Source: a virus
IMG/VR virus record: IMGVR_UViG_3300006071_000011
Span: 1-61,854 of that record
Reading direction: 5' to 3' (one strand)
Length of the DNA stretch: 61,854 nt
Position numbers and translations under genes: made by a program
The notes under the pieces: model-generated
What the model was told of the DNA's origin: nothing
The model's input: only the letters and a program-made list of their open reading frames with translations
Database searches by the model: none
In this document: positions 1 to 61,854 of the stretch, piece by piece
Position numbering within the stretch: position 1 is the first letter of the stretch
How the letters are laid out: each line of letters begins with the position of its first letter

Positions 1-7
1 ATGTTGG

Positions 8-697
8 ATGCTAGTGAAAACTTTTAATCATATAAACCATGACCACTTTCTAACTACTCTGAAAAGGGAAGAATATAATGGAAAACGATACTACATCTCT
101 CCAAATGGCACTAAATTGCCATCTGTTACAACCTTCTTGTCTCATTTTAAAGGCGATAGCATTGCAAAGTGGCGGAAACGGGTTGGTGAAGAAGAAGCAA
201 ATAGAGTTTCTGCAAGAGCATCTTCTAGGGGTACCAAGTTCCACTCATTGATGGAATCTTACATCAAGAACGAGGAATATTCCACATACTATAACGATGC
301 TCTTATGCCTGATATGAAACAGGCATTCCGTAATATGTTGCCAACATTGGAACGTATTGATAACGTCCATTATGTTGAGGCAATGCTGTATAGTGAGGCC
401 ATCGGGCTAGCAGGTCAGGTTGATTGTATTGCCGAGTTTGATGGTCTCACTTCCATTATTGACTTCAAGACCTCATTGAAACCTAAAAAAGAAGAATGGA
501 TTTTAAACTACTTTGAACAATGTACCGCATACTCTTTGATGTATGAGGATATGACTGGCATCCAGGCCAGACAGATTGTTGTATTGATATCCGTAGATCA
601 CGAAATCCATCCACAGGTATTCGTCAAGAGACGGACAGATTATGTTAAAGGATTATATGATAAGATTGTCCAGTTTAGAGAGGAATATGAACTATGA
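8..697 (+). CDS. PD-(D/E)XK superfamily nuclease (Cas4/RecB-like exonuclease)
   Basis: This 229-residue protein looks like a small single-domain nuclease of the RecB/Cas4 type, which would trim DNA ends in phage recombination or replication. The core reads GQVD (about residue 138) followed by IIDFKTS (about 151), the spaced acidic residues and lysine of the PD-(D/E)XK site. The downstream EQCTAY fits the Q-x3-Y motif of this branch, and GTKFHSLME near residue 76 supplies the upstream helix. Similar exonucleases occur in many T4-like phages of marine bacteria. The frame is open to the left edge, so the true start may lie upstream. It overlaps the next gene by an ATGA junction, suggesting translational coupling. 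Family call fairly sure; biological role inferred. Confidence 0.8.
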   Translation: MLVKTFNHINHDHFLTTLKREEYNGKRYYISPNGTKLPSVTTFLSHFKGDSIAKWRKRVGEEEANRVSARASSRGTKFHSLMESYIKNEEYSTYYNDALMPDMKQAFRNMLPTLERIDNVHYVEAMLYSEAIGLAGQVDCIAEFDGLTSIIDFKTSLKPKKEEWILNYFEQCTAYSLMYEDMTGIQARQIVVLISVDHEIHPQVFVKRRTDYVKGLYDKIVQFREEYEL

Positions 698-807
698 AAT
701 ACTTTCTACCAATAATGGTGTTTCTTTGTCTTGGGTTGGCTAGCTGTAACACTATCACCATCGCGGACTGCCTTATACGGGACAACACTAGTCGCCCCTG
801 TAACTAA
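694..807 (+). CDS. Small lipoprotein, 37 aa
   Basis: The ATG overlaps the stop of the nuclease gene (ATGA). The peptide starts MKYF, has a hydrophobic stretch, and carries a lipobox LASC with the lipidated Cys at residue 18. The mature part is only about 20 residues and holds two further cysteines (ADC and RPC). This fits a secreted, lipid-anchored phage protein such as an outer-membrane spanin, a lysis accessory or a superinfection-exclusion lipoprotein; sequence alone does not decide. The +1 frame stays open beyond this stop to base 870 but has no good start, so I keep the 37-residue reading. Lipoprotein signal clear; function unknown. Confidence 0.6.
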   Translation: MKYFLPIMVFLCLGLASCNTITIADCLIRDNTSRPCN

Positions 808-899
808 AGGTTCCGTAGACCATCGTGGTGTTTCGGCGCCACAGATGGAAGAGTTCGAGAACCAAGTAGAATAAACTTGCCAAAAAATCTCAAATATGT

Positions 900-907
900 T
901 ATAAATA
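900..907 (+). promoter_or_regulatory. T4-type late promoter (TATAAATA) upstream of tmRNA
   Basis: An exact TATAAATA, the T4 late -10 element, sits in the non-coding gap just before the tmRNA. Transcription would start about 10-13 bases downstream, at the expected start of the acceptor half. It suggests the tmRNA is made late, when virion proteins are being translated. Confidence 0.65.
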
Positions 908-914
908 TACTTGC

Positions 915-1153
915 TTAGGTCGTTGAGAACGGTAGAATAAGCAGGCAGGACCTGGGAGCGTTACCCAGCCGGTCCACCAAAGGACATTAAGGTGTCTTTT
1001 GGGGGCCGGAAGTAGGATCGACTGATGTGGTAAAGGCTGAAGGAGACCAAAAGCAATCGTAAATGCTAACGATAATTCAGCATATCAGGATCTTGCTCTA
1101 GCAGCATAATCCTACGGGCCGCCGGCGGCCTCGGAACAGAATGCCGGCACCTC
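915..1153 (+). ncRNA. ssrA: Circularly permuted two-piece tmRNA
   Basis: The acceptor half comes first and the coding half second, as in alphaproteobacterial split tmRNAs. The 3' acceptor strand CCGGTCC (969-975) is followed by encoded ACCA (976-979). It pairs with GGGCCGG (1003-1009) over 7 bp, with a G-U at the third pair, the alanyl-tRNA synthetase identity element. A T-arm of CTGGG/CCCAG with a 7-base loop precedes it (952-968). Between the halves, 977-1002 forms a 10-bp hairpin that processing would remove. After the acceptor strand comes GGATCGAC, like the conserved tmRNA D-region, then a tag frame ending at 1109 and a GC-rich palindrome (about 1119-1132) that could form a pseudoknot with GCCGGC downstream. 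Outer ends are approximate. The normal role is rescue of stalled ribosomes with SmpB. Confidence 0.93.
1065..1109 (+). other. tmRNA proteolysis-tag reading frame
   Basis: The frame from the likely resume codon GCT to TAA encodes ANDNSAYQDLALAA. The ANDN start is typical of alphaproteobacterial tags. The C-terminal ALAA is the kind of signal recognised by ClpXP/ClpA. The exact resume codon is inferred; an upstream in-frame GCA (1053-1055) would add AIVN. Confidence 0.85.
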
Positions 1154-1168
1154 ACAAAGGACACTAAG

Positions 1169-1300
1169 ATGAAAACAAAAAAGTTGATTTTAAAGTTCTA
1201 TCGTGCTATACTAGACAAAGATGCCAAGAAGGAGAGGAAGTTTTGGTTTAAACTCCTCAAGAAATCTTTCAAAGGTAAAAACACCCACGTAATCCGATAG
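1169..1300 (+). CDS. Small basic protein, 43 aa
   Basis: An ATG lies 8 bases after AAAGGA (1156-1161) and opens a 43-residue frame. It is rich in Lys and Arg with aromatic residues (KFYRAIL, RKFWFKLLKK). It lies directly after the tmRNA and ends 13 bases before the oxygenase gene, so it probably shares their transcript. No family is recognised. The charge suggests nucleic-acid or membrane contact, which is only inference. The good ribosome site and tight spacing argue that it is real. Confidence 0.55.
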   Translation: MKTKKLILKFYRAILDKDAKKERKFWFKLLKKSFKGKNTHVIR

Positions 1301-1313
1301 GAAGTAATAGGTA

Positions 1314-1937
1314 ATGGAAAATATTGAAACTATACCTCTATTTTCCACACCTATATCCATCACGGAAGTTTATGTTGAAGATGATGTTAAAAATCACCTG
1401 ATAAATCTTCCGTTTGAAAAAATGGATAACAGACAAGCACTAATGTCATCCGATAAAAAAGTTTTGGATCATGCAGTATGCAGTCAACTAAAAAACAATA
1501 TGATGGAGAAAATAAATTATTATGTAGAGAATGTTCATGGTATAGAGATATCCGATGATTATAATTTTTATATAAAAAGTTCTTGGGTTATGAGAGTTGG
1601 TGTCGGTGAGTGTAATGAATTACATACCCATGAAAGATCAGTGTTTAGTGGAGTTTTATATCTATGTGTTGATGATGAAACAGGAAAATTATTCTTTATG
1701 AGAAAACAAATACCTCCTATTAGAGAATGGTTTAAATGGAATATTAAAAATTATAACATTTATAATTGTGATAATTACTCTATTCTTCCTAAAAATAATA
1801 TGTTAATATTGTTTCCATCTGAACTGAGTCATGCAACGGAAAAAAATATATCTACCATCACCAGATTTTGTATAGGATTTGATGTCAATATAAAAGGGTG
1901 TTTAGGTAGAGGTGGTGTATCTGAAACATATTTTTGA
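1314..1937 (+). CDS. Putative 2OG-Fe(II) oxygenase superfamily protein
   Basis: 207 residues. An early PLFSTPI segment and a central HTHERSVFSGVLYL block match the small phage/bacterial 2OG-Fe(II) oxygenase-like family with the HxH...SGVxYL pattern. A later FPSELSHATEKN carries the distal His, and ITRFCIGFDV has the Arg expected to bind the 2-oxoglutarate carboxylate. Such proteins are common in T4-like phages of marine and soil bacteria, with mostly unknown substrates. Usually a Pro follows the second His of this motif; here it is Glu. The gene is more AT-rich than its neighbours, hinting at separate acquisition. Family call moderate; substrate unknown. Confidence 0.65.
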   Translation: MENIETIPLFSTPISITEVYVEDDVKNHLINLPFEKMDNRQALMSSDKKVLDHAVCSQLKNNMMEKINYYVENVHGIEISDDYNFYIKSSWVMRVGVGECNELHTHERSVFSGVLYLCVDDETGKLFFMRKQIPPIREWFKWNIKNYNIYNCDNYSILPKNNMLILFPSELSHATEKNISTITRFCIGFDVNIKGCLGRGGVSETYF

Positions 1938-1958
1938 CATGAGAAAAAAGGAACTGAG

Positions 1959-2183
1959 ATGAACGCTGAAGATATCAATAAGTTTTCCATGGCTATTGAA
2001 GAACTGGTATACATGAAGGACATTCCTTACATTGACGCCATCTGTTTATTCTGTGAAACCAACAACCTTGAGGTAGAGACGGCTGGTAAACTTGTATCAG
2101 GTGTCCTCAAGGCCAAGATCCAACTAGAGGCTGAAGACCTCAACTTCCTTAAGAAATCTAAAACTGCTAAACTACCAATATGA
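1959..2183 (+). CDS. 33: Late transcription co-activator, gp33-like
   Basis: 74 residues. The pattern IEELV...IPYIDAICLFCETNNLEVETAGKL followed by LKAKIQLEAEDLNFL aligns along its length with the core of T4 gp33, which reads IIEKMV...MSYLEATTAFLEEN and then IIEKIQSEAIDENLL. T4 gp33 bridges host RNA polymerase and the sliding clamp at late promoters. The protein is shorter than T4 gp33 (112 residues), lacking the N-terminal extension, as in cyanophage versions. It overlaps gp59 by 4 bases (ATGA), the same neighbour as in T4. Its presence agrees with the TATAAATA promoters found here. Confidence 0.8.
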   Translation: MNAEDINKFSMAIEELVYMKDIPYIDAICLFCETNNLEVETAGKLVSGVLKAKIQLEAEDLNFLKKSKTAKLPI

Positions 2184-2785
2184 GCCACTTTTCCGCGTAT
2201 GGTGCATACGTGGTCTTTGTTACGATCAGAACTCACTTTGAGAGCCCAACATTTGACCTCTTTACGCACCATAAAGTAAAAGCATCTAAGGCTACCTATG
2301 AGAAACGACCAGACAAATGGTTCTTTGATAAGGTTGCCAAAGAGTATGAAGACAGAGAACTACGAGATTTTTTTATTGCCAATAGATTGAAGGATCGTAA
2401 CTATGTCACTGAGTTATTGGAAGACGAAGCACAAGAAAACTATATTCAATACAAAGGAAGAAAACAGGCACTCACATATCACTTCACGAATGACGTTGAG
2501 CGAGTTTTTAAATATGGCCTTAATCTTCCTTTTGATGTTAGGGACGGCGAGTATCCTTATATTGTTTGCCTCTATCTTAGGGGAAGTATTTCTCCTGAGT
2601 CCATGGTCATTTTAAATGATTTTATAGGATACACCAACAAGTTTGATAAATATATGGGTGGCAATGATCCCATCTGGTCCAAGGTGGCGTTGAAGTTACG
2701 TAAATACAAACCATTTGTAAAATACGATAAAGATAAATTCAAACGCATACTCAAGGAGAAAATAGATGAGACTTCTAGAAGGTAA
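2180..2785 (+). CDS. 59: Loader of replicative helicase, gp59-like
   Basis: 201 residues, close to T4 gp59 (217). The segment KASKATYEKRPDKWFFDKVA matches T4 gp59's AYQKRRDKYFFQKL region. The distal YPYIVCLYLRGSISPESMVILNDF matches the T4 C-terminal domain, which has KLLQSNIISFETFILLDSF. gp59 loads the gp41 helicase onto gp32-coated forked DNA. The position between gp33 and gp32 is the conserved T4 order. It is translationally coupled to gp33, and its 3' end overlaps the next small gene by 20 bases. Confidence 0.88.
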   Translation: MSHFSAYGAYVVFVTIRTHFESPTFDLFTHHKVKASKATYEKRPDKWFFDKVAKEYEDRELRDFFIANRLKDRNYVTELLEDEAQENYIQYKGRKQALTYHFTNDVERVFKYGLNLPFDVRDGEYPYIVCLYLRGSISPESMVILNDFIGYTNKFDKYMGGNDPIWSKVALKLRKYKPFVKYDKDKFKRILKEKIDETSRR

Positions 2786-2939
2786 CGCATCAGATATCCT
2801 AAGAGACTTTGCCGATGGGCTTTATAATATTAAACACCACAATGGCAAATTGGTTCTAATACACGAAGCAACAACAGAAGTTTTGGCAGTAACAGAAGAG
2901 GTAGAATTTTACCTAGAGTTGTTTTTACTGCTTATATAA
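2766..2939 (+). CDS. Small hypothetical protein, 57 aa
   Basis: The frame opens at an ATG inside the 3' end of gp59, preceded by AAGGAG (2753-2758). It begins MRLLEGNASD and ends in a hydrophobic LELFLLLI tail. The stop overlaps a late-promoter motif. No family is recognised. The ribosome site and operon-like overlap support it as real. Confidence 0.5.
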   Translation: MRLLEGNASDILRDFADGLYNIKHHNGKLVLIHEATTEVLAVTEEVEFYLELFLLLI

Positions 2940-2942
2940 ATA
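2935..2942 (+). promoter_or_regulatory. T4-type late promoter (TATAAATA)
   Basis: An exact TATAAATA overlaps the stop of the 57-residue gene and lies about 65 bases before the start of the next small gene. Its placement at a gene end and the perfect match support a late promoter. Confidence 0.55.
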
Positions 2943-3006
2943 AGGTATATTATTTTTATGTTTTCTTGTGAGATATCTAGCAAACATCTTATAAGGAGAA
3001 ATGAAG

Positions 3007-3177
3007 ATGACAAAAGACGACTTGCTACTAGCAATGCAAATTCTTATAACAAATAATAAAGATCCTAAGGATGCTTCCGATTTAATTTGGACTCTATGGA
3101 TGGATCATGCTAATTATCAAATTTCTAACGGTCGTATAATTTATAAAAAAAATGGATCACTTTTAGGTTCATATTAA
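3007..3177 (+). CDS. Small hypothetical protein, 56 aa
   Basis: Two in-frame ATGs occur (3001 and 3007). AAGGAG at 2993-2998 is only 2 bases from the first but 8 from the second, so 3007 is preferred. The protein begins MTKDDLLLAM and contains DASDLIWTLWMDHANYQ. No known family is recognised. It lies between a late promoter and the gp32 promoter/hairpin, so it is probably a one-gene late unit. Confidence 0.55.
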   Translation: MTKDDLLLAMQILITNNKDPKDASDLIWTLWMDHANYQISNGRIIYKKNGSLLGSY

Positions 3178-3180
3178 TAC

Positions 3181-3209
3181 TTGACAGGGCCTTCGGGCCC
3201 TGTTATAAT
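3181..3209 (+). promoter_or_regulatory. Consensus sigma70 promoter with a hairpin spacer, upstream of gp32
   Basis: TTGACA (3181-3186) and TATAAT (3204-3209) are both perfect and exactly 17 bases apart. The spacer together with the ACA of the -35 box forms ACAGGGCC-TTCG-GGCCCTGT, an 8-bp stem closed by a C(UUCG)G tetraloop. Read from upstream, the same bases could act as a terminator or RNA-stabilising hairpin; there is no clear U-tract. It should be read by unmodified host polymerase, giving early expression of gp32. The gp32 start is about 115 bases downstream. Confidence 0.85.
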
Positions 3210-3325
3210 ACAAGAATAGAGTATGGTATAAAACCGGTTCGGGATACGGGCTTGGTAAATCCATACTCTGTTACATCATGATAATGTGGATAAGACAACA
3301 TACAACGTTATACAAGGAGAATACG

Positions 3326-4312
3326 ATGAACTTTGCAAATCTAAAAAAGCAATCTAAGGATTTCAACGGGCTTTTAAAGCAGGTTGAAAAGATGAATGGC
3401 GGTGGTGGTAACTTCGAGAAGGAAGATACCGACAACTATTGGAAGCCAACACCAGACAAGACAGGCAATGCCTTGGCTGTTATTCGTTTCCTTCCAGGTC
3501 CTGCCGTTGATGGTGACGACGCCCTTCCTTGGGTCCGTTACTTTGATCATGGTTTCCAGAACAAGGTTACTGGAAAGTGGTATATTGAAAAGTCCCTAAC
3601 AACCTTCGATGAGAAGGATCCTGTATCAGAGTATAACTCAACACTCTGGAACTCCACACAAGACGATAACTCTCCTGAGCGGAAGCAAGCCCGTGACCAG
3701 AAGCGTCGTCTTCACTACGTTTCCAATATCTATGTGGTGAGTGATCCTAAGAATCCTGAGAATGAAGGCAAGGTATTCTTGTTCAAGTATGGCAAGAAAA
3801 TCTTTGATAAGATCACAAAGATGATGAACCCAGACCTTGAGTCCGAGGGTAAGGTAAATCCTTTTGATCTTTGGCAAGGTGCTCATTTCAAGTTGAAGGT
3901 AACCCGTCAGAATGTTAATATGGGTGGTCGTAACGTATCATTCCCTAACTATGACGAGTCCGTGTTCCTCGCACCAGGTCCTCTATCAAAGGACGATGAT
4001 GAGATGGAAGCAATCTGGAAGCGTGAACATTCTCTCAAGGAGATTGTTGACCGTAAGAACTTCAAGACCTATGCTGAACTCAAGGCCCGCCTTGATGATG
4101 TTAATGGTTACACAGGTTCACAACCAGTAAACACAATCACCTTAACTGAAACAAAGGCATCAAGTTATTCTCCTGCGGCGCAGGAAGATGATGTCCCTTT
4201 CAAGAACTCAAAGCCTATATCCTCGCCTCAACCTGTGTCTGCTAAGGCACCAGTTGTGGAAGATGAAGAGGATGAAGACCTCGCAATGTTTCGCAAGTTG
4301 GCTGAGGACTGA
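3326..4312 (+). CDS. 32: Single-stranded DNA-binding protein, gp32-like
   Basis: 328 residues from the ATG that follows AAGGAG (3314-3319); a frame extension to 3278 lacks such a site. The N-terminus (FANLKKQSKDF) resembles the cooperative-binding B domain. ALAVIRFLPG, PWVRYFDHGF and ENEGKVFLFKYGKKIFDKI match the T4 gp32 core. The end is the acidic tail (VEDEEDEDLAMF) that recruits replication proteins. T4 gp32 binds zinc through one His and three Cys; this protein has no cysteine at all, so the zinc site is gone. It follows gp59 as in T4 and has its own strong promoter and terminator. Confidence 0.92.
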   Translation: MNFANLKKQSKDFNGLLKQVEKMNGGGGNFEKEDTDNYWKPTPDKTGNALAVIRFLPGPAVDGDDALPWVRYFDHGFQNKVTGKWYIEKSLTTFDEKDPVSEYNSTLWNSTQDDNSPERKQARDQKRRLHYVSNIYVVSDPKNPENEGKVFLFKYGKKIFDKITKMMNPDLESEGKVNPFDLWQGAHFKLKVTRQNVNMGGRNVSFPNYDESVFLAPGPLSKDDDEMEAIWKREHSLKEIVDRKNFKTYAELKARLDDVNGYTGSQPVNTITLTETKASSYSPAAQEDDVPFKNSKPISSPQPVSAKAPVVEDEEDEDLAMFRKLAED

Positions 4313-4335
4313 GACTTTACAAGATGAGTATTAAG

Positions 4336-4362
4336 AAGGGGCCTATGGGCCCCTTTTTTTTT
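4336..4362 (+). terminator. Rho-independent terminator after gp32
   Basis: AAGGGGCC (4336-4343), loop TATG and GGCCCCTT (4348-4355) form an 8-bp GC-rich stem followed by a run of 9 T. It ends plus-strand transcription from gp32 just before the convergent minus-strand gene, whose stop codon overlaps the T run. In the minus direction the hairpin lacks a good U-tract. Confidence 0.92.
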
Positions 4363-7324
4363 AATAGTTGCTATTACCACCTGAGAAGTGACCGTTGAGA
4401 TTGTCACCTGTTTCCTTCAAACGTGTTCTATTCATTGCACGGTCAAAAGTTGGATTCAACCATTGACCTTTTTCATTTTGTTTAACTAAACGGTCATTTA
4501 AATTTGGTGTCTGACTTCTTTCAGAGGTTGTCTGTCTCATTGATGTTCTTGGTGGTTCAGCAGTGACAGGAGGTGCGTTATCTATTTTACTATGCAATGC
4601 TTCAAATTCACTTCTTAATCCATTATTTGATGGTCCCATTTCACCTCTAACCTTAGGTGATGGTGTCACATCTATTCTCTCACCACCTCTAGCAGTAAAC
4701 AAAGGCTGTTGAGTTTTAGTATCAACCGCAGCCATGTTATCTCTCTTGTCCATTGGATAGAAAGAAACATCACCACCAACATTAAATGAACCACCACCTG
4801 AAGCACCAGGTATTCCTTGTGATCTTAGGAAGTTTTGTTGTGATGCTTCATCAGGTTTTCCAGGTTGTGCTTGTGGAGGTGGAGCAGGTGCTGGTGCAGG
4901 TGTAGGTGCTTGTACCGTTGCTGTTGGTTTAGTTGCTGCTTCCGCAGGGCTAATACCAATAGTCTTTTGAACTGTACCAGCAACCTTCTGTTCCGCACTT
5001 TTAAGTCTGTCCATAATAGTAGGCGGAGTTTGTGGTGTAGGTGTTGGAATAGGTGGAGTTGATTGTGGTGCAGCAGCTATCTCTGATGAAGGAGTACCTT
5101 CTTGCAACACATCAATTTTTCCAACTTTATTACCTTCAAGCCTATGTTGTGTCTCCATAAATGCCTGTCGTTGTTCAGCATTAAGGTCACCCATTCTGTA
5201 ACCAGTATGAACACCTGCGGCTTTCGCAGTCTCCGTTTTATATCTTGGGTTCTGCGGATTCTCTCTACGAGGAGCATATCTATCTATTGCTTTATCAATC
5301 GTTAGATTTTTATAAGAATCGGATTCAAACATTAAATGTTCTCTTGCTTTATGACCGGCTTCAGGAGTCGGAAATACAGCAAATTTTCCAGGTGCACCTT
5401 TCTTAGCACCACCAGGCATTGCACCAAGTTCTTTTTGCCAATCTGAACCGGTATATACAATATTACCAGGATTATTCTGACGCCATCCGAAATGGCCAGT
5501 TCTTTTTTCTACACGACCATCTTCATATTTTACAGTTGTATATCCTTTTCCTGCTTCAAGCACCTCTACAATTTTATTCTGTTTGGTTGAAACTGTAGGG
5601 CTAGCATCACTCATAGTACCAGTATCATTCATAGCATATTGTGCATTATTAGCAAGGTCTCTCTTTCTCATCCTTGTCAAATAATCTTCGTCAGAGGATA
5701 ATGAAGCAGTTTGTTTATTGGATTTTACATCCGACCTTTTATCACTTCTAGGTATTAAAACACCTTTTGTATCCACACCAAAAGATTTCATCAATTCTTC
5801 AGGTTTTTCGGATGTAACTCTACCTGTTTGACGGTCTACAGTTGTTTTAGTTTTTGCTAGTATTGCTTGCACATCTGGATTATCTAAGAACCCATTATAA
5901 ATCTGGTCATCTGATGCTAAAGATGAACCCCATGTATTCTTAAATTCATCGGTTTTTTTGACCGCAGAAATTAATCCTGAACGACTTAGATCAAAAGATT
6001 TTGGGCCCGCTGGTTTATTAACCGTAGCAGATTTGGTATTTCTACCATCATCTTTAATTTCAGGTGGCGGTGGAGCAACACTAGGTGCTACCGTAGGTGG
6101 AGTAGGTGGTGCTGCTTGTTGAGTTGGTTTAACATTTACCGTAGGTTGTTGATCTGGTGTTGTATAACTTGTTTGAACACCGTGTTGCTGTAATCTGGCC
6201 ATACCTTGTTCATTAGGCATGTGAACCATAAAGTTATTATATCCATGGTCTGGTCCTAAAAATCCACTTTGAACAGTATCGGATGCCCATTTACCAGGTC
6301 CTATTTTAATCTGAACGTGACCTTGACCCGATGCATTACCACCTGATGATGATACAACGGTACCAATTGGTAGGCTATCCAAGTATTGTTGTGTAAGTGC
6401 TCCGTTATGAACAGGTTTACCAGCATGAAATAAACCGGAATCTTGGAAATAGGTGTTGCCTTCTGATAATGTATGTGCATTACCACCCAAACCTTTACTA
6501 TCAAACCCATCATAGCCAAACATTCTTGCGGCCATTTTTCTGGTACCTACACCACACTCACCTTGATAATTATTAACTCCTCTGTTCAATGCATACTTTG
6601 AAAAGTCGGTAGTTGTTGTACCTTGACCTGGACCAGATGGTGTTGCACCTGTATCAGGAACATCGTATTGTGCTACTTCTCCTCTTCTCACCGCGGCGTT
6701 TAATGATGGATTAAAACTTGTCCAGTTTCCTTGGCCGGTCTGGCGCAACAGTGCTAATGCAACTCTTGTTTGTTCTTCTTTCGTTGCAGACATGGCGTTT
6801 GGTGAGGTGATGCCTAATTTGGGTGCAATGTTTCTCCAATTTGTATTGGTTAACTGAAAGTATCCTTGTGCAGTATGTGTTTTATCATTAATATAATTAG
6901 GAATATTTCTGTTTCCTGATTCATATTTTAAAACCAAACCTAAAAAGTTTTTCTCGGATTCAGTCATGTTATCTACATTTGGAACACCACCACCTTTTCC
7001 TCCTGCATATCCACCTCCAGTACCACCTTCTCTGATGGTACGGCCAACCTTTTCTGCTTGGTCTACAGTTGTACCACCACCAGAAGCCAGACCAGTTAAA
7101 ATGTCTTGTTGCTTTTGCTGAGATTTTTTGGATATGGCTTCACGAAAACCTGCTACGTCAGGTAATGCTTTTTCGTATTGTTTTGGAAATAGATCAGCAA
7201 ACTCAGAAGGTGTTAATAGAGCCAGCATAGATTTACCTACAGGGCTTGATGCTATCTGTGGTCGTCTTGCTGGTGTTATTTTCTTTAGTGCTTTGAATAC
7301 CGATTTATTTACCTTGTTGGCCAT
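4361..7324 (-). CDS. Multidomain virion-associated murein hydrolase (SLT + CHAP-like + NNPGN-type domains)
   Basis: 987 residues. Residues about 122-215 resemble a soluble lytic transglycosylase: KYESGN with the likely catalytic Glu135, then AQGYFQLT. Residues about 243-375 resemble a CHAP/NlpC-P60-type cysteine peptidase, with GEC (Cys257) and GQGHVQIK (His336). Residues about 611-735 carry WRQNNPGNI, GKFAVFPTPEAGHKA and ENPQNPRY, a pattern of phage wall-lytic structural proteins. Pro/Ala/Gln-rich linkers join the parts. It ends a minus-strand block with gp48, gp54 and gp26, so it is probably a tail or hub enzyme that opens the cell wall at infection. This fits with gp5 here lacking a lysozyme domain. 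The start overlaps the upstream stop (TAATG). Domain calls good; assembly site inferred. Confidence 0.82.
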   Translation of the reverse strand: MANKVNKSVFKALKKITPARRPQIASSPVGKSMLALLTPSEFADLFPKQYEKALPDVAGFREAISKKSQQKQQDILTGLASGGGTTVDQAEKVGRTIREGGTGGGYAGGKGGGVPNVDNMTESEKNFLGLVLKYESGNRNIPNYINDKTHTAQGYFQLTNTNWRNIAPKLGITSPNAMSATKEEQTRVALALLRQTGQGNWTSFNPSLNAAVRRGEVAQYDVPDTGATPSGPGQGTTTTDFSKYALNRGVNNYQGECGVGTRKMAARMFGYDGFDSKGLGGNAHTLSEGNTYFQDSGLFHAGKPVHNGALTQQYLDSLPIGTVVSSSGGNASGQGHVQIKIGPGKWASDTVQSGFLGPDHGYNNFMVHMPNEQGMARLQQHGVQTSYTTPDQQPTVNVKPTQQAAPPTPPTVAPSVAPPPPEIKDDGRNTKSATVNKPAGPKSFDLSRSGLISAVKKTDEFKNTWGSSLASDDQIYNGFLDNPDVQAILAKTKTTVDRQTGRVTSEKPEELMKSFGVDTKGVLIPRSDKRSDVKSNKQTASLSSDEDYLTRMRKRDLANNAQYAMNDTGTMSDASPTVSTKQNKIVEVLEAGKGYTTVKYEDGRVEKRTGHFGWRQNNPGNIVYTGSDWQKELGAMPGGAKKGAPGKFAVFPTPEAGHKAREHLMFESDSYKNLTIDKAIDRYAPRRENPQNPRYKTETAKAAGVHTGYRMGDLNAEQRQAFMETQHRLEGNKVGKIDVLQEGTPSSEIAAAPQSTPPIPTPTPQTPPTIMDRLKSAEQKVAGTVQKTIGISPAEAATKPTATVQAPTPAPAPAPPPQAQPGKPDEASQQNFLRSQGIPGASGGGSFNVGGDVSFYPMDKRDNMAAVDTKTQQPLFTARGGERIDVTPSPKVRGEMGPSNNGLRSEFEALHSKIDNAPPVTAEPPRTSMRQTTSERSQTPNLNDRLVKQNEKGQWLNPTFDRAMNRTRLKETGDNLNGHFSGGNSNY

Positions 7325-7548
7325 TACATTCTTTTCCGGTTAGCGTGATTATATCTATTTCTCAATTCATTCTCACGGTCTTTAGCCTTTTGTTCCTCTT
7401 CTTTAAGGAAGGCATGTAATAGATCAACATATATGTATCGTTCCCATGGCATCATTTCTTCCAGTGTGGTCAAATCCCAGTGGTGATGTTGAACCAAACC
7501 AAACTGGGTTTTATAATGATTGGCCAGTTTATCGTGGCCCATTATCAC
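7324..7548 (-). CDS. Small protein downstream of gp26; possible hub assembly factor
   Basis: Up to 74 residues, from a GTG overlapping the gp26 stop (GTGA); the ATG at 7542, three bases after that stop, is an equally good start. The sequence contains QHHHWDLTTLEEMMPWERYIYV and a charged helical C-terminus. Short proteins with an HHWxLxxLExMxPxER-like stretch follow gp26-type genes in other T4-like phages; the link to a gp51-like hub catalyst or tail chaperone is inference. Tight coupling to genes on both sides supports a shared job. Confidence 0.55.
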   Translation of the reverse strand: MIMGHDKLANHYKTQFGLVQHHHWDLTTLEEMMPWERYIYVDLLHAFLKEEEQKAKDRENELRNRYNHANRKRM

Positions 7549-8264
7549 ATAAAAAAATCATAGAAATCTGTATACCTCACGACATGATGGAATCCACATT
7601 TATCACAAGTGGCCTCCATCTTCACTACAAATGTTGGAAAGTTATCAACAAACTCCATCATCTGGTTATAGTTTGCTTCAGTTAAACCTTCCACAAATTC
7701 TTTTAGTTCCTCTTTGGAATAGTCCTTATAAGAATACATCCCTTTAGCATCATGAATATGGTCAATAGCACCTACAATGGTATTTGTCTTAGCATCTACC
7801 TCGTTACCAAACTCCACTCTTTTCATTGCAGCATAGTTTGGATATCTCATTTTAACACCTTGTTTTGCATTTAATTTAATGTCAGGGCTGACCTGTTCAG
7901 GATATACAATCTCACACTTAGCAATATCCATCATAGCAGGAAAAACGTTACCACATACTTTACCTTCCAATTCATTATTGCATGTTAGGTTTACTTCTAT
8001 GGATTCACCAATAGATTTGGCCCTTAGAAAGATAAACAAAAAATCAATATCAAAGAATGGTAATTTATCAACACTTACCTCACCTTTGATAATACAGTTA
8101 TTAATAACTTGTTTAACAGTGTTAATAATCTCATTTACATCTTTTGACTCCATAGCCATTAGCAGGAGTTTTTCCTCTTTAACTGTAAATGGCCTTACCG
8201 TAATCTTTTCTTTATTAGATGGTATTTCAATTTCATATGTTGGCATATCAATCTTAGGTAACAT
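7545..8264 (-). CDS. 26: Baseplate hub subunit, gp26-like
   Basis: 239 residues (T4 gp26: 208). ITVRPFTVKEEKLLLMAMES near the start and DIDFLFIFLRAKSIGE in the middle are typical of this baseplate family. Cysteine pairs at CNNELEGKVC and CDKCGFHH suggest a metal-binding site. A GGAG sits 6 bases before the ATG. It lies between gp54 and the hub-associated small gene in one minus-strand transcript. Family call good. Confidence 0.78.
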   Translation of the reverse strand: MLPKIDMPTYEIEIPSNKEKITVRPFTVKEEKLLLMAMESKDVNEIINTVKQVINNCIIKGEVSVDKLPFFDIDFLFIFLRAKSIGESIEVNLTCNNELEGKVCGNVFPAMMDIAKCEIVYPEQVSPDIKLNAKQGVKMRYPNYAAMKRVEFGNEVDAKTNTIVGAIDHIHDAKGMYSYKDYSKEELKEFVEGLTEANYNQMMEFVDNFPTFVVKMEATCDKCGFHHVVRYTDFYDFFM

Positions 8265-8275
8265 AATTTACTCCA

Positions 8276-8899
8276 TTATTTTTTATAATCTGGTCTATCC
8301 CAATACTTGTAAGCGAATGTTACTTGTAATCTTAGAATGTCTTGGTCGGCCCATGTGACTTGTTGTGGTGCTACCAATGTAGGCCAGGCCTTATTTAAAG
8401 CCCATCCATATGTTGCCAATGGATTCTGAGGATTATGATTAGGATCATTGATGTAGTTCCAATCAGGTTTTTGTGCATATTCTGCTAATTGGTAAATCTT
8501 AATAGATCCATAATAGTTGTCAGCATATTCATAATTCCAATTTGATGTAGGATTTATAATGTCCATCCAATCGTCAAAAAAGGCTCGCTCTGGGCTTTGC
8601 GTTCTACAGATAAAAGATAGTGTGGCCTGTTGGTACATAACATTACTCGGAAACACCTGAGAAGGTCCATTATAACGGACTTGTGTTACGTCAAAACCAC
8701 GACCAGGAAATTCTACTGCTTCACACATATAAATGAAATCTCTTGTACCATTCATAAGATTTAAAACACTATTACCTTGTGGTTGAACAATAACAACAAA
8801 ACGACACGACTTAGCATATTGACCAGCATTATCGGCTGCTGACTTTAAATCATTTAATGATAGATTGGATGGAAGATTAGTTGCTGAATATGTTCCCAT
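8276..8899 (-). CDS. 54: Baseplate tail-tube initiator, gp54-like (tube-fold protein)
   Basis: 207 residues with the tail-tube fold pattern: RFVVIVQP early, a CEAVEFPGRG turn, then QQATLSFICRTQSPERAFFDDWMDII, and a C-terminal LQVTFAYKYW. T4 gp54, gp48 and gp19 share this fold; gp54 caps the baseplate and starts tube polymerisation. It starts 1 base after the stop of the gp48-like gene and has AAGG 8 bases upstream. It could instead be a gp19-like tube protein, but its neighbours favour gp54. Confidence 0.68.
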   Translation of the reverse strand: MGTYSATNLPSNLSLNDLKSAADNAGQYAKSCRFVVIVQPQGNSVLNLMNGTRDFIYMCEAVEFPGRGFDVTQVRYNGPSQVFPSNVMYQQATLSFICRTQSPERAFFDDWMDIINPTSNWNYEYADNYYGSIKIYQLAEYAQKPDWNYINDPNHNPQNPLATYGWALNKAWPTLVAPQQVTWADQDILRLQVTFAYKYWDRPDYKK

Positions 8900-8900
8900 G

Positions 8901-9695
8901 TTAGTAACCTTGTGCTATGTTGCTGCTATCAATAACACGCATTTCTTTGAATTTCATGTATAGCTGAGCTGATAATGGATTACCATCAAAGAATGTATTC
9001 CATTCTGAATTTGGATTGTATGTTAATTGAATATAAGTAAGCACACATCTACCTATCTTTGGTATGTTTAAGTTTTCTACTTGATTACCATTTTGATCCA
9101 AATAGAAAAACTGAATAATAAATTCATTAGGTGTGGTAAATATTCCACCACCACTTGTACCAAGATAATCAAACTGATTTGCTACACCAATATAACTTGC
9201 TCTTGGGTCACTACTTCCACCTACAAGTGTTGGTGCCGCAAACATTCTAAGCGTTTTGACAATATTTTTTAAATTATCGGATTCATCTGATGAAGTTGGT
9301 GCTAGTATTAAATTAAATTCAAAATCTCTAAGGGAGGTATCTCTATATAAAACCTCAACCTTTGGATTGATAGCACCACCAACCATTGGTGCTGCACCTG
9401 CGGCCGCATTACCTAAAGCACCTATCGCAGTACCTACAATAGGAATATTAGAGGCCATATCCAATGCTACTTTTGTCAATTTAGATTCAGCATATTCATG
9501 GTTTGAAGAAATTACAATGTTACTACCACCTGATTGACCAGGCATGAATAGAGCAACCGATGCTATCGTTTGATCACTGCCAGTTGCTTTTGCACTAATA
9601 AGCATCCAGTGACCTTGAGTTGCACTACCCAAATCTTGTGGAAACTGAAATATAGTTCTACCAGTTGGCCCATTATTTGGTACATTTATTGCCAT
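8901..9695 (-). CDS. 48: Baseplate tail-tube cap, gp48-like
   Basis: 264 residues. An Ala/Gly-rich middle (GALGNAAAGAAPMVGG) is followed by NPKVEVLYRDTSLRDFEF, a block seen in gp48/gp54-type tube proteins. KIGRCVLTYIQLTYNP and MKFKEMRVI near the end are also typical. T4 gp48 is longer (364). GGAGGA lies just upstream of the ATG. A late promoter on the same strand lies 26-33 bases before the start, and this is the first gene of the minus-strand baseplate block. gp48 versus gp54 assignment is tentative. Confidence 0.68.
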   Translation of the reverse strand: MAINVPNNGPTGRTIFQFPQDLGSATQGHWMLISAKATGSDQTIASVALFMPGQSGGSNIVISSNHEYAESKLTKVALDMASNIPIVGTAIGALGNAAAGAAPMVGGAINPKVEVLYRDTSLRDFEFNLILAPTSSDESDNLKNIVKTLRMFAAPTLVGGSSDPRASYIGVANQFDYLGTSGGGIFTTPNEFIIQFFYLDQNGNQVENLNIPKIGRCVLTYIQLTYNPNSEWNTFFDGNPLSAQLYMKFKEMRVIDSSNIAQGY

Positions 9696-9720
9696 TTATT
9701 CCTCCGGAAATGCTACATAG

Positions 9721-9728
9721 TATTTATG
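9721..9728 (-). promoter_or_regulatory. Late promoter variant (CATAAATA), minus strand
   Basis: On the minus strand this reads CATAAATA, one base from the T4 late consensus, at a proper distance before the gp48-like gene. Its last plus-strand bases are the ATG of the divergent gp4 gene. Confidence 0.6.
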
Positions 9729-10172
9729 GCACCACATTACAAGCAAGGCTTCTTCAAGCCACAGAATCCTAAGAAATATATCGGAGACCCGACCAACATT
9801 GTTTACCGTTCCGGATGGGAACATAGGTGTATGCAAATGTTTGACACTAACCCCAATATTGTCCGTTGGGGTTCGGAAGAGATAGTCATTCCTTATATCT
9901 CACCGATAGATAATAAACTCCACCGATACTTTACGGACTTTTATGTGGAGGCGGTTGGGAGAGACGGTGAGACACGTAAGATGCTTTTAGAGGTGAAACC
10001 AAAGGCCCAGACCCAAGAACCAAAAAGACCACAAAGGACTACTAAAAGATATATTACCGAGGTGATGACTTATGGTGTTAATCAGGCCAAATGGAAGGCC
10101 GCAGAGGACTATTGCCGTCATAAAGGATGGGAATTTAAGGTTATAACGGAATCAGACCTATTCAAAAAGTGA
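9726..10172 (+). CDS. 4: Head completion protein, gp4-like
   Basis: 148 residues (T4 gp4: 150). NPKKYIGDPTNIVYRSGWEHR, then NIVRWGSEEIVIPYISPIDN and YFTDFYVE match T4-type gp4, which completes the filled head. The acidic residues and MLLEVKPK (E-x-K) resemble an endonuclease fold. The frame is open upstream to 9570, but that part lies antisense to the gp48-like gene and the conserved match begins at this ATG. No clear ribosome site precedes it, and its start codon overlaps the divergent late promoter. Confidence 0.82.
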   Translation: MAPHYKQGFFKPQNPKKYIGDPTNIVYRSGWEHRCMQMFDTNPNIVRWGSEEIVIPYISPIDNKLHRYFTDFYVEAVGRDGETRKMLLEVKPKAQTQEPKRPQRTTKRYITEVMTYGVNQAKWKAAEDYCRHKGWEFKVITESDLFKK

Positions 10173-10180
10173 TATAAATA
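10173..10180 (+). promoter_or_regulatory. T4-type late promoter (TATAAATA)
   Basis: An exact TATAAATA sits immediately after the gp4 stop, 5 bases before the next ATG. A transcript from here would begin inside the next gene, so it more likely serves gp53 and the genes beyond. Confidence 0.5.
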
Positions 10181-10185
10181 CCTAC

Positions 10186-10695
10186 ATGGCAGAAAAATAT
10201 ACATCCAAAGACCTACAAAAGTGGTTATTTGACAAGGCCTTGGATGCTGCGGCACCTAAGGCCCGTAAACTATTATTGGCATCCGATCAAAGAGGTCGTG
10301 ATGATACTGTTATTGGAAAGTTATTCTTCTTTAAGTATGATCCAAAAGGCAAGGCGACACTAGCAAAGTATGATAAGTTTCCAATGGCATTTCCAATTGA
10401 AATGTATGGAGATGGTTTTCTTGGTTTAAACCTACACTATCTCAATATAAGAGAACGCCAAGCATTATTAGGTCAATTGATGAAGTTTGCTAATGATAAA
10501 AAGATGGATGAAAATACCAGATTAAAATTGAGTTATCAGTTATTACAAGGTTCAAGACGATTAGAGTCTTTGGCAAAACCTTGTATCAAAAGATATCTTT
10601 ATACGCAGGTAAGGTCTCAGTTTATTGAGATTAACGTTGATGAGTTTGATAAAGCAATCCAACTCCCAGTAGAAGACTGGGTATTTAAGAGGTAA
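10186..10695 (+). CDS. Conserved T4-like virion or assembly protein (possible gp2-class DNA-end protector)
   Basis: 169 residues. GKLFFFKYDPKGKATLAKYD followed by FPMAFPIEMYGDGFLGLNLHYL is a strongly conserved block in T4-like phages of cyanobacteria and proteobacteria, usually beside gp4 and gp53. In some annotations it is labelled DNA-end protector, but I see no direct similarity to T4 gp2, so that name is tentative. It lies between gp4 and gp53 with a 2-base gap to the latter. The C-terminal half is basic and helical. Confidence 0.6.
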   Translation: MAEKYTSKDLQKWLFDKALDAAAPKARKLLLASDQRGRDDTVIGKLFFFKYDPKGKATLAKYDKFPMAFPIEMYGDGFLGLNLHYLNIRERQALLGQLMKFANDKKMDENTRLKLSYQLLQGSRRLESLAKPCIKRYLYTQVRSQFIEINVDEFDKAIQLPVEDWVFKR

Positions 10696-10697
10696 AG

Positions 10698-11546
10698 ATG
10701 TTAATTGCTAACACTGCTATACCAACTGTATCCGCCAATACTCCACTATTTGGATTATTTCCAACTATACAGTATGATATCAATAGCACAATAGGATCCT
10801 CAGGTTCAACCGAAACAGTAACCGATATATTTTTCCGATTTTCTATTTTAAGGAATATAGTTTATAATACATCTTCTTATTATGTCTATAATATTTCGGA
10901 TACCGACACACCTGAGGTATTAGCTGAACAAGTTTATAATGACCGTGGAGCAGGTTGGATTATTCTTTATGCCAATCAGATTTTTGATGCACAGTTTGAC
11001 TGGCCATTAAATTATGATGCTTTTAAAAAGATGATCATTGACAAATATGGATCAGTTGAACAGGCTCAAGAAACAATACATCATTGTGAGATGACTATTA
11101 CCAGAACTAACCAATTTTTCGGAACTTCATCTACAACAAACTTTGTTATAGATACAAAAAGAAAAACAAACCAGGTTCCAGGTGTAGCATATGCTTACTT
11201 TAAACCATGGACCGCACAAACATATAGAACTTCAGACAGTGACATATTCACCGCGGATGATTATGAAAGACCTTTCATGACAGCTGACTTGACCTACGAC
11301 GACCTTGAAACGATCACCAGGTCTGGTTCTATTCCGACCATTAAAAGTTATCAGACATTTGAAATTGACGACAAAACTATTACGGTTACGGTTGATGGTC
11401 AATCTGTTAGTATGTATGATTATGAACTTCAACAAAATGATAAAAAAAGACTTATTAAGATTGTCAAACAGGAATATTATCCACAAATTATGAATGAATT
11501 TAAAAATATTACCAAAAAGCAACCACGTTATCTATTAGGATTCTGA
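10698..11546 (+). CDS. 53: Baseplate wedge subunit, gp53-like
   Basis: 282 residues. The pattern FRFSILRNI...YYVYNISDTDTPEVLAEQVYNDRG, WIILYANQIFDAQFDWPL and an IDKYGS...IHHCEMTI tail is that of gp53, a wedge protein that joins wedges around the hub. It is longer than T4 gp53 (196) because of an extra C-terminal region. It is 1 base from the hub gene that follows and is followed by the same set of genes as in T4. Confidence 0.87.
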   Translation: MLIANTAIPTVSANTPLFGLFPTIQYDINSTIGSSGSTETVTDIFFRFSILRNIVYNTSSYYVYNISDTDTPEVLAEQVYNDRGAGWIILYANQIFDAQFDWPLNYDAFKKMIIDKYGSVEQAQETIHHCEMTITRTNQFFGTSSTTNFVIDTKRKTNQVPGVAYAYFKPWTAQTYRTSDSDIFTADDYERPFMTADLTYDDLETITRSGSIPTIKSYQTFEIDDKTITVTVDGQSVSMYDYELQQNDKKRLIKIVKQEYYPQIMNEFKNITKKQPRYLLGF

Positions 11547-11547
11547 T

Positions 11548-12762
11548 ATGCCGGCTAGTTATGATAACCTCCGAGTTGATGCGACAATAAGTATTGCTGG
11601 TCAAACATTTAATGATATTACTGTAAAAGAGGTAATACTAGGTGAAAGCCTGCTTACACCAGGGTTACAGACCGCAATAACCCTACAGTCATGGGCATAT
11701 AGTAATCCACAAAAGATTTGGGGTGATTATAAGAATAAAGATGTGACAATTAACATGACTGACCAAACTGGTTTTGAAACCAGAACCATGTATACCAGGC
11801 AAAAAATATACAGAATAGACAATAGAGAATTGGACGTAAACATAGGTCAGACCGAAACATTAACTCTCCATGCATGTGACGAGTCACTATTAAATGATGC
11901 TCAATCTTTAATTTCAAAATCATGGAAATGTACCGCACCATCAGAGATTGTCAAATATGCTCTAATGTCATGTGCTAATGTTCCTGAGAGAAATTTAAAA
12001 GTAACTTCAGCAGGCCCGGCCAGAGATTATATTGCAGAAAATATACATCCATTCCAGGTCGTTCAACAACAATGTAATGTTGCTTTATATAGAGGTGATG
12101 ATCCATCTTTTCTCCATTATATGACATACGGTCTGGTGGATGATAGTGGTAATATTCAAAACTGGGAACCAATACACTATTTTAAATCACTAGGAGAATT
12201 GATACAAGGTACTTCTCCTTTATTTAATTTCTCAAATGCTGAAGGTGACGGTGATCTTTACAATATGAACCTTGCAATCTCTTTCAGTTTTCCATGTGTC
12301 TTTGATTATTTGTCAGATTTAATGAACGGTGCAGTTGGTGGTAATAGTTTGAGTACCATTAATACAATGACACAAGACGCAAATGTTTTTGGTGGTTCTG
12401 TAGGTGGATGTGGTATTGGTAAAGGTAATCATAAGACCGCAATAACCAATTCAGGTACCTCTCAACAGCAAAACAGTTGTGACCTTGGAGTTGAACAGTA
12501 TCTCCTTCTTAGACAGGCTAGAATGGGTCTATTGGAAAAAGATAAGATCGCTTTACGTATCACCGTTCCTTGGAACTCTAAATTACATGTTGGCCAAAAG
12601 ATAAGTTTTAATTGGGTTAATAAATCTGATAGAACATACAATGTAGCCACACCTATATACGGTTCAGGTAATTATTTAATTGTATCACTAAAACATAACA
12701 TACAATTAGGTGGTTTTGCTACCACTACACTTGATTGTATTACAGACACAGTAAATGCTTAA
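11548..12762 (+). CDS. 27: Baseplate central hub protein, gp27-like
   Basis: 404 residues, close to T4 gp27 (391). Early SIAGQTFNDITVKEV, LHACDESLLNDAQSLISKSWKC and IHPFQVVQQQCNVALYRGDDPSF are typical of the gp27/gpD hub fold, a trimer that links the baseplate to the tail tube and holds gp5. The C-terminal HVGQKISFNWVNK resembles the last barrel of that fold. It lies directly before the two gp5-like genes, its structural partners. Confidence 0.75.
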   Translation: MPASYDNLRVDATISIAGQTFNDITVKEVILGESLLTPGLQTAITLQSWAYSNPQKIWGDYKNKDVTINMTDQTGFETRTMYTRQKIYRIDNRELDVNIGQTETLTLHACDESLLNDAQSLISKSWKCTAPSEIVKYALMSCANVPERNLKVTSAGPARDYIAENIHPFQVVQQQCNVALYRGDDPSFLHYMTYGLVDDSGNIQNWEPIHYFKSLGELIQGTSPLFNFSNAEGDGDLYNMNLAISFSFPCVFDYLSDLMNGAVGGNSLSTINTMTQDANVFGGSVGGCGIGKGNHKTAITNSGTSQQQNSCDLGVEQYLLLRQARMGLLEKDKIALRITVPWNSKLHVGQKISFNWVNKSDRTYNVATPIYGSGNYLIVSLKHNIQLGGFATTTLDCITDTVNA

Positions 12763-12777
12763 TATAGGAGTATATTA

Positions 12778-14154
12778 ATGGCCGACGATGATCTGATTAG
12801 CAGATTACAAGGTGCAGTAAGAATTGGATTTACAGCAAATGTGGATGAAGATAAGTCCCATGCTTGTAATCAATCCGTTCGTAGTTGTGACCATGGCCCA
12901 GATGTTAATAATGAAGACCTAGGATTATGGGGTTCTGCATTAAATCCTACACAGACCGGTCAGCAATCATTTCCTGGTGTTATGGATCCAGGTTCTATGG
13001 TATATTATCTTAAAGGTCTAGGCCAAAATGGTGGTATTATTTTAGGTCAAGCCAATGCTATGAGAAATAGTGGTGCAGGCCAGGGTGCAGGTGGTGGTCA
13101 AAGCCTTATCACCGGTGCTGTCCAAGAATTAATTAATCAAACAATTAATGTTAATATTCCCCCTAAAATTGTAGAACAAACAAGCCCTAGAGACGGCGTT
13201 GCTGTTCGTATGATTGAAGAATTAGGTCAACAACATAGTTTAAGTTTATTAGATGGTCTACCTAATCACGGCGCTTTGTTTAACATGTCCGGTTTTAGAT
13301 TACCAGAATTGCCTAATATTCCAACGGCTAAACAAACCAACGACCAAATGATGACAGACTCCATGTTGGAACAATTACCAGGGCAACTTATGTCCTTAGG
13401 TCAAATGTTCCAAGGTCTAATGAAAAATGGTTCTGGTGGAGGTGGTGGTAATGCTGGTTCCGGTGGTGGATTAGGAAATGGCCAGAGTTATTTTCAGGAT
13501 ATCTTAGATGCACTTCCTCCAAATATGCAGGCTGCTCTTAATAGTCTTAGTTTATTAATTCAATCACATGAAACAAGTGGTGTTGGATATGTTGTAGGTG
13601 GTGCAGTTCACTATGGTTCATATTTAGAAAGTGCGGTTCAATTACTAAGTCAGGTTACTAATATTGATGACCTTATGAATGTCCTACAACAACTACAGTG
13701 GGATTCTACATTAAGCGAACCTCTTGATACTGTTTTGGTTCAGATAGACAATGCGTGGGGTGTCGGTACACAAAAGGTTTATTCAAACGGATATATTACA
13801 GTAACCTATGCAAATGCTAATTCTCAAATACATTATGCTAATACTTATTTTAGCCCTAATACAGGTGGAGGTGGTGCCGCAGTTAGTGCTCCTGCATCAT
13901 CTAGTGGAGGTGGAGGAGGATCTGGCAGTTCATCTTTTGGTAGCATATTCGGTACAGCATCTCAAACTATGCAAGAAATGTGGAAACGTTTGGCAATGAC
14001 ACAAGAACAAAATGCTAAACAACTACACCAAGACCTAACATCAAATGATAATGCACAAACACAAAATCAAGTAAATAAAACAACACAACAAGGTGGAGAT
14101 GTAACCTCTATTCTACAACAAGCAGCTTCATCTTTCTCGGTAACAACACAATAA
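12778..14154 (+). CDS. 5: gp5-like hub protein, N-terminal OB-fold part, no lysozyme
   Basis: 458 residues. The first ~110 resemble the gp5 OB-fold: FPGVMDPGSMVYYLKGLGQNGGIILGQ parallels the T4 gp5 segment with GTRVYGHFLDKWKTNGIVLG. The rest is Gly-, Ser- and Gln-rich with helical stretches. I see no T4-lysozyme-type catalytic segment. The gp5 beta-helix spike is in the next gene, so gp5 seems split into two polypeptides. AGGAG precedes the start. Position after gp27 supports the role; the alignment is remote. Confidence 0.62.
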   Translation: MADDDLISRLQGAVRIGFTANVDEDKSHACNQSVRSCDHGPDVNNEDLGLWGSALNPTQTGQQSFPGVMDPGSMVYYLKGLGQNGGIILGQANAMRNSGAGQGAGGGQSLITGAVQELINQTINVNIPPKIVEQTSPRDGVAVRMIEELGQQHSLSLLDGLPNHGALFNMSGFRLPELPNIPTAKQTNDQMMTDSMLEQLPGQLMSLGQMFQGLMKNGSGGGGGNAGSGGGLGNGQSYFQDILDALPPNMQAALNSLSLLIQSHETSGVGYVVGGAVHYGSYLESAVQLLSQVTNIDDLMNVLQQLQWDSTLSEPLDTVLVQIDNAWGVGTQKVYSNGYITVTYANANSQIHYANTYFSPNTGGGGAAVSAPASSSGGGGGSGSSSFGSIFGTASQTMQEMWKRLAMTQEQNAKQLHQDLTSNDNAQTQNQVNKTTQQGGDVTSILQQAASSFSVTTQ

Positions 14155-14166
14155 AGGAATAATTAA

Positions 14167-15474
14167 ATGAGTGACGTAACAGGTAGTGTGGATTTTGCAA
14201 CTTCCGATCCTTTTAATAGTGATACAGCAGGTACAACACCTAAAGCCTTTACTGTAAATAAAGATGCTCGTTCAGAACAAGGTGGTGGAACTTATCCTAA
14301 TTATTGGTCACACAAGACCAGGTCCGGCCATTCTTTTATTATGGATGATACACCAGGTAATGAAACTGTAACCTTACAACACCGTTCTGGTTCTGCTATT
14401 CAAATGAAACCAGATGGTGGTGTTACAATGACTACACATAACGGTAAGTATGAGGTAGTTTTTGGTGAAGACCGTGTTACAGTATCAGGTGCACAGGATA
14501 TTACAGTAAAAGGTGATGCCTCTTTCCGTGTTTATGGTGATTATAACGTCACGGTTCATAAAGATTATAACCTTACCGTTTTAGGTAATATGAATATGAC
14601 TGCCAAGAACCTCAATCGTTCTATTCGCGGTACCATGGACACCGAGGCCAAAACCGTAAATAAAAGAGTTGAAGGTAGTTTGACATATAATTCTCAAGGT
14701 GCCCAGACATATTTGGCCAGTGGTGATACGGCTTTAGCATCTACTGGTAAAGGTAAGGTTCAGGTAGTGGCTGCATCAGGTGATCTTGGAGTTCATGCTT
14801 TAGGTAAGAGTAGCAAATTTGTTATGGCCGGCGCTGGCGATATGTATCAGAATAGTGGTAAAACATTTAATGGAACTTATTATTCTTTAAGCACAGTAGG
14901 TGGGCCGCACCACAAATATGGAGTTGGAACTCCAGGATCATTATATCAAAAGAAGGTATTAGTTGATGCCGCAGGCCTGCATACAATGGTAGCACATGAT
15001 GAAATGCGAAAAGTTCAAGGTAGTGTTAATAAAATGATTGGTATGAATGAAACAAAAGATATTACGGGACAAAAATCTACCAAAGCAGGTGCAGGTATTT
15101 CACATACCGCTACTAGCGGACATATTATCCATACTGCACAGACCGGTAGTATTTCACACACCGCCACCACCGGTAGTGTTGAAATTAGAGCGCCAGCTGG
15201 TGCTACAAATATTGCAGGTGGAACTTTAAATATTAATGCTTTAAGTGGATTACTTGGTATGGCAGGAAGTGCTGGTGTTGCTTTGGATTCTTTGGGTTCA
15301 TTACTCAATCTTAATGGTGGTATCGCAACTATAATGTCAGCGTTAGGTATAAGTTTACCATTTAATATTACTGAGGCTTCACAAGCACAAACACCACCAA
15401 CATTGCAAGGCACACAAGCAAATCAACCAACACAAGAACCAGATGCATCTTCAGAAATAAACAGTTGGTTGTAA
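14167..15474 (+). CDS. gp5 C-terminal-type beta-helix spike protein
   Basis: 435 residues. PNYWSHKTRSGHSFIMDDTPGNETV is followed by short beta repeats (VTVSGAQDITVKGDASFRVYGDYNVTVHKDY...), the strand pattern of the trimeric gp5C/VgrG needle. LQHRSGSAIQMKPDGGV is also typical of spike proteins. It would form the membrane-piercing needle below the hub. The start has AAAGGA 8 bases upstream and is 12 bases after the preceding stop, so both are made from one message. The C-terminus is an unstructured Gln/Pro/Thr-rich tail. Confidence 0.78.
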   Translation: MSDVTGSVDFATSDPFNSDTAGTTPKAFTVNKDARSEQGGGTYPNYWSHKTRSGHSFIMDDTPGNETVTLQHRSGSAIQMKPDGGVTMTTHNGKYEVVFGEDRVTVSGAQDITVKGDASFRVYGDYNVTVHKDYNLTVLGNMNMTAKNLNRSIRGTMDTEAKTVNKRVEGSLTYNSQGAQTYLASGDTALASTGKGKVQVVAASGDLGVHALGKSSKFVMAGAGDMYQNSGKTFNGTYYSLSTVGGPHHKYGVGTPGSLYQKKVLVDAAGLHTMVAHDEMRKVQGSVNKMIGMNETKDITGQKSTKAGAGISHTATSGHIIHTAQTGSISHTATTGSVEIRAPAGATNIAGGTLNINALSGLLGMAGSAGVALDSLGSLLNLNGGIATIMSALGISLPFNITEASQAQTPPTLQGTQANQPTQEPDASSEINSWL

Positions 15475-15482
15475 GCTAAATA
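15475..15482 (+). promoter_or_regulatory. Late promoter variant (GCTAAATA) before gp25
   Basis: GCTAAATA directly follows the spike gene stop and is 22 bases before gp25. Similar NCTAAATA motifs sit at comparable distances before 42068, 55390 and 58257, suggesting a phage-specific late-promoter variant. Confidence 0.45.
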
Positions 15483-15503
15483 AGGAAACATTAAGGGACT
15501 TCC

Positions 15504-15911
15504 ATGGCTACCACTCCATTCGTAAGTAGAGAACCAGACTATTCAGATTTGGATCTGGATTTTGTTATTAATCCTTCTACTGGTGATATTAACATACTAA
15601 ATGGTGTTCAAGACATTAAGCGATCAGTTAGGAATTTAATTCTAACCAATTTCTATGAGAGGAAGTTTCAATCATATATTGGTTCAGATACCAATGCTCT
15701 ATTGTTTGATCTCATTACTCCTTTGACTGCAATATACCTCCAAGACGCTATTTCAGCAGTTATAAATAACTTTGAACCAAGAGTTAGTTTACAAAGTGTT
15801 ACGGTAACCGAAGATCAACAAAATTATGCTTTTAATGTCACTTTGCAATATACCATAATAAATAGAGATTTACCAGTAGTATCAACATTATTCTTAGAGA
15901 GAATCCGATAA
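15504..15911 (+). CDS. 25: Baseplate wedge subunit, gp25-like
   Basis: 135 residues (T4 gp25: 132). YSDLDLDFVINPSTGDINIL, IKRSVRNLILTNFYERKFQ and the NNFEPRVSLQSV segment with its EPR motif are diagnostic for the gp25 family, the wedge component that contacts the sheath. It abuts gp6 with no gap, as in T4. Confidence 0.92.
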   Translation: MATTPFVSREPDYSDLDLDFVINPSTGDINILNGVQDIKRSVRNLILTNFYERKFQSYIGSDTNALLFDLITPLTAIYLQDAISAVINNFEPRVSLQSVTVTEDQQNYAFNVTLQYTIINRDLPVVSTLFLERIR

Positions 15912-17987
15912 ATGGCAACCGGCAATACATCACTTAGGGTAACAGATTTAGATTTTTCCACCATTAAGAATAATCTTATTACCTTTCTACAAAGTCAGGA
16001 TACCTTCAGCGATTATAACTTTGCTGGTTCTGGTATGTCTATTCTATTGGATATTTTGGCATATAACACCTATTATAATGCTTTCTATCTCAATATGATT
16101 GCTAATGAAGCGTTTCTTGATACCGCACAGGATCGTAAGAATATCCTTTCACATGCAAAGTTGATTAACTACGTTCCAGAATCCGCACACGGTGCACAAT
16201 CTTTGGTTAATGTTAAAGTAACACCTGGTGCTAGTGAAAATCCAATCGTCAGTTATATTATTATGAACCAATATACCAGATTGGTTGGATCCGATATTAA
16301 TGGTGTCAATTATCCATTTGCTACAGTAAATGCTAATACCGCATATAAGGTTAATGGTTCATTCACATTTGCTAACGTTGTGATTAAACAAGGTGAGGTT
16401 ATGACCTATCAGTATTTGGTCACTGCTAATAACCTTACAGGCCGATATCAGATTCCATCTGCTAACGTTGACACCTCCACATTGACCGTTACTGTCCAGG
16501 AATCAGCATCAAATACACAGACGACACAATATTTCCAAGCACAAGACCTTACACAAATTCAAGCCAACTCTACTGTATATTTTTTGGAAGAAGACCAAGA
16601 CCTAAACTATACAATCTACTTTGGTGATGGTATTCTAGGTAATCCTCCTTCCAATGGTAATATTATACAGGTAACATATCTTGATACGGTTGGTGCCATT
16701 GCTAATGGTATTCAGAAATATATTTTCACCGATCCTATTGCAGGACTGTTTAGAAGTAATGTTAAAGTTACCACCTCAATTGGATCATATGGTGGTACCA
16801 ATAAAGAAGACATTGAGGCCATCCGATTCCGTGCTCCATACTTTTATACTGCACAAAACCGTTGCGTTACAGTAAACGATTATGAAGCATTGGTTACAAA
16901 AGACTTTCCAGATATTGAGGCTGTGTCTGTTTGGGGTGGTGAAGAAAACATTCCACCTGTTTATGGTAAAGTTTATCTATCACTAAAGACCCGTGGTTAT
17001 TATACACTAACTCAGTTGGAAAAACAAAACATTAAAAACTATTTGACCAAGAATAGAAACGTATTGACTGTTATTCCAGAGATTATTGACCCAGAATATA
17101 TTTTTGTTCAGGTACAAGGAAATGTTTATTACAATCCATCTTTAACAACTCAGTCATCTGCATATCTTGCAAATGAAGTTTCTTCAGCAATTTTTAAATA
17201 TGCTCAACAATATTTGTATAATTTCCAGTCAACATTCATTTTGTCTAAATTACAAAATTTTATTGAAAGTTCCGATCCATCTATCACCGCATCTGATATT
17301 AATATCTATTTACAAAACAGAGCTAAGCTGGTACCAGGAACAACTCAGTCTTATACAATTAATTTCAACACACCTATTAGAAAAGGTGACCAGTATCAGA
17401 AACTATATACATATCCTCAAGTCACAGTTCCTGACTCAGCCGGAAACCCACAGAACGTATATCTGGAAGAAGTACCTCAGGCATATACTGGTATAGGTTC
17501 AATATCAATTGTTAACCCTGGTTTTAACTATATCAATCCAACTGTTACCATTACAGGTGATGGAACAGGGGCCACAGCAGCTGCATCCATTTTAAATGGA
17601 AGAATAATTAGTGTCGTTATCACTAATCCAGGTGTTAATTATACTGTAGCATATGCTAATATTACCGATTTGACTGGTACTGAAGCATCCCTTTCTGTGA
17701 CATTAGCAGCAAATAAAGGTACTCTCAGATCGTATTATTATGCTACAAACGGTCAAAAAGTATATGTTAATAATAATGCAGGAACAATTGATTATCTAAA
17801 TGGTATTATCACATTAACAAGTTTTAATGTATTAGGATTGGTTTTAAATCCATACTATGATCAGGATATATTAACAGTAAACGTTGTTCCTGAGCTAACC
17901 GTTATACCTCCTTTAAGAAATAGATTGTTGGCTATTGATACAAATAATATTCAAGCTGTTCAGTTAAATATGGTTCCACAAGCATAA
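15912..17987 (+). CDS. 6: Baseplate wedge subunit, gp6-like
   Basis: 691 residues (T4 gp6: 660). LRVTDLDFSTIKNNLITFL, LLDILAYNTYYNAFYLNMIANEAFLDTAQ and VTVNDYEALVTKDFPDIEAVSVWGGEE are hallmark gp6 blocks (J-like wedge family). A C-terminal insertion carries beta repeats of the NPGFNY/NPGVNY type, also found in gp7 and gp8 here. gp6 makes the hexameric ring that transmits the contraction signal. Its stop overlaps the gp7 start by one base (TAATG). Confidence 0.92.
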   Translation: MATGNTSLRVTDLDFSTIKNNLITFLQSQDTFSDYNFAGSGMSILLDILAYNTYYNAFYLNMIANEAFLDTAQDRKNILSHAKLINYVPESAHGAQSLVNVKVTPGASENPIVSYIIMNQYTRLVGSDINGVNYPFATVNANTAYKVNGSFTFANVVIKQGEVMTYQYLVTANNLTGRYQIPSANVDTSTLTVTVQESASNTQTTQYFQAQDLTQIQANSTVYFLEEDQDLNYTIYFGDGILGNPPSNGNIIQVTYLDTVGAIANGIQKYIFTDPIAGLFRSNVKVTTSIGSYGGTNKEDIEAIRFRAPYFYTAQNRCVTVNDYEALVTKDFPDIEAVSVWGGEENIPPVYGKVYLSLKTRGYYTLTQLEKQNIKNYLTKNRNVLTVIPEIIDPEYIFVQVQGNVYYNPSLTTQSSAYLANEVSSAIFKYAQQYLYNFQSTFILSKLQNFIESSDPSITASDINIYLQNRAKLVPGTTQSYTINFNTPIRKGDQYQKLYTYPQVTVPDSAGNPQNVYLEEVPQAYTGIGSISIVNPGFNYINPTVTITGDGTGATAAASILNGRIISVVITNPGVNYTVAYANITDLTGTEASLSVTLAANKGTLRSYYYATNGQKVYVNNNAGTIDYLNGIITLTSFNVLGLVLNPYYDQDILTVNVVPELTVIPPLRNRLLAIDTNNIQAVQLNMVPQA

Positions 17988-20380
17988 TGGTTGATTCATC
18001 CAATAATAAAACATCATACTTAGTCAATACACAAGTTCCTGAGTTTGTAAGAAGGGACCATCCTAGGTTTGTTGAGTTTTTAGAGGCTTATTATAAGTTC
18101 TTGGAACAAGATGGTGGTTTGATGTATACCACCAAAAGATTTCCTGACTTCTTTGATGTTGATACATTAAATGAAGATTATCTAGAAGATCAAGTTGAAA
18201 ATAGATTTAGTCATGAATTTGCTTTTTCGGTACCTGAAGATGAAAAATATCATCTTCTAAACACTCAAATTTTCAATAACTTTAGTAAATTTATTCCTTC
18301 AGATTTATTAGCGAATCCTATAACAGTTCTTAAACATTCTAAGGATTTCTATCGTTCTAGAGGTTCAGAAAAATCTATCAGATTTTTAACACGTATTCTT
18401 TTTAACAAAGAATCTTCTGTTTATTATCCACAAAATAATATTTTAAAAGCCTCGGATGGTAATTGGTTTATACAAAGAACCCTTAACATTAAAAACGTTA
18501 CCGTTAATAACGTTGCTAATAGTATTGCATTTTCTAGGTTTGTTAATACCACAATTACTGGTGCTACATCAAATTCTTCTGCAACAGTAGAGAGTGTTAA
18601 TCCATATTATCAAAACGGTGTTCTAGTAACTGAATTGGTATTATCAAATGTATTAAAAGACTTCTTAGATGGTGAGGCAATTACTGCAACAATTGAAGAT
18701 CAAGGCATTTTTAAAACTCTGTCTGCTAATGTTTATTCTGGTATTATTACTAGTACCACTGTTACATCTCCAGGTTCTGGTTATGTTGAAGGTGCATCTG
18801 TACCTGTAATACCAACTAATCAATTTGGTCAAGGTGTTTCAAACGGAACATTAGAATTTGGGTTTGGTGGGCAGATCATTATTGGTAAAGTTGCTAAAAG
18901 TCATCTTGAAGGTAAAATCAAAAATGTCAGTGTGATTTTTGCTGGTGCAGGTTATAAAGCAAATGACCAATTATTGTTCGTAGGTGGTGGTGGTTCAAAT
19001 GCCGCGGCTAATGTGTATTCTGTTGATACACTAGAACATTACCATGCTGCAAATTACAAAATTATTGGTTCAACTATTGATCAAGTTGCTGATACTATAA
19101 TTCAAAATGCTATAGGTGATATATGGGAAACTCAAGCATACACCAACTTAGCAACCATTTATACAACCACATCAAATCTTGATATTAGTACCGAATTTGG
19201 TAGTAGGATAAATGAAGTAACATTAAATAAAAACTTAGCCAATTCAAACGTTTATTTTGAAACTGGTGATGTTCTTTTTGTCCAAGATACGTATCAATAT
19301 ATCGTAGCAAGTAACAAATATGATTGGTACCTAACAATTGAACCAGGTCTTGCCGGCGGTCTCAATAACGTTTCATTTACTGTTTTAAAGAAACCAAATG
19401 CTAATACAATATTAGCCAATTCTTTTAATTATTGGACATATGGACCTTGCGGACCAATTATTGCTACTGCCATTGAAAATCCAGGTACTGGATATGTTGA
19501 ATTACCTACAGTTTCGGTGCTATCAAATACCACTGTTCGTTCTATAGGAATCCTAGGTAGAATGGACATTGCCAATGGTGGGTTCGGTTATGCTAACGGT
19601 GATCAAATACTATTTGTCAATCCTCACGGAACATACGGTTATGGTGCTAACGGTCAGGTATCGGTTGTAGATGCTAATGGAACAATTCAGCAAGTAAACT
19701 TCATAGCAGATCCAGGTATGTTACCTGGTGGTTATGGTTATCGTGCAGATATGCTTCCTACTGCGGTAATCAATACTGCAAATGGTGTAGGTGCTAATAT
19801 CGTTGTCTCAGCAGTTATTGCAGATGACGCGGTTCTAAATGCATATTCAAACGTTATCGGATCTATTGCTTCACTTAAAATTATTTCAGGTGGTTTAGGT
19901 TACCAATACCCACCAATCCTTGATCTATCAACACAAGGTGACGGTACTGCTCAGGCATATGCTAATATTGTTACAGGCATTTACACCTATCCAGGCCGAT
20001 ACCTTGATCAGGCAGGCCAGTTGAGTTCACCTTATGTTATTCAAAATAGAGATTATTATCAGAATTATTCTTACGTTGTAAAGATTTCAGAACCCTTAAA
20101 TAAATATAGAAAACCTTTAAAAGATTTAATTCATCCTGCTGGTTTTAAACTTTACGGTGAATATCTGTTTGAAGATAATAACCAGACTTTAATGAATACC
20201 GTTAATGTCATTAACTCCGCTATTCAATCTGGTGTTCATACTAGAAATCTCATTATTTCTTTGGATGCTGCACAATATACAGTAGACCATGGGGATAATA
20301 TTGAATACTTTGCTATGATTACAACAGATGAATCGGTACCAACAGCTGATAGCAGCCGTGTAACAGTGGATCAGAGGTAA
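17987..20380 (+). CDS. 7: Baseplate wedge subunit, gp7-like
   Basis: 797 residues (T4 gp7: 1032). The N-terminus VPEFVRRDHPRFVEFLEAYYKFLEQ and KHSKDFYRSRGSEKSIRFLTRIL are typical of the gp7-position protein of cyanophage-type T4-like phages. The middle holds several beta units ending in GxGY (SPGSGY, GAGYKANDQLLF, NPGTGY, GGFGYANGDQILF, GGLGY). Name rests on this architecture and position between gp6 and gp8; direct similarity to T4 gp7 is weak. Confidence 0.7.
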   Translation: MVDSSNNKTSYLVNTQVPEFVRRDHPRFVEFLEAYYKFLEQDGGLMYTTKRFPDFFDVDTLNEDYLEDQVENRFSHEFAFSVPEDEKYHLLNTQIFNNFSKFIPSDLLANPITVLKHSKDFYRSRGSEKSIRFLTRILFNKESSVYYPQNNILKASDGNWFIQRTLNIKNVTVNNVANSIAFSRFVNTTITGATSNSSATVESVNPYYQNGVLVTELVLSNVLKDFLDGEAITATIEDQGIFKTLSANVYSGIITSTTVTSPGSGYVEGASVPVIPTNQFGQGVSNGTLEFGFGGQIIIGKVAKSHLEGKIKNVSVIFAGAGYKANDQLLFVGGGGSNAAANVYSVDTLEHYHAANYKIIGSTIDQVADTIIQNAIGDIWETQAYTNLATIYTTTSNLDISTEFGSRINEVTLNKNLANSNVYFETGDVLFVQDTYQYIVASNKYDWYLTIEPGLAGGLNNVSFTVLKKPNANTILANSFNYWTYGPCGPIIATAIENPGTGYVELPTVSVLSNTTVRSIGILGRMDIANGGFGYANGDQILFVNPHGTYGYGANGQVSVVDANGTIQQVNFIADPGMLPGGYGYRADMLPTAVINTANGVGANIVVSAVIADDAVLNAYSNVIGSIASLKIISGGLGYQYPPILDLSTQGDGTAQAYANIVTGIYTYPGRYLDQAGQLSSPYVIQNRDYYQNYSYVVKISEPLNKYRKPLKDLIHPAGFKLYGEYLFEDNNQTLMNTVNVINSAIQSGVHTRNLIISLDAAQYTVDHGDNIEYFAMITTDESVPTADSSRVTVDQR

Positions 20381-20384
20381 ACAT

Positions 20385-21014
20385 ATGGGATTCTCTTCAC
20401 TTTCACCAAATGTTTGGTATAATAGTGCTAATACCAACCAATCTGCTACTCTAATGAATAATGATACCTACTATTATGGTGGTGGAATCTTGTTTGATGG
20501 TAATCATTCATCTGTTATTATGACACATCAACCATCAATGAATGTTGCAAACTTACTAACAGTTATTACATGGTTTTATGTTGCTAATACAGCAAGTAAT
20601 GGAAGAAGCCTAGTATCTAAAACTGCTAAAGATGGTTCAAGGGGTTATGATTTTTATAACTACGGGAAGAACCTTGAAGTCGTTGTTAGCCCAATGACCT
20701 CTAATAATAAGATTGTGGTTGCTAATACTATAAACGCAAATACCTGGGTTATGGGTGCATTTACCTATGATGGTGTAAACATCAAAGGATATCTAAACGG
20801 AAATCTAACAAACGTTTCCTCTGGCCATGCTAACTCAGCAACCGATACAGACCAACCTATTTACATTGGTGGAAGATATACTGCAAACAATAGTGCTAAT
20901 CTTACCAGTATAATGGATGGTAAGATTGGAATAATTCAATTCTATAATAAAGTTCTTTCAAATAGCGAGATTTTTCAGAGTTTCAGTCGTTATCGTGGTA
21001 GATTTGGCATATAA
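20385..21014 (+). CDS. LamG/concanavalin-like domain protein, possible tail lectin
   Basis: 209 residues, essentially one jelly-roll domain. GGGILFDGNHSSVIMTHQPS, LTVITWFYV, SLVSKT, WVMGAFTYDGVNIKGYLNG and GKIGIIQFYNKVLSNSEIFQ are the usual landmarks of LamG domains (strand with a W-F pattern, then a nxxLs terminal helix). Such domains often bind carbohydrate. It sits between gp7 and gp8, 4 bases after gp7, so it is probably a baseplate-attached decoration or receptor-contact protein. Fold confident; ligand unknown. Confidence 0.78.
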   Translation: MGFSSLSPNVWYNSANTNQSATLMNNDTYYYGGGILFDGNHSSVIMTHQPSMNVANLLTVITWFYVANTASNGRSLVSKTAKDGSRGYDFYNYGKNLEVVVSPMTSNNKIVVANTINANTWVMGAFTYDGVNIKGYLNGNLTNVSSGHANSATDTDQPIYIGGRYTANNSANLTSIMDGKIGIIQFYNKVLSNSEIFQSFSRYRGRFGI

Positions 21015-21017
21015 ATA
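21010..21017 (+). promoter_or_regulatory. T4-type late promoter (TATAAATA) before gp8
   Basis: An exact TATAAATA overlaps the end of the LamG gene and ends 22 bases before the gp8 ATG. Confidence 0.65.
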
Positions 21018-21039
21018 GAATATAATTAAGAGAGAAATT

Positions 21040-22362
21040 ATGGCATCAACATACTCTAAAGACCTTGAAGTTTTCACAGCAGAACAATTCATAAAAAGCA
21101 TTGAATCCTCAAACGTCTATTTAACATTTGGTTATCAAACTCCTTGGGACAGTGAACTTTATCCTCCACAGGCCAACACTTCAGTTTCATCTTATTATGA
21201 AACCTGGTGGAACATGATTGGTGGTAAACTTATTAATGGTGCTGATGTCCGACATGTTATTCCACGTATAAATTGGGCAGCAAATACCACATATATTGCA
21301 TATGATCAAAATCAGGATTCTTTAACTAAAGGTGCTAATACTTCCTATTATGTTTTGACAGATGATTTCAACGTCTATAAATGTATTGCTAACAACTACG
21401 GTCAACCTTCTACCTATAAACCAACATCTGCTAACCCAGGTATTATTTTTCAAACTGCTGATTTATATTTTTGGAAATACATGTATACCTTAACGGGTGA
21501 TGAACAACAAAGATTTTTATCGGATAGTTTTATGCCTGTAAAAACAATCTTATCGGATGATAACTCTCTACAGTATCAAGTTCAATTGGACGCTGTTCCT
21601 GGTGCTATTAATAGTATTTTAATTACTAATGGAGGTGAAGGATATGTCTATGATGATATTGTTTCAATTTCTATAGTAGGTGATGGTCGTTTTGCTAATG
21701 CTTATCCTATGGTTAATACTCAAACAGAAAAGGTAGAAAGTGTCATTGTTGATAACTTTGGTTCAGGATATACATGGGCCAATGTAACAATCAGTTCACC
21801 TGTGGGTGTAGGTGCGACCGCAAGAGCGATCATCAGCCCTCCAGGTGGGCATGGTTCTGACGCATTATATGAATTAGGTGGTTCTTATGTCATGATAGAC
21901 ATACAATTAGATGGTGATGAAAATGGTGTAATTAATACTCAAGGTAATTATAGACAGATTTCTTTACTACAAGAACCTATAGTATATGGTACAACGACTC
22001 CTATGACAAATACTGCGTTTTCGCAATTAACTTCAATAACTTTGAGTCAGAGTAGTTCAACAACGAATTATTTATTAGATGAAACAGTTTATCAGGGAAC
22101 CAGCTTGGCCAATGCTACATTTACAGGTGTGGTTGCTGCATGGGATTCTGCAAATTCTATAATAAAAGTAAATAATATTCAAGGTACTCCAACTTCATCA
22201 TTGCTAACAGGTTATAAATCTGCTGCGGCCAGATACCTTAGTTCGGTACAACAACCTGACTGTCAACCTTATAAGGGGTATATCCTATATAAGGACAACA
22301 TCACATCCATTGAACGTGCTACAGATCAAAATGAAGATTTCAAAATAGTTCTAAGTTTCTAA
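21040..22362 (+). CDS. 8: Baseplate wedge subunit, gp8-like
   Basis: 440 residues (T4 gp8: 334). YLTFGYQTPWDSELYPPQ, DVRHVIPRINW, NVYKCIANNYGQPSTYKPT and DLYFWKYMYTLT are diagnostic gp8 blocks. A beta-rich insertion with NGGEGYVYDD and NFGSGYTWAN repeats accounts for the extra length. gp8 links gp7 and gp10-type proteins in the wedge. AGAGAGAAAT precedes the start. Confidence 0.9.
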   Translation: MASTYSKDLEVFTAEQFIKSIESSNVYLTFGYQTPWDSELYPPQANTSVSSYYETWWNMIGGKLINGADVRHVIPRINWAANTTYIAYDQNQDSLTKGANTSYYVLTDDFNVYKCIANNYGQPSTYKPTSANPGIIFQTADLYFWKYMYTLTGDEQQRFLSDSFMPVKTILSDDNSLQYQVQLDAVPGAINSILITNGGEGYVYDDIVSISIVGDGRFANAYPMVNTQTEKVESVIVDNFGSGYTWANVTISSPVGVGATARAIISPPGGHGSDALYELGGSYVMIDIQLDGDENGVINTQGNYRQISLLQEPIVYGTTTPMTNTAFSQLTSITLSQSSSTTNYLLDETVYQGTSLANATFTGVVAAWDSANSIIKVNNIQGTPTSSLLTGYKSAAARYLSSVQQPDCQPYKGYILYKDNITSIERATDQNEDFKIVLSF

Positions 22363-22377
22363 AAGGATAGATAGAAA

Positions 22378-25300
22378 ATGTCATTCACAGATTTTAACGG
22401 TGCAAATACATATTCAAATTCTGCAAACCAGATTCAAAGTAGTTTGTCAACCAATTTTAACGTTCTACCTTATTATGATGACTACGATCCAGCAAAAGAA
22501 TACTATCGCATCCTTTTTAAACCTGGTTATTCAGTTCAGGCCCGTGAACTAACACAATTACAGACAATGATACAAAGCCAGATCAAACGATTTGGTACAA
22601 ATATCTACAAAGACGGTTCTATCATTATTCCTGGTGCTTTTAATATCCGATCAAATTACGGAGATGTAAAAGGTAATCCACTTCCTTATGTTAAAATTAA
22701 AAATACAACTCCTTTAGGTAATACCGTAAACGTTCAGACCTTTATCGGTCAGACAGTAACAGGCGCATCCAGTAATATTTCTGCTCAGGTTATCACAGTA
22801 TTAGATACTGATGGTACATCTACAAATACCAAAACATTATATGTTCAGTATCTCACTGCTTCATCCGCAAATTCTCAGCAACGAGTATTTCCAGCTGGTG
22901 AAACTTTAACAATAGCAAATACAATAACCACTGCTATTGTATTGGATAATGACCCTGTTGCTAACACAGGCTATGCTTCTTGGTTTGAGATTTCAGAAGG
23001 TGTATTCTTTGCTAAAGACCACTTTATATACTTTCCAACTCAGTCAACAATCCTTGAGAGATATAATCCAAATCCATCTTCTCTTGTTGGTTTCTACGTA
23101 TATGAAGATATCGTAACATCTTCTACAGATTCTTCCCTATTAGATCCTGCATTACAGTCATCAAACTATGGTGCACCAGGTGCCGACCGTCTAAGATTAG
23201 ATCCAGAATTAACAGTCCTTCCATATGGAACAACACCACCTGCCGATTTTATTACATTATTTGCTATTGCAAACGGCAACATTCAAATCTTAAATGATCA
23301 AACTCAGTTCAATAGTATTAATGATGCTATGGCACAAAGAATGTATGACGTTGATGGTGACTTTGTTGTTAGTGGGTTAGGTGTTCAGTTACAAGAACAT
23401 GAAAATAATGGTGTCAATAATGGTCGTTATACACCTGCACAAGGTGGTAATACGGACTTGTTGATTACCTCTGTAAGTGCTGGTAGAGCATATGTAAAAG
23501 GTTATTCACTAACCAATCCTGGAAAATATGATATTACAATTACCAAGCCACTAGATTATCAAAATGTTGGTATTCAAGTATCATCAACAGCTATGGGACA
23601 ATATGTAACAGTTAATGAGTTTGTTGGTACATGGTATGCTGACGTAGGTTCTAGAGTTTATTTCTACGATACACCGAACCAAAGAATTACTAATGGTGGA
23701 GCACCATACGGTCAGAAATGGTCAACTGGTGCTGTAGTAGGTAATCAGATCGGTTCTGCAATTGTATCATCTGTTGAATATGTTTCTGGTACAAAAGGAT
23801 ATGATGCGGTCTATAATGTCTATTTGACCGACATCACCATGAACTCAGGTTATAATTTCTCACAAGTTTTAAGTTTATATTATATTGGTAGTGGTGCTCA
23901 TTCAGGTGCTGATATTGTTGGTGCTACATTTGGAACAGCCAATACTGTTATTCAAGCTACATATCCTCAACCTTTGTTATACTATGTTGGTTCATCATCA
24001 ACAAAAACAGTTCGTAACGTTGATGGTGGAGGTTCTGTAACTTATTACTATAATCAAACAGGATCATCTTTATCTTTAACAACTTTTGGTAATGTTTCAC
24101 TTACAATTGCAACCGGTCTATCAGGTACGCAAACTCTTCCTTACGGAAATGGTTATCTTTCTGAGACAGAAATAGCAGATGATATCATACTAACATACCA
24201 AGCATCAACAAACATTGGTCCTTTGTGGGGCGGAGCCACAGTTTCTACCCTTGGTAGTGCTTGTACCACTATTCACGGTGTTTCAACATATTTTACCTAT
24301 CTAAATGTTGGTGATAAAGTTGAGATTACAGGTCTATCAAACACTTATTATATCACAGCAATTGCTAATGATAGTGTTATGACACTTTCTGCTCCTGTTC
24401 CTGCAACAGTGACGACCAACAGTATCTTTAAAGCATATAAAACTGGTGATATTGCTAATCTAAACGGTGTCGGTGTCAGAAACGGACTACAAAGAGTTGT
24501 TATTGCAACACCAACAACATTACTGATTGATATGCAAGAAGGTTATTCAAATACTGTTCCTGTAACAGTTACTTATAGAATGGCTACTGAAGGCATTCAA
24601 GAAGTTCCTAAAACTTTAACACCTGGAAGATATGTTCTTATCAGCGTTGGTTCACATCCTAATGGTATAACAGGTCCATATCCATTAGGATTCTCAGATG
24701 TTTACAAAATTAGAAATGTTATTAGAAAGTCAGGTTCTCAACCTACTAGTCTGAACGATGGTACAGATGTCACATCGTATTTTAAATTAGATAATGGCCA
24801 AAGAGATACAATGTATGACACAGCAAGTATTGTTCCTATTGCAGGATTTGTACCAGGTGCTAGTGATTATCTCTTGGTTTATTTTGATTACTTCTTACCA
24901 AACTTCGGTAATTACTCAGGTTATTTTACCATCGACTCTTATAACATCGATGACTTTACTGTTCCTACACCAACAAATGCTATTAGAACAGAACAAATTC
25001 CAATTTATATTTCTCCATCATATAGAAAATCATATGATCTAAGAAACTATTTGGATTTTAGACCTGTAAAATTAAATATTGCTAATGATGTTACATCTGC
25101 TTCTTCACCATCATTATCGGTTAATCCTATAAAATCAACATCATTCTATTATTCAAATGAATTGTTTTTCCCTGTTCCATCAACACAGCTAACATACAGT
25201 TATTCATATTATCTTGGTCGTCAAGATGTTCTTGTTGGTAATAAAAATGGTGTTCTATCTGTATTGAAAGGAACTCCTGCGGTCACTCCGGTTCCACCAA

Positions 25301-28300
25301 CAGCCCTTGATACACAGATGGCTATTGCTATTATTAGTTTGGCTCCGTATCCATCATTGTCACCAGCATATGGTAACCTAATAGGCCGTCAGGACCTTGC
25401 ATGTTCGGTACAGACAGTTTCAACAAAAATTTATACTATGAGAGACCTTGGTATCCTTGATAACCGTATCTCTAATCTAGAATACTATGCTTCATTGACA
25501 TTGTTAGAATCCTCAGCAATCAATATGAATATTACCAATGCTAATGGATTAAACAGGTTTAAGAATGGTATTTTTGTTGATAATTTTAAAGATTCCTCTT
25601 CATCAGCTATATTAACAAACCCTGATATGAGGATTTCATTTGATCCTATTGAGTTGTGTATCAGACCAATTTATTCATCTAAGCCAATTTACTACGATTA
25701 TTTGGGTGGTTCTGAAACAGTAATGAGTAATGGTAAGATTACTTTTACATATACAGAAAATCAATATTTTAGCCAGCCTTGGGTAACAAGATGGATGAAT
25801 TTGGAAAGAAACGCTTATTATTATGTTGGTAGAATGACATTGAACCCATCCGATGACGTTTGGGTTGATACTCAGTATGCTCCAGATCAATACGTCAACA
25901 TAACATCACAAGGTGCACTCATCGACGTAACTGTTGGTACAGGTCCAGCAGTTCCTGTTTCTACCGCAGTTCAAACAACACAGTGGTTAGGTGAAACTTG
26001 GGGTGCTTGGACTCAGTTTATTACTGGTTATACCGTTTATGGTACAGGATGGGCAGCAACAAATGAACCATCTAAAACGTTCTCAACCTATGCCGATGCT
26101 GCAAGTTATGTAGATACTTGGGTTCATAGTTACGGAAAAGGTGGTGCTACTATAGTTCAAACCACCGAAAATGACCGAATTGGTGCAAGTAACTTTGTTA
26201 CCTATCAAAGCGGTCAAGCTGTTGGTGGTTATAATGTTATTGATACTTCTATTATACCATATATTCAACCACAAGATATTATTGTTAATGTTTCTAATTT
26301 AAAACCAAATAGTCGTATGTATTCTTTTTTTGACACGGTACATGTTGATGCATACTGCACACCTCTTACCGAAGAACAATTTAATGCTGTTTCTAGGGTG
26401 AACACATACACAACAGCTGGTGTCCAGAATCCACAAGTTTCTACATTGTTATCGACTAGTGGATGGGCTAAAATGGGTGATCCTCTTATTGTTAATCCTG
26501 ATGGAACACTTTATTTTTCTTTTAAGATTTTTGATACAGTAAAGAATCCCGGAACACCTAAATTCCAAACAGGTCAAAGGGTTATGCTCATTCAAGATGA
26601 TTTGGCTCTTAATCCAGGAACTCTTTCTGTTGCTCAAGATGTTACCACATGGGCACAAGCATATTTCTTTGCACAAGGAACACAACAAACTTTACAAGAA
26701 ACGGTATATTCAACTAATTCAGTTCAATATACCTCAACTCCTTTGCAACAAAGCTATCTATCATATGCTAACACCACTATCGTCAATACAACGCCTCCTC
26801 CTTACTCCTGCTTCAATCCAGAAGCAAAGGTGTTGATGGCCGACAAGACCTGGAAACCGATCTCTGATGTTAATATTGGTGAAAAGGTAATCGGTGCGAA
26901 TGGTGACATTAATACCGTTATGAAGTCAAGGACAATTAACGTCGGTGACCGTAAGATGGTTAAGTTCCAGGAAGGATTCTATGCCACAGACGATCACATC
27001 TTCCTAACTGACAAGGGTTGGAAAACTTGGGATCCAAAGAGTGTCATTAGAAAGAATGGTACCAACCAGCATATTCTCGAAGGTGAAAACCGTGAAGAGG
27101 GTATTGATCCACTTGATAAACTAAAAATTGTTGACATGGAGTCAGATGACAAGATCAACTTTAAATTTGTTGATTATAAAACACTAGGTACCGAAATCGT
27201 TGACTTTGATCCAGACTACACAGTTTACGATCTAACACTTAGCGGTGACTCCACATATATCGTCGAAGGTTATGTGGTTCATAACTGTTGTATGGCTTAT
27301 AATGTTAATATCAAAGTTCCATCCGATGAAGAAGGTGTTTATTGCTTAGGTTATGATGTGTTTGTTCAGGCAAAATCAGCCACTAGAGACCTTTGGTTTG
27401 AAATTAGAACATTGGATGCAGCAGGGCAGATTACTAATACACAATTACCTGGAAGTTATGTTTATATTAAAAATGCAGATATTCCAGTATCTACTAATGG
27501 TATTAACAATCCATTACAAATAAGATTCCCTTATCCGGTATTCTTAAATAATAACCGTTCTTATGCATTTACAATACACGGTACTGCTGGAGCAGGAGGT
27601 CTTGTTGACCCTGACACATACTTATGGGTGGCTCAATTAGGTCAACAAGATAGAAATAACGGCGCTTCTTTCAATAACAGACAGCAATACGGAAATTTCT
27701 ATTTTACAAATGATAATATCACATGGAATCTCATTACAGATACCGACCTTACTATTAACGTTTATACAGCCACATTTAATCAAGGTGTTGCAACATGTAC
27801 CTTAGGTGAACAAGGTATTGAGAAATGGTATCTTTCGGATGTCAGTGCATCATTTGGTAGCCTTATTAATGACCATTTTGTGTCGGGTGATACATTAACA
27901 TTATCAGGCGTAAGTGGAACTATTACGGTAGGAGATACTCTAACAGGAAACGTTTCTGGTGCTACCGCAGCAGGCCAATTAATTTCGGTTAGTGGATCCA
28001 ATTATCAAACATCCAATACTCGTTATCAGTTGGGTGAGAAAGTAACTGCTACATCCGGTGGTCAGGGTATCGTAGCAGGAATTGCCAATAATTCAGCAGT
28101 ATTGACATTCTATAATGATAATTATTCCAATGTCTATGTTGAAATGTCACACTCAACAGGTGGTTTCAAAGTAGGTGATTGGATACAAGACACAAGGTCT
28201 GGTGGATATGCATTTCATGCCAAAATCACGGATATTTTAAATTACACATATTCCGGTGCTCAATTCCAGCCTGATATTCTGAATTTTACTAAAACAGGTT

Positions 28301-29004
28301 CTCAATATGCTATGGATACTTATCAAGTAGGTGCTTTGAGTGACAATGGGTATGTTAATGTTACAGATTCTTCTGCAACATTCTTTAAAAACGAAATGCA
28401 AATTTATTCCAAATCATTGGAATCATCCGCATTATCTGGTAATCGTTCAAATAAAGTTCAAGTTCAATTTGAAAGCAACTCAATATATACATCTCCTTTA
28501 TTAGATTTGTCTTCAACATATTCTGTTCTTATTGATAATCTAGTTAATGCTGATGCAACAGGTGAAACTAATCCAAGAGGTGGTTCAGCACTTAATAAAT
28601 ATATTTCAGAAACAATTACACTTGCTCCAGGTCAAGCGGCTAATGACTTGAATGTTTATCTAACCAACTATCGCCCACCGGGAACAGATATTTTGGTTTA
28701 CTGTAAGTTAATGAACCAATATGATACGGATAATTTTGATAATAAACCTTGGATTCTAATGCCATATCAAGGTAATAGTGGTCAGGTATATTCATCAGCT
28801 TCCGATACATCAAACTATATTGACTTCTCATATGTATTACCAACATCAGTCTTGACAGGGCCTAGTGGGGAATTTCAATATACTCTTAATGGAACAACTT
28901 ATACAAACTTCCAATACTTTGCTATTAAGATTGTATTGTTGGCCAATAATCCTGCTTCGGTTCCAAAGGCATCCGAACTAAGAGCAATCGCATTACAATT
29001 ATAA
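22378..29004 (+). CDS. Giant baseplate/tail structural protein (DUF4815-type N-terminus) interrupted by an intein
   Basis: 2208 residues as translated, 2049 after predicted splicing. The N-terminus (YYRILFKPGYSVQARELTQL, then GTNIYKDGSIIIPGAF) matches a large structural protein common in cyanophage-type T4-like phages and often labelled DUF4815, probably a wedge-periphery or fibre-anchoring protein replacing T4 gp9/gp10. The body is beta-rich. Residues 1478-1636 are a mini-intein between PPPYS and CCMAYN. The region after the intein contains beta-sandwich-like repeats and ends LRAIALQL. It follows gp8 and precedes the fibre genes, supporting a peripheral baseplate role. Domain assignment moderate; intein call strong. 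Confidence 0.82.
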   Translation: MSFTDFNGANTYSNSANQIQSSLSTNFNVLPYYDDYDPAKEYYRILFKPGYSVQARELTQLQTMIQSQIKRFGTNIYKDGSIIIPGAFNIRSNYGDVKGNPLPYVKIKNTTPLGNTVNVQTFIGQTVTGASSNISAQVITVLDTDGTSTNTKTLYVQYLTASSANSQQRVFPAGETLTIANTITTAIVLDNDPVANTGYASWFEISEGVFFAKDHFIYFPTQSTILERYNPNPSSLVGFYVYEDIVTSSTDSSLLDPALQSSNYGAPGADRLRLDPELTVLPYGTTPPADFITLFAIANGNIQILNDQTQFNSINDAMAQRMYDVDGDFVVSGLGVQLQEHENNGVNNGRYTPAQGGNTDLLITSVSAGRAYVKGYSLTNPGKYDITITKPLDYQNVGIQVSSTAMGQYVTVNEFVGTWYADVGSRVYFYDTPNQRITNGGAPYGQKWSTGAVVGNQIGSAIVSSVEYVSGTKGYDAVYNVYLTDITMNSGYNFSQVLSLYYIGSGAHSGADIVGATFGTANTVIQATYPQPLLYYVGSSSTKTVRNVDGGGSVTYYYNQTGSSLSLTTFGNVSLTIATGLSGTQTLPYGNGYLSETEIADDIILTYQASTNIGPLWGGATVSTLGSACTTIHGVSTYFTYLNVGDKVEITGLSNTYYITAIANDSVMTLSAPVPATVTTNSIFKAYKTGDIANLNGVGVRNGLQRVVIATPTTLLIDMQEGYSNTVPVTVTYRMATEGIQEVPKTLTPGRYVLISVGSHPNGITGPYPLGFSDVYKIRNVIRKSGSQPTSLNDGTDVTSYFKLDNGQRDTMYDTASIVPIAGFVPGASDYLLVYFDYFLPNFGNYSGYFTIDSYNIDDFTVPTPTNAIRTEQIPIYISPSYRKSYDLRNYLDFRPVKLNIANDVTSASSPSLSVNPIKSTSFYYSNELFFPVPSTQLTYSYSYYLGRQDVLVGNKNGVLSVLKGTPAVTPVPPTALDTQMAIAIISLAPYPSLSPAYGNLIGRQDLACSVQTVSTKIYTMRDLGILDNRISNLEYYASLTLLESSAINMNITNANGLNRFKNGIFVDNFKDSSSSAILTNPDMRISFDPIELCIRPIYSSKPIYYDYLGGSETVMSNGKITFTYTENQYFSQPWVTRWMNLERNAYYYVGRMTLNPSDDVWVDTQYAPDQYVNITSQGALIDVTVGTGPAVPVSTAVQTTQWLGETWGAWTQFITGYTVYGTGWAATNEPSKTFSTYADAASYVDTWVHSYGKGGATIVQTTENDRIGASNFVTYQSGQAVGGYNVIDTSIIPYIQPQDIIVNVSNLKPNSRMYSFFDTVHVDAYCTPLTEEQFNAVSRVNTYTTAGVQNPQVSTLLSTSGWAKMGDPLIVNPDGTLYFSFKIFDTVKNPGTPKFQTGQRVMLIQDDLALNPGTLSVAQDVTTWAQAYFFAQGTQQTLQETVYSTNSVQYTSTPLQQSYLSYANTTIVNTTPPPYSCFNPEAKVLMADKTWKPISDVNIGEKVIGANGDINTVMKSRTINVGDRKMVKFQEGFYATDDHIFLTDKGWKTWDPKSVIRKNGTNQHILEGENREEGIDPLDKLKIVDMESDDKINFKFVDYKTLGTEIVDFDPDYTVYDLTLSGDSTYIVEGYVVHNCCMAYNVNIKVPSDEEGVYCLGYDVFVQAKSATRDLWFEIRTLDAAGQITNTQLPGSYVYIKNADIPVSTNGINNPLQIRFPYPVFLNNNRSYAFTIHGTAGAGGLVDPDTYLWVAQLGQQDRNNGASFNNRQQYGNFYFTNDNITWNLITDTDLTINVYTATFNQGVATCTLGEQGIEKWYLSDVSASFGSLINDHFVSGDTLTLSGVSGTITVGDTLTGNVSGATAAGQLISVSGSNYQTSNTRYQLGEKVTATSGGQGIVAGIANNSAVLTFYNDNYSNVYVEMSHSTGGFKVGDWIQDTRSGGYAFHAKITDILNYTYSGAQFQPDILNFTKTGSQYAMDTYQVGALSDNGYVNVTDSSATFFKNEMQIYSKSLESSALSGNRSNKVQVQFESNSIYTSPLLDLSSTYSVLIDNLVNADATGETNPRGGSALNKYISETITLAPGQAANDLNVYLTNYRPPGTDILVYCKLMNQYDTDNFDNKPWILMPYQGNSGQVYSSASDTSNYIDFSYVLPTSVLTGPSGEFQYTLNGTTYTNFQYFAIKIVLLANNPASVPKASELRAIALQL
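26809..27285 (+). other. Mini-intein (Hint domain), 159 residues, in the giant structural protein
   Basis: It starts with Cys (SCFNPEAKVLM), the N-terminal splicing block. The block-B-like YATDDHIFLTDKGW carries the His. Near the end come YDLTLSGDSTYIVEG and the terminal VVHN, followed by Cys as the +1 residue. All key splicing residues are present: C1, block-B His, penultimate His, terminal Asn, C+1. No homing-endonuclease domain fits in 159 residues, so it is a mini-intein that could splice but not move itself. Confidence 0.93.
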
Positions 29005-29012
29005 GGTGAAAC

Positions 29013-29210
29013 ATGTCTAAAAAAACTGAAATTCATGGTATTTACAAAGAGCGTGAAGGAGTTCTGATAAATAAGGATATAGATGCACTTCAGGCATATA
29101 AAATAAAAATGCAAAAGATGAAAGAAACGGACATCTTACGAGAAGATGTTTCTGAACTAAAAAAAGATATAGAAGAAATTAAGAATTTGTTAAAAGGATT
29201 GGTAAAGTAA
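29013..29210 (+). CDS. Small coiled-coil protein, 65 aa
   Basis: 65 charged residues. The second half (DILREDVSELKKDIEEIKNLLKGL) has clear heptad spacing of Leu and Ile, predicting a coiled coil. It lies between the giant structural gene and the first fibre gene, abutting the latter exactly, and has AAGGTG upstream. Similar short proteins occupy this slot in other T4-like phages and may be virion parts. No specific function can be given. Confidence 0.65.
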   Translation: MSKKTEIHGIYKEREGVLINKDIDALQAYKIKMQKMKETDILREDVSELKKDIEEIKNLLKGLVK

Positions 29211-31097
29211 ATGGGAATCGCAAACGTTAACCTAACTGATACATTTGGTACCTGGCTTTCTAAAACAAACCAGGTAATTTTATATGCTGGTGAGTTGAAC
29301 GCATTTGCAAATCTGATTTTTGACACAACTAATATTGCTTTTGATACTACAAACGCCTGTTATACAATGGCTAATGCTAACTACGTAGTAACTAATATTG
29401 CTTTTGATACCACCAATTCTGCTTATACATTAACAAATGCAGCCTTTGATGTAACCAATTCTTCATATAGAACCGCTAATTCTGGTTATCTTTTAACCAA
29501 TGCTACTTATAATGCAGTAAACTCAGCATTTGGTGTAATCAATGCAGCATATACCATGGGTAATGCTAACTATGTGGTAACCAATTCCGTATTTGGGCAA
29601 TCTAATACAGATAACGTCCGTTTGTCTGCGGCCTATGTAATGGCCAACATGAACTTTACGGTTACTAATGCTGCTTATACAAGTTCTAACTCTGCTTATG
29701 TGGTGGTTAATTCAGCATATATTATGGCCAATGCAAATTATGTCGTAACCAATTCCGTATTTACACAGTCAAATACGGATAACGTAAGACTTACCGCAGC
29801 ATACAATTCTGTAAATATCAATTTTATCACAACTAATTCATCGTATACCACAGCAAACCTAGGATATAATCAAGCAAATATTGCTCTCGCTTTTTGTAAT
29901 GCTCTTAACTCTCAGGGTGTTACTACAATTGCAACAAACCTTGCTTGCTTCAACCAATCAAATTCCGAATTTGTTGTAATCAATTCTGCTTATACCATGG
30001 CCAATGCTAACTATGTGGTAACTAACGCCGCATTTACACAGTCAAATACGGATAACGTCCGTTTGTCCGCTGCATATGTAATGGCCAACATGAACTTTAC
30101 GGTTACTAACGCAGCATATGTTATGGGCAATAGTAATTATTTAACCACTAATGCTGTATTCGCAAAAGCAAATACAAATGCTAATAATATTTCAAATACT
30201 GCTATTTCAGCCAATAACTATGCTGGTGCTATGTCTAATAGTTCCAACGGTTATGCTGGATTCATGGCTAATAGTTCCAACTCATATTCAGCAGCAACAT
30301 ACTTCAAAAAGAGTGGTGGTGCTATTTCTGGTGATATTTCTGTTGCAGGTAACCTTATCGTTTCTGGTGCTACAACGTATGCTAGTAGTCAGCAATTGCT
30401 CATTGGTGATAACATTGTTGTTATTAATGCTCAATTGGCCAACAATTCACCACCTTTATCTGTCAACTCAGGTATAGTTATCAATCGTGGTACAAGCCCA
30501 AATACATTCTTAGGATGGATTGAATCAACAGGTTTCTGGTCTGTAACAAATGATGGTTATAATTATGATAGTATTGCATTATCCTCAAACGTTGTTGCTG
30601 CATTTAATAGAGCAAATAGTGTTGCACTAAGTGCTAACAGTTTCATACAAACAACTAATACATATCTTCAAAATTGGACATCTTCTAATTTCTTATCAAG
30701 CGCAGTAGCAGCAAGCACTTATGCACCTCTTGCTAGCCCGACCATTTCTAGCCCAACTTTTACCGGAACCATAAATATGTCCGGTGCAGGGTTCTTACAG
30801 CAAACTTTGACATACGGAAGCACAATTAATTGGAATACGTCTTCAGGTACAGTTGCAACTGTAACACTCACAGGTAATGCTACACTCGCTACACCTACCA
30901 ATTTAAAAGTAGGAACATATATACTCCATGTATATCAAGATTCAACAGGTTCTAGAACACTTTCATTTAGTACCGCATTTAAATGGCCAGGAGCTGCTGC
31001 ACCTCCTTTATCCACATCAGCTGGTGCACATGATATCTTCTCATTCATTTGTGATGGAACTTATCTTTATGGATCATTCTTACCAGGAGTAGGATAA
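29211..31097 (+). CDS. Fibre/tail structural protein with heptad Asn repeats and adhesin-like tip
   Basis: 628 residues. The N-terminus NVNLTDTFGTWLSKTNQVI resembles the attachment segment of cyanophage-type fibres. Residues ~45-330 are 7-residue repeats of the form (A/T)N(A/S)x(Y/F)xx. Then comes a module shared with other genes here (GDISVAGNLIVSG, LLIGDNIVVINAQL, INRGTSPNTFLGW). The C-terminus (GTYILHVYQDSTGSRTLSF, HDIFSFICDGTYLYGS) looks like a beta-sandwich tip. Probably a homotrimeric fibre for host contact. The repeats are also repeated at DNA level. Confidence 0.75.
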   Translation: MGIANVNLTDTFGTWLSKTNQVILYAGELNAFANLIFDTTNIAFDTTNACYTMANANYVVTNIAFDTTNSAYTLTNAAFDVTNSSYRTANSGYLLTNATYNAVNSAFGVINAAYTMGNANYVVTNSVFGQSNTDNVRLSAAYVMANMNFTVTNAAYTSSNSAYVVVNSAYIMANANYVVTNSVFTQSNTDNVRLTAAYNSVNINFITTNSSYTTANLGYNQANIALAFCNALNSQGVTTIATNLACFNQSNSEFVVINSAYTMANANYVVTNAAFTQSNTDNVRLSAAYVMANMNFTVTNAAYVMGNSNYLTTNAVFAKANTNANNISNTAISANNYAGAMSNSSNGYAGFMANSSNSYSAATYFKKSGGAISGDISVAGNLIVSGATTYASSQQLLIGDNIVVINAQLANNSPPLSVNSGIVINRGTSPNTFLGWIESTGFWSVTNDGYNYDSIALSSNVVAAFNRANSVALSANSFIQTTNTYLQNWTSSNFLSSAVAASTYAPLASPTISSPTFTGTINMSGAGFLQQTLTYGSTINWNTSSGTVATVTLTGNATLATPTNLKVGTYILHVYQDSTGSRTLSFSTAFKWPGAAAPPLSTSAGAHDIFSFICDGTYLYGSFLPGVG

Positions 31098-31098
31098 A

Positions 31099-31440
31099 TT
31101 GTCCGAATACGTAGAACTCTATATGGATCAGGGTACCGATTTCAGTACCACAATTCAAATTAATAGTGAAGATAATAATTTAGCACAAAATTTGACTGGA
31201 TATATTGTAACAAGCACGATGAGGAAGTCTATTCTTTCTCAAAATATAACTGCTACCTTGGTTTGCACTATTCCATATGCTAATTCTGGTGAAATCTTTG
31301 TAGAACTAGATGCTGCTAATACGGCCAATATAGAGGCTGGAACATATTTCTTTGATGTTAAAGTGAATGATACTGTTGCTGGATTAAGATCCAGACTTAT
31401 TGAAGGTCTTATGTTTGTAACACCATCAATAACACAATAG
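31099..31440 (+). CDS. Small conserved structural protein, TTG start
   Basis: 113 residues starting at TTG, one base after the preceding stop and after an AGGAGT site (31086-31091). The sequence SEYVELYMDQGTDFSTTIQI...GYIVTSTMRKSI...FFDVKVNDTVAG is a small all-beta protein common in the fibre region of T4-like cyanophages, often in virions. No ATG fits. It may be a fibre connector or capping protein; role inferred from position. Confidence 0.7.
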   Translation: MSEYVELYMDQGTDFSTTIQINSEDNNLAQNLTGYIVTSTMRKSILSQNITATLVCTIPYANSGEIFVELDAANTANIEAGTYFFDVKVNDTVAGLRSRLIEGLMFVTPSITQ

Positions 31441-31450
31441 GTAAACGAAC

Positions 31451-31660
31451 ATGGCTAAGATAACAGTAACTACCACACCTAAAAATCGTATTTTGATAAA
31501 TACCTTTAATGGCGTGGGTGCTGGCGGAGTGCAGGAACTCGTTCAACTTAAAGATGTTGACGCTAGCCATATAGCAAATAACGAAACTGTCGTTTACGAT
31601 GCGCAAAGTGGAAAGTTTAAAATAGAAACATTGCCCATCTTAGACGGAGGAGAATTTTAA
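31451..31660 (+). CDS. Small fibre-associated protein, 69 aa, LDGGEF C-terminus
   Basis: MAKITVTTTPKNRI...VQELVQLKDVDASHIANNETVVYDAQSGKF ends in LPILDGGEF. The next gene ends in MLDGGSF, so the LDGGxF tail seems to be a shared assembly or attachment motif of this locus. The protein is all-beta by pattern. It lies 10 bases after the preceding stop. Likely a virion component; function unknown. Confidence 0.65.
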   Translation: MAKITVTTTPKNRILINTFNGVGAGGVQELVQLKDVDASHIANNETVVYDAQSGKFKIETLPILDGGEF

Positions 31661-31663
31661 GAT

Positions 31664-32794
31664 ATGACAGCAAGTAATACAATCATCCAGATCAAACGAT
31701 CTTCATCAACACCAGTTCCAATAGATGGATCACTAAATCCAGCGGAACTTGCGTATTCCTATAATTCTGAAAAACTATTTATAGGTAATGCAGCTGGCGA
31801 TGGCGTTATAGCCATTGGCGGTCAGTTTTTCATTGATCAACAGAACAGTATTTACGATTTAGTTAATGCTGCTTATGCACAAGCAAATACTTCTTCTGAT
31901 ACAGCTTTTATATTTGACCTATTAAATGTAACATTTAATACCACTAATTCTGCATACACTCTTGCTAATGCTAACTTTGATGTTACCAATGCGGCATATG
32001 GATTAGCAAATTCCAATTATGATGTTACCAATGCAGCATACACTCTTGCCAATGCTAATTTTGACGTTACCAATGCAGCATATACACTGGCCAATGCTAA
32101 CTTTGATGTAGCAAATGCTGCTTATGGTTATGCAAACGCATCTAATACTTGGGCAAATACAACATTTGTAAAATTGTCTTTACCTGGACAAACACAAACG
32201 ATTGCAAGTGATATTGCTATTACAGGTAATCTTAATGTAACTGGTACAACCACTTATGTTAATACAACAACAGCTCAAGTAGGCACTAATCTTCTTATTT
32301 TGGATGCAGAGTTACCAAGCACAGATGCACCATATATGTTGCAATCTGGTTTCCAAGTTAACCGTGGTTCATCTACCAATACATATCTCGTTTGGGACGA
32401 ATCATTTACTAAATGGGCCTTTTCAAATGACGGTCTAACTGAACTATTCATTGCTTCTAATACAGACATTGAGGCCGGTAATTCTTATGCATCAGCAGTT
32501 GGCGTTGCTGCTAACGTTTATGCTGCGGCAGTTGGTGTATCTGCTAATGTTTATGCCGATGGAGTAGGATCAGCTGCAAATACAAATGCTGCTAATGCAT
32601 CCTACATTAATACAGGAACACTAGCAGTTTCTTATGGCGGTACAGGAGTAGGTACATTCACCGTAAACGGTATACTATACGGTAATACAACAGGTCCTTT
32701 GAACGTAACTGCTGCTGGTACATCAGGTCAAGTATTACAGGCTGATACACTCGGTGTTCCATTCTTCGGTATGCTAGACGGAGGTTCTTTCTAA
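31664..32794 (+). CDS. Fibre protein with heptad Asn repeats, LDGGSF C-terminus
   Basis: 376 residues. The N-terminal TIIQIKRSSSTPVPIDGSLNPAELAYS... is a typical phage fibre start, shared with the gene at 33471. Heptad repeats such as TNAAYTLANANFDV occupy residues ~65-165. The shared NLNVTGTTTYVN / SGFQVNRGSSTNTYLVWDES module follows, then an Ala/Asn-rich segment and the LDGGSF end. GGAGGAG within the preceding gene is the ribosome site. Likely a shorter paralogue of the large fibres. Confidence 0.75.
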   Translation: MTASNTIIQIKRSSSTPVPIDGSLNPAELAYSYNSEKLFIGNAAGDGVIAIGGQFFIDQQNSIYDLVNAAYAQANTSSDTAFIFDLLNVTFNTTNSAYTLANANFDVTNAAYGLANSNYDVTNAAYTLANANFDVTNAAYTLANANFDVANAAYGYANASNTWANTTFVKLSLPGQTQTIASDIAITGNLNVTGTTTYVNTTTAQVGTNLLILDAELPSTDAPYMLQSGFQVNRGSSTNTYLVWDESFTKWAFSNDGLTELFIASNTDIEAGNSYASAVGVAANVYAAAVGVSANVYADGVGSAANTNAANASYINTGTLAVSYGGTGVGTFTVNGILYGNTTGPLNVTAAGTSGQVLQADTLGVPFFGMLDGGSF

Positions 32795-32823
32795 TTTTTT
32801 AACTCGTAAACTGGAGATTGGTT

Positions 32824-33471
32824 ATGTCGGATTCAAGTGCTTTTGTTAATTCTTATATTGAAAATGCGATTGGAATGTTACATGAAAATATAAGTACCAT
32901 TCTACAATTAAAAACGCAGACAAAATTATCAAATGATATAGCAAAAGCAAAAGTTGAAGAAGTAATAAAACTCCAAGAAGAGTTGAATAAAGTTAAATCC
33001 GAATTGGAAATGAGTAAGTCCGACCTACAATCAAAGTTGGACTTTACTCGTTCCGATTTGGAAGGAAAATTAAGTAATACTCGCACAGAACTGCAAAAAA
33101 CTAAAACAATTGACAATGAGCAAATAAATAATGCTCGTAAAGATGCCAAAAGATGGGAAGATGAATGTAATGCATTGAAAAATAAAGTATCAGTTTTAGA
33201 TACTTTGACTAATCAATTCAATGATGTAAAAAAGCAACTTATTGATAAAAATAATGAATTTAATTCTTTAAAAGAAAAATATGATAGTTTACAAAACTTA
33301 TCTACTGAATTAGATGAACTGAAAAAATTACTTGATGAAAAAGAAAAACAAATAGAAATACTTGAAAATCAAAATGTTAAAAAATCGTCTCAATCTTTTC
33401 CTAAAAAAAGTATAAATACCAAAAACATTGTTTCATCTGTAGAACCGGAAGAGAAAGCTGACGATTTTTAA
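32824..33471 (+). CDS. Long coiled-coil protein in the fibre locus
   Basis: 215 residues from the ATG at 32824, 7 bases after GGAG; an upstream in-frame TTG at 32818 is less well placed. Almost all of residues 35-185 are charged heptads (KVEEVIKLQEELNKVKSELEM, DELKKLLDEKEKQIEILENQ). A short Ser/Lys-rich tail follows. It overlaps the next fibre gene by one base (TAATG). It may be a trimerisation chaperone or rod component; no homology recognised. Confidence 0.6.
   Translation: MSDSSAFVNSYIENAIGMLHENISTILQLKTQTKLSNDIAKAKVEEVIKLQEELNKVKSELEMSKSDLQSKLDFTRSDLEGKLSNTRTELQKTKTIDNEQINNARKDAKRWEDECNALKNKVSVLDTLTNQFNDVKKQLIDKNNEFNSLKEKYDSLQNLSTELDELKKLLDEKEKQIEILENQNVKKSSQSFPKKSINTKNIVSSVEPEEKADDF
33411..33418 (+). 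promoter_or_regulatory. Possible late promoter (TATAAATA) inside the coiled-coil gene
   Basis: An exact TATAAATA lies 53 bases before the next fibre start but within coding sequence. It could serve the fibre gene at 33471; chance occurrence is possible. Confidence 0.35.
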
Positions 33472-35396
33472 TGTCAAACACAGTAATTCAACTTAAAAGT
33501 TCCGGCGTACCGTCTCATATACCAAATAGCCTGTCCAATGGTGAGATTGCTCTTAACTATGCTGATGGTAAATTTTATTATAAAAACGTTACAGGACAAA
33601 TTGTAAGTTTTTCTGGTTCTGGTAATGTTTATAGTTTTGCTACTATTAATGCCAATAACTCTCTTATTACAGCACTAAGTAATAGTTCAGTTCTTTCTAT
33701 AGTTCCAGGTCAAAATATTGGTATTACTTCCGATATTATCAACGACATCATAACTATTAGTGCTAATCTAAAACCAGCATTTGACATTGCCAATGTCGCG
33801 TTTGACTATGCTAATACTCTTTCAGGTGGATTAAATTTTACAGACATTAGTAATAGAGCAAACCTTGCTTTAGATGGAGCAAATGCAGCATTTGACATTG
33901 CTGCTGCTGCTTATTTTGCTGCTAATTCTGTTTATGATGTTGCTAATGCTGCCTTTGAATCTGCCAATAATGTTGCTCCTCAGGTTGCTCCTGCATTTAA
34001 TACTGCTAATGCAGCATTTGATAAAGCAAACTCTGCAAATTCTCTAGCATACAATACTGGTATAGGTGCTAATGGATATACAGTTTCAGTTGGTGCTGCC
34101 GGTAATGCTTATGCAAATCTTGTAGGAACATCTGCTAATAGTTATACAGATACATCCACAAATGCTGCTAATAACTATTCCGGCCAGATGGCAAATAGTT
34201 CCAATTCTTATGCTAGAACGTTTGCAAATACGGTAGGTGTAAATGCAAACACTTGGGCCAATACCGTTGGTGCCTCGGGCAATGCTTATGCTAATCTAAT
34301 TGGTACCTCTGGTAATTCTTATACGGACCTATCCACCGCCTCATCTAATAACCATTCCGGTGCAATGGTCAATTCTGCTAATGCCTATGCATCTGCAACA
34401 TATTTTCCTTATGCGGGTGGAACAGTTACAGGTGATGTTTCTGTATCTGGTAATCTTACCGTCAAAGGTACCACTCTTTATGCCAATGTTCAGAAACTTT
34501 TAGTAGGTGATAACACTATTGTCTTAAATGCTGAACTACCATCAGGTTCAGCACCACTCGGTGTAAATAGTGGTTTATCAATTAATAGAGGCACAAGTTC
34601 TAATACATATCTTGTTTGGGATGAATCAGCAACTAAGTGGGCTTTTACTAATGATGGTTCTAAAGAATTATACATAGCTTCTAATACAGACATTGAATCT
34701 TCCAATAACTATTCAGGTCAGATGGCCAATAGTGCTAATGGTTATGCTACTACAGTAGGTATTTCAGGTAATGTATATGCCAATTTAATTGGAACATCAG
34801 GTAATTCATATACAAATTTATCCACATCTTCCGCAAATAACTATGCTGGATATTTATCAAATACCGTATATGGTTATGTAAACACCTCTATGACAATTGC
34901 TAATGCAGCATTTGATAATTCCAATACTTCATATAATCTGACAAATGCAACCTATACCGCTGTTAATTCAGCATTTGGTGTTATCAACACGGCATTTACA
35001 ACTGCTAACAATGCTCTTGCAAATAATTCTGGTAGTGTATTTAATGGTGACCTGATAATTACAGGAAGTGTAACAGTAGGATCTTCCAAACTTACAAACT
35101 TTACATTAACAACATCTTCAAATAATGACCAAATTCTAGACCATTTCCAAACAACTTCATATCGTTCGGCTCATTATACTATTACAATTGACGCTGGTGT
35201 TGAATGGGAAACCACACAGATTTCTCTAATTCATAATAGCACAGATACATTTATTACAGAATATGGATTGTTATATACTTCCAACATTCTTGCTACATTT
35301 AGTGCATCTGTTACTTTAGGTGAAGTTAGATTAAATGTTGTTCCTAAGTATGCTTCTTCTACAATTAGAGTATTAAGAACAACACTTGATGATTAA
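33471..35396 (+). CDS. Fibre protein, heptad repeats and shared fibre module
   Basis: 641 residues. It starts like the 31664 gene (SNTVIQLKSSGVPSHIPNSL...). Residues ~105-300 are (A/T)NxA(Y/F) and GNAYANLVG repeats. A GDVSVSGNLTVKGTTLY / LLVGDNTIVLNAELPSG / INRGTSSNTYLVWDES module follows. The C-terminus (TSYRSAHYTITIDAGVEWETTQ, IRVLRTTLDD) is a different, compact beta domain seen in cyanophage-type fibres. Four related fibres in one locus suggest duplication and exchange of tips. Confidence 0.75.
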   Translation: MSNTVIQLKSSGVPSHIPNSLSNGEIALNYADGKFYYKNVTGQIVSFSGSGNVYSFATINANNSLITALSNSSVLSIVPGQNIGITSDIINDIITISANLKPAFDIANVAFDYANTLSGGLNFTDISNRANLALDGANAAFDIAAAAYFAANSVYDVANAAFESANNVAPQVAPAFNTANAAFDKANSANSLAYNTGIGANGYTVSVGAAGNAYANLVGTSANSYTDTSTNAANNYSGQMANSSNSYARTFANTVGVNANTWANTVGASGNAYANLIGTSGNSYTDLSTASSNNHSGAMVNSANAYASATYFPYAGGTVTGDVSVSGNLTVKGTTLYANVQKLLVGDNTIVLNAELPSGSAPLGVNSGLSINRGTSSNTYLVWDESATKWAFTNDGSKELYIASNTDIESSNNYSGQMANSANGYATTVGISGNVYANLIGTSGNSYTNLSTSSANNYAGYLSNTVYGYVNTSMTIANAAFDNSNTSYNLTNATYTAVNSAFGVINTAFTTANNALANNSGSVFNGDLIITGSVTVGSSKLTNFTLTTSSNNDQILDHFQTTSYRSAHYTITIDAGVEWETTQISLIHNSTDTFITEYGLLYTSNILATFSASVTLGEVRLNVVPKYASSTIRVLRTTLDD

Positions 35397-35416
35397 GGTA
35401 TTAAAAATAAAAATTA

Positions 35417-35424
35417 TATAAATA
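35417..35424 (+). promoter_or_regulatory. T4-type late promoter (TATAAATA) before the largest fibre
   Basis: An exact TATAAATA in the 61-base gap between fibre genes, 33 bases before the GTG start at 35458. Confidence 0.72.
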
Positions 35425-35457
35425 GATCAAATAGACATTTAGGGGAAAGGGAACCAA

Positions 35458-38400
35458 GTGTCAAACAAAGAATTTGTAGTCCGCAATGGGCTAGTTGTCA
35501 CTGCTAATGCAAACATCACAAATCCAACACTGTTGGTTGCCGGGCAAAACGTTCTAGCATCAATCATTTCTGCCAATAACTATGCTGGTTATATGGCAAA
35601 TTCCTCTAATGCTTATACATACACATCTACAAATGCTGCAAATAACTATGCAGGTGCTATGGCTAATAGTGCTAATGCTTATGCAGCATCTTTGACACCG
35701 GATCTTTCTCCTGCATTTAATAAGGCTAATGCGGCATACACAGTTGCTAATTCGTCATATGATACTACCAATGTAGCATTTGGTTTAACCAATACGACTT
35801 ATGCCGCAGTTAATAGTGCATTTGGTGTTATTAATGCATCTTTTGGGTCAACAAATACAGTTGGTGGTTATGCCAACACAGTTGGTGGAATTGCTAATGC
35901 TGCTTTTATTGTTGCCAATGCTGCCTACGGTAATGCTAATGCTATCTCTGTTGCTGCTAACAACTGGGCAAATACAGTTGGTGCCTCAGGTAATGTTTAT
36001 GTAAATACAGCAACTCAAAGTGCTAATAATTATGCCGGTGCTATGGCAAATGCTTCCAATGGTTATGCAGTATCAGTTGGTGCATCAGGTAATAACTATG
36101 CTGGAATCATGGCAAATAGTTCCAATGGTTATGCTTATACCATTGGTATCTCCGGTAATGCTTATGCTAACTTTGTAGGTGCTGCTGCTAATGCTTATTC
36201 CGGATCAATTGGAGTAAATGCCAATGCCTATGCCAATACAGTAGCAATAGCATCCAATAACTATACAAACGTTGCGGTTGCGGCAGTAAATGCTTATGTC
36301 AACTTATCAACCTCAGCATCTAATACCTGGGCTAATACCGTTGGTGTTTCAGGTAATGCCTATGTAAATGTTTCCACATCGGCAGCTAATAACTATGCTG
36401 GTGCAATGGCAAATGCGGTCAATGCTTATACTGAGGCATCTTATGCTACTATAGGTGCTTATCAAGTTTCTAATGCTGCATTTGGTGTTGCTAATGCTGG
36501 TTATGTTTCAGGAAATGCTAACTATACACTAACAAACGCTGTATTTGGTATTGTCAATACCGTATACGGAATCTCAAACGTAGCAGCATCAACCTCTGCC
36601 AATACCACATACGATCTCCAGATGCGTGGTTTTGTAAGGCAAAGTGATACATCCATTTCACTTGGTGGATATCAAAACAATACATTCACTCTTGCTAATA
36701 CAAACAATGGTTGGGCTTACTATATGAATGGCCAGCGATATGTTTGTTATGGTGCCAGAACTGCAAATCTTGCGATATCAGCACCTGCCGCTAATGGTAA
36801 TTATTGGGTTAGTATTAATAACGATACAAATGGCACACTAACAGTTTCTACAACAGCATGGAATATGAATGACCCAACCACTGTTCCAGTTGCCTTCATT
36901 CAATATAATTCTTATACTAGCCCAATGTTCCATTTGGATGATAAAAGGTTCTTATCTTCTTCAACAACAACATTAGATTATTATTTACATACTGTTCTTG
37001 GTACAAGAGCAACAACTGTAGGTGCATTAAGCGGATATACTGTAGGTGGTACATCAAATGCTAATAATCTTATTAGTGTTAGTACCACCATATTACAAGA
37101 AGAGTCCTTAACAAAAACTCAATCAGCATTGAACGTTACAGGTGTTGCAAGTAATAACTATATCACATATTATAGATTATCTTCAGGTCCTGATGTATGG
37201 ACCTGGGGTTTTTCCGATATGCCTTATTATCACGATGGTGGTATCATCCAGTGGGATAATAATGGTACACTGACAGCAGGAAAAAATAATAATTATTATA
37301 ACTCTTATTTGTTATTTACAACCTATCAAGGTGCCGGTCGTTTTATATTCGTCAATGGTAGAGGTGAATTTGGTTCATCTTCTGCGGCACAGTTGGAAGA
37401 CATTACAACATGGGATTGGTCATCACTACAAGGTGTTGAGTATGTCTTTGCATACCAATTTACATGGTTCGCAAAAAACTCATTTAACACATCCGGTAAA
37501 GCACAACTTGCCGTTGCTCCTCGTGCGCTAAACATTACAACTGCACCATCTGCCAGTGTTCCTACCAATCCTGCGCATAACTCTTTGGCTGGTATTCAAG
37601 GTGGGTTACCAAACACAGAGTTCTTCCATCTAACAGCGTCCGAATATGGAACTTTACAAGCCAATATCGGAGTTGCGGCATTTAACCTTGTAAATACCGT
37701 ATTTGGTGGTGCTAATGCTTTAGGTGCTCAAGATAACGTAGCATTTAATGTTACCAATGCGGCCTTTGGTGTTGCTAATGCAGCATACAATAATGCCAAT
37801 GTTGGTTTAGCAGCATCTAATGCCTATAGTAATACCGTAGGTATTTCTGGAAATGCTTATGTCAACCTGTCAACCACATCAGCAAATGCTTATGCTATAA
37901 CAATTGGTGCTTCAGGCAATGCATATGCTAACTTTGTTGGTACGGCAGGAAATGCTTACGTAAACTTTGCTACCATTGCTGCTAACGGATATTCTAATAC
38001 AATAGCAATTGCTGCAAATAACTATACAAATGCATCCACAACATCAGCCAATAATTATGCTGGTGCAATGGCAAATGCTGCCAATGGTTATACAGCAACA
38101 TCTGCCGGATCTGCTAATAACTTTGCCGGTTCTATGGCCAATAGTTCCAACTCTTTGGCCAATCAGGTTGCGGTATATGCTAATTCATATGCTAACACAA
38201 TTGCCGTAGCAGCAAACAACTATGCTGGTGTTATGGCTAACTCCTCTAATGGATATGCAGTATCAGTTGGTGCTGCGGCCAACGATATTGCACAAGTAGG
38301 TGTCACATCTGCAAACAATTATGCTGGTGCTATGGCTAATAGTGCTAATGGTTATGCTGGTGCAATGGCCAATGCTGCAAATGCCGTTGCTGCAACCAAA

Positions 38401-41055
38401 GTAGCATCCGTTACTGGTACATCAGGACAAATCTTTAGCTCTGGTGGTACAACACCTACAATCAATCTAATTTCTACTGGTGTTACAGCAGCTACATATG
38501 GTGGTTCTACATCAATTCCAGTAATTACTGTTGATGCCTATGGTCGTTTGACTTCCGCTGCAAATGTTGCTGTAAGCCCTGGTATGGATTATCCATATGT
38601 CAATAATTCAGTAGCAGCAGCTAATAACTATGCAGGTGTTATGGCCAATAGTGCCAATGGTTATGCATCAACAAAATTATCAAATACCAGTGGCACTGTA
38701 TTTAACGGAAATCTAATTCATACTGGTTATATTACTGCTAATAACGGTCTATATTCAGGAAATAATTTCACCGGTTCATTTACAGATGGTATTGTTGTTG
38801 ATTATGTAACAGGCAATGGTCGTATCAGTGTCGGTACATCCGATGGCCTACAATTCTTTGCTGGTGGTGTTGGTACAAACATTCTTATGTCTTTGACACC
38901 ATCTGGTTACATTGGTCTTGGTACAGCAAATCCTGCATATCCAGTTCAAATTATTACAGGTAGTGCCACATCAACCACACTTGCCGGTGCTATCTTTGAT
39001 GCTGAAGGTACATCAAACTTTACAACTCAGTTGAATATCCGCAACGCAACAAACGGTGTTGGTTCTTCATCTGACTTGGTTGCAACTGCCGATAACGGTA
39101 CAGATACTACAAACTTTATTGACGTTGGTATCAATAGTTCCGGATATAATCAGGCAGGTTGGACAATCAACGGTGCAGATGACGGATATGTTTATACATC
39201 TGATGGTGCTCTCTCAATTGGTACTGCCAATACATCAGTAACAAACAAATATGTTTCATTCTTCGTTCGTGGAACTTTAGCATCAAACGAAGCTATGCGT
39301 ATTCAGGATTCTGTTGGTGGTGCCAATGTTGGTATCGGTACAACAAATCCACAGTATAAGTTGGATGTTGCTGGTACTGCTAATATAGCAAACGCATTGG
39401 TTGTCAATGGCGTAAATGTTGTTCCATCGTTTGCTTCAACAAATAACTGGTCTAATGTTTACTCTAATACCGTTGGTGTTAATGCTAATACATACGCCAA
39501 CACAATTGCCACATCAGCAAATAATTATGCCGGTGTTATGGCAAACGGAGCAGGTACAATTGCAAATGCCGCATTTGGTGCTGCTAACCAAGCAGGTACA
39601 GTTGCCAACAATGCTAATACATATGCTGGTTCTACCTATGTAAAGAAGGCCGGTGATACCATTACAGGGGATCTTGTCGTTCAAGGTAACCTTACCATTT
39701 CAGGACTTTCTACATCCCTGAATACAAGTAACTTGTATATCGGCGATAATATGATTACTCTAAATGCCGATATTCCTAGTAGTGTTGTTCCTGTAGAAAA
39801 TGCTGGTATAGAAATTAATAGGGGTGCAAGAAACTCTAATGCGGCAATTCTATGGATTGAGTCTGCAAATGCTTGGTCATTTACCTCTAATGATGCAGCA
39901 CCTATTACAACCTATATTGCATCCAATACAGACGTTGTAAATGCTGGTATTGGTGCCAATAACTGGTCAAACGTATATGCTAATACTGTAGGTACTAATG
40001 CAAACAATTATGCCAATGCTACATTTTATACTATAGCAAATGGTGCTGCGGCCTTTGGTCTTACCAATACAACTTATACGGCAGTTAATAGTGCCTTTGG
40101 TGTTATTAATGCGGCCTTTGGTGTGGCAAATAATGCTTATACTTCAACTAATGGTGCTGCCGCTTTTGGTTTTGCTAATGGTGTATCAACCAACACTATT
40201 GCTGCTTTTGGTCTTACCAATACAACTTATACGGCAGTTAATAGTGCCTTTGGTGTTATTAATGCGGCCTTTGGTGTGGCAAACACCGCATTACAGAATA
40301 CCTCTGGTGTTTCTCTTGCAGGCGATTTATATATTCCTGGTAACGTTGCTATTGGTAGAACAACTGCTGGTTATAAACTAGACGTTAATGGTACCATTAA
40401 TGCTGCTAACATTCTTATAAATGGAAATGTTATATCCACAGGTTCAGGTTCTTCTGTCAATGTTGGTTCTACACCACCTTCTTCACCTAGTGTTGGTAAT
40501 ATGTGGTGGGATAGTAATACAGGAATTTTGTTTATCTACTATACCGATACAAACGGATCCCAATGGGTTCAGGCATCTCCTTCTGGTTATTCTGCCAATA
40601 CATCCTCAAGTGGTTATGCACCACTAAGCGGTGCCACATTCTCAGGAACTGTTACCATACCTAATATGGTTGCTAACAGTGTAATGGAAACTACTAAGAT
40701 CGTTGCTTCTGGTGCAACAGGAACTATAAGTTTTAATCCAAACCAAGGATCTATTATTTATTACACAGCAAACTCTACAGCTAACTGGACAATAAATGTT
40801 GGATGGTTAGGTTCAACATACAATGCAGCAGTAAATATCGGAAGTACCGTAACATTAGCATTTATGGCCACACAAGGTGCAATAGCATATTATCAAACAG
40901 GATTCCAAATTGATGGTACGTCGGTTACTCCTTACTGGCAAGGAGCATCCCCTCCTAGTTCTGGTAATTCTAATGGTATAGATGTTTACACATACACCAT
41001 AGTAAAGACAGGTTCAGCAACTTATACAGTTCTTGCTTCGTTGACACAATTCTAG
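35458..41055 (+). CDS. Giant fibre protein, 1865 aa, GTG start
   Basis: Starts at GTG after GGGGAAAGGGAA. The N-terminus EFVVRNGLVVTANANITNPTL is a classic cyanophage-type long-fibre start. Long tracts of Asn/Ala/Gly/Tyr repeats (ANNYAGAMANSSNGYA, GNAYANFVG) are broken by globular inserts. One at residues ~390-700 (GGYQNNTFTLANTNNGWAYYMNG..., WDWSSLQGVEYVFAYQ) has no repeats. One at ~1180-1310 (DAEGTSNFTTQLNIRNATNG...) is paralogous to part of the 60923 gene. The shared GDLVVQGNLTISG module is followed by PPSSPSVGNMWWDSNTG and a tip domain (FQIDGTSVTPYWQGASPP, VLASLTQF) widespread in marine myovirus fibres. Likely the main long tail fibre. Confidence 0.82.
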   Translation: MSNKEFVVRNGLVVTANANITNPTLLVAGQNVLASIISANNYAGYMANSSNAYTYTSTNAANNYAGAMANSANAYAASLTPDLSPAFNKANAAYTVANSSYDTTNVAFGLTNTTYAAVNSAFGVINASFGSTNTVGGYANTVGGIANAAFIVANAAYGNANAISVAANNWANTVGASGNVYVNTATQSANNYAGAMANASNGYAVSVGASGNNYAGIMANSSNGYAYTIGISGNAYANFVGAAANAYSGSIGVNANAYANTVAIASNNYTNVAVAAVNAYVNLSTSASNTWANTVGVSGNAYVNVSTSAANNYAGAMANAVNAYTEASYATIGAYQVSNAAFGVANAGYVSGNANYTLTNAVFGIVNTVYGISNVAASTSANTTYDLQMRGFVRQSDTSISLGGYQNNTFTLANTNNGWAYYMNGQRYVCYGARTANLAISAPAANGNYWVSINNDTNGTLTVSTTAWNMNDPTTVPVAFIQYNSYTSPMFHLDDKRFLSSSTTTLDYYLHTVLGTRATTVGALSGYTVGGTSNANNLISVSTTILQEESLTKTQSALNVTGVASNNYITYYRLSSGPDVWTWGFSDMPYYHDGGIIQWDNNGTLTAGKNNNYYNSYLLFTTYQGAGRFIFVNGRGEFGSSSAAQLEDITTWDWSSLQGVEYVFAYQFTWFAKNSFNTSGKAQLAVAPRALNITTAPSASVPTNPAHNSLAGIQGGLPNTEFFHLTASEYGTLQANIGVAAFNLVNTVFGGANALGAQDNVAFNVTNAAFGVANAAYNNANVGLAASNAYSNTVGISGNAYVNLSTTSANAYAITIGASGNAYANFVGTAGNAYVNFATIAANGYSNTIAIAANNYTNASTTSANNYAGAMANAANGYTATSAGSANNFAGSMANSSNSLANQVAVYANSYANTIAVAANNYAGVMANSSNGYAVSVGAAANDIAQVGVTSANNYAGAMANSANGYAGAMANAANAVAATKVASVTGTSGQIFSSGGTTPTINLISTGVTAATYGGSTSIPVITVDAYGRLTSAANVAVSPGMDYPYVNNSVAAANNYAGVMANSANGYASTKLSNTSGTVFNGNLIHTGYITANNGLYSGNNFTGSFTDGIVVDYVTGNGRISVGTSDGLQFFAGGVGTNILMSLTPSGYIGLGTANPAYPVQIITGSATSTTLAGAIFDAEGTSNFTTQLNIRNATNGVGSSSDLVATADNGTDTTNFIDVGINSSGYNQAGWTINGADDGYVYTSDGALSIGTANTSVTNKYVSFFVRGTLASNEAMRIQDSVGGANVGIGTTNPQYKLDVAGTANIANALVVNGVNVVPSFASTNNWSNVYSNTVGVNANTYANTIATSANNYAGVMANGAGTIANAAFGAANQAGTVANNANTYAGSTYVKKAGDTITGDLVVQGNLTISGLSTSLNTSNLYIGDNMITLNADIPSSVVPVENAGIEINRGARNSNAAILWIESANAWSFTSNDAAPITTYIASNTDVVNAGIGANNWSNVYANTVGTNANNYANATFYTIANGAAAFGLTNTTYTAVNSAFGVINAAFGVANNAYTSTNGAAAFGFANGVSTNTIAAFGLTNTTYTAVNSAFGVINAAFGVANTALQNTSGVSLAGDLYIPGNVAIGRTTAGYKLDVNGTINAANILINGNVISTGSGSSVNVGSTPPSSPSVGNMWWDSNTGILFIYYTDTNGSQWVQASPSGYSANTSSSGYAPLSGATFSGTVTIPNMVANSVMETTKIVASGATGTISFNPNQGSIIYYTANSTANWTINVGWLGSTYNAAVNIGSTVTLAFMATQGAIAYYQTGFQIDGTSVTPYWQGASPPSSGNSNGIDVYTYTIVKTGSATYTVLASLTQF
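40054..40283 (+). repeat. 77-bp exact direct repeat inside the giant fibre gene
   Basis: Bases 40054-40130 and 40207-40283 are identical (TTTGGTCTTACCAATACAAC... to ...GTGTGGCAAA). The period of 153 bp keeps the frame (51 codons). It is a recent in-frame duplication and a likely recombination site. The second copy extends into the 116-base match at the window end. Confidence 0.9.
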
Positions 41056-41064
41056 GAGATATAA

Positions 41065-42036
41065 ATGCCAAGTATTACAACTATAGGATCAATGTCTGCT
41101 AGAGCATTAGGGTTTGCTGCTAATCTTTTTAAACTTATTCCTAGTGTCTATACGGTTAATAATGGTAACGGTACCGTATCCAAGATTACTACTGCTGGTG
41201 TAGTTACTCAAGCATGGGCTACATTGGCTAGTGGTGCTCCAGTAGCAATAGCAATAGATAGTTCTGGTAATGTTTATACTGCTAATTATTCTAACAATAC
41301 CGTATCTAAAATTACTCCTGCTGGTGTAGTTACTCAAGCATGGGCTACGTTGGCTAGTGGTGCTGGTCCATATGGAATAGCAATAGATAGTTCTGGTAAT
41401 GTTTATACTGCTAACCAACTTAACGATACCGTATCCAAGATTACTCCTGCTGGTGTAGTTACTCAAGCATGGGCTACGTTGGCTAGTGGTGCTGCTGCAT
41501 ATGGAATAGCAATAGATAGTTCTGGTAATGTTTATACTGCTAATCTTGGTAACAATACCGTATCCAAGATTACTACTGCTGGTGTAGTTACTCAAGCATG
41601 GGCTACATTGGCTAGCGGTGCTAATCCAGCTGGATTAGCAATAGATAGTTCTGGTAATTTCTATACTGCTAATTATTCTAACGGTACCGTATCCAAGATT
41701 ACTCCTGCTGGTGTAGTTACTCAAGCATGGGCTACGTTGGCTAGTGGTGCTGCTCCAGTAGCAATAGCAATAGATAGTTCTGGTAATGTTTATACTGCTA
41801 ATTATTCTAACAATACCGTATCCAAGATTACTCCTGCTGGTGTAGTTACTCAAGCATGGGCTACGTTGGCTAGTGGTGCTGGTCCATATGGAATAGCAAT
41901 AGATAGTTCTGGTAATGTTTATACTGCTAATCTTGGTAACGGTACCGTATCCAAGATTACTCCTGCTGGTGTAGTTACTCAAGCATGGGCTACGTTGGCT
42001 AGTGGTGCTGCTCCAGTAGGAATAGCAATAAAATAA
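41065..42036 (+). CDS. Seven-repeat NHL/SMP-30-like beta-propeller adhesin
   Basis: 323 residues. After a ~36-residue leader (SMSARALGFAANLFKLIPSV), seven copies of a 42-43 residue unit follow: TVSKIT(P/T)AGVVTQAWATLASGA, then a variable pair or so, then a GIAIDSSGNVYTAN core ending in a variable pair. Seven units with IAID-SSGNVYTAN strands fit one seven-bladed propeller of the NHL or gluconolactonase-like class. Variation is confined to two short positions per blade. It lies between the giant fibre and a short fibre, so is probably a receptor-contact adhesin. Structure inferred from repeat pattern. Confidence 0.75.
   Translation: MPSITTIGSMSARALGFAANLFKLIPSVYTVNNGNGTVSKITTAGVVTQAWATLASGAPVAIAIDSSGNVYTANYSNNTVSKITPAGVVTQAWATLASGAGPYGIAIDSSGNVYTANQLNDTVSKITPAGVVTQAWATLASGAAAYGIAIDSSGNVYTANLGNNTVSKITTAGVVTQAWATLASGANPAGLAIDSSGNFYTANYSNGTVSKITPAGVVTQAWATLASGAAPVAIAIDSSGNVYTANYSNNTVSKITPAGVVTQAWATLASGAGPYGIAIDSSGNVYTANLGNGTVSKITPAGVVTQAWATLASGAAPVGIAIK
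41173..42033 (+). repeat. Seven near-identical 126-129 bp tandem repeats
   Basis: Units start with ACCGTATC at 41173, 41299, 41428, 41557, 41686, 41815 and 41944. The first step is 126 bp, the others 129 bp. Most of each unit is identical at the DNA level; units 2 and 6, and 1 and 5, are almost the same. This shows recent expansion and on-going recombination. Confidence 0.92.
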
Positions 42037-42037
42037 A

Positions 42038-42045
42038 CCTAAATA
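42038..42045 (+). promoter_or_regulatory. Late promoter variant (CCTAAATA)
   Basis: CCTAAATA immediately follows the propeller gene stop and is 22 bases before the next ATG. It is the same sequence as the motif before gp13 at 58221. Confidence 0.5.
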
Positions 42046-42067
42046 ACAAGGAAAATGGAACAAATAT

Positions 42068-42898
42068 ATGGCACTTAATTTCCCAGCATCACCGACAAAC
42101 GGGCAAGTATATTATGATTCCACTAGTGGTAATCAGTATGTATATGTGTCAGCATCAACTAAGTGGATATATTCTGGCAATAGTTTTCCTTTTCTTCAGA
42201 ATACATCTGGAACGGTATATAACGGTAGTTTATACTTTCCAACAGGTAGTTTAGGTATTGGAAGAAGTAGTGCTGTTTATGCCTTAGACGTTGTTGGTTC
42301 AATTAATGCTTCTGCTGTTTTGGTAAATGGTTCTGCCATTACGGTAGATTTAACACCTGCTAATAGTTATACCAATACATCAACCACATCAACCAACAAC
42401 TATACATCTGCCACATACTCTACACTAACTCAGTTAGGACAGAACTGGGCTGTTACTAACGCTGCGTTTGGTATAGCAAATACCGCACTACAGAATACAA
42501 CGGGTGTAGTATTTAATGGTAAACTGTATATTACTTCCAACGTAAGTATCGGTAATACAGCAGCCTCACCATCTAACTTTGATATCTTTGGTAACTATAC
42601 TATGAAAACGGTGGCGGCTTCATCCGGTACCATTGATTGTTCGCAAGGAAATTATTATACATTCACCGCCTCTGGTGGTGTCACCTGGTCATTCACAAAC
42701 GTTCCTACCAATAGAACTTATGGTTTTATATTCAAACTAACAAACGGCGGCACAGGAACACAGGTATGGCCAGCCGCCGTAAAATGGTCAGGTGGTACAG
42801 CACCCACACTAACAACATCTGGTATTGATATTTTAACTTTCGTAACTGACGATGGCGGAACAACATGGAAAGGCGTCGCCTCCATGACAGGCGTATAA
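42068..42898 (+). CDS. Short fibre/adhesin protein, 276 aa
   Basis: The N-terminus NFPASPTNGQVYYDSTSGNQYVY is the phage-fibre module also seen near the end of the giant fibre (PPSSPSVGNMWWDSNTG). GSLGIGRSSAVYALDVVGSINASAVLVNG is a second shared module. The C-terminal ~90 residues (GTIDCSQGNYYTFTASGGVTWSF, TSGIDILTFVTDDGGTTWKG) form a compact tip domain related in pattern to the 29211 fibre tip. It is probably a side or short fibre, followed at once by its likely chaperone. Confidence 0.75.
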   Translation: MALNFPASPTNGQVYYDSTSGNQYVYVSASTKWIYSGNSFPFLQNTSGTVYNGSLYFPTGSLGIGRSSAVYALDVVGSINASAVLVNGSAITVDLTPANSYTNTSTTSTNNYTSATYSTLTQLGQNWAVTNAAFGIANTALQNTTGVVFNGKLYITSNVSIGNTAASPSNFDIFGNYTMKTVAASSGTIDCSQGNYYTFTASGGVTWSFTNVPTNRTYGFIFKLTNGGTGTQVWPAAVKWSGGTAPTLTTSGIDILTFVTDDGGTTWKGVASMTGV

Positions 42899-42911
42899 GA
42901 GGAATTATTAA

Positions 42912-43406
42912 ATGACAATATATGCTTTTATAGAAGATAATGAAATTAAAGAAATCCATTATGCATTACCAATGAATTGGAGAAATGTAAGCGGATTCAA
43001 TTTAATTGGTGATGACCCAGAAACTTTACTTACTTTTGGTTGGTATATTGTCATAGACGATGTTCCCGATTACGACTCAACAATTTACACTTTAAATACT
43101 CCAACATTTTCGTTTGATGGTGAAAAAGTAACATCTAATTATACACTAAATACAATACAAAAAGAAGATCCATTAATCACTCAACAAATGTTTTTAAGGC
43201 AGATTAGATTGGAAAGAGATGGAAAATTATTTGAGAGCGATTGGACTATGGCTGCTGATATTTTAAAAATGAAAAATGATACTTGGTTCACAGAATGGCA
43301 AACTTATAGACAACAATTGAGAGATTTTCCAGCATCTTTCACTTTCGGTCCAACTGAATTTCCTCCAGCAACTAATAGTGTTAGCTGGCCAACTCCTCCG
43401 CAATAA
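42912..43406 (+). CDS. Tail-fibre assembly chaperone-like protein
   Basis: 164 residues. The C-terminal half has the tail-fibre chaperone signature: FLRQIRLERDGKLFESDWTMAADI...WFTEWQTYRQQLRDFP, matching the R-x-x-LLxxSDWTQ...YRQxLRD pattern of tail-fibre assembly proteins. The N-terminal half (IYAFIEDNEIKEIHYALP) is a small domain often fused to it. It lies between a fibre gene and the RCC1-repeat gene, so it may fold either partner. AGAGGA is well placed upstream. Confidence 0.8.
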   Translation: MTIYAFIEDNEIKEIHYALPMNWRNVSGFNLIGDDPETLLTFGWYIVIDDVPDYDSTIYTLNTPTFSFDGEKVTSNYTLNTIQKEDPLITQQMFLRQIRLERDGKLFESDWTMAADILKMKNDTWFTEWQTYRQQLRDFPASFTFGPTEFPPATNSVSWPTPPQ

Positions 43407-43415
43407 AGGTCAATT

Positions 43416-46400
43416 ATGCTATTACATGAACTATTATTAAAATCAAGTTCTGGAGGTTCTACTAAAAAAAATCTATTTACCTGGGGTCGTGGAACATCAG
43501 GAACTATTGGTTATGGAACTACTACTAGCTATTCATCGCCTGTTTTAATTGGAACAAGTAGTTGGTCTGTAGTCAGTGCAGGATTAAACGTTACAGCGGC
43601 AATTAGATCTGATGGTGCTTTGTTCACATGGGGTGCCACTAACAATTACACTTTAGGTCAAGGTTTACTTTTTATAGCAACAAAGGCTCCTTCTCCTGGT
43701 TCCACAAGCTGGACAGCTGTTTCTATCGGTTCATCAACTGGTTATGGAATAAAAACTGACGGAACACTGTGGGCATGGGGTTTTAATACTTATTACCAAT
43801 TTGGTAATGGAAACACTACATCAACTTCATCTCCAATTCAAATTGGAGTCGGAATGAGTTTTAAAGCTGTTTCCGGAGGTGACTCTCATGCCTGTGCAAT
43901 TGCATCAGATAATACTTTGTGGGGATGTGGTAATAACAATTCCGGTCAGTTAGGTTTAAATGCTGGTTACACACCAACACAGATAGGAAATTTAAGTTGG
44001 AAATCAGTATCTTCTGGCACTAGTCATACAATGGCAATAAGATCAGATGGTTCTTTATGGGGATGGGGTATTGGTAGTAGCGGTCAGTTAGGTGTTAATA
44101 ACACTTTAACGTATGCATCCCCTATTCAAATTGGATCAAGTTCATGGAAAGCTGTTTCTTGTGGAACATTACAAACATACGCAATTAGATCAGACGGAAC
44201 ACTGTGGGCATGGGGTAATAATAACGTATGGCAGCTTGGTAATGGTGTTAATACTAACTATTCATCTCCAGTCCAGATTGGAACAAGTAGTTGGTCGAGT
44301 ATAGCAGCCGCTAGTTCAACAACCGTCGGTATAACAACAACTGGTGCTTTATTTTTTTGGGGTTATACTACTTATACACCAACAAATTCATCATACGTTA
44401 CATTACCAACTCATGTTGGAACAAGTAGTTGGGTAATGGCAAGTGTTGGGGATAATACTGGTGGAACTTATGGGCATGCGATCAGGGTAGACGGTGCTTT
44501 ATTTGCTTGGGGAAGCCAAAGTTTTTATCCTACTCTCGGAACAAATAATACTACTTCATATTCATCGCCTGTTCAGGTTGGAACAAGTTCATGGAAAGCT
44601 ATAATGTCTGGTTTTAATAGTGCAATAGCATTAAGAGCAGATAATACAGTATGGACTTGGGGTTATGGTTCAGCTGGTGAATTAGGTAATAATAACACAA
44701 CGAATCAATCATCACCTGTTCAGGTTGGAGCAAGTAGCTGGGTGGCTATCGGATTAAGTAATACCGGAAGTAATTATGATAACGCACTTTTTGCGGTGAG
44801 GGCTGGTGATTTTAGTTTATGGGGTTGGGGTGCCAACATTTCTTATACAGTTGGTACTGGAACTAGTACTAATCAATCCTCTCCTGTACAAATTTCAACA
44901 GGAAATTTCAGTCAGCCAGCAGGTGTATATGTTATAGGAGATTTTAGAAATAGTGCTATTGCAGGAGCAATAAATTCTACTGGATCTTTATTTACATGGG
45001 GAGTTGGCGCTCAATTGGGATCTCCAGCAGGAACTACAATTCAAACATTATCTCAAATTGGTTTCAGTAGTTGGACAGCTGTCTCTTGTGGTTATTCATA
45101 TACAATGGCTATCAGATCTGATGGTGGTTTGTTTGCCACTGGAGCACAAGCAACATACGGTCAGTTAGGTACCAATGATTTGGTTAATAGGGGATCATTT
45201 TCGCAAATTGGAACAAGTTCATGGAAAGCTATTTCAGCCAGTTTTTGGGTTTCTTCAGCTATCAGATCTGATGGTGCTTTATTTACTTGGGGATACGGCG
45301 GTACTGGAACTTTAGGTACTAATAGCATAACGACTCAATCATCACCTGTTCAAATCGGAACAAGTAGTTGGACATCTGTGAGTGTTTCTTTATCAACAGT
45401 GATGGCCATCAGATCTGATGGTGCTTTGTTTGCGTGGGGAACCAATACATACGGTCAGTTAGGTACTAATAATGCTACTACATATTCATCACCTGTTCAA
45501 ATCGGAACAAGTTCGTGGAAAGCTGTATCAGTTCTTGGTGGTTATTCTAGTTTACTTCTAAGAACTGATGGATTGTTGTTTCAAACTTGCGCTATCAACT
45601 CAGCGGTAGGCGGTGGTGCTGGTATTTTTTCTATATCTTCTCCAGTACAAATAGGAACCTCCAGCTGGTCTGTGCTTCCAACTGGAGGTGGTTCAGGTAA
45701 TACTGATAATTTTTGTGGTGGTGGAGTTATTGATTCTTTAGGAGCTCTTTATACTTGGGGTGGTTATGGTGGTAATACGATTACAGTTGGAAGAATTATA
45801 CCTACTACAATAAACTCTCCAGTCCAGATTGGAACAAGTTCATGGAAAGCTGTTTCTATAGGACATAGCACAGCTTTAGCAATAAGTTCGGATAATACTT
45901 TATGGTCTTGGGGTTATACTACTCTTATATCAGGACAGGCATTTTCGGACGCTCCATACCAAATATCAAAAAGTAGTTGGACTTCTGTTGCGGCTGGTGC
46001 TTCTCATGTTGGTGCAATTAGATCAGATGGTGGTCTTTTTATGTGGGGATCCAACACAAACGGTTCGCTAGGATTAAACAGTACTTTAGTAGTTCAAACT
46101 CCAGTTCAAGTAGGAACAAATAGTTGGAAAGTTTTAGGATTAAATGGTAATAATGTTAGCGGAACAACAGTAGCAATTAGAGCAGATGGGACATTATGGG
46201 CATGGGGATATAATGTTTTTTATCAACTTGGTAATGGAAACACTACAGCAACTTCATCTCCAGTCCAGATTGGAACAAGTTCATGGAATGCTGTGTCATT
46301 AGGCCATGCGCATGTGCTTGGCGTAACTACTGATGGTTCTTTATGGGCATGGGGTACAAGTACTTATGGTGCTCTAGCAACTGATGTTACTGGATCTTTG

Positions 46401-47705
46401 GCTCAACTTGGAACTAACAGTTGGTCAGCAATTAGTTTAGGACTATATGCAAATTTTGCTATCAGAAACGATGGTGCTTTGTTTGGATGGGGTAACGGAG
46501 CATACGGGCAATTAGGACAGAATAACAATTTATCATATTATTCTCCTGTTCAAGTAGGTACTAGTAGTTGGAAATCAGTATCCGTTGGTTATTGTCATGT
46601 TTTAGCAATAAGAGCGGATAATACTTTATGGTCTTGGGGTTACAATGCAGGTGGAGAACTTGGTCAGAATATAGCACAATATACATATGTATCTTCTCCT
46701 GTCCAAGTAGGTACTAGTAGTTGGACTTCAATATCCACAGGTGTTAATCAATCCGCAGGAATTAGAAGCGGAGGAAGCCTATTTTCATGGGGTTACAATG
46801 CATCTGGAGCATTGGGTGTTAATACTGCAACTGCATTTTATTCATCACCTGTTCAGGTTGGAACTAGTTCTTGGACATTAGTGTCTGTTGGAAGTAGTTG
46901 TGCGCTTGCAATTAGAGCAGACGGGACATTATGGGGATGGGGTTATAATTTTTATAACACTCTAGGAACCAACAATGCTACTACATATTCATCACCTGTT
47001 CAAATTGGAACAAGTTCATGGAAAGCTGTTTCTTGTGGTGGCTTCGGTTCTTTAGGAATTAAATTAGATGGTACATTATGGGGATGGGGATATCAAGCTT
47101 ACTGGGGATATGGATATTTAGGTACTGGTAATCTCACCTCCTATTCATCACCTGTTCAAATTGGAACAAGTTCGTGGACTGCTGTTTGTATCCAAAACGG
47201 CAGTAGTGGAGATTATTCTAGTTGGATGTTAAGAATAGATGGTGTTTTATTTGGTACTGGTCTTAATGCATCTAGTGGATCTAATTATTTGGGAGGAACC
47301 GATACATCAACTTTTATTCTCAGTTCTCCAACACAAATTGGTACAGGGTTTAGCTTTATACCAAACTGCAACGGTGGTTCAACTGCTGCCGCAATTGGTA
47401 ACAATGGCGCACTATATACTGGTGGAGCAGCTTACACTGGAAATCCAGCAAGAGGAAGTACCATAACATCACCTACAAAAATAGGAAATAGTAGTTGGAC
47501 AGCTGTTTATGCTAGTCAATATTCTAGCTATGGTATAAGATCCGACAGTGCTTTATTTGTATGGGGTTATAATAGTTCTGGTTATGGAGAATTAGGTAAT
47601 GGAACTATTTCAGGAAACGTCTTTTCTCCTACGCAATTGGGAAGCAGTAGTTGGGCGGCTGTATCCGCTAGTTTCAGTTTTACAGCAGTTGGATTGACAA
47701 GATAA
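43416..47705 (+). CDS. Giant RCC1-repeat beta-propeller adhesin, 28 repeats
   Basis: 1429 residues. After ~20 residues the protein consists of RCC1/alpha-tubulin-suppressor repeats: L(W/F)xWGxNxxGQLGxxxxxxxSSPVQIGTSSWKAVSxGxxHxxAIRSDG. By eye I count 28 repeats of 45-58 residues, enough for four seven-bladed propellers. Most variation is at the loop before SSPVQ and after the VSxG strand. No signal peptide or catalytic motif is seen. It follows a fibre chaperone gene and ends the fibre block, so it is probably a virion adhesin. Alternatives (a host-directed effector) cannot be excluded. RCC1 family call strong. Confidence 0.88.
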   Translation: MLLHELLLKSSSGGSTKKNLFTWGRGTSGTIGYGTTTSYSSPVLIGTSSWSVVSAGLNVTAAIRSDGALFTWGATNNYTLGQGLLFIATKAPSPGSTSWTAVSIGSSTGYGIKTDGTLWAWGFNTYYQFGNGNTTSTSSPIQIGVGMSFKAVSGGDSHACAIASDNTLWGCGNNNSGQLGLNAGYTPTQIGNLSWKSVSSGTSHTMAIRSDGSLWGWGIGSSGQLGVNNTLTYASPIQIGSSSWKAVSCGTLQTYAIRSDGTLWAWGNNNVWQLGNGVNTNYSSPVQIGTSSWSSIAAASSTTVGITTTGALFFWGYTTYTPTNSSYVTLPTHVGTSSWVMASVGDNTGGTYGHAIRVDGALFAWGSQSFYPTLGTNNTTSYSSPVQVGTSSWKAIMSGFNSAIALRADNTVWTWGYGSAGELGNNNTTNQSSPVQVGASSWVAIGLSNTGSNYDNALFAVRAGDFSLWGWGANISYTVGTGTSTNQSSPVQISTGNFSQPAGVYVIGDFRNSAIAGAINSTGSLFTWGVGAQLGSPAGTTIQTLSQIGFSSWTAVSCGYSYTMAIRSDGGLFATGAQATYGQLGTNDLVNRGSFSQIGTSSWKAISASFWVSSAIRSDGALFTWGYGGTGTLGTNSITTQSSPVQIGTSSWTSVSVSLSTVMAIRSDGALFAWGTNTYGQLGTNNATTYSSPVQIGTSSWKAVSVLGGYSSLLLRTDGLLFQTCAINSAVGGGAGIFSISSPVQIGTSSWSVLPTGGGSGNTDNFCGGGVIDSLGALYTWGGYGGNTITVGRIIPTTINSPVQIGTSSWKAVSIGHSTALAISSDNTLWSWGYTTLISGQAFSDAPYQISKSSWTSVAAGASHVGAIRSDGGLFMWGSNTNGSLGLNSTLVVQTPVQVGTNSWKVLGLNGNNVSGTTVAIRADGTLWAWGYNVFYQLGNGNTTATSSPVQIGTSSWNAVSLGHAHVLGVTTDGSLWAWGTSTYGALATDVTGSLAQLGTNSWSAISLGLYANFAIRNDGALFGWGNGAYGQLGQNNNLSYYSPVQVGTSSWKSVSVGYCHVLAIRADNTLWSWGYNAGGELGQNIAQYTYVSSPVQVGTSSWTSISTGVNQSAGIRSGGSLFSWGYNASGALGVNTATAFYSSPVQVGTSSWTLVSVGSSCALAIRADGTLWGWGYNFYNTLGTNNATTYSSPVQIGTSSWKAVSCGGFGSLGIKLDGTLWGWGYQAYWGYGYLGTGNLTSYSSPVQIGTSSWTAVCIQNGSSGDYSSWMLRIDGVLFGTGLNASSGSNYLGGTDTSTFILSSPTQIGTGFSFIPNCNGGSTAAAIGNNGALYTGGAAYTGNPARGSTITSPTKIGNSSWTAVYASQYSSYGIRSDSALFVWGYNSSGYGELGNGTISGNVFSPTQLGSSSWAAVSASFSFTAVGLTR

Positions 47706-47713
47706 ATATATTT

Positions 47714-47721
47714 TATAAATA
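47714..47721 (+). promoter_or_regulatory. T4-type late promoter (TATAAATA) before the glycosyltransferase genes
   Basis: An exact TATAAATA in the gap after the RCC1-repeat gene, 38 bases before the 47760 start, which also has GAAGGAGT upstream. Confidence 0.7.
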
Positions 47722-47759
47722 TATTACATTAAATGATAATTATGAAGGAGTAAATATTT

Positions 47760-49478
47760 ATGCATGATATTGATTTGCAACTTGAGCATATGTTAAAGGG
47801 TGAGTTTGAAGAAGGTTGGAAAATATCTGAAAAATTACAGGCTTTGGGTAAAGATAATATTCTTGACCCGCAAGGAAATAAAAATCCTGAGATGTGGCTT
47901 AGACATAATTTCAACAGAGGTTGGTTTCTTTTACAGCAAGGAAATTATCGTGAAGGTTCTCAACTTTTAGAATCTGGTAGATTCATTAACGTCTACGGTA
48001 GTGGTCATCTACAAACTTCTGCACCAATATACAATCCAGAAGAACATGATATTAAAGGAAAATCTATTATCATCTCTCTTGAAGGTGGTTATGGCGATGA
48101 AATTATTCATTCTCGTTTTGCACAAACTGCAAAAAAATTAGGAGCCAATAAGGTTTATTTAGCAGCTGCTCCTGAAATTGCTTCAATTTTCACAAGAGTT
48201 CCTGGCGTAGATGGTGTTATTCAGAGAGACCAATCACATACGGTCCAACATGATTACTGGATTCCGGGTTTCAGTGCTGGTTGGGTTTTAGGTCATACAT
48301 ATGATAATTTACCAAATGAACCATATCTATCTCCGATACCTTCTTCTTATGAAGTTTGGTCTTCCATTATTAAAAATAATGGAAAGAAAAAAGTTGGAAT
48401 TAGATGGTCTGGTAATCCAAAATTTGAACATCAACAGTTTCGTAGATTTCCTCCAGAGTTTATGATAAACCTTGCTAAACATGAAGATTTGGATATCTAT
48501 AGCCTACAGAGAGATCATAATCTACAAATTCTTCCTGAAAATATAACTGATCTTCAATATCTATTAATTTCATGGGAAGACACTCTTTCTGCATTATCAC
48601 AATTGGATCTTATTATAACCTCTTGCACAAGTATCGCTCATGCGGCAGCTGCTCTTGGTAAAGAGACTTGGGTATTCACACCAACGCTCCCTTATCACAC
48701 ATGGACTCTTGGTGCTCCAGAATCAAAAACTTCACCATTTTATAAATCTGTTAGGGTTTATAGGCAAACTAATCCAACAAAATGGAATGATGTGTTTCAG
48801 GAAATGTATCAAGATCTTGAAAATGAGTTTAATTTAAAACACATCGACCTACCAAGCTGTGATAAAGAATGTAAAAAGATAAACCTTGGTTGTGGTTTTG
48901 ATAAAGTGAAAGGTTATGATAATGTTGATTATTCTCCAATAGTAAGACCAGATAGAATTGTGGATCTCAATTCTAAAAATTGGGACATTCCTGATGGTGA
49001 ATACGATCACATTGTCGCTAAAGATATAATTGAACATCTTGATGATACAGTTAATGTCATTAAGGAAATGTATAGAATCAGTAAACATGGTGCAATTTGG
49101 GAAATTCAAGTTCCACATCATCGTAGTGATTTGGCTTTGATTGATCCGACACATAAAAGATTAATTCATCCAGACACATTTAAAATGTTTGATATGAAAT
49201 TTTGTATGGATAAATTCTCTAAAGCTCCTTCAGAAGCAATTCTATGTCTTCAAAATAATATAGATATAGAGGTTTGTTTAGTTGAATATATCTACAATAC
49301 GAATTGGTTAGAAATGTTTGAAAAAAACAAAGCTACACAAGAGGATGTTTCTTTCTCTCTTAATAATTATAATAATGTTGCTGCTTTGACTAAAATATTG
49401 GTTCAGGTTCACAAACCGCCGAGATATAGTCAAGTAGATATTGATAGAGCGATTGATGAATACTTTTCAAATAAATAA
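47760..49478 (+). CDS. TPR-linked GT9-type glycosyltransferase fused to a SAM methyltransferase
   Basis: 572 residues in three parts. Residues ~1-90 look like TPR helices (FEEGWKISEKLQ, GWFLLQQGNYREGSQLLESGR). Residues ~95-355 resemble a GT-B glycosyltransferase of the heptosyltransferase (GT9) type: IISLEGGYGDEIIHSRF, KVGIRWSGNPKFEHQQFRRF, and ITSCTSIAHAAAALGKETWVF, the nucleotide-sugar site. Residues ~375-500 are a class I methyltransferase: INLGCGFDKVKGYDNVD, then YDHIVAKDIIEHLDD. It may transfer a sugar and methylate the product. It neighbours ADP-heptose-type genes, so a heptose donor is plausible but not shown. Confidence 0.78.
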   Translation: MHDIDLQLEHMLKGEFEEGWKISEKLQALGKDNILDPQGNKNPEMWLRHNFNRGWFLLQQGNYREGSQLLESGRFINVYGSGHLQTSAPIYNPEEHDIKGKSIIISLEGGYGDEIIHSRFAQTAKKLGANKVYLAAAPEIASIFTRVPGVDGVIQRDQSHTVQHDYWIPGFSAGWVLGHTYDNLPNEPYLSPIPSSYEVWSSIIKNNGKKKVGIRWSGNPKFEHQQFRRFPPEFMINLAKHEDLDIYSLQRDHNLQILPENITDLQYLLISWEDTLSALSQLDLIITSCTSIAHAAAALGKETWVFTPTLPYHTWTLGAPESKTSPFYKSVRVYRQTNPTKWNDVFQEMYQDLENEFNLKHIDLPSCDKECKKINLGCGFDKVKGYDNVDYSPIVRPDRIVDLNSKNWDIPDGEYDHIVAKDIIEHLDDTVNVIKEMYRISKHGAIWEIQVPHHRSDLALIDPTHKRLIHPDTFKMFDMKFCMDKFSKAPSEAILCLQNNIDIEVCLVEYIYNTNWLEMFEKNKATQEDVSFSLNNYNNVAALTKILVQVHKPPRYSQVDIDRAIDEYFSNK

Positions 49479-50667
49479 ATCTGTTGAGGCTTCCGAATCA
49501 TTATCAATAGAATATTATAATAAAAAAATGTTTCGGGAGTCTATTAATCAGAATCTACTAACATTAGATTTATTAGAATATAGACATCCTGATGTTCTTA
49601 AAAATTCAGCAATTTGTCATTACAATCTTTGTGAAATTGACAAATCTTTAGAACTATTTCAAGAATACATGGATATAACTAAATCTAAAGATAAAACGGA
49701 TATAAGGCAATACGCTCAATATCTAACTAGACTTGGTAGATATGACGAAGGTTACGAGTATATCAAAAACAATCAAATAGAATGTGAGGATAAACACTTA
49801 GATATAGGATGGTTTTTACACAGAAAGGGTAAATTTAAAGAAGCGTTTATTGAAACGGAGATTGGAAGAAATGGTGCGTTTTGGACTAATGAAAAACTTC
49901 CTCCTCCAAATGTAGATAGATGGTTTGGTTATCAAAATATTAAAGGATCTAAAATATGCGTCATAGGAGAAGCTGGGCTTGGCGACGAAATGATATTCAG
50001 TAGATGGATTCCTATGTTAAAAGACATGGGTGCTTTTGTATATTACTACACTGATAATAGTTTAAAGAATGTTATATCAAGAAACTTTAAAGTTTTTCCA
50101 GTAGATCCAACAATCAAATATGATTATTGGGTACCTTCTATGAGTTTACCATTTAATTTGAAAGTAGAAAAACCTGGTAATGAAAAATATTTAGAACCTA
50201 ATCCAGTTTATCTAGCAAAGTGGAAACAAAAACTTAAAATGTATGACAATTTAATTGCTTTAAATTGGACGGGTGATAAAGAACACTCAGAAAATGATCT
50301 GAGAACAATACCAATTGAATACCTTATTGATAAGATTAAGCACCAAGGAACACTAATTTCTGTTTGTATGGGAGCAGAAACATGTCCAGAAGGCGTAATT
50401 GATTTAACAAAAGATATAAAAGATTGGGATGATACGCTTGCTATTCTTAGCTTGTGTAAAATGTGTTATACCAGTAGTTCAAGCGTTTCGGTCGCTGCTG
50501 GCGCATTAGGTATTAAAACATATCTTTATGATATTGTGGTTGGTTATTTTACTTGGTGTGCTGCCGAAAACGGAGGTAAATCAGATTGGTTTCCTGATGT
50601 TACTGTTTGGCGTCAACAGAAGATGGGTGATTGGATATCTGTTATTGACAAGAGTTTAAATTATTAA
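49456..50667 (+). CDS. TPR-linked GT9-type glycosyltransferase
   Basis: 403 residues from the ATG at 49456, overlapping the preceding gene by 23 bases. The N-terminal ~150 residues are TPR-like (ESINQNLLTLDLLEYRHPDVLKNSA...). VIGEAGLGDEMIFSRWIPML, LIALNWTGDKEHSENDLRTIP and YTSSSSVSVAAGALGIKTYL match the same GT-B pattern as the first gene, without the methyltransferase. The pair looks like a duplication. The 3' end overlaps the convergent FkbM-like gene by 26 bases. Probably acts on the same glycan or protein target. Confidence 0.75.
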   Translation: MNTFQINKSVEASESLSIEYYNKKMFRESINQNLLTLDLLEYRHPDVLKNSAICHYNLCEIDKSLELFQEYMDITKSKDKTDIRQYAQYLTRLGRYDEGYEYIKNNQIECEDKHLDIGWFLHRKGKFKEAFIETEIGRNGAFWTNEKLPPPNVDRWFGYQNIKGSKICVIGEAGLGDEMIFSRWIPMLKDMGAFVYYYTDNSLKNVISRNFKVFPVDPTIKYDYWVPSMSLPFNLKVEKPGNEKYLEPNPVYLAKWKQKLKMYDNLIALNWTGDKEHSENDLRTIPIEYLIDKIKHQGTLISVCMGAETCPEGVIDLTKDIKDWDDTLAILSLCKMCYTSSSSVSVAAGALGIKTYLYDIVVGYFTWCAAENGGKSDWFPDVTVWRQQKMGDWISVIDKSLNY

Positions 50668-51478
50668 GCAACAATTCTACAGTCCTAACAGAACTCTTAT
50701 GACCATACTTTTTAGTAATATAATATCTAGGCTCAACCCAAATATCATTGATTGATTTTGGAATATCACTAAAAAATTCTTTATATTTGTTTTTAATAAA
50801 GAAAGCATTTGCTCCTGTAAAACTATTACAACATGCAAGAAAATAATTATGTTTTTCAAACAATTTAACATATGACATAAGAGAAGCACCAAAATAATCA
50901 TCATATTCCCATATTAGATTTTCATGATATTTAACTTTCCATTCAATGGGTGGTATAAATTTAGCGTTATATTCAACTACGAATACTTTAGGAGATACTC
51001 CAGATTGCAATAATCTCTCAATTAAATAATAATCATTACCTTCAAAATCAAAAGAAATAAAATCTGTTTCTTCTTTATTAATATATTTCAAACACTGTAA
51101 GTATGTTTCTAATACGTTATTTAATGTTATATGACGTTTAAAAAATGAAAATTTTGGATTTGCAGATTGTTCAATTTTAGGTAATATGTTTCCAGCGTCA
51201 ACCCAAAACCCTGACCAACCTAATCCAGCTAACAATAATGTATTACATTCTAAACCTGATCCTACTCCAAATTCAGCAAAAACTCCATTATCAACTCCTA
51301 TACGTTTCATAATCTCTTGTGTAATACCATCTTCGTCTGACTGACTGAAAGCCCTACGACCATAATGATTTAAAGGATTCTTAGATGTATTGGTTCTTTC
51401 ATATAACTTTAAGTCTCTTAAATCACTAACCATGTCAAACATATGACTTAAATAATTTTGCATATTTTCATCTAACAT
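50642..51478 (-). CDS. FkbM-like SAM-dependent methyltransferase
   Basis: 278 residues. FSQSDEDGITQEIMKRIGVDNGVFAEFGVGSG...NTLLLAGLGWSGFWVD is the FkbM-family pattern (SQ-GED-I, EFG-x-x-G, GW-x-G). DFISFDFEGNDYYLIERL is the following acidic block. These enzymes usually O-methylate sugars in surface glycans. It is the last gene of the seven-gene minus-strand operon; its start overlaps the preceding stop by 7 bases (ATGTTAG). Confidence 0.75.
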   Translation of the reverse strand: MLDENMQNYLSHMFDMVSDLRDLKLYERTNTSKNPLNHYGRRAFSQSDEDGITQEIMKRIGVDNGVFAEFGVGSGLECNTLLLAGLGWSGFWVDAGNILPKIEQSANPKFSFFKRHITLNNVLETYLQCLKYINKEETDFISFDFEGNDYYLIERLLQSGVSPKVFVVEYNAKFIPPIEWKVKYHENLIWEYDDYFGASLMSYVKLFEKHNYFLACCNSFTGANAFFIKNKYKEFFSDIPKSINDIWVEPRYYITKKYGHKSSVRTVELLLNNLNSCQ

Positions 51479-52152
51479 GTATATTCATCTTTCTCTCTTG
51501 GAACTATAGTAGAATCTTCATCGTTAAATTTATTTTCAAAAGCATATAATCCTTGATGAGTTATGTTATATAAATCTGCTTTCATAAATCTATCTGCAAT
51601 TGTCCATATACCACGCTTAAAAACATCTGATAACATATTCTTAGCAACTTGTGGATCTATACAATATGCATGTCCTTTATATATATAAAGATTATTCATT
51701 CCACCAGATCCATATATTGGAATATCTTCTATATTAGATCCTTTTTTTGCCCATATTTCACAACCAAGATATACAATAGAATTATAACTAGTTTTATTTT
51801 CAAACTTTTTTACCATTATAGCATCATGTTCAAGTATAACTATTGGTTGGTCTATCTCGACACATCTAGCCCATAAACTTAAATGACTAAGAAAACAACT
51901 AAGTTCACTTTTTGTCATATGATGATCTTGTATTTTCACCATTTTAAAAATGGGATTATTCTTAGAGTGTTCTGGTATTATTATTTCATCACCAGTTCCA
52001 TCAAATGCGTCCCATACTTGATATTGCATACCAACATTTTTACACGATTCTTGACATCTTTTTGAATATTTTTCGGACATATTATTACCCTTTATTGTAA
52101 TAATGTATGCTTTTTCAACATCTGTCCTATGCGAATAATATAAATTTAACAT
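51472..52152 (-). CDS. Glycosyltransferase family 25-like (LPS-type)
   Basis: 226 residues. KAYIITIKGN near the start, MTKSELSCFLSHLSLWARCVE and PIVILEHDAIM are the GT25 signature: start strand, SLS-H block and ExDA motif (here EHDA). GT25 enzymes add galactose or related sugars to LPS or, in animals, to collagen hydroxylysine. Start overlaps the upstream stop (ATGTTAA). It acts in the same operon as HldE/HldD. Confidence 0.82.
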   Translation of the reverse strand: MLNLYYSHRTDVEKAYIITIKGNNMSEKYSKRCQESCKNVGMQYQVWDAFDGTGDEIIIPEHSKNNPIFKMVKIQDHHMTKSELSCFLSHLSLWARCVEIDQPIVILEHDAIMVKKFENKTSYNSIVYLGCEIWAKKGSNIEDIPIYGSGGMNNLYIYKGHAYCIDPQVAKNMLSDVFKRGIWTIADRFMKADLYNITHQGLYAFENKFNDEDSTIVPREKDEYTC

Positions 52153-52757
52153 CTTTTCTTTCCAATAACAGTTAAAATATTTGGTATTCCGCCTTTGTTT
52201 GACCTAACTTGATCTTCAATTGAAGCAGAAACAATCAAATCAAACCCACCTCTATTCAATAACTCAGTAACACCTCTAACACCAAAATGATGGAAATGTT
52301 CATTAGGCTTGCGGTGTTTCCATATTTCAAAATTATCAAAATGACACCAAGGAATCGAAATGCAGATATACTTACAATTTAGTTCTTTTAATACCTCTTC
52401 AACATTTTCTTGTGGAAAGTGTTCAATACAATCAAAGAACGTAACAAGGTCAACAGGTATATTTCTATTTTCAGTAAAAGTTATTCCGTCTGATAAAGAA
52501 TATCCTGATATATCATTACCAAAACATTTGTATCCTTCACGATTACATACTTTGAGAAAGTTACCGTCGCCATATCCAACATCAAGAACCGAATAAAACT
52601 TGGCATACTTTTGACAAAAGTTGAGTCTAATATATGAGAGAGTATCATCATACTTAGTGTATGGTTTTACATAGTTCTCATCATATTTCATAAGATCACT
52701 AGTGACATTAGACTGCCATAACCAGCCAGGTGCAATCTCTTTATACTCCTCTTTCAT
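52146..52757 (-). CDS. Class I SAM-dependent methyltransferase
   Basis: 203 residues from the second ATG (52757), which is better spaced from AGAGGA than the ATG at 52763. VLDVGYGDGNFLKVC is motif I, GNDISGY motif II, and LVTFFDCIEHFPQENVEEV the usual E-H block. The end (GVRGVTELLNRGGFDLI) is typical of sugar or small-molecule methyltransferases. It overlaps the 3' end of the HldD-like gene. Confidence 0.8.
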   Translation of the reverse strand: MKEEYKEIAPGWLWQSNVTSDLMKYDENYVKPYTKYDDTLSYIRLNFCQKYAKFYSVLDVGYGDGNFLKVCNREGYKCFGNDISGYSLSDGITFTENRNIPVDLVTFFDCIEHFPQENVEEVLKELNCKYICISIPWCHFDNFEIWKHRKPNEHFHHFGVRGVTELLNRGGFDLIVSASIEDQVRSNKGGIPNILTVIGKKRC

Positions 52758-53532
52758 TAACATATTCCTCTATTGATGTGAATGTATGATCAAAGTGATT
52801 TAATGAACAAGTGAAGTATTGATACTTGTCTTCAAGGTGTTTTGGAAATGGAACATACTCTAACTTGGCATTATATCTGTCTGCTATGATTTCAGCCACT
52901 CTTTCAAACGACCTTGCTACTCCAGTTCCTAGATCATATATACCACTTGGTTTATCATACAGCATACAATTTATAACATCTTCAACCCAAATAAAGTCTC
53001 TCATATAGGCAACCGAGTTTTCAAATAGTTTAATCGTTCCTGTTTCTTTTGCCTGCTTGATGAATGTATGTATCGGACTGGCCTGGCCACCTTTATGGTC
53101 TTCATGCTTACCATATACATTATAGAAACGATAACCTTGTATAGATTCAAACTTGTATAAATTATCCATTACCCAACGATCAATAGTAGCCTTAGACATA
53201 GCATAGAAGTTTAGTGGATTAATCTCTCTACGATAGTTAGTGTTTCCATACACGGACGCGGACGAGGCATACTTTACTGGTATCTTATATTGAATAGCAA
53301 GTTCAAATAGATTTATGGTATATTCTATGTTATAAGTATGGATTTTATTTAAATCGGTACAAGTAGTATCAGAGATGGCACCCATATGCCATATTTCTTC
53401 TATATCTTCCCAAGGTGTTAAATAAAGGTCTTTGAAGCAACTGTCAATATCAGAAAGGCAAAAGAGTTTATCATTTAATCTATTAACAAGGTTTTGACCG
53501 ATAAATCCTTTATGACCAGTTATCAATATCAT
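52741..53532 (-). CDS. hldD: ADP-L-glycero-D-manno-heptose 6-epimerase-like (HldD), NAD-dependent
   Basis: 263 residues (E. coli HldD: 310). The Rossmann motif GHKGFIGQ opens the protein. HMGAISDTTCTDLNKIHTYN, YASSASVYGN, YAMSK (YxxxK catalytic pair), RFYNVYGKHEDHKGGQASPI and LFENSVAYMRDFIWVEDV match E. coli HldD block by block. The best fit is the 6-epimerase that finishes ADP-heptose; a related sugar epimerase is the alternative. Overlaps the HAD gene by ATGA. It lies in the same operon as HldE. Confidence 0.83.
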   Translation of the reverse strand: MILITGHKGFIGQNLVNRLNDKLFCLSDIDSCFKDLYLTPWEDIEEIWHMGAISDTTCTDLNKIHTYNIEYTINLFELAIQYKIPVKYASSASVYGNTNYRREINPLNFYAMSKATIDRWVMDNLYKFESIQGYRFYNVYGKHEDHKGGQASPIHTFIKQAKETGTIKLFENSVAYMRDFIWVEDVINCMLYDKPSGIYDLGTGVARSFERVAEIIADRYNAKLEYVPFPKHLEDKYQYFTCSLNHFDHTFTSIEEYVNERGV

Positions 53533-53831
53533 AAATTAACTCCAAAGAAATCTCTATCATTAAATGCCTTGTCATCTATCCAGTAATCATATGCTGGTTT
53601 ATCACATCTTAGTGAGGTGTATTTGCATCCCCATTCTTTTAATTGTTTTTTGGTTAGTTCTGATAAATCTCTCCTTGAGTTACCACCTCTGGCCGTCCAG
53701 TAATGTATCTCATGCCCTTTATCATATAGGTGATTGATATAATCTATGCGGTCTAGATAAGGAGTTGCCTTCTCATAATCACCATTAGTATTGGTACAGA
53801 TTGTTCCGTCGATATCCATTATATACTTCAT
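53529..53831 (-). CDS. Small HAD-like phosphatase
   Basis: 100 residues. MDIDGTICTN is the DxDGT nucleophile motif, YWTARGG motif II, and WIDDKAFND the Mg-binding Asp pair. Such tiny HADs occur in polysaccharide gene clusters. In this setting it could remove the C7 phosphate between the two HldE steps, the GmhB job, although it is shorter than GmhB; that role is inference. Both ends overlap neighbours by ATGA, and AGGAG precedes the start. Confidence 0.78.
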   Translation of the reverse strand: MKYIMDIDGTICTNTNGDYEKATPYLDRIDYINHLYDKGHEIHYWTARGGNSRRDLSELTKKQLKEWGCKYTSLRCDKPAYDYWIDDKAFNDRDFFGVNL

Positions 53832-54178
53832 TGACCGTCTCCTGGCATAACTCTATAACTGTCATTGTCAAAGTGTGTTGTAGATACCTCGATTATAGTT
53901 GAGTTGTCCTCTAAAGCCTCAATCTGATGCGGTTGCCCAGGTTCATTGACCCATGTATCACCTTCTCTAAGGATAGTATTATGTATCTTTGCATCATTGG
54001 TTTCAATCCAGTGTATCTTGAATATACCTTTCTGGACATAAAAGGTCTCATGTTTCTTCATATGGAAATGCATAGAACCTTTAGAACCGGATTTATCATG
54101 TATAAGAAGTTTACCACAATACTTATCATTATTGGCAAAGATTATCTCTCTACCCCATTTCTTCTCAACAATCTCCAT
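53828..54178 (-). CDS. Cupin protein (mannose-6-phosphate isomerase-like)
   Basis: 116 residues. VEKKWGREIIFANND, GSMHFHMKKHETFYVQKG and VNEPGQPHQIEAL are the cupin motifs (HxH...E and a distal H) of the sugar-phosphate isomerase/sugar-binding type. It may isomerise or hold a sugar phosphate for the pathway. It overlaps the HldE gene by 14 bases and the HAD gene by 4. Confidence 0.8.
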   Translation of the reverse strand: MEIVEKKWGREIIFANNDKYCGKLLIHDKSGSKGSMHFHMKKHETFYVQKGIFKIHWIETNDAKIHNTILREGDTWVNEPGQPHQIEALEDNSTIIEVSTTHFDNDSYRVMPGDGQ

Positions 54179-55334
54179 TCATATACTCCAATGTTTTAGT
54201 AGTAGAATATCCATCAACAAAAGGTAATATAACGACCTCAGCAAGATCATGCCCGACCACTTCTTCTTTAGTCTTATAATCACCACCTTTTGTTATAATG
54301 TCAGGCTTCAAATCTTTAATTATTTCATATGGTGTGTCACCATTAAAGATAATAACCTCATCAACACAATCAAGAGCCTCTAATACTCTCTTACGATCTT
54401 CCTGCTTATTGTGTGGTCTGACAGTGCCTTTTAGTCTAGCAACTGATTCATCTGAGTTTAAAGCTACAATTAACTTAGTTCCTAATTTTTTAGACTTTTG
54501 TAGATATTCAATGTGGCCACGGTGTAGAATATCAAAGCAACCGTTGGTGAATACTATCTTACCTTCAATCTCTCTTTTATCATCTTCGGTAATTGTATAG
54601 GTACCAAACTTGGTTACGGACTTAGCCGCATACTTGTTCGCAATATCACAGGCCTGATATATGTCTTTACCTTTTGCTAGGTAGTATGTCATAGCAGCAA
54701 TGAACACATCACCGGCGCCTGTCACATCAGATACTTGTAATCCTAGACCTGGAATTGTTGTATCACCATTTTCATTAATAATTCTAACACCTTTGCCACC
54801 CAAGGTTATCACAAAAGTTCCTATATCATAATACTTTAAAGCACCTTTTCCCTGTGGGCAGAACTGATAATATTCTTTCTCATTCATCTTGACAATATCA
54901 GCACCTTCATAATGACTGATATGCCTTTTAGGATCAACAATGACGATCTTACCATCTTGCTTCAGTTTATCAATAACTTCAGAACTATATGTCAAAATAC
55001 CCTTACCATAGTCGGAAAGGATGACATACTTGGTTTCTTCGGTAAATTCGGCAAGACATGGATCAACGGTGCTGGTCTTATCGGCATCCACACGGAACAT
55101 TATGTGGCCGTCACAGACATATCGTTTTTTGATAGAATAGTTTATTTTGTCACAGTGGTAATCAACAGAAGCACCAAGGGCCATTAGATTGTTATTGACA
55201 TTGGAAGCACCGCCAGAACGACTTTCTTCTCTCTCTATGTCAAAGATAGGAATAGGAGACTCCGGTGAAAACCTAGTCATTTTCCCATATATATAAATAT
55301 CGGTAATATGATCACCTATAAGACCAATTTTCAT
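54165..55334 (-). CDS. hldE: Bifunctional heptose-7-phosphate kinase/heptose-1-phosphate adenylyltransferase (HldE)
   Basis: 389 residues. A PfkB-type kinase fills residues ~1-255: GDHITDIYIYGKMTRFSPESP, RSGGASNVNNNL, and DVTGAGDVF with the GAGD catalytic motif. A nucleotidyltransferase follows: VFTNGCFDILHRGHIEYLQ with the HxGH motif, then LNSDESVARLKG. This is the HldE order. Start 55334 is chosen because GGAG lies 6-7 bases upstream; the ATG at 55346 lacks a site. It would give ADP-D-glycero-D-manno-heptose with a GmhB-like phosphatase. First gene of the minus operon. No T4 late promoter was found upstream, so it may be expressed early. Confidence 0.92.
   Translation of the reverse strand: MKIGLIGDHITDIYIYGKMTRFSPESPIPIFDIEREESRSGGASNVNNNLMALGASVDYHCDKINYSIKKRYVCDGHIMFRVDADKTSTVDPCLAEFTEETKYVILSDYGKGILTYSSEVIDKLKQDGKIVIVDPKRHISHYEGADIVKMNEKEYYQFCPQGKGALKYYDIGTFVITLGGKGVRIINENGDTTIPGLGLQVSDVTGAGDVFIAAMTYYLAKGKDIYQACDIANKYAAKSVTKFGTYTITEDDKREIEGKIVFTNGCFDILHRGHIEYLQKSKKLGTKLIVALNSDESVARLKGTVRPHNKQEDRKRVLEALDCVDEVIIFNGDTPYEIIKDLKPDIITKGGDYKTKEEVVGHDLAEVVILPFVDGYSTTKTLEYMNGDC
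55292..55299 (+). promoter_or_regulatory. Late promoter (TATAAATA) reading into the collagen-like gene
   Basis: An exact plus-strand TATAAATA lies inside the 5' end of the divergent hldE gene, about 90 bases before the 55390 start. A second candidate, ACTAAATA (55351-55358), sits 31 bases before that start and matches the NCTAAATA variant. Confidence 0.55.
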
Positions 55335-55389
55335 AGCAAACTCCATAGTAACTAAATAGTATATAGTATATGCTCATAAGGTGTAATTA

Positions 55390-57138
55390 ATGTTCTTGTT
55401 TCCTATTACCAGACCAACAAAAATTATTAATATTAGTTCCGCGACTAATAATGTTAATCTCTACAATCAATCAGGTAGCCCATCCTACCCTGGTAATATA
55501 TTTGTTTTTATCAATGCTAACATAGGAAGTACCTCAACTTCAACACCTGCTTTACAGACAGGTTCCAGTTGGAGGCCAGGTACTCTAATTTATATTAAAA
55601 ATTCAGCAACCATAGCAGGTGCAGCTGGTACTACAGGTGCTACAGGCACACCAGGTGCTCCAGGATCTGTAGGTTCTACAGGAAATCCAGGTGCTACAGG
55701 TAGTTCAGGATCTGTAGGTACACCAGGTGGTACAGGGTCACACGGTCAACCAGGTGGAGCAGGTCGTCACGGTAACCCAGGTGGTACAGGAGCACACGGT
55801 CAACCAGGATACACAGGAGCACACGGTCAACCAGGTGGTACAGGTGCATTTGGTGCTGGTGGTGGTGGAGGTCACGGACCCGGATGGTTCGGTGGAGGCC
55901 ACCATGGTGGAGGCGGTACTCCAGGAGGCACAGGAGGTACAGGTGGTCACGGTCAACCAGGTGGTTATGGTCAACCAGGTGGCCGAGGTGGTTGTGGTCA
56001 ACCAGGAGGTGCAGGCCAACCAGGAGGTTCAGGCGGCCTAGGTGGTTGTGGTCAACCGGGAGGTTCAGGTGTCCGAGGTGGATGTGGTCAACCAGGAGGT
56101 GCAGGAGGCACCGGGCAACCTGGTGGTACAGGAGGCACCGGGCAACCTGGTGGTGTATCACTTAAAGCATGTGCCGTATATGGTGTTAGTATAATTCTCA
56201 ACAATACATCAACAATAAGTGGAGGATCATCTGGTCCAGGAGGTTCTGGAGGATCATCTGGTCCTGGTGGATCTGGAGGACCAGGTGGAGCTGCGGGTCC
56301 GGGAGGTCCAGGTGGTTCAGGTGGAAATGCCGGACCTGGTGGCGTAGGCGGTTATGCTGGATCAGGTGGTTCAGGTGGAAATGCAGGACCAGGTGGTTCT
56401 GGAGGAAGTGCCGGACCAGGTGGTTCAGGTGGAAATTCTGGACCAGGAGGACCTGGAGGCGGCGGCGGCGGAGCTTCCGGTCATAGAGGCGGCGGTGGAG
56501 GTGGTGCAGGTATACCTCCAGGCCCAGGCGGTAGTGCTTGTGGTGGTCCTCATGGACCTCCCGGTCATTCTCATCAAGGTGGTGGATGGGGTCAGCACCA
56601 ACCAGCAGCACATTATAGCGCAAATCATCAAGGTGCTGGCCAAGTAAATTGTGCCCATTGTGGATATAATGGGCACCACGCTTCAGGATGTTATCACGGA
56701 GCAAGTCATCAACCTGCTAACCATCACGGATGCAGCCATCATTTTGGTAGATCCGGTCCAAATGGTGGTGGTGGAGGCGGTGACTTAAATCAACCAGGAT
56801 ATCCAGGAGGCGGTGGTGGTGGAGGACCAGCTGGTCATTCTGGTCAACCTGGTCCAGCCGGTTCAGCCGGATCAACAGGTGGGGCCGGGCATTCAGGTCA
56901 ACCAGGAAATGCTGGATCCCCAGGATCAGCAGGAAATTCTGGGCCATCAGGTCAACCAGGAAATGCCGGTTCACCAGGAGCAACAGGGCATCCAGGAAAT
57001 GCCGGTTCTCAAGGATCACCAGGTTCACCAGGATCTTCGGGAGCATCAGGTTCACCAGGTACTCAAGGATCCGCAATATGTGGTAACTCAAATATTAAGT
57101 ATATAAATATGGGTACAATCAACGGACCTAAGGTCTAA
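55390..57138 (+). CDS. Glycine-rich collagen-like adhesin with a zinc-knuckle-like motif
   Basis: 582 residues. The N-terminal ~75 (IINISSATNNVNLYNQSGSPS...TLIYIKNSATIAG) is a beta domain of the type that precedes polyglycine regions in phage tail adhesins. From ~77 the sequence is (G-X-Y)n with Pro mostly just before Gly (GTPGAPG, GHGQPGGAG, GNPG), then Gly-rich loops, and ends with another collagen-like tract and a beta tail (NIKYINMGTING). Residues 421-434 read CAHCGYNGHHASGC inside a His-rich stretch. It could form collagen triple helices and/or a polyglycine-II sandwich like T4-family gp38 adhesins. Likely receptor-binding. Confidence 0.78.
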   Translation: MFLFPITRPTKIINISSATNNVNLYNQSGSPSYPGNIFVFINANIGSTSTSTPALQTGSSWRPGTLIYIKNSATIAGAAGTTGATGTPGAPGSVGSTGNPGATGSSGSVGTPGGTGSHGQPGGAGRHGNPGGTGAHGQPGYTGAHGQPGGTGAFGAGGGGGHGPGWFGGGHHGGGGTPGGTGGTGGHGQPGGYGQPGGRGGCGQPGGAGQPGGSGGLGGCGQPGGSGVRGGCGQPGGAGGTGQPGGTGGTGQPGGVSLKACAVYGVSIILNNTSTISGGSSGPGGSGGSSGPGGSGGPGGAAGPGGPGGSGGNAGPGGVGGYAGSGGSGGNAGPGGSGGSAGPGGSGGNSGPGGPGGGGGGASGHRGGGGGGAGIPPGPGGSACGGPHGPPGHSHQGGGWGQHQPAAHYSANHQGAGQVNCAHCGYNGHHASGCYHGASHQPANHHGCSHHFGRSGPNGGGGGGDLNQPGYPGGGGGGGPAGHSGQPGPAGSAGSTGGAGHSGQPGNAGSPGSAGNSGPSGQPGNAGSPGATGHPGNAGSQGSPGSPGSSGASGSPGTQGSAICGNSNIKYINMGTINGPKV

Positions 57139-57148
57139 AGGGGATAAA

Positions 57149-57610
57149 ATGAACGTATTTTTTAGAATTATAGATGTTTTCCCAGAGGAAAATACATTTA
57201 CTGTTAGATATTGGAGTGATAAGGTTTCTGAAAATACACTATCAACCTCCATTGATGTTCGTGGGGATATTATGTTAACCAGTAATGGTTATCCTATTCA
57301 TTGTTCTACCGACACAAATTTAACAATATATGATACTGCAAATACTTCATCTAATGATATTTTAAATCTTATACAATCAGCAACTCCTTTTTGGGCTATT
57401 ACACCAAAAGTTAATACAGTTGTTAATTTTACAAATGTTAATACATTTTTATACAATGTAAATAGTTATTCAGCAAATGATGCTAACAATCTAATACTTA
57501 AAACACAACTTGATGAAATTAATGATGTGGCAAATAAATGTATGCCAAATGTGGTAAACAACGTAATAAATTACATGATATCAAACAAAATGGTGGTGGC
57601 CAATACATAA
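57149..57610 (+). CDS. Conserved hypothetical protein between the adhesin and oxygenase
   Basis: 153 residues. FFRIIDVFPEENTFTVRYWSDKVSENTL... followed by a Thr/Asn-rich beta region and a helical end (TQLDEINDVANKCMPNVVNNV). Proteins starting with such an IIDV...TVRYWSD stretch occur in the fibre region of T4-like phages, but I know no function. AAAGGGG precedes the start; the stop overlaps the next start (TAATG), so it is coupled to the oxygenase. Confidence 0.6.
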   Translation: MNVFFRIIDVFPEENTFTVRYWSDKVSENTLSTSIDVRGDIMLTSNGYPIHCSTDTNLTIYDTANTSSNDILNLIQSATPFWAITPKVNTVVNFTNVNTFLYNVNSYSANDANNLILKTQLDEINDVANKCMPNVVNNVINYMISNKMVVANT

Positions 57611-58215
57611 TGATTTCAAATGATCCTGTGAATTTTAGAAAAAATATACCTAGTTATATTTTGTGGGAAAATTTATTTGTTGAAAATGAATTGAATGACA
57701 TTGAAAAATTATGTCAAAAAGAAGAATTACATAGATCCACAACAGTCGGTAAAGGTGAAGATTGTGAACAGCATAGAAAATCTAAGGTAAAATTTATCAG
57801 CAGAAATGAAGAGAATTATTGGATTTTTGATAAATTTAACGGTGTGATTGATAGAATAAATTCAACTTATTTTGGATTTGACCTTTATGGTTATAAAGAT
57901 TTTCAATACACTGTTTATGATTCTTTGAATAAAGGAATGTATGACTGGCATATGGATACGGTATTAGGTGATAATGATTGTACCGATTCTGTCAGAAAAT
58001 TAACTTTGGTTATGTTACTATCAGAACCACAAGTTCATTTCTCAGGGGGTGAATTTCAAATAAACCTTGGAATGGAAGAAGATGCAAGAACACCTGAAAT
58101 GACTAGAGGTAAGATTATAGCATTTCCATCTTTTCTGATCCATAGAGTGAAACCGGTACACTTAGGTATTCGTAAGTCAATTGTTATATGGGTAGAAGGT
58201 CCTAAGTTCAGGTAA
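57610..58215 (+). CDS. Prolyl-4-hydroxylase/PKHD-type 2OG-Fe(II) oxygenase
   Basis: 201 residues from the ATG overlapping the preceding stop; the frame is open further upstream only as a shadow of the previous gene. MYDWHMDTV supplies the Fe-binding HxD, FPSFLIHRVKPV the distal His, and HLGIRKSIVIWVEGP the Arg that binds 2-oxoglutarate. VMLLSEPQVHFSGGEFQI is typical of the PKHD/P4H branch. The gene is next to a collagen-like protein rich in X-Pro-Gly, the classic P4H target. Family strong; target inferred. Confidence 0.85.
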   Translation: MISNDPVNFRKNIPSYILWENLFVENELNDIEKLCQKEELHRSTTVGKGEDCEQHRKSKVKFISRNEENYWIFDKFNGVIDRINSTYFGFDLYGYKDFQYTVYDSLNKGMYDWHMDTVLGDNDCTDSVRKLTLVMLLSEPQVHFSGGEFQINLGMEEDARTPEMTRGKIIAFPSFLIHRVKPVHLGIRKSIVIWVEGPKFR

Positions 58216-58220
58216 ATAAT

Positions 58221-58228
58221 CCTAAATA
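58221..58228 (+). promoter_or_regulatory. Late promoter variant (CCTAAATA) before gp13
   Basis: CCTAAATA follows the oxygenase stop and is 28 bases before the gp13-like start. Same motif as before 42068. Confidence 0.55.
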
Positions 58229-58256
58229 GTATGAAATACCATATAAAGGGATTACT

Positions 58257-59006
58257 ATGGCTCAGTCAGCACCAGCATCTAGACAAGAACTTAAAGATTT
58301 CTGCCTACGTCAGCTAGGTTACCCTGTAATCACAATTAACGTAGATGATGTCCAGGTTGAAGATGCTATCAATCTTGCCTTTCAGTATTGGCAAGAGTTT
58401 CATTATGATGGAACCGAAAGAACATATCTAAAGCATCTTATTACCGATACCGATATAACTAATCAATATATCACAATGAATCCTAATGTCATTGGCGTAA
58501 CCAACATATTTCCAGTTGGTGGTACGAACCAGTCAATGACCTTCTTTGACCTTCGATACCAGTTACGCCTTAACGACCTTTGGGACCTTTCATCAACCTC
58601 TTATGTAAACTATGCTCTAACTATGCAGCATATGCGTACCTTAGACATGATCTTCTCTGGTGAAACTCCTGTCCGTTTTAATCGTGTTAGTGAAAACCTT
58701 TATATTGACTGGGATTGGTCATCAGACATTACCTCAGGCCAGTGGATTGTTGCTGAAGGATACATTATTACTGATCCAGAAGCATATAATAAGGCTTATA
58801 ATGACCGTATGTTAAAAAAACTAGCAGTAGCATATGTTAAAAAACAATGGGGTAACAATCTTAAAAAGTTTGGTGGTATGCAGTTACCAGGCGGTATTAC
58901 AATGAACGGTCAACAAATCTTTGAAGAAGCTGTAAATGAGATTAAAGAGATTGAGCAATACATTGAGACAACATACCAGGCGCCGCCTCAGTTTCTTGTA
59001 GGATAA
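58257..59006 (+). CDS. 13: Neck protein, gp13-like
   Basis: 249 residues (T4 gp13: 309). SRQELKDFCLRQLGYPVITINVDDVQVEDAINLAFQYWQEFHYDG is the standard start of cyanophage-type gp13. NLYIDWDWSSDITSGQWIVAEGY and LAVAYVKKQWGNNLKKFGGMQLPGG follow. gp13 closes the head-tail neck with gp14. AAAGGG precedes the start. It is one base from gp14. Confidence 0.88.
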   Translation: MAQSAPASRQELKDFCLRQLGYPVITINVDDVQVEDAINLAFQYWQEFHYDGTERTYLKHLITDTDITNQYITMNPNVIGVTNIFPVGGTNQSMTFFDLRYQLRLNDLWDLSSTSYVNYALTMQHMRTLDMIFSGETPVRFNRVSENLYIDWDWSSDITSGQWIVAEGYIITDPEAYNKAYNDRMLKKLAVAYVKKQWGNNLKKFGGMQLPGGITMNGQQIFEEAVNEIKEIEQYIETTYQAPPQFLVG

Positions 59007-59007
59007 T

Positions 59008-59895
59008 ATGGCAGTCAACCGTTACATAAACAACTATCCATCGCAGGAAAGAATAACAAACGAATACCTAGTCATGGAAGATATAATCGTGGAATCCATA
59101 CAGATGATGGGTCACAATATCTACTATGTTCCTAGAGAGTCCTTTGATGAAGGTGATATGGTCTTTGGTGAGTATTCCAAAAGTGCATTTAATAAAGCAT
59201 ACCTTATTGAAGCCTACCTATCCAATGTCACCGGGCATGAGGGTCAAGGTGATTTCTTCTCCAAGTTTGGACTAGAGATCAGGGACACAGATACGTTCGT
59301 CCTTTCACGTAGGTCTTTTCTTAATATACTACCAGGTTCTATTAGAATGAGGCCTAGAGAAGGAGATTTACTATATGTTCCTGTGCTTCATAAAATGTAT
59401 GAGATTAAGTTTGTTGAACAGGAACTAATGTTTCACTCCTTAGGTAAAAGATTACCATTTGTTTATGAGTTGAGATGTGAGGCATTCCGATCATCTCAGG
59501 AACCTATTAATACTGGTATTGAAGAGATTGATCAAGTTGGTATTGATAATAACTACACCATTTCACTTAAATTAACACCAGGAATTATTGCGGATGACTA
59601 TTATGTTGGAGAACAAGTTTATCAATCTCCCGATGGTACTCTGGCAAATTCTACCGCCTCTGGTACAGTCACACAATGGATGGCTTCAAATGATACAATT
59701 TGGTTGTATAACATTGTAGGTGAATTCCAGAATAATGCTAATATTATTGGTAATACAAGTAGAGCAAATTATTCCATACTATTGGTTGATGAATATGATC
59801 AATCCACTTATAATTTAACAGATAATCAAAATGTTTATAATGATGCTGGTATTATACTTGACTTGTCAGAAAATAACCCATTTGGAAAAGCATAA
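59008..59895 (+). CDS. 14: Neck protein, gp14-like
   Basis: 295 residues (T4 gp14: 256). ITNEYLVMEDIIVESIQMMGHNIYYVPRE, FGEYSKSAFNKAYLIEAYLSNVTGHEGQGDFFSKFGLEI and SRRSFLN are diagnostic. It forms the neck ring with gp13. The stop overlaps the gp15 start (TAATG). Order 13-14-15 as in T4. The C-terminal ~70 residues (GTVTQWMASNDTIWLYNIVGEF...) are a beta extension. Confidence 0.9.
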   Translation: MAVNRYINNYPSQERITNEYLVMEDIIVESIQMMGHNIYYVPRESFDEGDMVFGEYSKSAFNKAYLIEAYLSNVTGHEGQGDFFSKFGLEIRDTDTFVLSRRSFLNILPGSIRMRPREGDLLYVPVLHKMYEIKFVEQELMFHSLGKRLPFVYELRCEAFRSSQEPINTGIEEIDQVGIDNNYTISLKLTPGIIADDYYVGEQVYQSPDGTLANSTASGTVTQWMASNDTIWLYNIVGEFQNNANIIGNTSRANYSILLVDEYDQSTYNLTDNQNVYNDAGIILDLSENNPFGKA

Positions 59896-60899
59896 TGTTA
59901 GGTAACGATCCATTTTATCATCAATTAACCCGTAAAGCAGTCGTCCTTTTTGGTCGTTTGTTTGATGACATTACGTTGGTTAGAACAAATGATCAAACTG
60001 GTGCAGAAACCAATCGTTTTTTAGTTCCTATTATTTATTCTCCAAAAGAGAAAATGATTACTCGTTTATTTTCAGATCCAGATTTATTGAAGTCAGTTCA
60101 AGTTATATTACCTAGAATGTCTTTTGAAATAACTGGTATCACATATGACGCCACAAGAAAACAAAACTCTTTATTGAAAGCGGCCAGATCCAATACAACC
60201 ACACATGTCTCAGCATCCTATATGGGTGTTCCATATGATATTAACTTTCAGTTGAACATCTACACACGGAACATTGACGATGGTACTCAGATTGTTGAAC
60301 AGATTTTACCATTCTTTAATCCAGATTTTACCGTATCTACCAATATGATACCAGACCTAGGAGCATTAAAAGATGTTCCTATCATACTTAATAACGTATC
60401 AAATGACATTCAATATGAGGGAGATTTTGATACTGTAAGGTATGTAAATTGGACCCTTAACTTTACCATGAAGATGTATTATTATGGACCTATCAGTTAT
60501 CCAAAGATTATTCGCACTGTTTATGCAAATATCTGGAACGATACAAGTTTACAATCTGGATATATAACAAGGATAAATACATCAAACGCAAACGGTACAT
60601 TTAAGATAAATGATTTTGTCTTTCAAGGTAATAATTACGGGACCGCAACTGCAACTGCAATTGTTATAAGTTATAATAGTCAATCTAATCAGTTGGTACT
60701 AGGTGCTACTCAAGGTATATTTAAAGTAAATAATACCATACATGCAGTGTCTACCAATGGTGTTTGTACCTTAGCGTCATTTTATACCAAACCATTAGAA
60801 TTAGTAAGTATAAAAATAACTCCAGATCCTATTAATGCAAAACCAACGGACGATTATGGTTATACGACAGATATCATTGAGTGGCCAGAAATAGAATAA
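59895..60899 (+). CDS. 15: Tail completion/sheath stabiliser, gp15-like
   Basis: 334 residues (T4 gp15: 272). DPFYHQLTRKAVVLFGRLFDDITLVR, VPIIYSPKEKMITRLFSDPDL, PRMSFEITGITYDATRKQN and YMGVPYDINFQLNIYTRNIDDGTQIVEQILPFFNPDF are hallmark gp15 blocks. It caps the tail top and joins it to the neck. The extra C-terminal ~90 residues are a small beta domain (GYITRINTSNANGTFKINDF), also seen in cyanophage-type gp15. Confidence 0.92.
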   Translation: MLGNDPFYHQLTRKAVVLFGRLFDDITLVRTNDQTGAETNRFLVPIIYSPKEKMITRLFSDPDLLKSVQVILPRMSFEITGITYDATRKQNSLLKAARSNTTTHVSASYMGVPYDINFQLNIYTRNIDDGTQIVEQILPFFNPDFTVSTNMIPDLGALKDVPIILNNVSNDIQYEGDFDTVRYVNWTLNFTMKMYYYGPISYPKIIRTVYANIWNDTSLQSGYITRINTSNANGTFKINDFVFQGNNYGTATATAIVISYNSQSNQLVLGATQGIFKVNNTIHAVSTNGVCTLASFYTKPLELVSIKITPDPINAKPTDDYGYTTDIIEWPEIE

Positions 60900-60922
60900 A
60901 ACGACAAAAGTGGAGCAAGTAA

Positions 60923-61854
60923 ATGTCGGAACAAGTAATTAATACAGGAACAACAGCCGATGATGGTACCGGTGATAAATTAAGAGATGCGTTTATCAAA
61001 GTAAATGCTAATTTTAATGAATTATATGGTTTTACATCATCTCTTTTTGCTAGTAGTTCAGACTTATTAATAGGATTAGATGTAAACGGTTCTTTAATTG
61101 CAAACGTTTATACTCTGACAAATAATGCATATGGTATTGCCAATACTGCTTTACCAAATACATCAGGTTCTAAGTTCAGTGGAACTCTATATTTTCCAAC
61201 AGGTAACGTCGGTATAGGAACAACAACAGCGGCCGCACCACTAACAATCGTTCAAGGTTCTGTAACTCCAATTGCTCTCTTTGGTGATATTATTGATGCT
61301 GAAGGTACACAAAACAATACAGTCCAATTACAGATTCGTAATGCTTATGCTGGTGTAAACTCTTCCACAGACATTGTTGCAACCGCAGATAATGGTACAG
61401 ATACCACAAACTATATTGATCTTGGTATTAATAGTTCTAAGTATAGCCTACCAACATGGACTATTAATGCTAATAATGATGGTTATCTCTACACATCTGA
61501 TGGCAATCTTTCAATTGGTACGGCTAATTCAACTTCTACTTTCAAGTTTATAAATTTCTTCGTAGGCGGTTCTCTTGCAGTCAATGAAGCAATGCGTATT
61601 CAGGACTTTGCAGGTGGTGCTAATGTTGGTATAGGTACCACTAATCCACAATATACACTTGATGTTGCAGGATCAACAAACGTTTCTAGTTCATTGTTTG
61701 TTGCAGGTCAAAATGTTCTATCAACTTTAAGTTCGGCATTTGGTTTTGCTAATGGTGTATCAACCAACACTATTGCTGCTTTTGGTCTTACCAATACAAC
61801 TTATACGGCAGTTAATAGTGCCTTTGGTGTTATTAATGCGGCCTTTGGTGTGGC
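60923..61854 (+). CDS. Fibre protein, 3'-truncated by window end
   Basis: The ATG follows TGGAGCA and opens a frame that runs off the end (at least 310 residues). The N-terminus INTGTTADDGTGDKLRDAFIKVNANFNELY is a common phage-fibre start. A middle module (DIIDAEGTQNNTVQLQIRNA..., NVGIGTTNPQYTLDVAG) is paralogous to residues ~1180-1310 of the giant fibre. Heptad-type repeats (AAFGLTNTTYTAVNSAFGVIN) begin at the edge. It follows gp15 rather than the main fibre block. Confidence 0.78.
   Translation, partial: MSEQVINTGTTADDGTGDKLRDAFIKVNANFNELYGFTSSLFASSSDLLIGLDVNGSLIANVYTLTNNAYGIANTALPNTSGSKFSGTLYFPTGNVGIGTTTAAAPLTIVQGSVTPIALFGDIIDAEGTQNNTVQLQIRNAYAGVNSSTDIVATADNGTDTTNYIDLGINSSKYSLPTWTINANNDGYLYTSDGNLSIGTANSTSTFKFINFFVGGSLAVNEAMRIQDFAGGANVGIGTTNPQYTLDVAGSTNVSSSLFVAGQNVLSTLSSAFGFANGVSTNTIAAFGLTNTTYTAVNSAFGVINAAFGV
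61739..61854 (+). repeat. 116-bp exact copy of 40165-40280, at the window end
   Basis: The last 116 bases are identical to bases 40165-40280 in the giant fibre gene and stop exactly at the window edge. This is either a shared fibre repeat or the sign of an assembly break in a repeat. Confidence 0.93.

Follow-up and report, generated by a model that had tools for sequence, protein, structure and literature searches.

A cupin as probable isomerase in the ADP-heptose gene cassette of a T4-like phage, and a glycosyltransferase gene tied to an RCC1-repeat fibre gene

Introduction

How could a phage that carries genes for the synthesis of ADP-heptose, with no recognisable GmhA isomerase among them, complete the pathway, and where would the sugar go? 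The question is raised by a region (47760-55346) of a virus fragment of 61,854 bases, the whole of which is called the window here. This region, with fibre genes on one side and gp13 on the other, encodes a fused HldE, HldD, a HAD phosphatase, a cupin, a GT25 glycosyltransferase and two TPR-GT9-like proteins (ORF1 and ORF2). By its recognised genes (gp13, gp14, gp32, the tail sheath stabiliser, baseplate wedge and hub genes and a helicase loader) the fragment comes from a T4-like myovirus, probably of aquatic source; its baseplate wedge gp6 is closest to those of Pelagibacter phage HTVC008M and Methylophilales phages, and its gp32 to those of a marine virus and Prochlorococcus phages. At 873-1200 (+) lies a permuted tmRNA gene of the alphaproteobacterial type (RF01849 91 bits, RF04321 86 bits; ARAGORN tag ANDNSAYQDLALAA); its DNA matched none of the known phage records, and it suggests that the host is an alphaproteobacterium or that the gene was acquired from such a bacterium.

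Phage synthesis of ADP-heptose is not in itself a new idea. Heptose genes have been described in cyanophage SynMITS9220M01 (PMC7378029), rfaE and glycosyltransferases are part of the pelagimyophage host recognition cassette (PMC7029224), and Tang et al. (Science 2024), as cited in PMC11461863, reported functional viral heptose enzymes, the phosphatase being said there to be absent in viruses. What is new here is the cupin as the probable isomerase and the tie between ORF1 and an RCC1-repeat fibre gene.

Results

Long open frames were confirmed for every gene that a preliminary description of this DNA had named, each where it had been placed. HldE (54165-55346, minus strand, 393 amino acids) resembles fused heptose-7-phosphate kinase/heptose-1-phosphate adenylyltransferases (PRK11316, 8.9e-87), its start in relatives corresponding to the internal ATG at 55334 which the preliminary description had chosen. 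Both of the domains claimed for it are there (PfkB 1e-21, CTP_transf_like 3e-18), as a GAGD kinase fused to an HxGH adenylyltransferase, and GAGD (210-213) and H275, G277 and H278 of HRGH are invariant across nine relatives. Beyond residue 65 the kinase lacks about 27 residues that bacterial HldA has (residues 65 and 71 of the query lie opposite chain residues 114 and 147 of HldA, 4e84), a shortening common to most of its phage relatives. The HldD-like ADP-heptose 6-epimerase (52741-53532, minus strand; TIGR02197, 1.3e-63) is likewise present as described and keeps its active-site Ser, Tyr and Lys and a K178-type lysine, aligned with S116, Y140, K144 and K178 of E. coli HldD, which we take to be the functional residues of that enzyme. 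Both proteins score below the NCBIfam equivalog cut-offs (291.7 bits against 521 bits for HldE with PRK11316, 215.1 against 274.6 bits for HldD with TIGR02197), as is expected for divergent phage proteins.

The small HAD phosphatase (53529-53831, minus strand, 100 amino acids), our candidate heptose-1,7-bisphosphate phosphatase, had by implication been taken for GmhB. The gene is there, and on alignment its catalytic residues are intact, as they are in HldE and HldD, with D6/D8, T46, K78 and D86/D87 invariant in 12 relatives. By family it is not GmhB, which is a longer protein with a DRDGT motif; it is weakly EcbF/BcbF-like, with a 'capsule biosynthesis protein' (9iqw) as its best PDB match. 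In two IMG/VR relatives (L002 and L003) a GmhB-like HAD occupies its position, while among the other HldE loci 20 have the small HAD and 10 have neither within the DNA examined; no locus has both. The exchange speaks for the small HAD as bisphosphate phosphatase; a protein outside the GmhB family thus probably does GmhB's job.

The preliminary description had held that only GmhA was absent, and proposed that it be sought elsewhere in the genome. For the SIS-type enzyme (PF13580) the absence holds: none was found in the 56 related phage records searched, which covered the window, eight records with the cassette (five of them complete cyanophage genomes, the other three fragments) and the 47 records with ORF1, and a direct search of 89 phage loci was also negative. 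For the pathway step it does not hold, as the cupin (53828-54178, minus strand), assigned by Pfam and proposed from its genomic association as a sedoheptulose-7-phosphate isomerase, is a probable replacement. It is present in 32/32 phage loci with HldE and 0/57 without, a co-occurrence that by itself says only that the cupin belongs to the cassette, since the cassette moves as one unit. Among 50,697 phage records it was found in 35, all of marine picocyanophages or marine viruses. Caulobacter phage Cr30, which has a SIS GmhA, is not one of them; its SIS GmhA, heptose kinase, glycosyltransferase and epimerase genes (L090, 2793-6532) make up a phage heptose cassette of another kind.

The predicted structure of the cupin (pLDDT 94.8) has D-lyxose isomerase and archaeal phosphomannose isomerase among its many cupin neighbours, other best fold matches being quercetinase, KdgF, CapF and oxalate decarboxylase, and the residues invariant among phage cupins include H37, H39, E44, H84, K6, K23, K42 and R109. 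Cupins carry out the conversion of fructose 6-phosphate to mannose 6-phosphate, and that of sedoheptulose 7-phosphate to manno-heptose 7-phosphate is its seven-carbon counterpart, so the chemistry fits. A search of the open-access literature gave nothing relevant on a cupin performing the GmhA step.

Cellular relatives of the cupin give evidence on its role that is independent of the phage cassette. The best 80 cupin loci from cellular assemblies included 32 with an HldE-type kinase, 34 with a nucleotidyltransferase, 28 with HldD, 19 with GmhB and one with a SIS GmhA within the DNA examined. The other 48 had no heptose kinase there, many of them being on short contigs; some of these kinase-less loci lie near other sugar genes, so that several functions may exist within the cupin family. 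Some of the 80 are misbinned viral contigs, probably among them one binned as Neomarinimicrobiota (L091, 4832-10967), in which phage-like structural genes accompany an HldE-HldD-cupin-GmhB cassette.

Heptose operons of DPANN archaea and Patescibacteria contain the same cupin: in one woesearchaeotal locus (L142) the genes form one tight cluster in the order cupin-HldD-HldA-GmhB-HldC, and at L149, L154 and L156 the kinase carries the cupin as its C-terminal domain. Among 29 genomes in which the cupin adjoins heptose genes, 20 had some PF13580 match and about 11 a full-length SIS protein, so that exclusion between cupin and SIS enzyme is a tendency and not a rule. Many of the matches were short ones in frames of about 600 amino acids; these were set aside, as they covered the last third of the profile only and probably belong to GlmS-type proteins.

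The phylum to which the L142 genome belongs was surveyed in 148 genomes; most are MAGs, and the set is not phylogenetically independent. At thresholds chosen after the tables had been seen (HldA kinase E<=1e-60, cupin E<=1e-20, SIS E<=1e-8), the kinase was found in 33 genomes, 9 with the cupin only, 17 with the SIS enzyme only, one with both and six with neither. With relatedness uncorrected, cupin and SIS GmhA were anti-correlated across these 33 (Fisher p=0.0015), and the cupin was found in 10 of them against 2 of the 115 others (p=4e-6). Gene fusions are evidence independent of these statistics: the cupin is fused to HldA (G099 and G110) exactly at the position where other genomes fuse SIS GmhA (G147 and G168), and the two-gene order [HldA-X][HldC-GmhB] is common to G168, where X is SIS, and G110, where X is the cupin. 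The fused and archaeal cupins also keep K6, W8, G9, E11, Y20, K23, H37, H39, K42, E44, H84, E97, S99, D106 and R109 of the phage proteins.

Of the two GT9-type genes in the preliminary description, neither matched the Pfam GT9 profile, but the predicted fold and a GxGD motif bear the assignment out for ORF1. This protein of 572 amino acids (47760-49478, plus strand) is predicted to join TPR-like helices, a GT9-like GT-B domain and a C-terminal methyltransferase; in a Foldseek search against the PDB its AlphaFold model (pLDDT 89.7) best matched the GT9 glycosyltransferase 3tov, with E. coli heptosyltransferase II (WaaF, 1psw) at rank 9, and its C-terminal domain matched methyltransferases. Relatives were collected from 80 viral loci (46 clusters at 90%), and in them GxGD is invariant and D113 is present in 46/46. 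ORF2 (49456-50667, plus strand; TPR_2 7.1e-4) is a TPR and GT9-like paralogue of the N-terminal part of ORF1, sharing 24-29% identity with ORF1 homologues and having E166, G168, G170 and D171 invariant; a search of viral contigs with ORF2 as query returned no loci.

Pfam also recognises the cupin and GT25 genes as they had been listed. The latter (51472-52152, minus strand; PF01755 2.9e-16, 60.4 bits against a cut-off of 24) accompanies ORF1 in 62 of the 80 loci; structure templates sought for it by sequence alone were mostly repeat-protein noise and were discarded. Two methyltransferases had been proposed, and one of them (52146-52763, minus strand; PF13489 3.7e-11) is confirmed as class I, whereas the other, a protein of 278 amino acids (50642-51478, minus strand), resembles a methyltransferase by eye only and had no match among Pfam, NCBIfam and PHROGs profiles.

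Upstream of ORF1 lies the proposed acceptor, an RCC1-repeat fibre protein of 1429 amino acids (43416-47705, plus strand; phrog_4219 9.9e-117), with 15.5% Ser, where nine other structural or fibre proteins compared from the window have 4-13%; GTSSW occurs in it 15 times. In 66 of the 73 loci that could be assessed, an RCC1-repeat gene ends upstream of ORF1 at a distance of no more than 700 nt. PHROGs files such fibres under 'regulator of chromosome condensation, DNA metabolism', which is probably a misannotation of tail fibres. A collagen-like Gly-X-Y protein (55390-57138, plus strand; 37% Gly, 14 GQP triplets) is a possible second acceptor, and a 2OG-Fe(II) oxygenase (57538-58215, plus strand; PF13640 8.3e-12) follows it. 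The N-terminal part of phrog_61 matches the GT25 gene and its C-terminal part the oxygenase, a pairing like that in lysyl hydroxylase/glycosyltransferase proteins; in the window the collagen-like gene stands between the two.

Discussion

That this phage makes and transfers its own activated heptose, as first proposed, fits the gene content, the conserved catalytic residues and the predicted folds, from which we infer the chemistry. The cupin would convert sedoheptulose 7-phosphate to manno-heptose 7-phosphate, the HldE kinase domain would form the 1,7-bisphosphate, the small HAD would remove the 7-phosphate, the HldE nucleotidyltransferase domain would give ADP-heptose and HldD would epimerise it; the TPR-GT9 proteins (ORF1 and ORF2), GT25 and the methyltransferases would then most likely attach the sugar to Ser/Thr of the RCC1 fibre and modify it. 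With the cupin as probable replacement for GmhA the pathway looks complete, and we consider it quite probable that the cupin does complete it. The whole scheme, an ADP-heptose pathway with transferases that modify Ser/Thr of the neighbouring fibre, we hold with slightly more belief than doubt. More tentative, and in our estimate a little short of an even chance, is the wider proposal that the cupin represents another class of sedoheptulose-7-phosphate isomerase, not homologous to SIS GmhA and found in T4-like phages, DPANN and Patescibacteria, whose product in the phage heptosylates its own RCC1 fibre.

It is unlikely that a SIS-type GmhA of the host starts the pathway and that the cupin acts otherwise, in epimerisation or ring opening of heptose or of a nucleotide-heptose. 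GmhA is common in Gram-negative hosts, which suits such a role, as does the presence of CapF and KdgF among the fold neighbours of the cupin. Cupin C3/C5 epimerases also take part in heptose modification in Campylobacter (PMC7949155). However, the cassette has no 4,6-dehydratase or keto-sugar maker, and the fusion of cupin to kinase at the SIS GmhA position, with the near absence of genomes holding both, speaks for the cupin as isomerase. That the enzymes use a sugar other than manno-heptose seems very improbable: HldE and HldD do fall below their equivalog cut-offs and the HldE kinase is shortened, yet against this stand the HldD-specific residues, the motif SPE(A/S)P of heptose kinases and the exchange with GmhB, as well as the reported activity of viral heptose enzymes (PMC11461863).

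As to the target, which the preliminary description had left between phage fibres and host LPS, the fibre is favoured, since ORF1 lies directly behind the Ser-rich RCC1 gene and has a heptosyltransferase-like fold. The addition of heptose to the LPS or O-chain of the host during infection, blocking superinfection, has been proposed for cyanophage and pelagimyophage LPS genes, and is how rfaE and the glycosyltransferases of the pelagimyophage cassette were interpreted in print (PMC7029224); it would suit GT9 and GT25, which are classic LPS families, and the carbamoyltransferases that also adjoin cyanophage cassettes; we think it unlikely for this locus, however, because ORF1 stays linked to the RCC1 fibre gene with or without HldE, because the TPR fusions in ORF1 and ORF2 suggest that the acceptor is a protein, and because the cassette is sited between fibre genes and gp13. 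Decoration of the fibre, which depends on ORF1 using heptose, we consider by itself reasonably likely. We infer that heptose is the ORF1 donor; a nucleotidyltransferase match of any kind was found in 25 of the 47 ORF1 records, and ORF1 was not found in the five complete cyanophage genomes that carry the cassette, so the link between cassette and ORF1 is loose, and ORF1 may use another donor, the heptose going elsewhere.

The cupin offers a concrete gene for a step that many phages, archaea and bacteria of candidate phyla had seemed to lack and, if its proposed role is true, SIS GmhA used as a marker under-counts heptose pathways. The association of a dedicated glycosyltransferase with a fibre gene that is widespread in phages provides a model of why phages have sugar-nucleotide genes.

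Comparison with known systems

The cassette is not unique to this phage, as marine cyanophages carry the same set. The cyanomyoviruses P-SSM2 (PSSM2_309-313), S-CAM1, S-SSM7, P-TIM68 and S-T4 likewise have HldE kinase and nucleotidyltransferase, the small HAD and the cupin, with HldD in four of the five, also in a fibre or sugar-gene region and in some cases adjoining gp13; they differ from the window phage in having kinase and nucleotidyltransferase split, not fused, and in lacking the TPR-GT9-MT gene. In cyanophage records (L004, 13113-13457 and 13438-13794, and equivalents in L005-L008) the HAD is annotated as 'phosphoheptose isomerase', and 'cysteine dioxygenase' is the name given to the cupin; both names are probably wrong, the cupin being the better isomerase candidate. 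In two relatives (L003, 12979-15649; L002, 9210-11857) a NodU-type carbamoyltransferase, possibly for carbamoylation of heptose, and a GT9-like gene stand beside the cassette, an arrangement not found in the window.

TibC heptosylates serines of a repeat adhesin (PMC4358343), and the TibC/AAH systems likewise set a GT-B heptosyltransferase beside a repeat-rich, Ser-bearing surface protein, with ADP-heptose as the donor. ORF1, unlike these, has TPR and methyltransferase fusions, and the four-cysteine iron motif of TibC (PMC4358343) is not conserved in it, C289 alone being invariant across 46 rows, so the parallel would be one of mode of action only and we do not class ORF1 with TibC/AAH.

Cupin phosphomannose isomerases and D-lyxose isomerases share with the window cupin the fold and a metal-ligand motif, and catalyse aldose-ketose isomerisation; the window cupin, at about 15-21% identity to them, stands apart in its heptose context. 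SIS-type GmhA (PF13580) and the cupin have unrelated folds, but they share the same position in the pathway, the same position of fusion to the kinase and, as we propose, the same reaction.

Follow-up and report, generated by a model that had tools for sequence, protein, structure and literature searches.

Animal collagens with their prolyl 4-hydroxylases (P4H), and the collagens and hydroxylases of mimivirus, combine a Gly-X-Y protein with a hydroxylase of the same superfamily as the oxygenase described here. The chlorella virus PBCV-1 encodes one collagen P4H, vCPH (PDB 5c5t), which acts on a peptidyl-prolyl substrate and anchors 2-oxoglutarate (2OG) through a Lys; we know of no collagen gene linked to it. 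PBCV-1 and mimivirus are the viral precedents, and we found no report of a tailed-phage case in the literature. The Bacillus anthracis P4H, which is prokaryotic, acts on prolines of (PPG)n in the X as well as the Y position (PMC8968730, excerpt). In the available text of a paper on prophage collagens, bacteria and viruses are said to lack a prolyl hydroxylase for Y-position Pro (PMC3368898). P4H is described as an abundant viral auxiliary gene with a 'cryptic' use (PMC9301287, excerpt), and roles connected with DNA repair or with nitrogen status have been assigned to cyanophage 2OG oxygenases (PMC3037559, excerpt). For Pam3, gp24 is a fibre with a Gly-rich domain and gp25 its chaperone, with a beta N-domain and a helical C-domain; the available part of that description mentions no hydroxylase (PMC9608196).

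The window analysed here is one stretch of 61,854 nucleotides (virus record IMGVR_UViG_3300006071_000011). The source phage is T4-like, and three genes lie side by side in it, 5' of the neck genes gp13-15. Like the animal and mimivirus systems, the locus encodes a Gly-X-Y protein and a hydroxylase-like enzyme; different from them, it belongs to a tailed phage of a bacterium, its collagen-like protein has a Gly-rich core and no Y-Lys sites in the tracts, and no secretory pathway is involved.

Gene organization of the locus

The features are listed in Table 1. As the earlier note had described, the oxygenase gene follows two genes after the collagen-like gene and is joined to the p153 gene by an overlapping start and stop (TAATG at 57608-57612). 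The ORF listing also gives one longer oxygenase ORF starting at 57538, which gains no support from the alignment of relatives. The candidate late-promoter motif TATAAATA occurs at 55292 and 57102; the window has 11 copies where 10.25 would be expected, so the motif provides no evidence for promoters at these positions.

Table 1. Coordinates of the genes and protein features in the window
Feature	Position	Strand	Remarks
GT25-type enzyme, divergent operon	51472..52152	-	PF01755, E 2.9e-16
Collagen-like / Gly-rich protein gene	55390..57138	+	582 aa; PF01391, GXY run
Conserved N-domain, residues 1-76	55390..55617	+	58-78% identity to four relatives
Collagen tract 1, residues 77-154	55618..55851	+	Pro at Y, X without Pro
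Central poly-Gly region (GGX, GPG), residues 155-475	55852..56814	+	inner 'ILNNTSTISGG' motif and His/Cys-rich stretch
Collagen tract 2, residues 476-562	56815..57075	+	Pro mostly at Y
C-terminal cap 'GNSNI.YIN.GTINGP'	57076..57138	+	common to relatives
p153 partner gene	57149..57610	+	153 aa
2OG-Fe(II) oxygenase gene, prolyl-hydroxylase fold	57610..58215	+	201 aa; PF13640, predicted-model fold matches
Iron ligands H114-x-D116	57949..57957	+	present in 69/69 family representatives
Iron ligand H178	58141..58143	+	present in 69/69 family representatives
R188, presumed 2OG anchor	58171..58173	+	present in 69/69 family representatives
gp13-like neck protein	58257..59006	+	phrog_211, E 2.1e-39

The collagen-like protein

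The collagen-like protein matches Pfam Collagen PF01391 at 46.5 bits, which exceeds the curated cut-off of 27.2. Its longest unbroken Gly-X-Y run is 31 triplets; among 2000 shuffles of the same protein the maximum was 15. The two clean tracts contain 55 triplets, 17 with Pro at Y and 3 with Pro at X, in agreement with the Y-position Pro that had been read from the sequence. According to Table 4 of PMC3368898, Y-Pro is 7.4% in prophage, 9.3% in viral, 3.7% in Gram-positive and 33-42% in human collagens; the phage tracts resemble the human level. Unlike ordinary collagen, the middle of the protein is poly-Gly with one His/Cys-rich stretch, and residues 279-362 carry Pro in the X register. The N-domain, presumably the attachment or trimerisation end, gave no convincing match in the PDB sequence search.

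The oxygenase and its partner p153

The oxygenase matches PF13640 at 46.4 bits (cut-off 27), and the HxD...H and Arg motifs claimed for it are kept in every family representative. Animal-type collagen P4H anchors 2OG by a Lys; in all 69 representatives residue 188 is Arg, the anchor that PHD2 and PiuC use. In its predicted model (pLDDT 86), the fold most resembles those of peptidyl-prolyl hydroxylases, namely HIF PHD2 (Z 20.3, rmsd 3.0, 183 aligned), the EF-Tu-bound P4H of P. putida (Z 20.0, rmsd 3.0, 179 aligned) and PBCV-1 vCPH (Z 19.1, rmsd 2.6, 169 aligned, 20% identity); OGFOD1 (Z 17.8) is also among the nearest folds. Like vCPH, it is virus-coded and would act on a peptidyl-prolyl substrate; different from it, the host of the phage is not a eukaryotic alga. 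The best sequence relatives among solved structures are the PKHD-type PiuC/YbiX proteins (3dkq, E 8.5e-10; 9ghl, E 5.3e-8). However, their fold score (Z 18.0) is below that of PHD2, and the best of four PiuC/YbiX NCBIfam PRK05467 models gave 43.7 bits, far under its cut-off of 143. The sequence match to the B. anthracis P4H, which together with BclA makes another comparable pair, is weak (3itq, E 0.007).

The p153 protein has one beta part at the N-terminus and a helical C-terminus (predicted model, pLDDT 83). Searches of Pfam and PHROG gave no match, its profile has no significant match among PDB sequences, Foldseek of the model against the PDB gave nothing significant (best E 1.0), and alignment of the model to 998 chains reached a top Z of 3.2; one BFVD match, the uncharacterised phage protein A0A6J5LAS4, was found at E 3e-6. 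The fibre-like protein and p153 resemble Pam3 gp24 and gp25, as these are described in the available text, and the likeness is one of domain layout. Possibly, p153 is a fibre-assembly or folding chaperone for the collagen-like protein.

Linkage of the three genes in relatives

The p153-anchored set comprises 48 contig groups, with readable upstream DNA in 45, and a Gly-rich or collagen-like gene adjoins p153 upstream in all 45. The oxygenase is present in the retrieved locus DNA of 41 of the 48 groups: directly downstream on the same strand in 19, on the same strand but further off in 5, and on the opposite strand in 17. Among the groups reached via p153 scans, 33 of 40 carry it; in one set so do all seven p153 records longer than 100 kb, and two further p153 loci (records of 149 and 169 kb) have it too. 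Using the gp13-like gene as the anchor for empty-site comparison, we found both components in 5 groups, neither in 11, and a contig end in 2, with zero discordant groups. In one of the loci (L039), a similar divergent operon lies directly beside gp13 and the module is absent. By sequence, then, the collagen-like gene, p153 and the oxygenase gene form one conserved, portable three-gene unit of T4-like phages.

Proline content of the Gly-rich part tracks the oxygenase

Composition, GC and tree tests covered the 37 of 48 p153 groups in which the Gly-rich ORF is uncut by the contig end; where a group has two Gly-rich genes, one was counted. The median Pro content of the homologous Gly-rich proteins is 8.55% with the oxygenase (n=30) and 1.66% without it (n=7; p=0.0003), the latter seven groups being a small set and all fragments of at most 84 kb, one of which (L138) is cut at a critical place. 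Among 19 residues, Pro is the best separator of the two sets, and Gly content is equal. The Pro difference is unexplained by GC, and is confined to the Gly-rich part; the N-domain, p153 (5.2 versus 5.7%) and other ORFs show none. Phylogenetic regression on the p153 tree relates Pro to the oxygenase at p<=1e-5; Val also differs in this test (p 0.0004). Since the Pro content of the Gly-rich part tracks enzyme presence, Pro is the likely substrate residue.

Hitch-hiking would be another source of such a pattern: fibre genes and oxygenases both gather in variable regions, as cyanophage 2OG oxygenases often lie close to fibre genes, and Pro may simply vary by lineage. Phage relatedness was corrected only in part, and independent-pair testing was left with just 3 pairs whose branches were well supported, which is an insufficient number. 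However, gene order is kept in 19 groups, the genes are jointly absent at gp13, the oxygenase-lacking groups are scattered over the p153 tree (6 changes versus a shuffled mean of 6.6), and the regression remains significant. We regard hitch-hiking as very improbable.

For the X/Y test, 5 oxygenase-bearing groups with fewer than 6 clean triplets were left out, leaving 25; Y-Pro is missing in 4 of these. With L138 excluded, pooled Y-Pro is 0.186 with the enzyme and 0.045 without, and pooled X-Pro is 0.135 and 0.045, respectively. Specificity for Y-Pro only is thus not supported, as X-Pro is likewise lower without the enzyme; the apparent Y-specificity came from one pooled count that included L138. 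The oxygenase-bearing groups have Pro-Gly in common, and many of these dipeptides fall within GGPG poly-Gly tracts. The earlier note had proposed that the phage may hydroxylate, and thereby stabilise, its own collagen-like receptor-binding protein. The conserved unit, the modelled prolyl-hydroxylase fold and the Pro content support this proposal in part; Y-Pro as a conserved feature does not stand. From the sequence comparisons, the oxygenase most likely hydroxylates the Pro-Gly prolines of the neighbouring collagen-like protein.

Other residues and other substrates

2OG oxygenases of this fold class act on several residue types, and the enzyme could hydroxylate Lys, Asn, Asp or His of the Gly-rich protein instead. 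The phrog_61 profile unites GT25 and 2OG regions, as in lysyl hydroxylases, and some relatives have Lys at Y. A GT25-type enzyme does lie in the adjacent operon, as noted earlier, and the collagen-like protein is poor in Lys as stated (5 in total). The tracts hold no Lys at Y, Lys-Gly does not differ with the enzyme across the family (p 0.54), and Pro is the one residue for which the raw difference is strong. The Lys/GT25 route, already called the weaker link, therefore gains nothing and is rejected both for the window and as a rule for the family; hydroxylation of a residue other than Pro is highly unlikely.

The enzyme might also be a prolyl hydroxylase of some other protein, such as p153, another virion protein, or host EF-Tu or a ribosomal protein, the collagen link being mere operon neighbourhood. 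The Pseudomonas P4H and OGFOD1, whose substrates are host factors of this kind, are among the closest folds. The gp47-gp46 interval holds a related oxygenase in 17 of 69 representatives, as judged by neighbour-gene length and Pfam-checked in one (L066), and the fragments searched show no collagen. One cellular relative (L235) adjoins housekeeping genes, and for all 64 cellular relatives the flanking DNA, out to about 5 kb, lacks a GXY run of 8. The complete cyanophages P-SSM4, S-CAM22, S-SCSM1 and Sf-CH1b have relatives of 31-39% identity and no PF01391 match. These bacteria, cyanophages and the gp47/gp46 context contradict any rule that the oxygenase means collagen. The 735-kb phage LR756501 matches PF01391 72 times and has a single PF13640 oxygenase; in the two stretches covered (together about 60 kb), the ORFs place their Pro at X and hardly any at Y, and the oxygenase is not close to them. 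However, action on another protein fails to predict Pro enrichment limited to the Gly-rich part, and the Pro content of p153 does not differ with the enzyme. We consider this reading unlikely, and hydroxylation of the collagen-like protein the better one.

Proposed mechanism and implications

In the scheme we favour, the collagen-like gene would encode a fibre-like protein with its conserved N-domain, Gly-X-Y tracts, poly-Gly core and C-terminal cap, and p153 would be a partner dedicated to it that perhaps helps it to fold as a chaperone. Using Fe(II), 2OG and O2, the peptidyl-prolyl hydroxylase would modify Pro in Pro-Gly contexts; this would happen inside the host cell, on chains that have just been synthesised and are still unassembled. 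Hydroxylation may make the triple-helical and/or polyglycine-II parts more stable, and the product would then take its place in the virion. More tentatively, and with some doubt, we propose that one portable adhesin-partner-hydroxylase module of tailed phages makes 4-hydroxyproline in the infected bacterium, both at Gly-X-Pro triplets and at Gly-Pro-Gly of the polyglycine-II core. To our knowledge, hydroxylation of polyglycine-II material is so far undescribed.

With putative substrate and enzyme linked, the question is directly testable. If true, the locus would provide one short enzyme for producing hydroxylated collagen in bacteria, and would represent a collagen-maturation system run by a phage. 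For part of the phage 2OG oxygenases, a function in the maturation of fibres can thereby be proposed, and the locus suggests that bacterial viruses, like animals, may chemically harden their own 'collagen'.

Organization of the three-gene module

The record that carries the module, a 61,854-base virus record, belongs to a T4-like phage. The collagen-like gene, the gene of its 153-residue partner (p153) and the 2OG-Fe(II) oxygenase gene lie on the plus strand upstream of gp13, gp14 and gp15, and a minus-strand operon runs divergently. The oxygenase gene had been noted earlier two genes past the collagen-like gene with a start-stop overlap, and this holds; it shares TAATG with the p153 gene.

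Features of the window
Feature	Position	Strand	Remarks
tmRNA gene	886-1200		ARAGORN flag tmRNA*; tag ANDNSAYQDLALAA
Tail-fibre-assembly-like gene	42912
1429-aa protein gene	43416-47705		PHROG 'regulator of chromosome condensation' families
GT25 protein	51472-52152		phrog_61, 13-167
Collagen-like gene	55390-57138	+	582 aa; PF01391 Collagen, 46.5 bits
His/Cys-rich stretch	56600-56760		middle of the Gly-rich protein
p153 gene	57149-57610	+	153 aa; no family match
Oxygenase gene	57610-58215	+	201 aa; PF13640, 46.4 bits; phrog_61, 437-631
gp13-like neck protein	58257		phrog_211
gp14	59008
gp15	59895

Because the GT25 protein (glycosyltransferase type, divergent operon) and the oxygenase match separate parts of the 689-position phrog_61 profile, GT25-2OG fusions are suggested to exist in phages. 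The 1429-aa gene adjoins the tail-fibre-assembly-like gene. The ARAGORN star may denote a permuted tmRNA; if it does, the gene would be consistent with descent from Alphaproteobacteria or cyanobacteria.

In the collagen-like protein, a 76-aa N-domain is followed by two Gly-X-Y tracts (residues 77-154 and 476-562) that flank a poly-Gly core, which includes the His/Cys-rich stretch; a short cap closes the C-terminus. Its longest uninterrupted Gly-X-Y run is 31 triplets, against a maximum of 15 among 2000 shuffles. The tracts with Pro at Y claimed in the earlier note are real in this protein: of the 55 triplets in the two clean tracts, 17 have Pro at Y and 3 have it at X (binomial p 0.0026). In this the tracts are unlike the non-animal collagens in Table 4 of PMC3368898, where Y-Pro is 7.4% (prophage), 9.3% (viral) and 3.7% (Gram-positive); human collagens in that table reach 33-42%. 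They also differ from the huge collagens of phage LR756501, which in two stretches read have Pro at X and hardly any at Y. That 735,411-bp uncultured phage record (LR756501.1, without annotation here) contains a single PF13640 oxygenase and 72 matches to Pfam Collagen, the latter in ORFs of up to 3488 aa. The His/Cys-rich stretch, for which metal binding is possible, has His-rich counterparts in three compared loci (L004, L008 and L013) and is scarcely present in two others (L007 and L014).

Structure predictions of the oxygenase and p153

All 69 representatives of the oxygenase family have H114, D116, H178 and R188, in agreement with the HxD...H and Arg motifs read earlier. The AlphaFold model (pLDDT 86.4) has the fold of peptidyl-prolyl hydroxylases, which are its best matches in structure comparison; the reaction itself is only predicted.

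Fold matches of the oxygenase model (Z differences within 1 count as ties)
Structure	Z	rmsd	Aligned
PHD2	20.3	3.0	183
P. putida P4H	20.0	3.0	179
PBCV-1 collagen P4H	19.1	2.6	169
PiuC	18.0	3.7	174
OGFOD1	17.8	2.6	174

By sequence, the nearest solved structures are PKHD/PiuC (3dkq, E 8.5e-10), yet the oxygenase falls far below the PKHD/PiuC NCBIfam cut-off (43.7 versus 143 bits).

The p153 model (pLDDT 83) has a β N-terminal part and a helical C-terminus, with no significant PDB match by fold or sequence. In architecture, and in following a fibre-like protein rich in Gly, it resembles the chaperone gp25 of Pam3, as far as the excerpt of PMC9608196 describes it; by this analogy, p153 may act as a similar chaperone.

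Conservation of the module among phages

IMG/VR was scanned with the oxygenase, gp13, p153 and the collagen N-domain, and near-identical contigs were merged into groups. Among 48 p153-anchored groups, part of which were found via the oxygenase, a Gly-rich gene lies at most two genes upstream of p153 in all 45 with readable upstream DNA, and the oxygenase is in the fetched locus of 41 (19 immediately downstream and 5 at a greater distance, all on the strand of p153, and 17 on the opposite strand). The 40 groups that p153 scans recovered give 33 with the oxygenase and 38 with the Gly-rich gene. Whole-record searches of 40 records found p153 in 19. The oxygenase is present in 13 of these 19, among them all 7 above 100 kb, and also in the 149-kb and 169-kb records that contain two further p153 loci. 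Since every p153 record lacking the oxygenase is ~84 kb or less, some may be incomplete.

At gp13, the oxygenase and collagen-like genes are gained or lost as a unit. Both occur in 5 of 18 gp13-anchored groups and neither in the visible DNA of 11 (at least 2.3 kb in 8 of these); none is discordant, and in 2 the oxygenase is present and the contig ends too early. In locus L039, gp13 is directly adjoined by a divergent operon resembling that of the window, with a 393-aa gene that starts much like its window counterpart, and the module is absent. The module gene order is also found away from gp13 (for example, loci L010, L012 and L013).

Proline content and oxygenase presence

Gly-rich proteins with complete ORFs were compared between oxygenase-positive (n=30) and oxygenase-negative (n=7) groups. 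Pro ranks first of 19 residues in separating them (median 8.55 versus 1.66%, Mann-Whitney p 0.0003, uncorrected), and Pro-Gly per 100 aa is 5.0 versus 1.3 (p 0.0004), whereas neither Gly content (0.41 in both) nor Lys-Gly (p 0.54) separates them. Pro likewise shows no difference in the N-domain (5 versus 5), p153 (5.2 versus 5.7%) or the remaining ORFs in these loci (3.56 versus 3.23%). GC content was considered as the cause and rejected, as it does not account for the effect. With the p153-scan groups only, p is 0.0007, or 0.00005 without L138, a locus whose DNA stops just behind p153. The oxygenase-negative groups are scattered on the p153 tree (6 changes versus a shuffled mean of 6.6), and the Pro effect survives phylogenetic regression (p ≤1e-5 at lambda 0.5 and 1), in which Val differs too (p 0.0004). 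A more stringent test on independent pairs could draw on 3 pairs, too few to bear on the question.

As a general feature, Pro specifically at Y fails: among the 25 oxygenase-positive groups that have 6 or more clean triplets, 4 lack it altogether, and Pro at X is likewise lower where the enzyme is absent. The shared trait is therefore better stated as Pro preceding Gly, often with two glycines ahead of it (the 30 oxygenase-positive proteins contain 275 GG-PG sites).

Oxygenases outside the module

By context, the 69 representatives comprise 42 in the module, 17 at gp47/gp46 (assigned from neighbour lengths, with a Pfam check in locus L066 only) and 10 others. In L066, L075, L016 and other T4-like loci, the oxygenase lies between gp47- and gp46-like genes, a non-fibre context; the gp47/gp46 fragments searched contain no p153 and, save for the record of L016, no collagen match. 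Four complete cyanophages with 31-39% relatives lack any PF01391 match; in another, S-8S56, PF01391 is matched. In this Synechococcus phage (OQ504984.1; L198, L206), PF13640 is matched 12 times at E≤0.01, in some cases next to tail-fibre genes, and one fibre ORF has a 55-triplet, GQK/GPK-rich Gly-X-Y run. Other collagen matches do occur in four oxygenase-carrying records above 200 kb that lack p153, and the tracts read near the oxygenase there have Pro at X. Around cellular relatives (64 loci, closest 53%), no GXY run of 8 lies within about 5 kb; one of these relatives, in alphaproteobacterial contig L235, adjoins cytochrome cbb3 genes. Contigs L233 and L235, assigned to Rickettsiales and other Alphaproteobacteria, encode oxygenases 45-53% identical to the phage enzyme and are a possible cellular source of it. 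The enzyme family therefore predates the module and is more widespread.

In the open-licence papers searched, we found no report of a phage that encodes a collagen together with a prolyl hydroxylase for it, and the parts of PMC9611531 and PMC5749712 consulted describe no phage case. In the excerpts available, viral use of P4H is termed cryptic (PMC9301287), cyanophage 2OG oxygenases are linked to nitrogen status or DNA repair (PMC3037559), and a review covers B. anthracis P4H and mimivirus hydroxylation (PMC8968730). Taken together, we consider it the probable mechanism that a co-encoded enzyme hydroxylates prolines in the Gly-rich/collagen-like protein of the phage.
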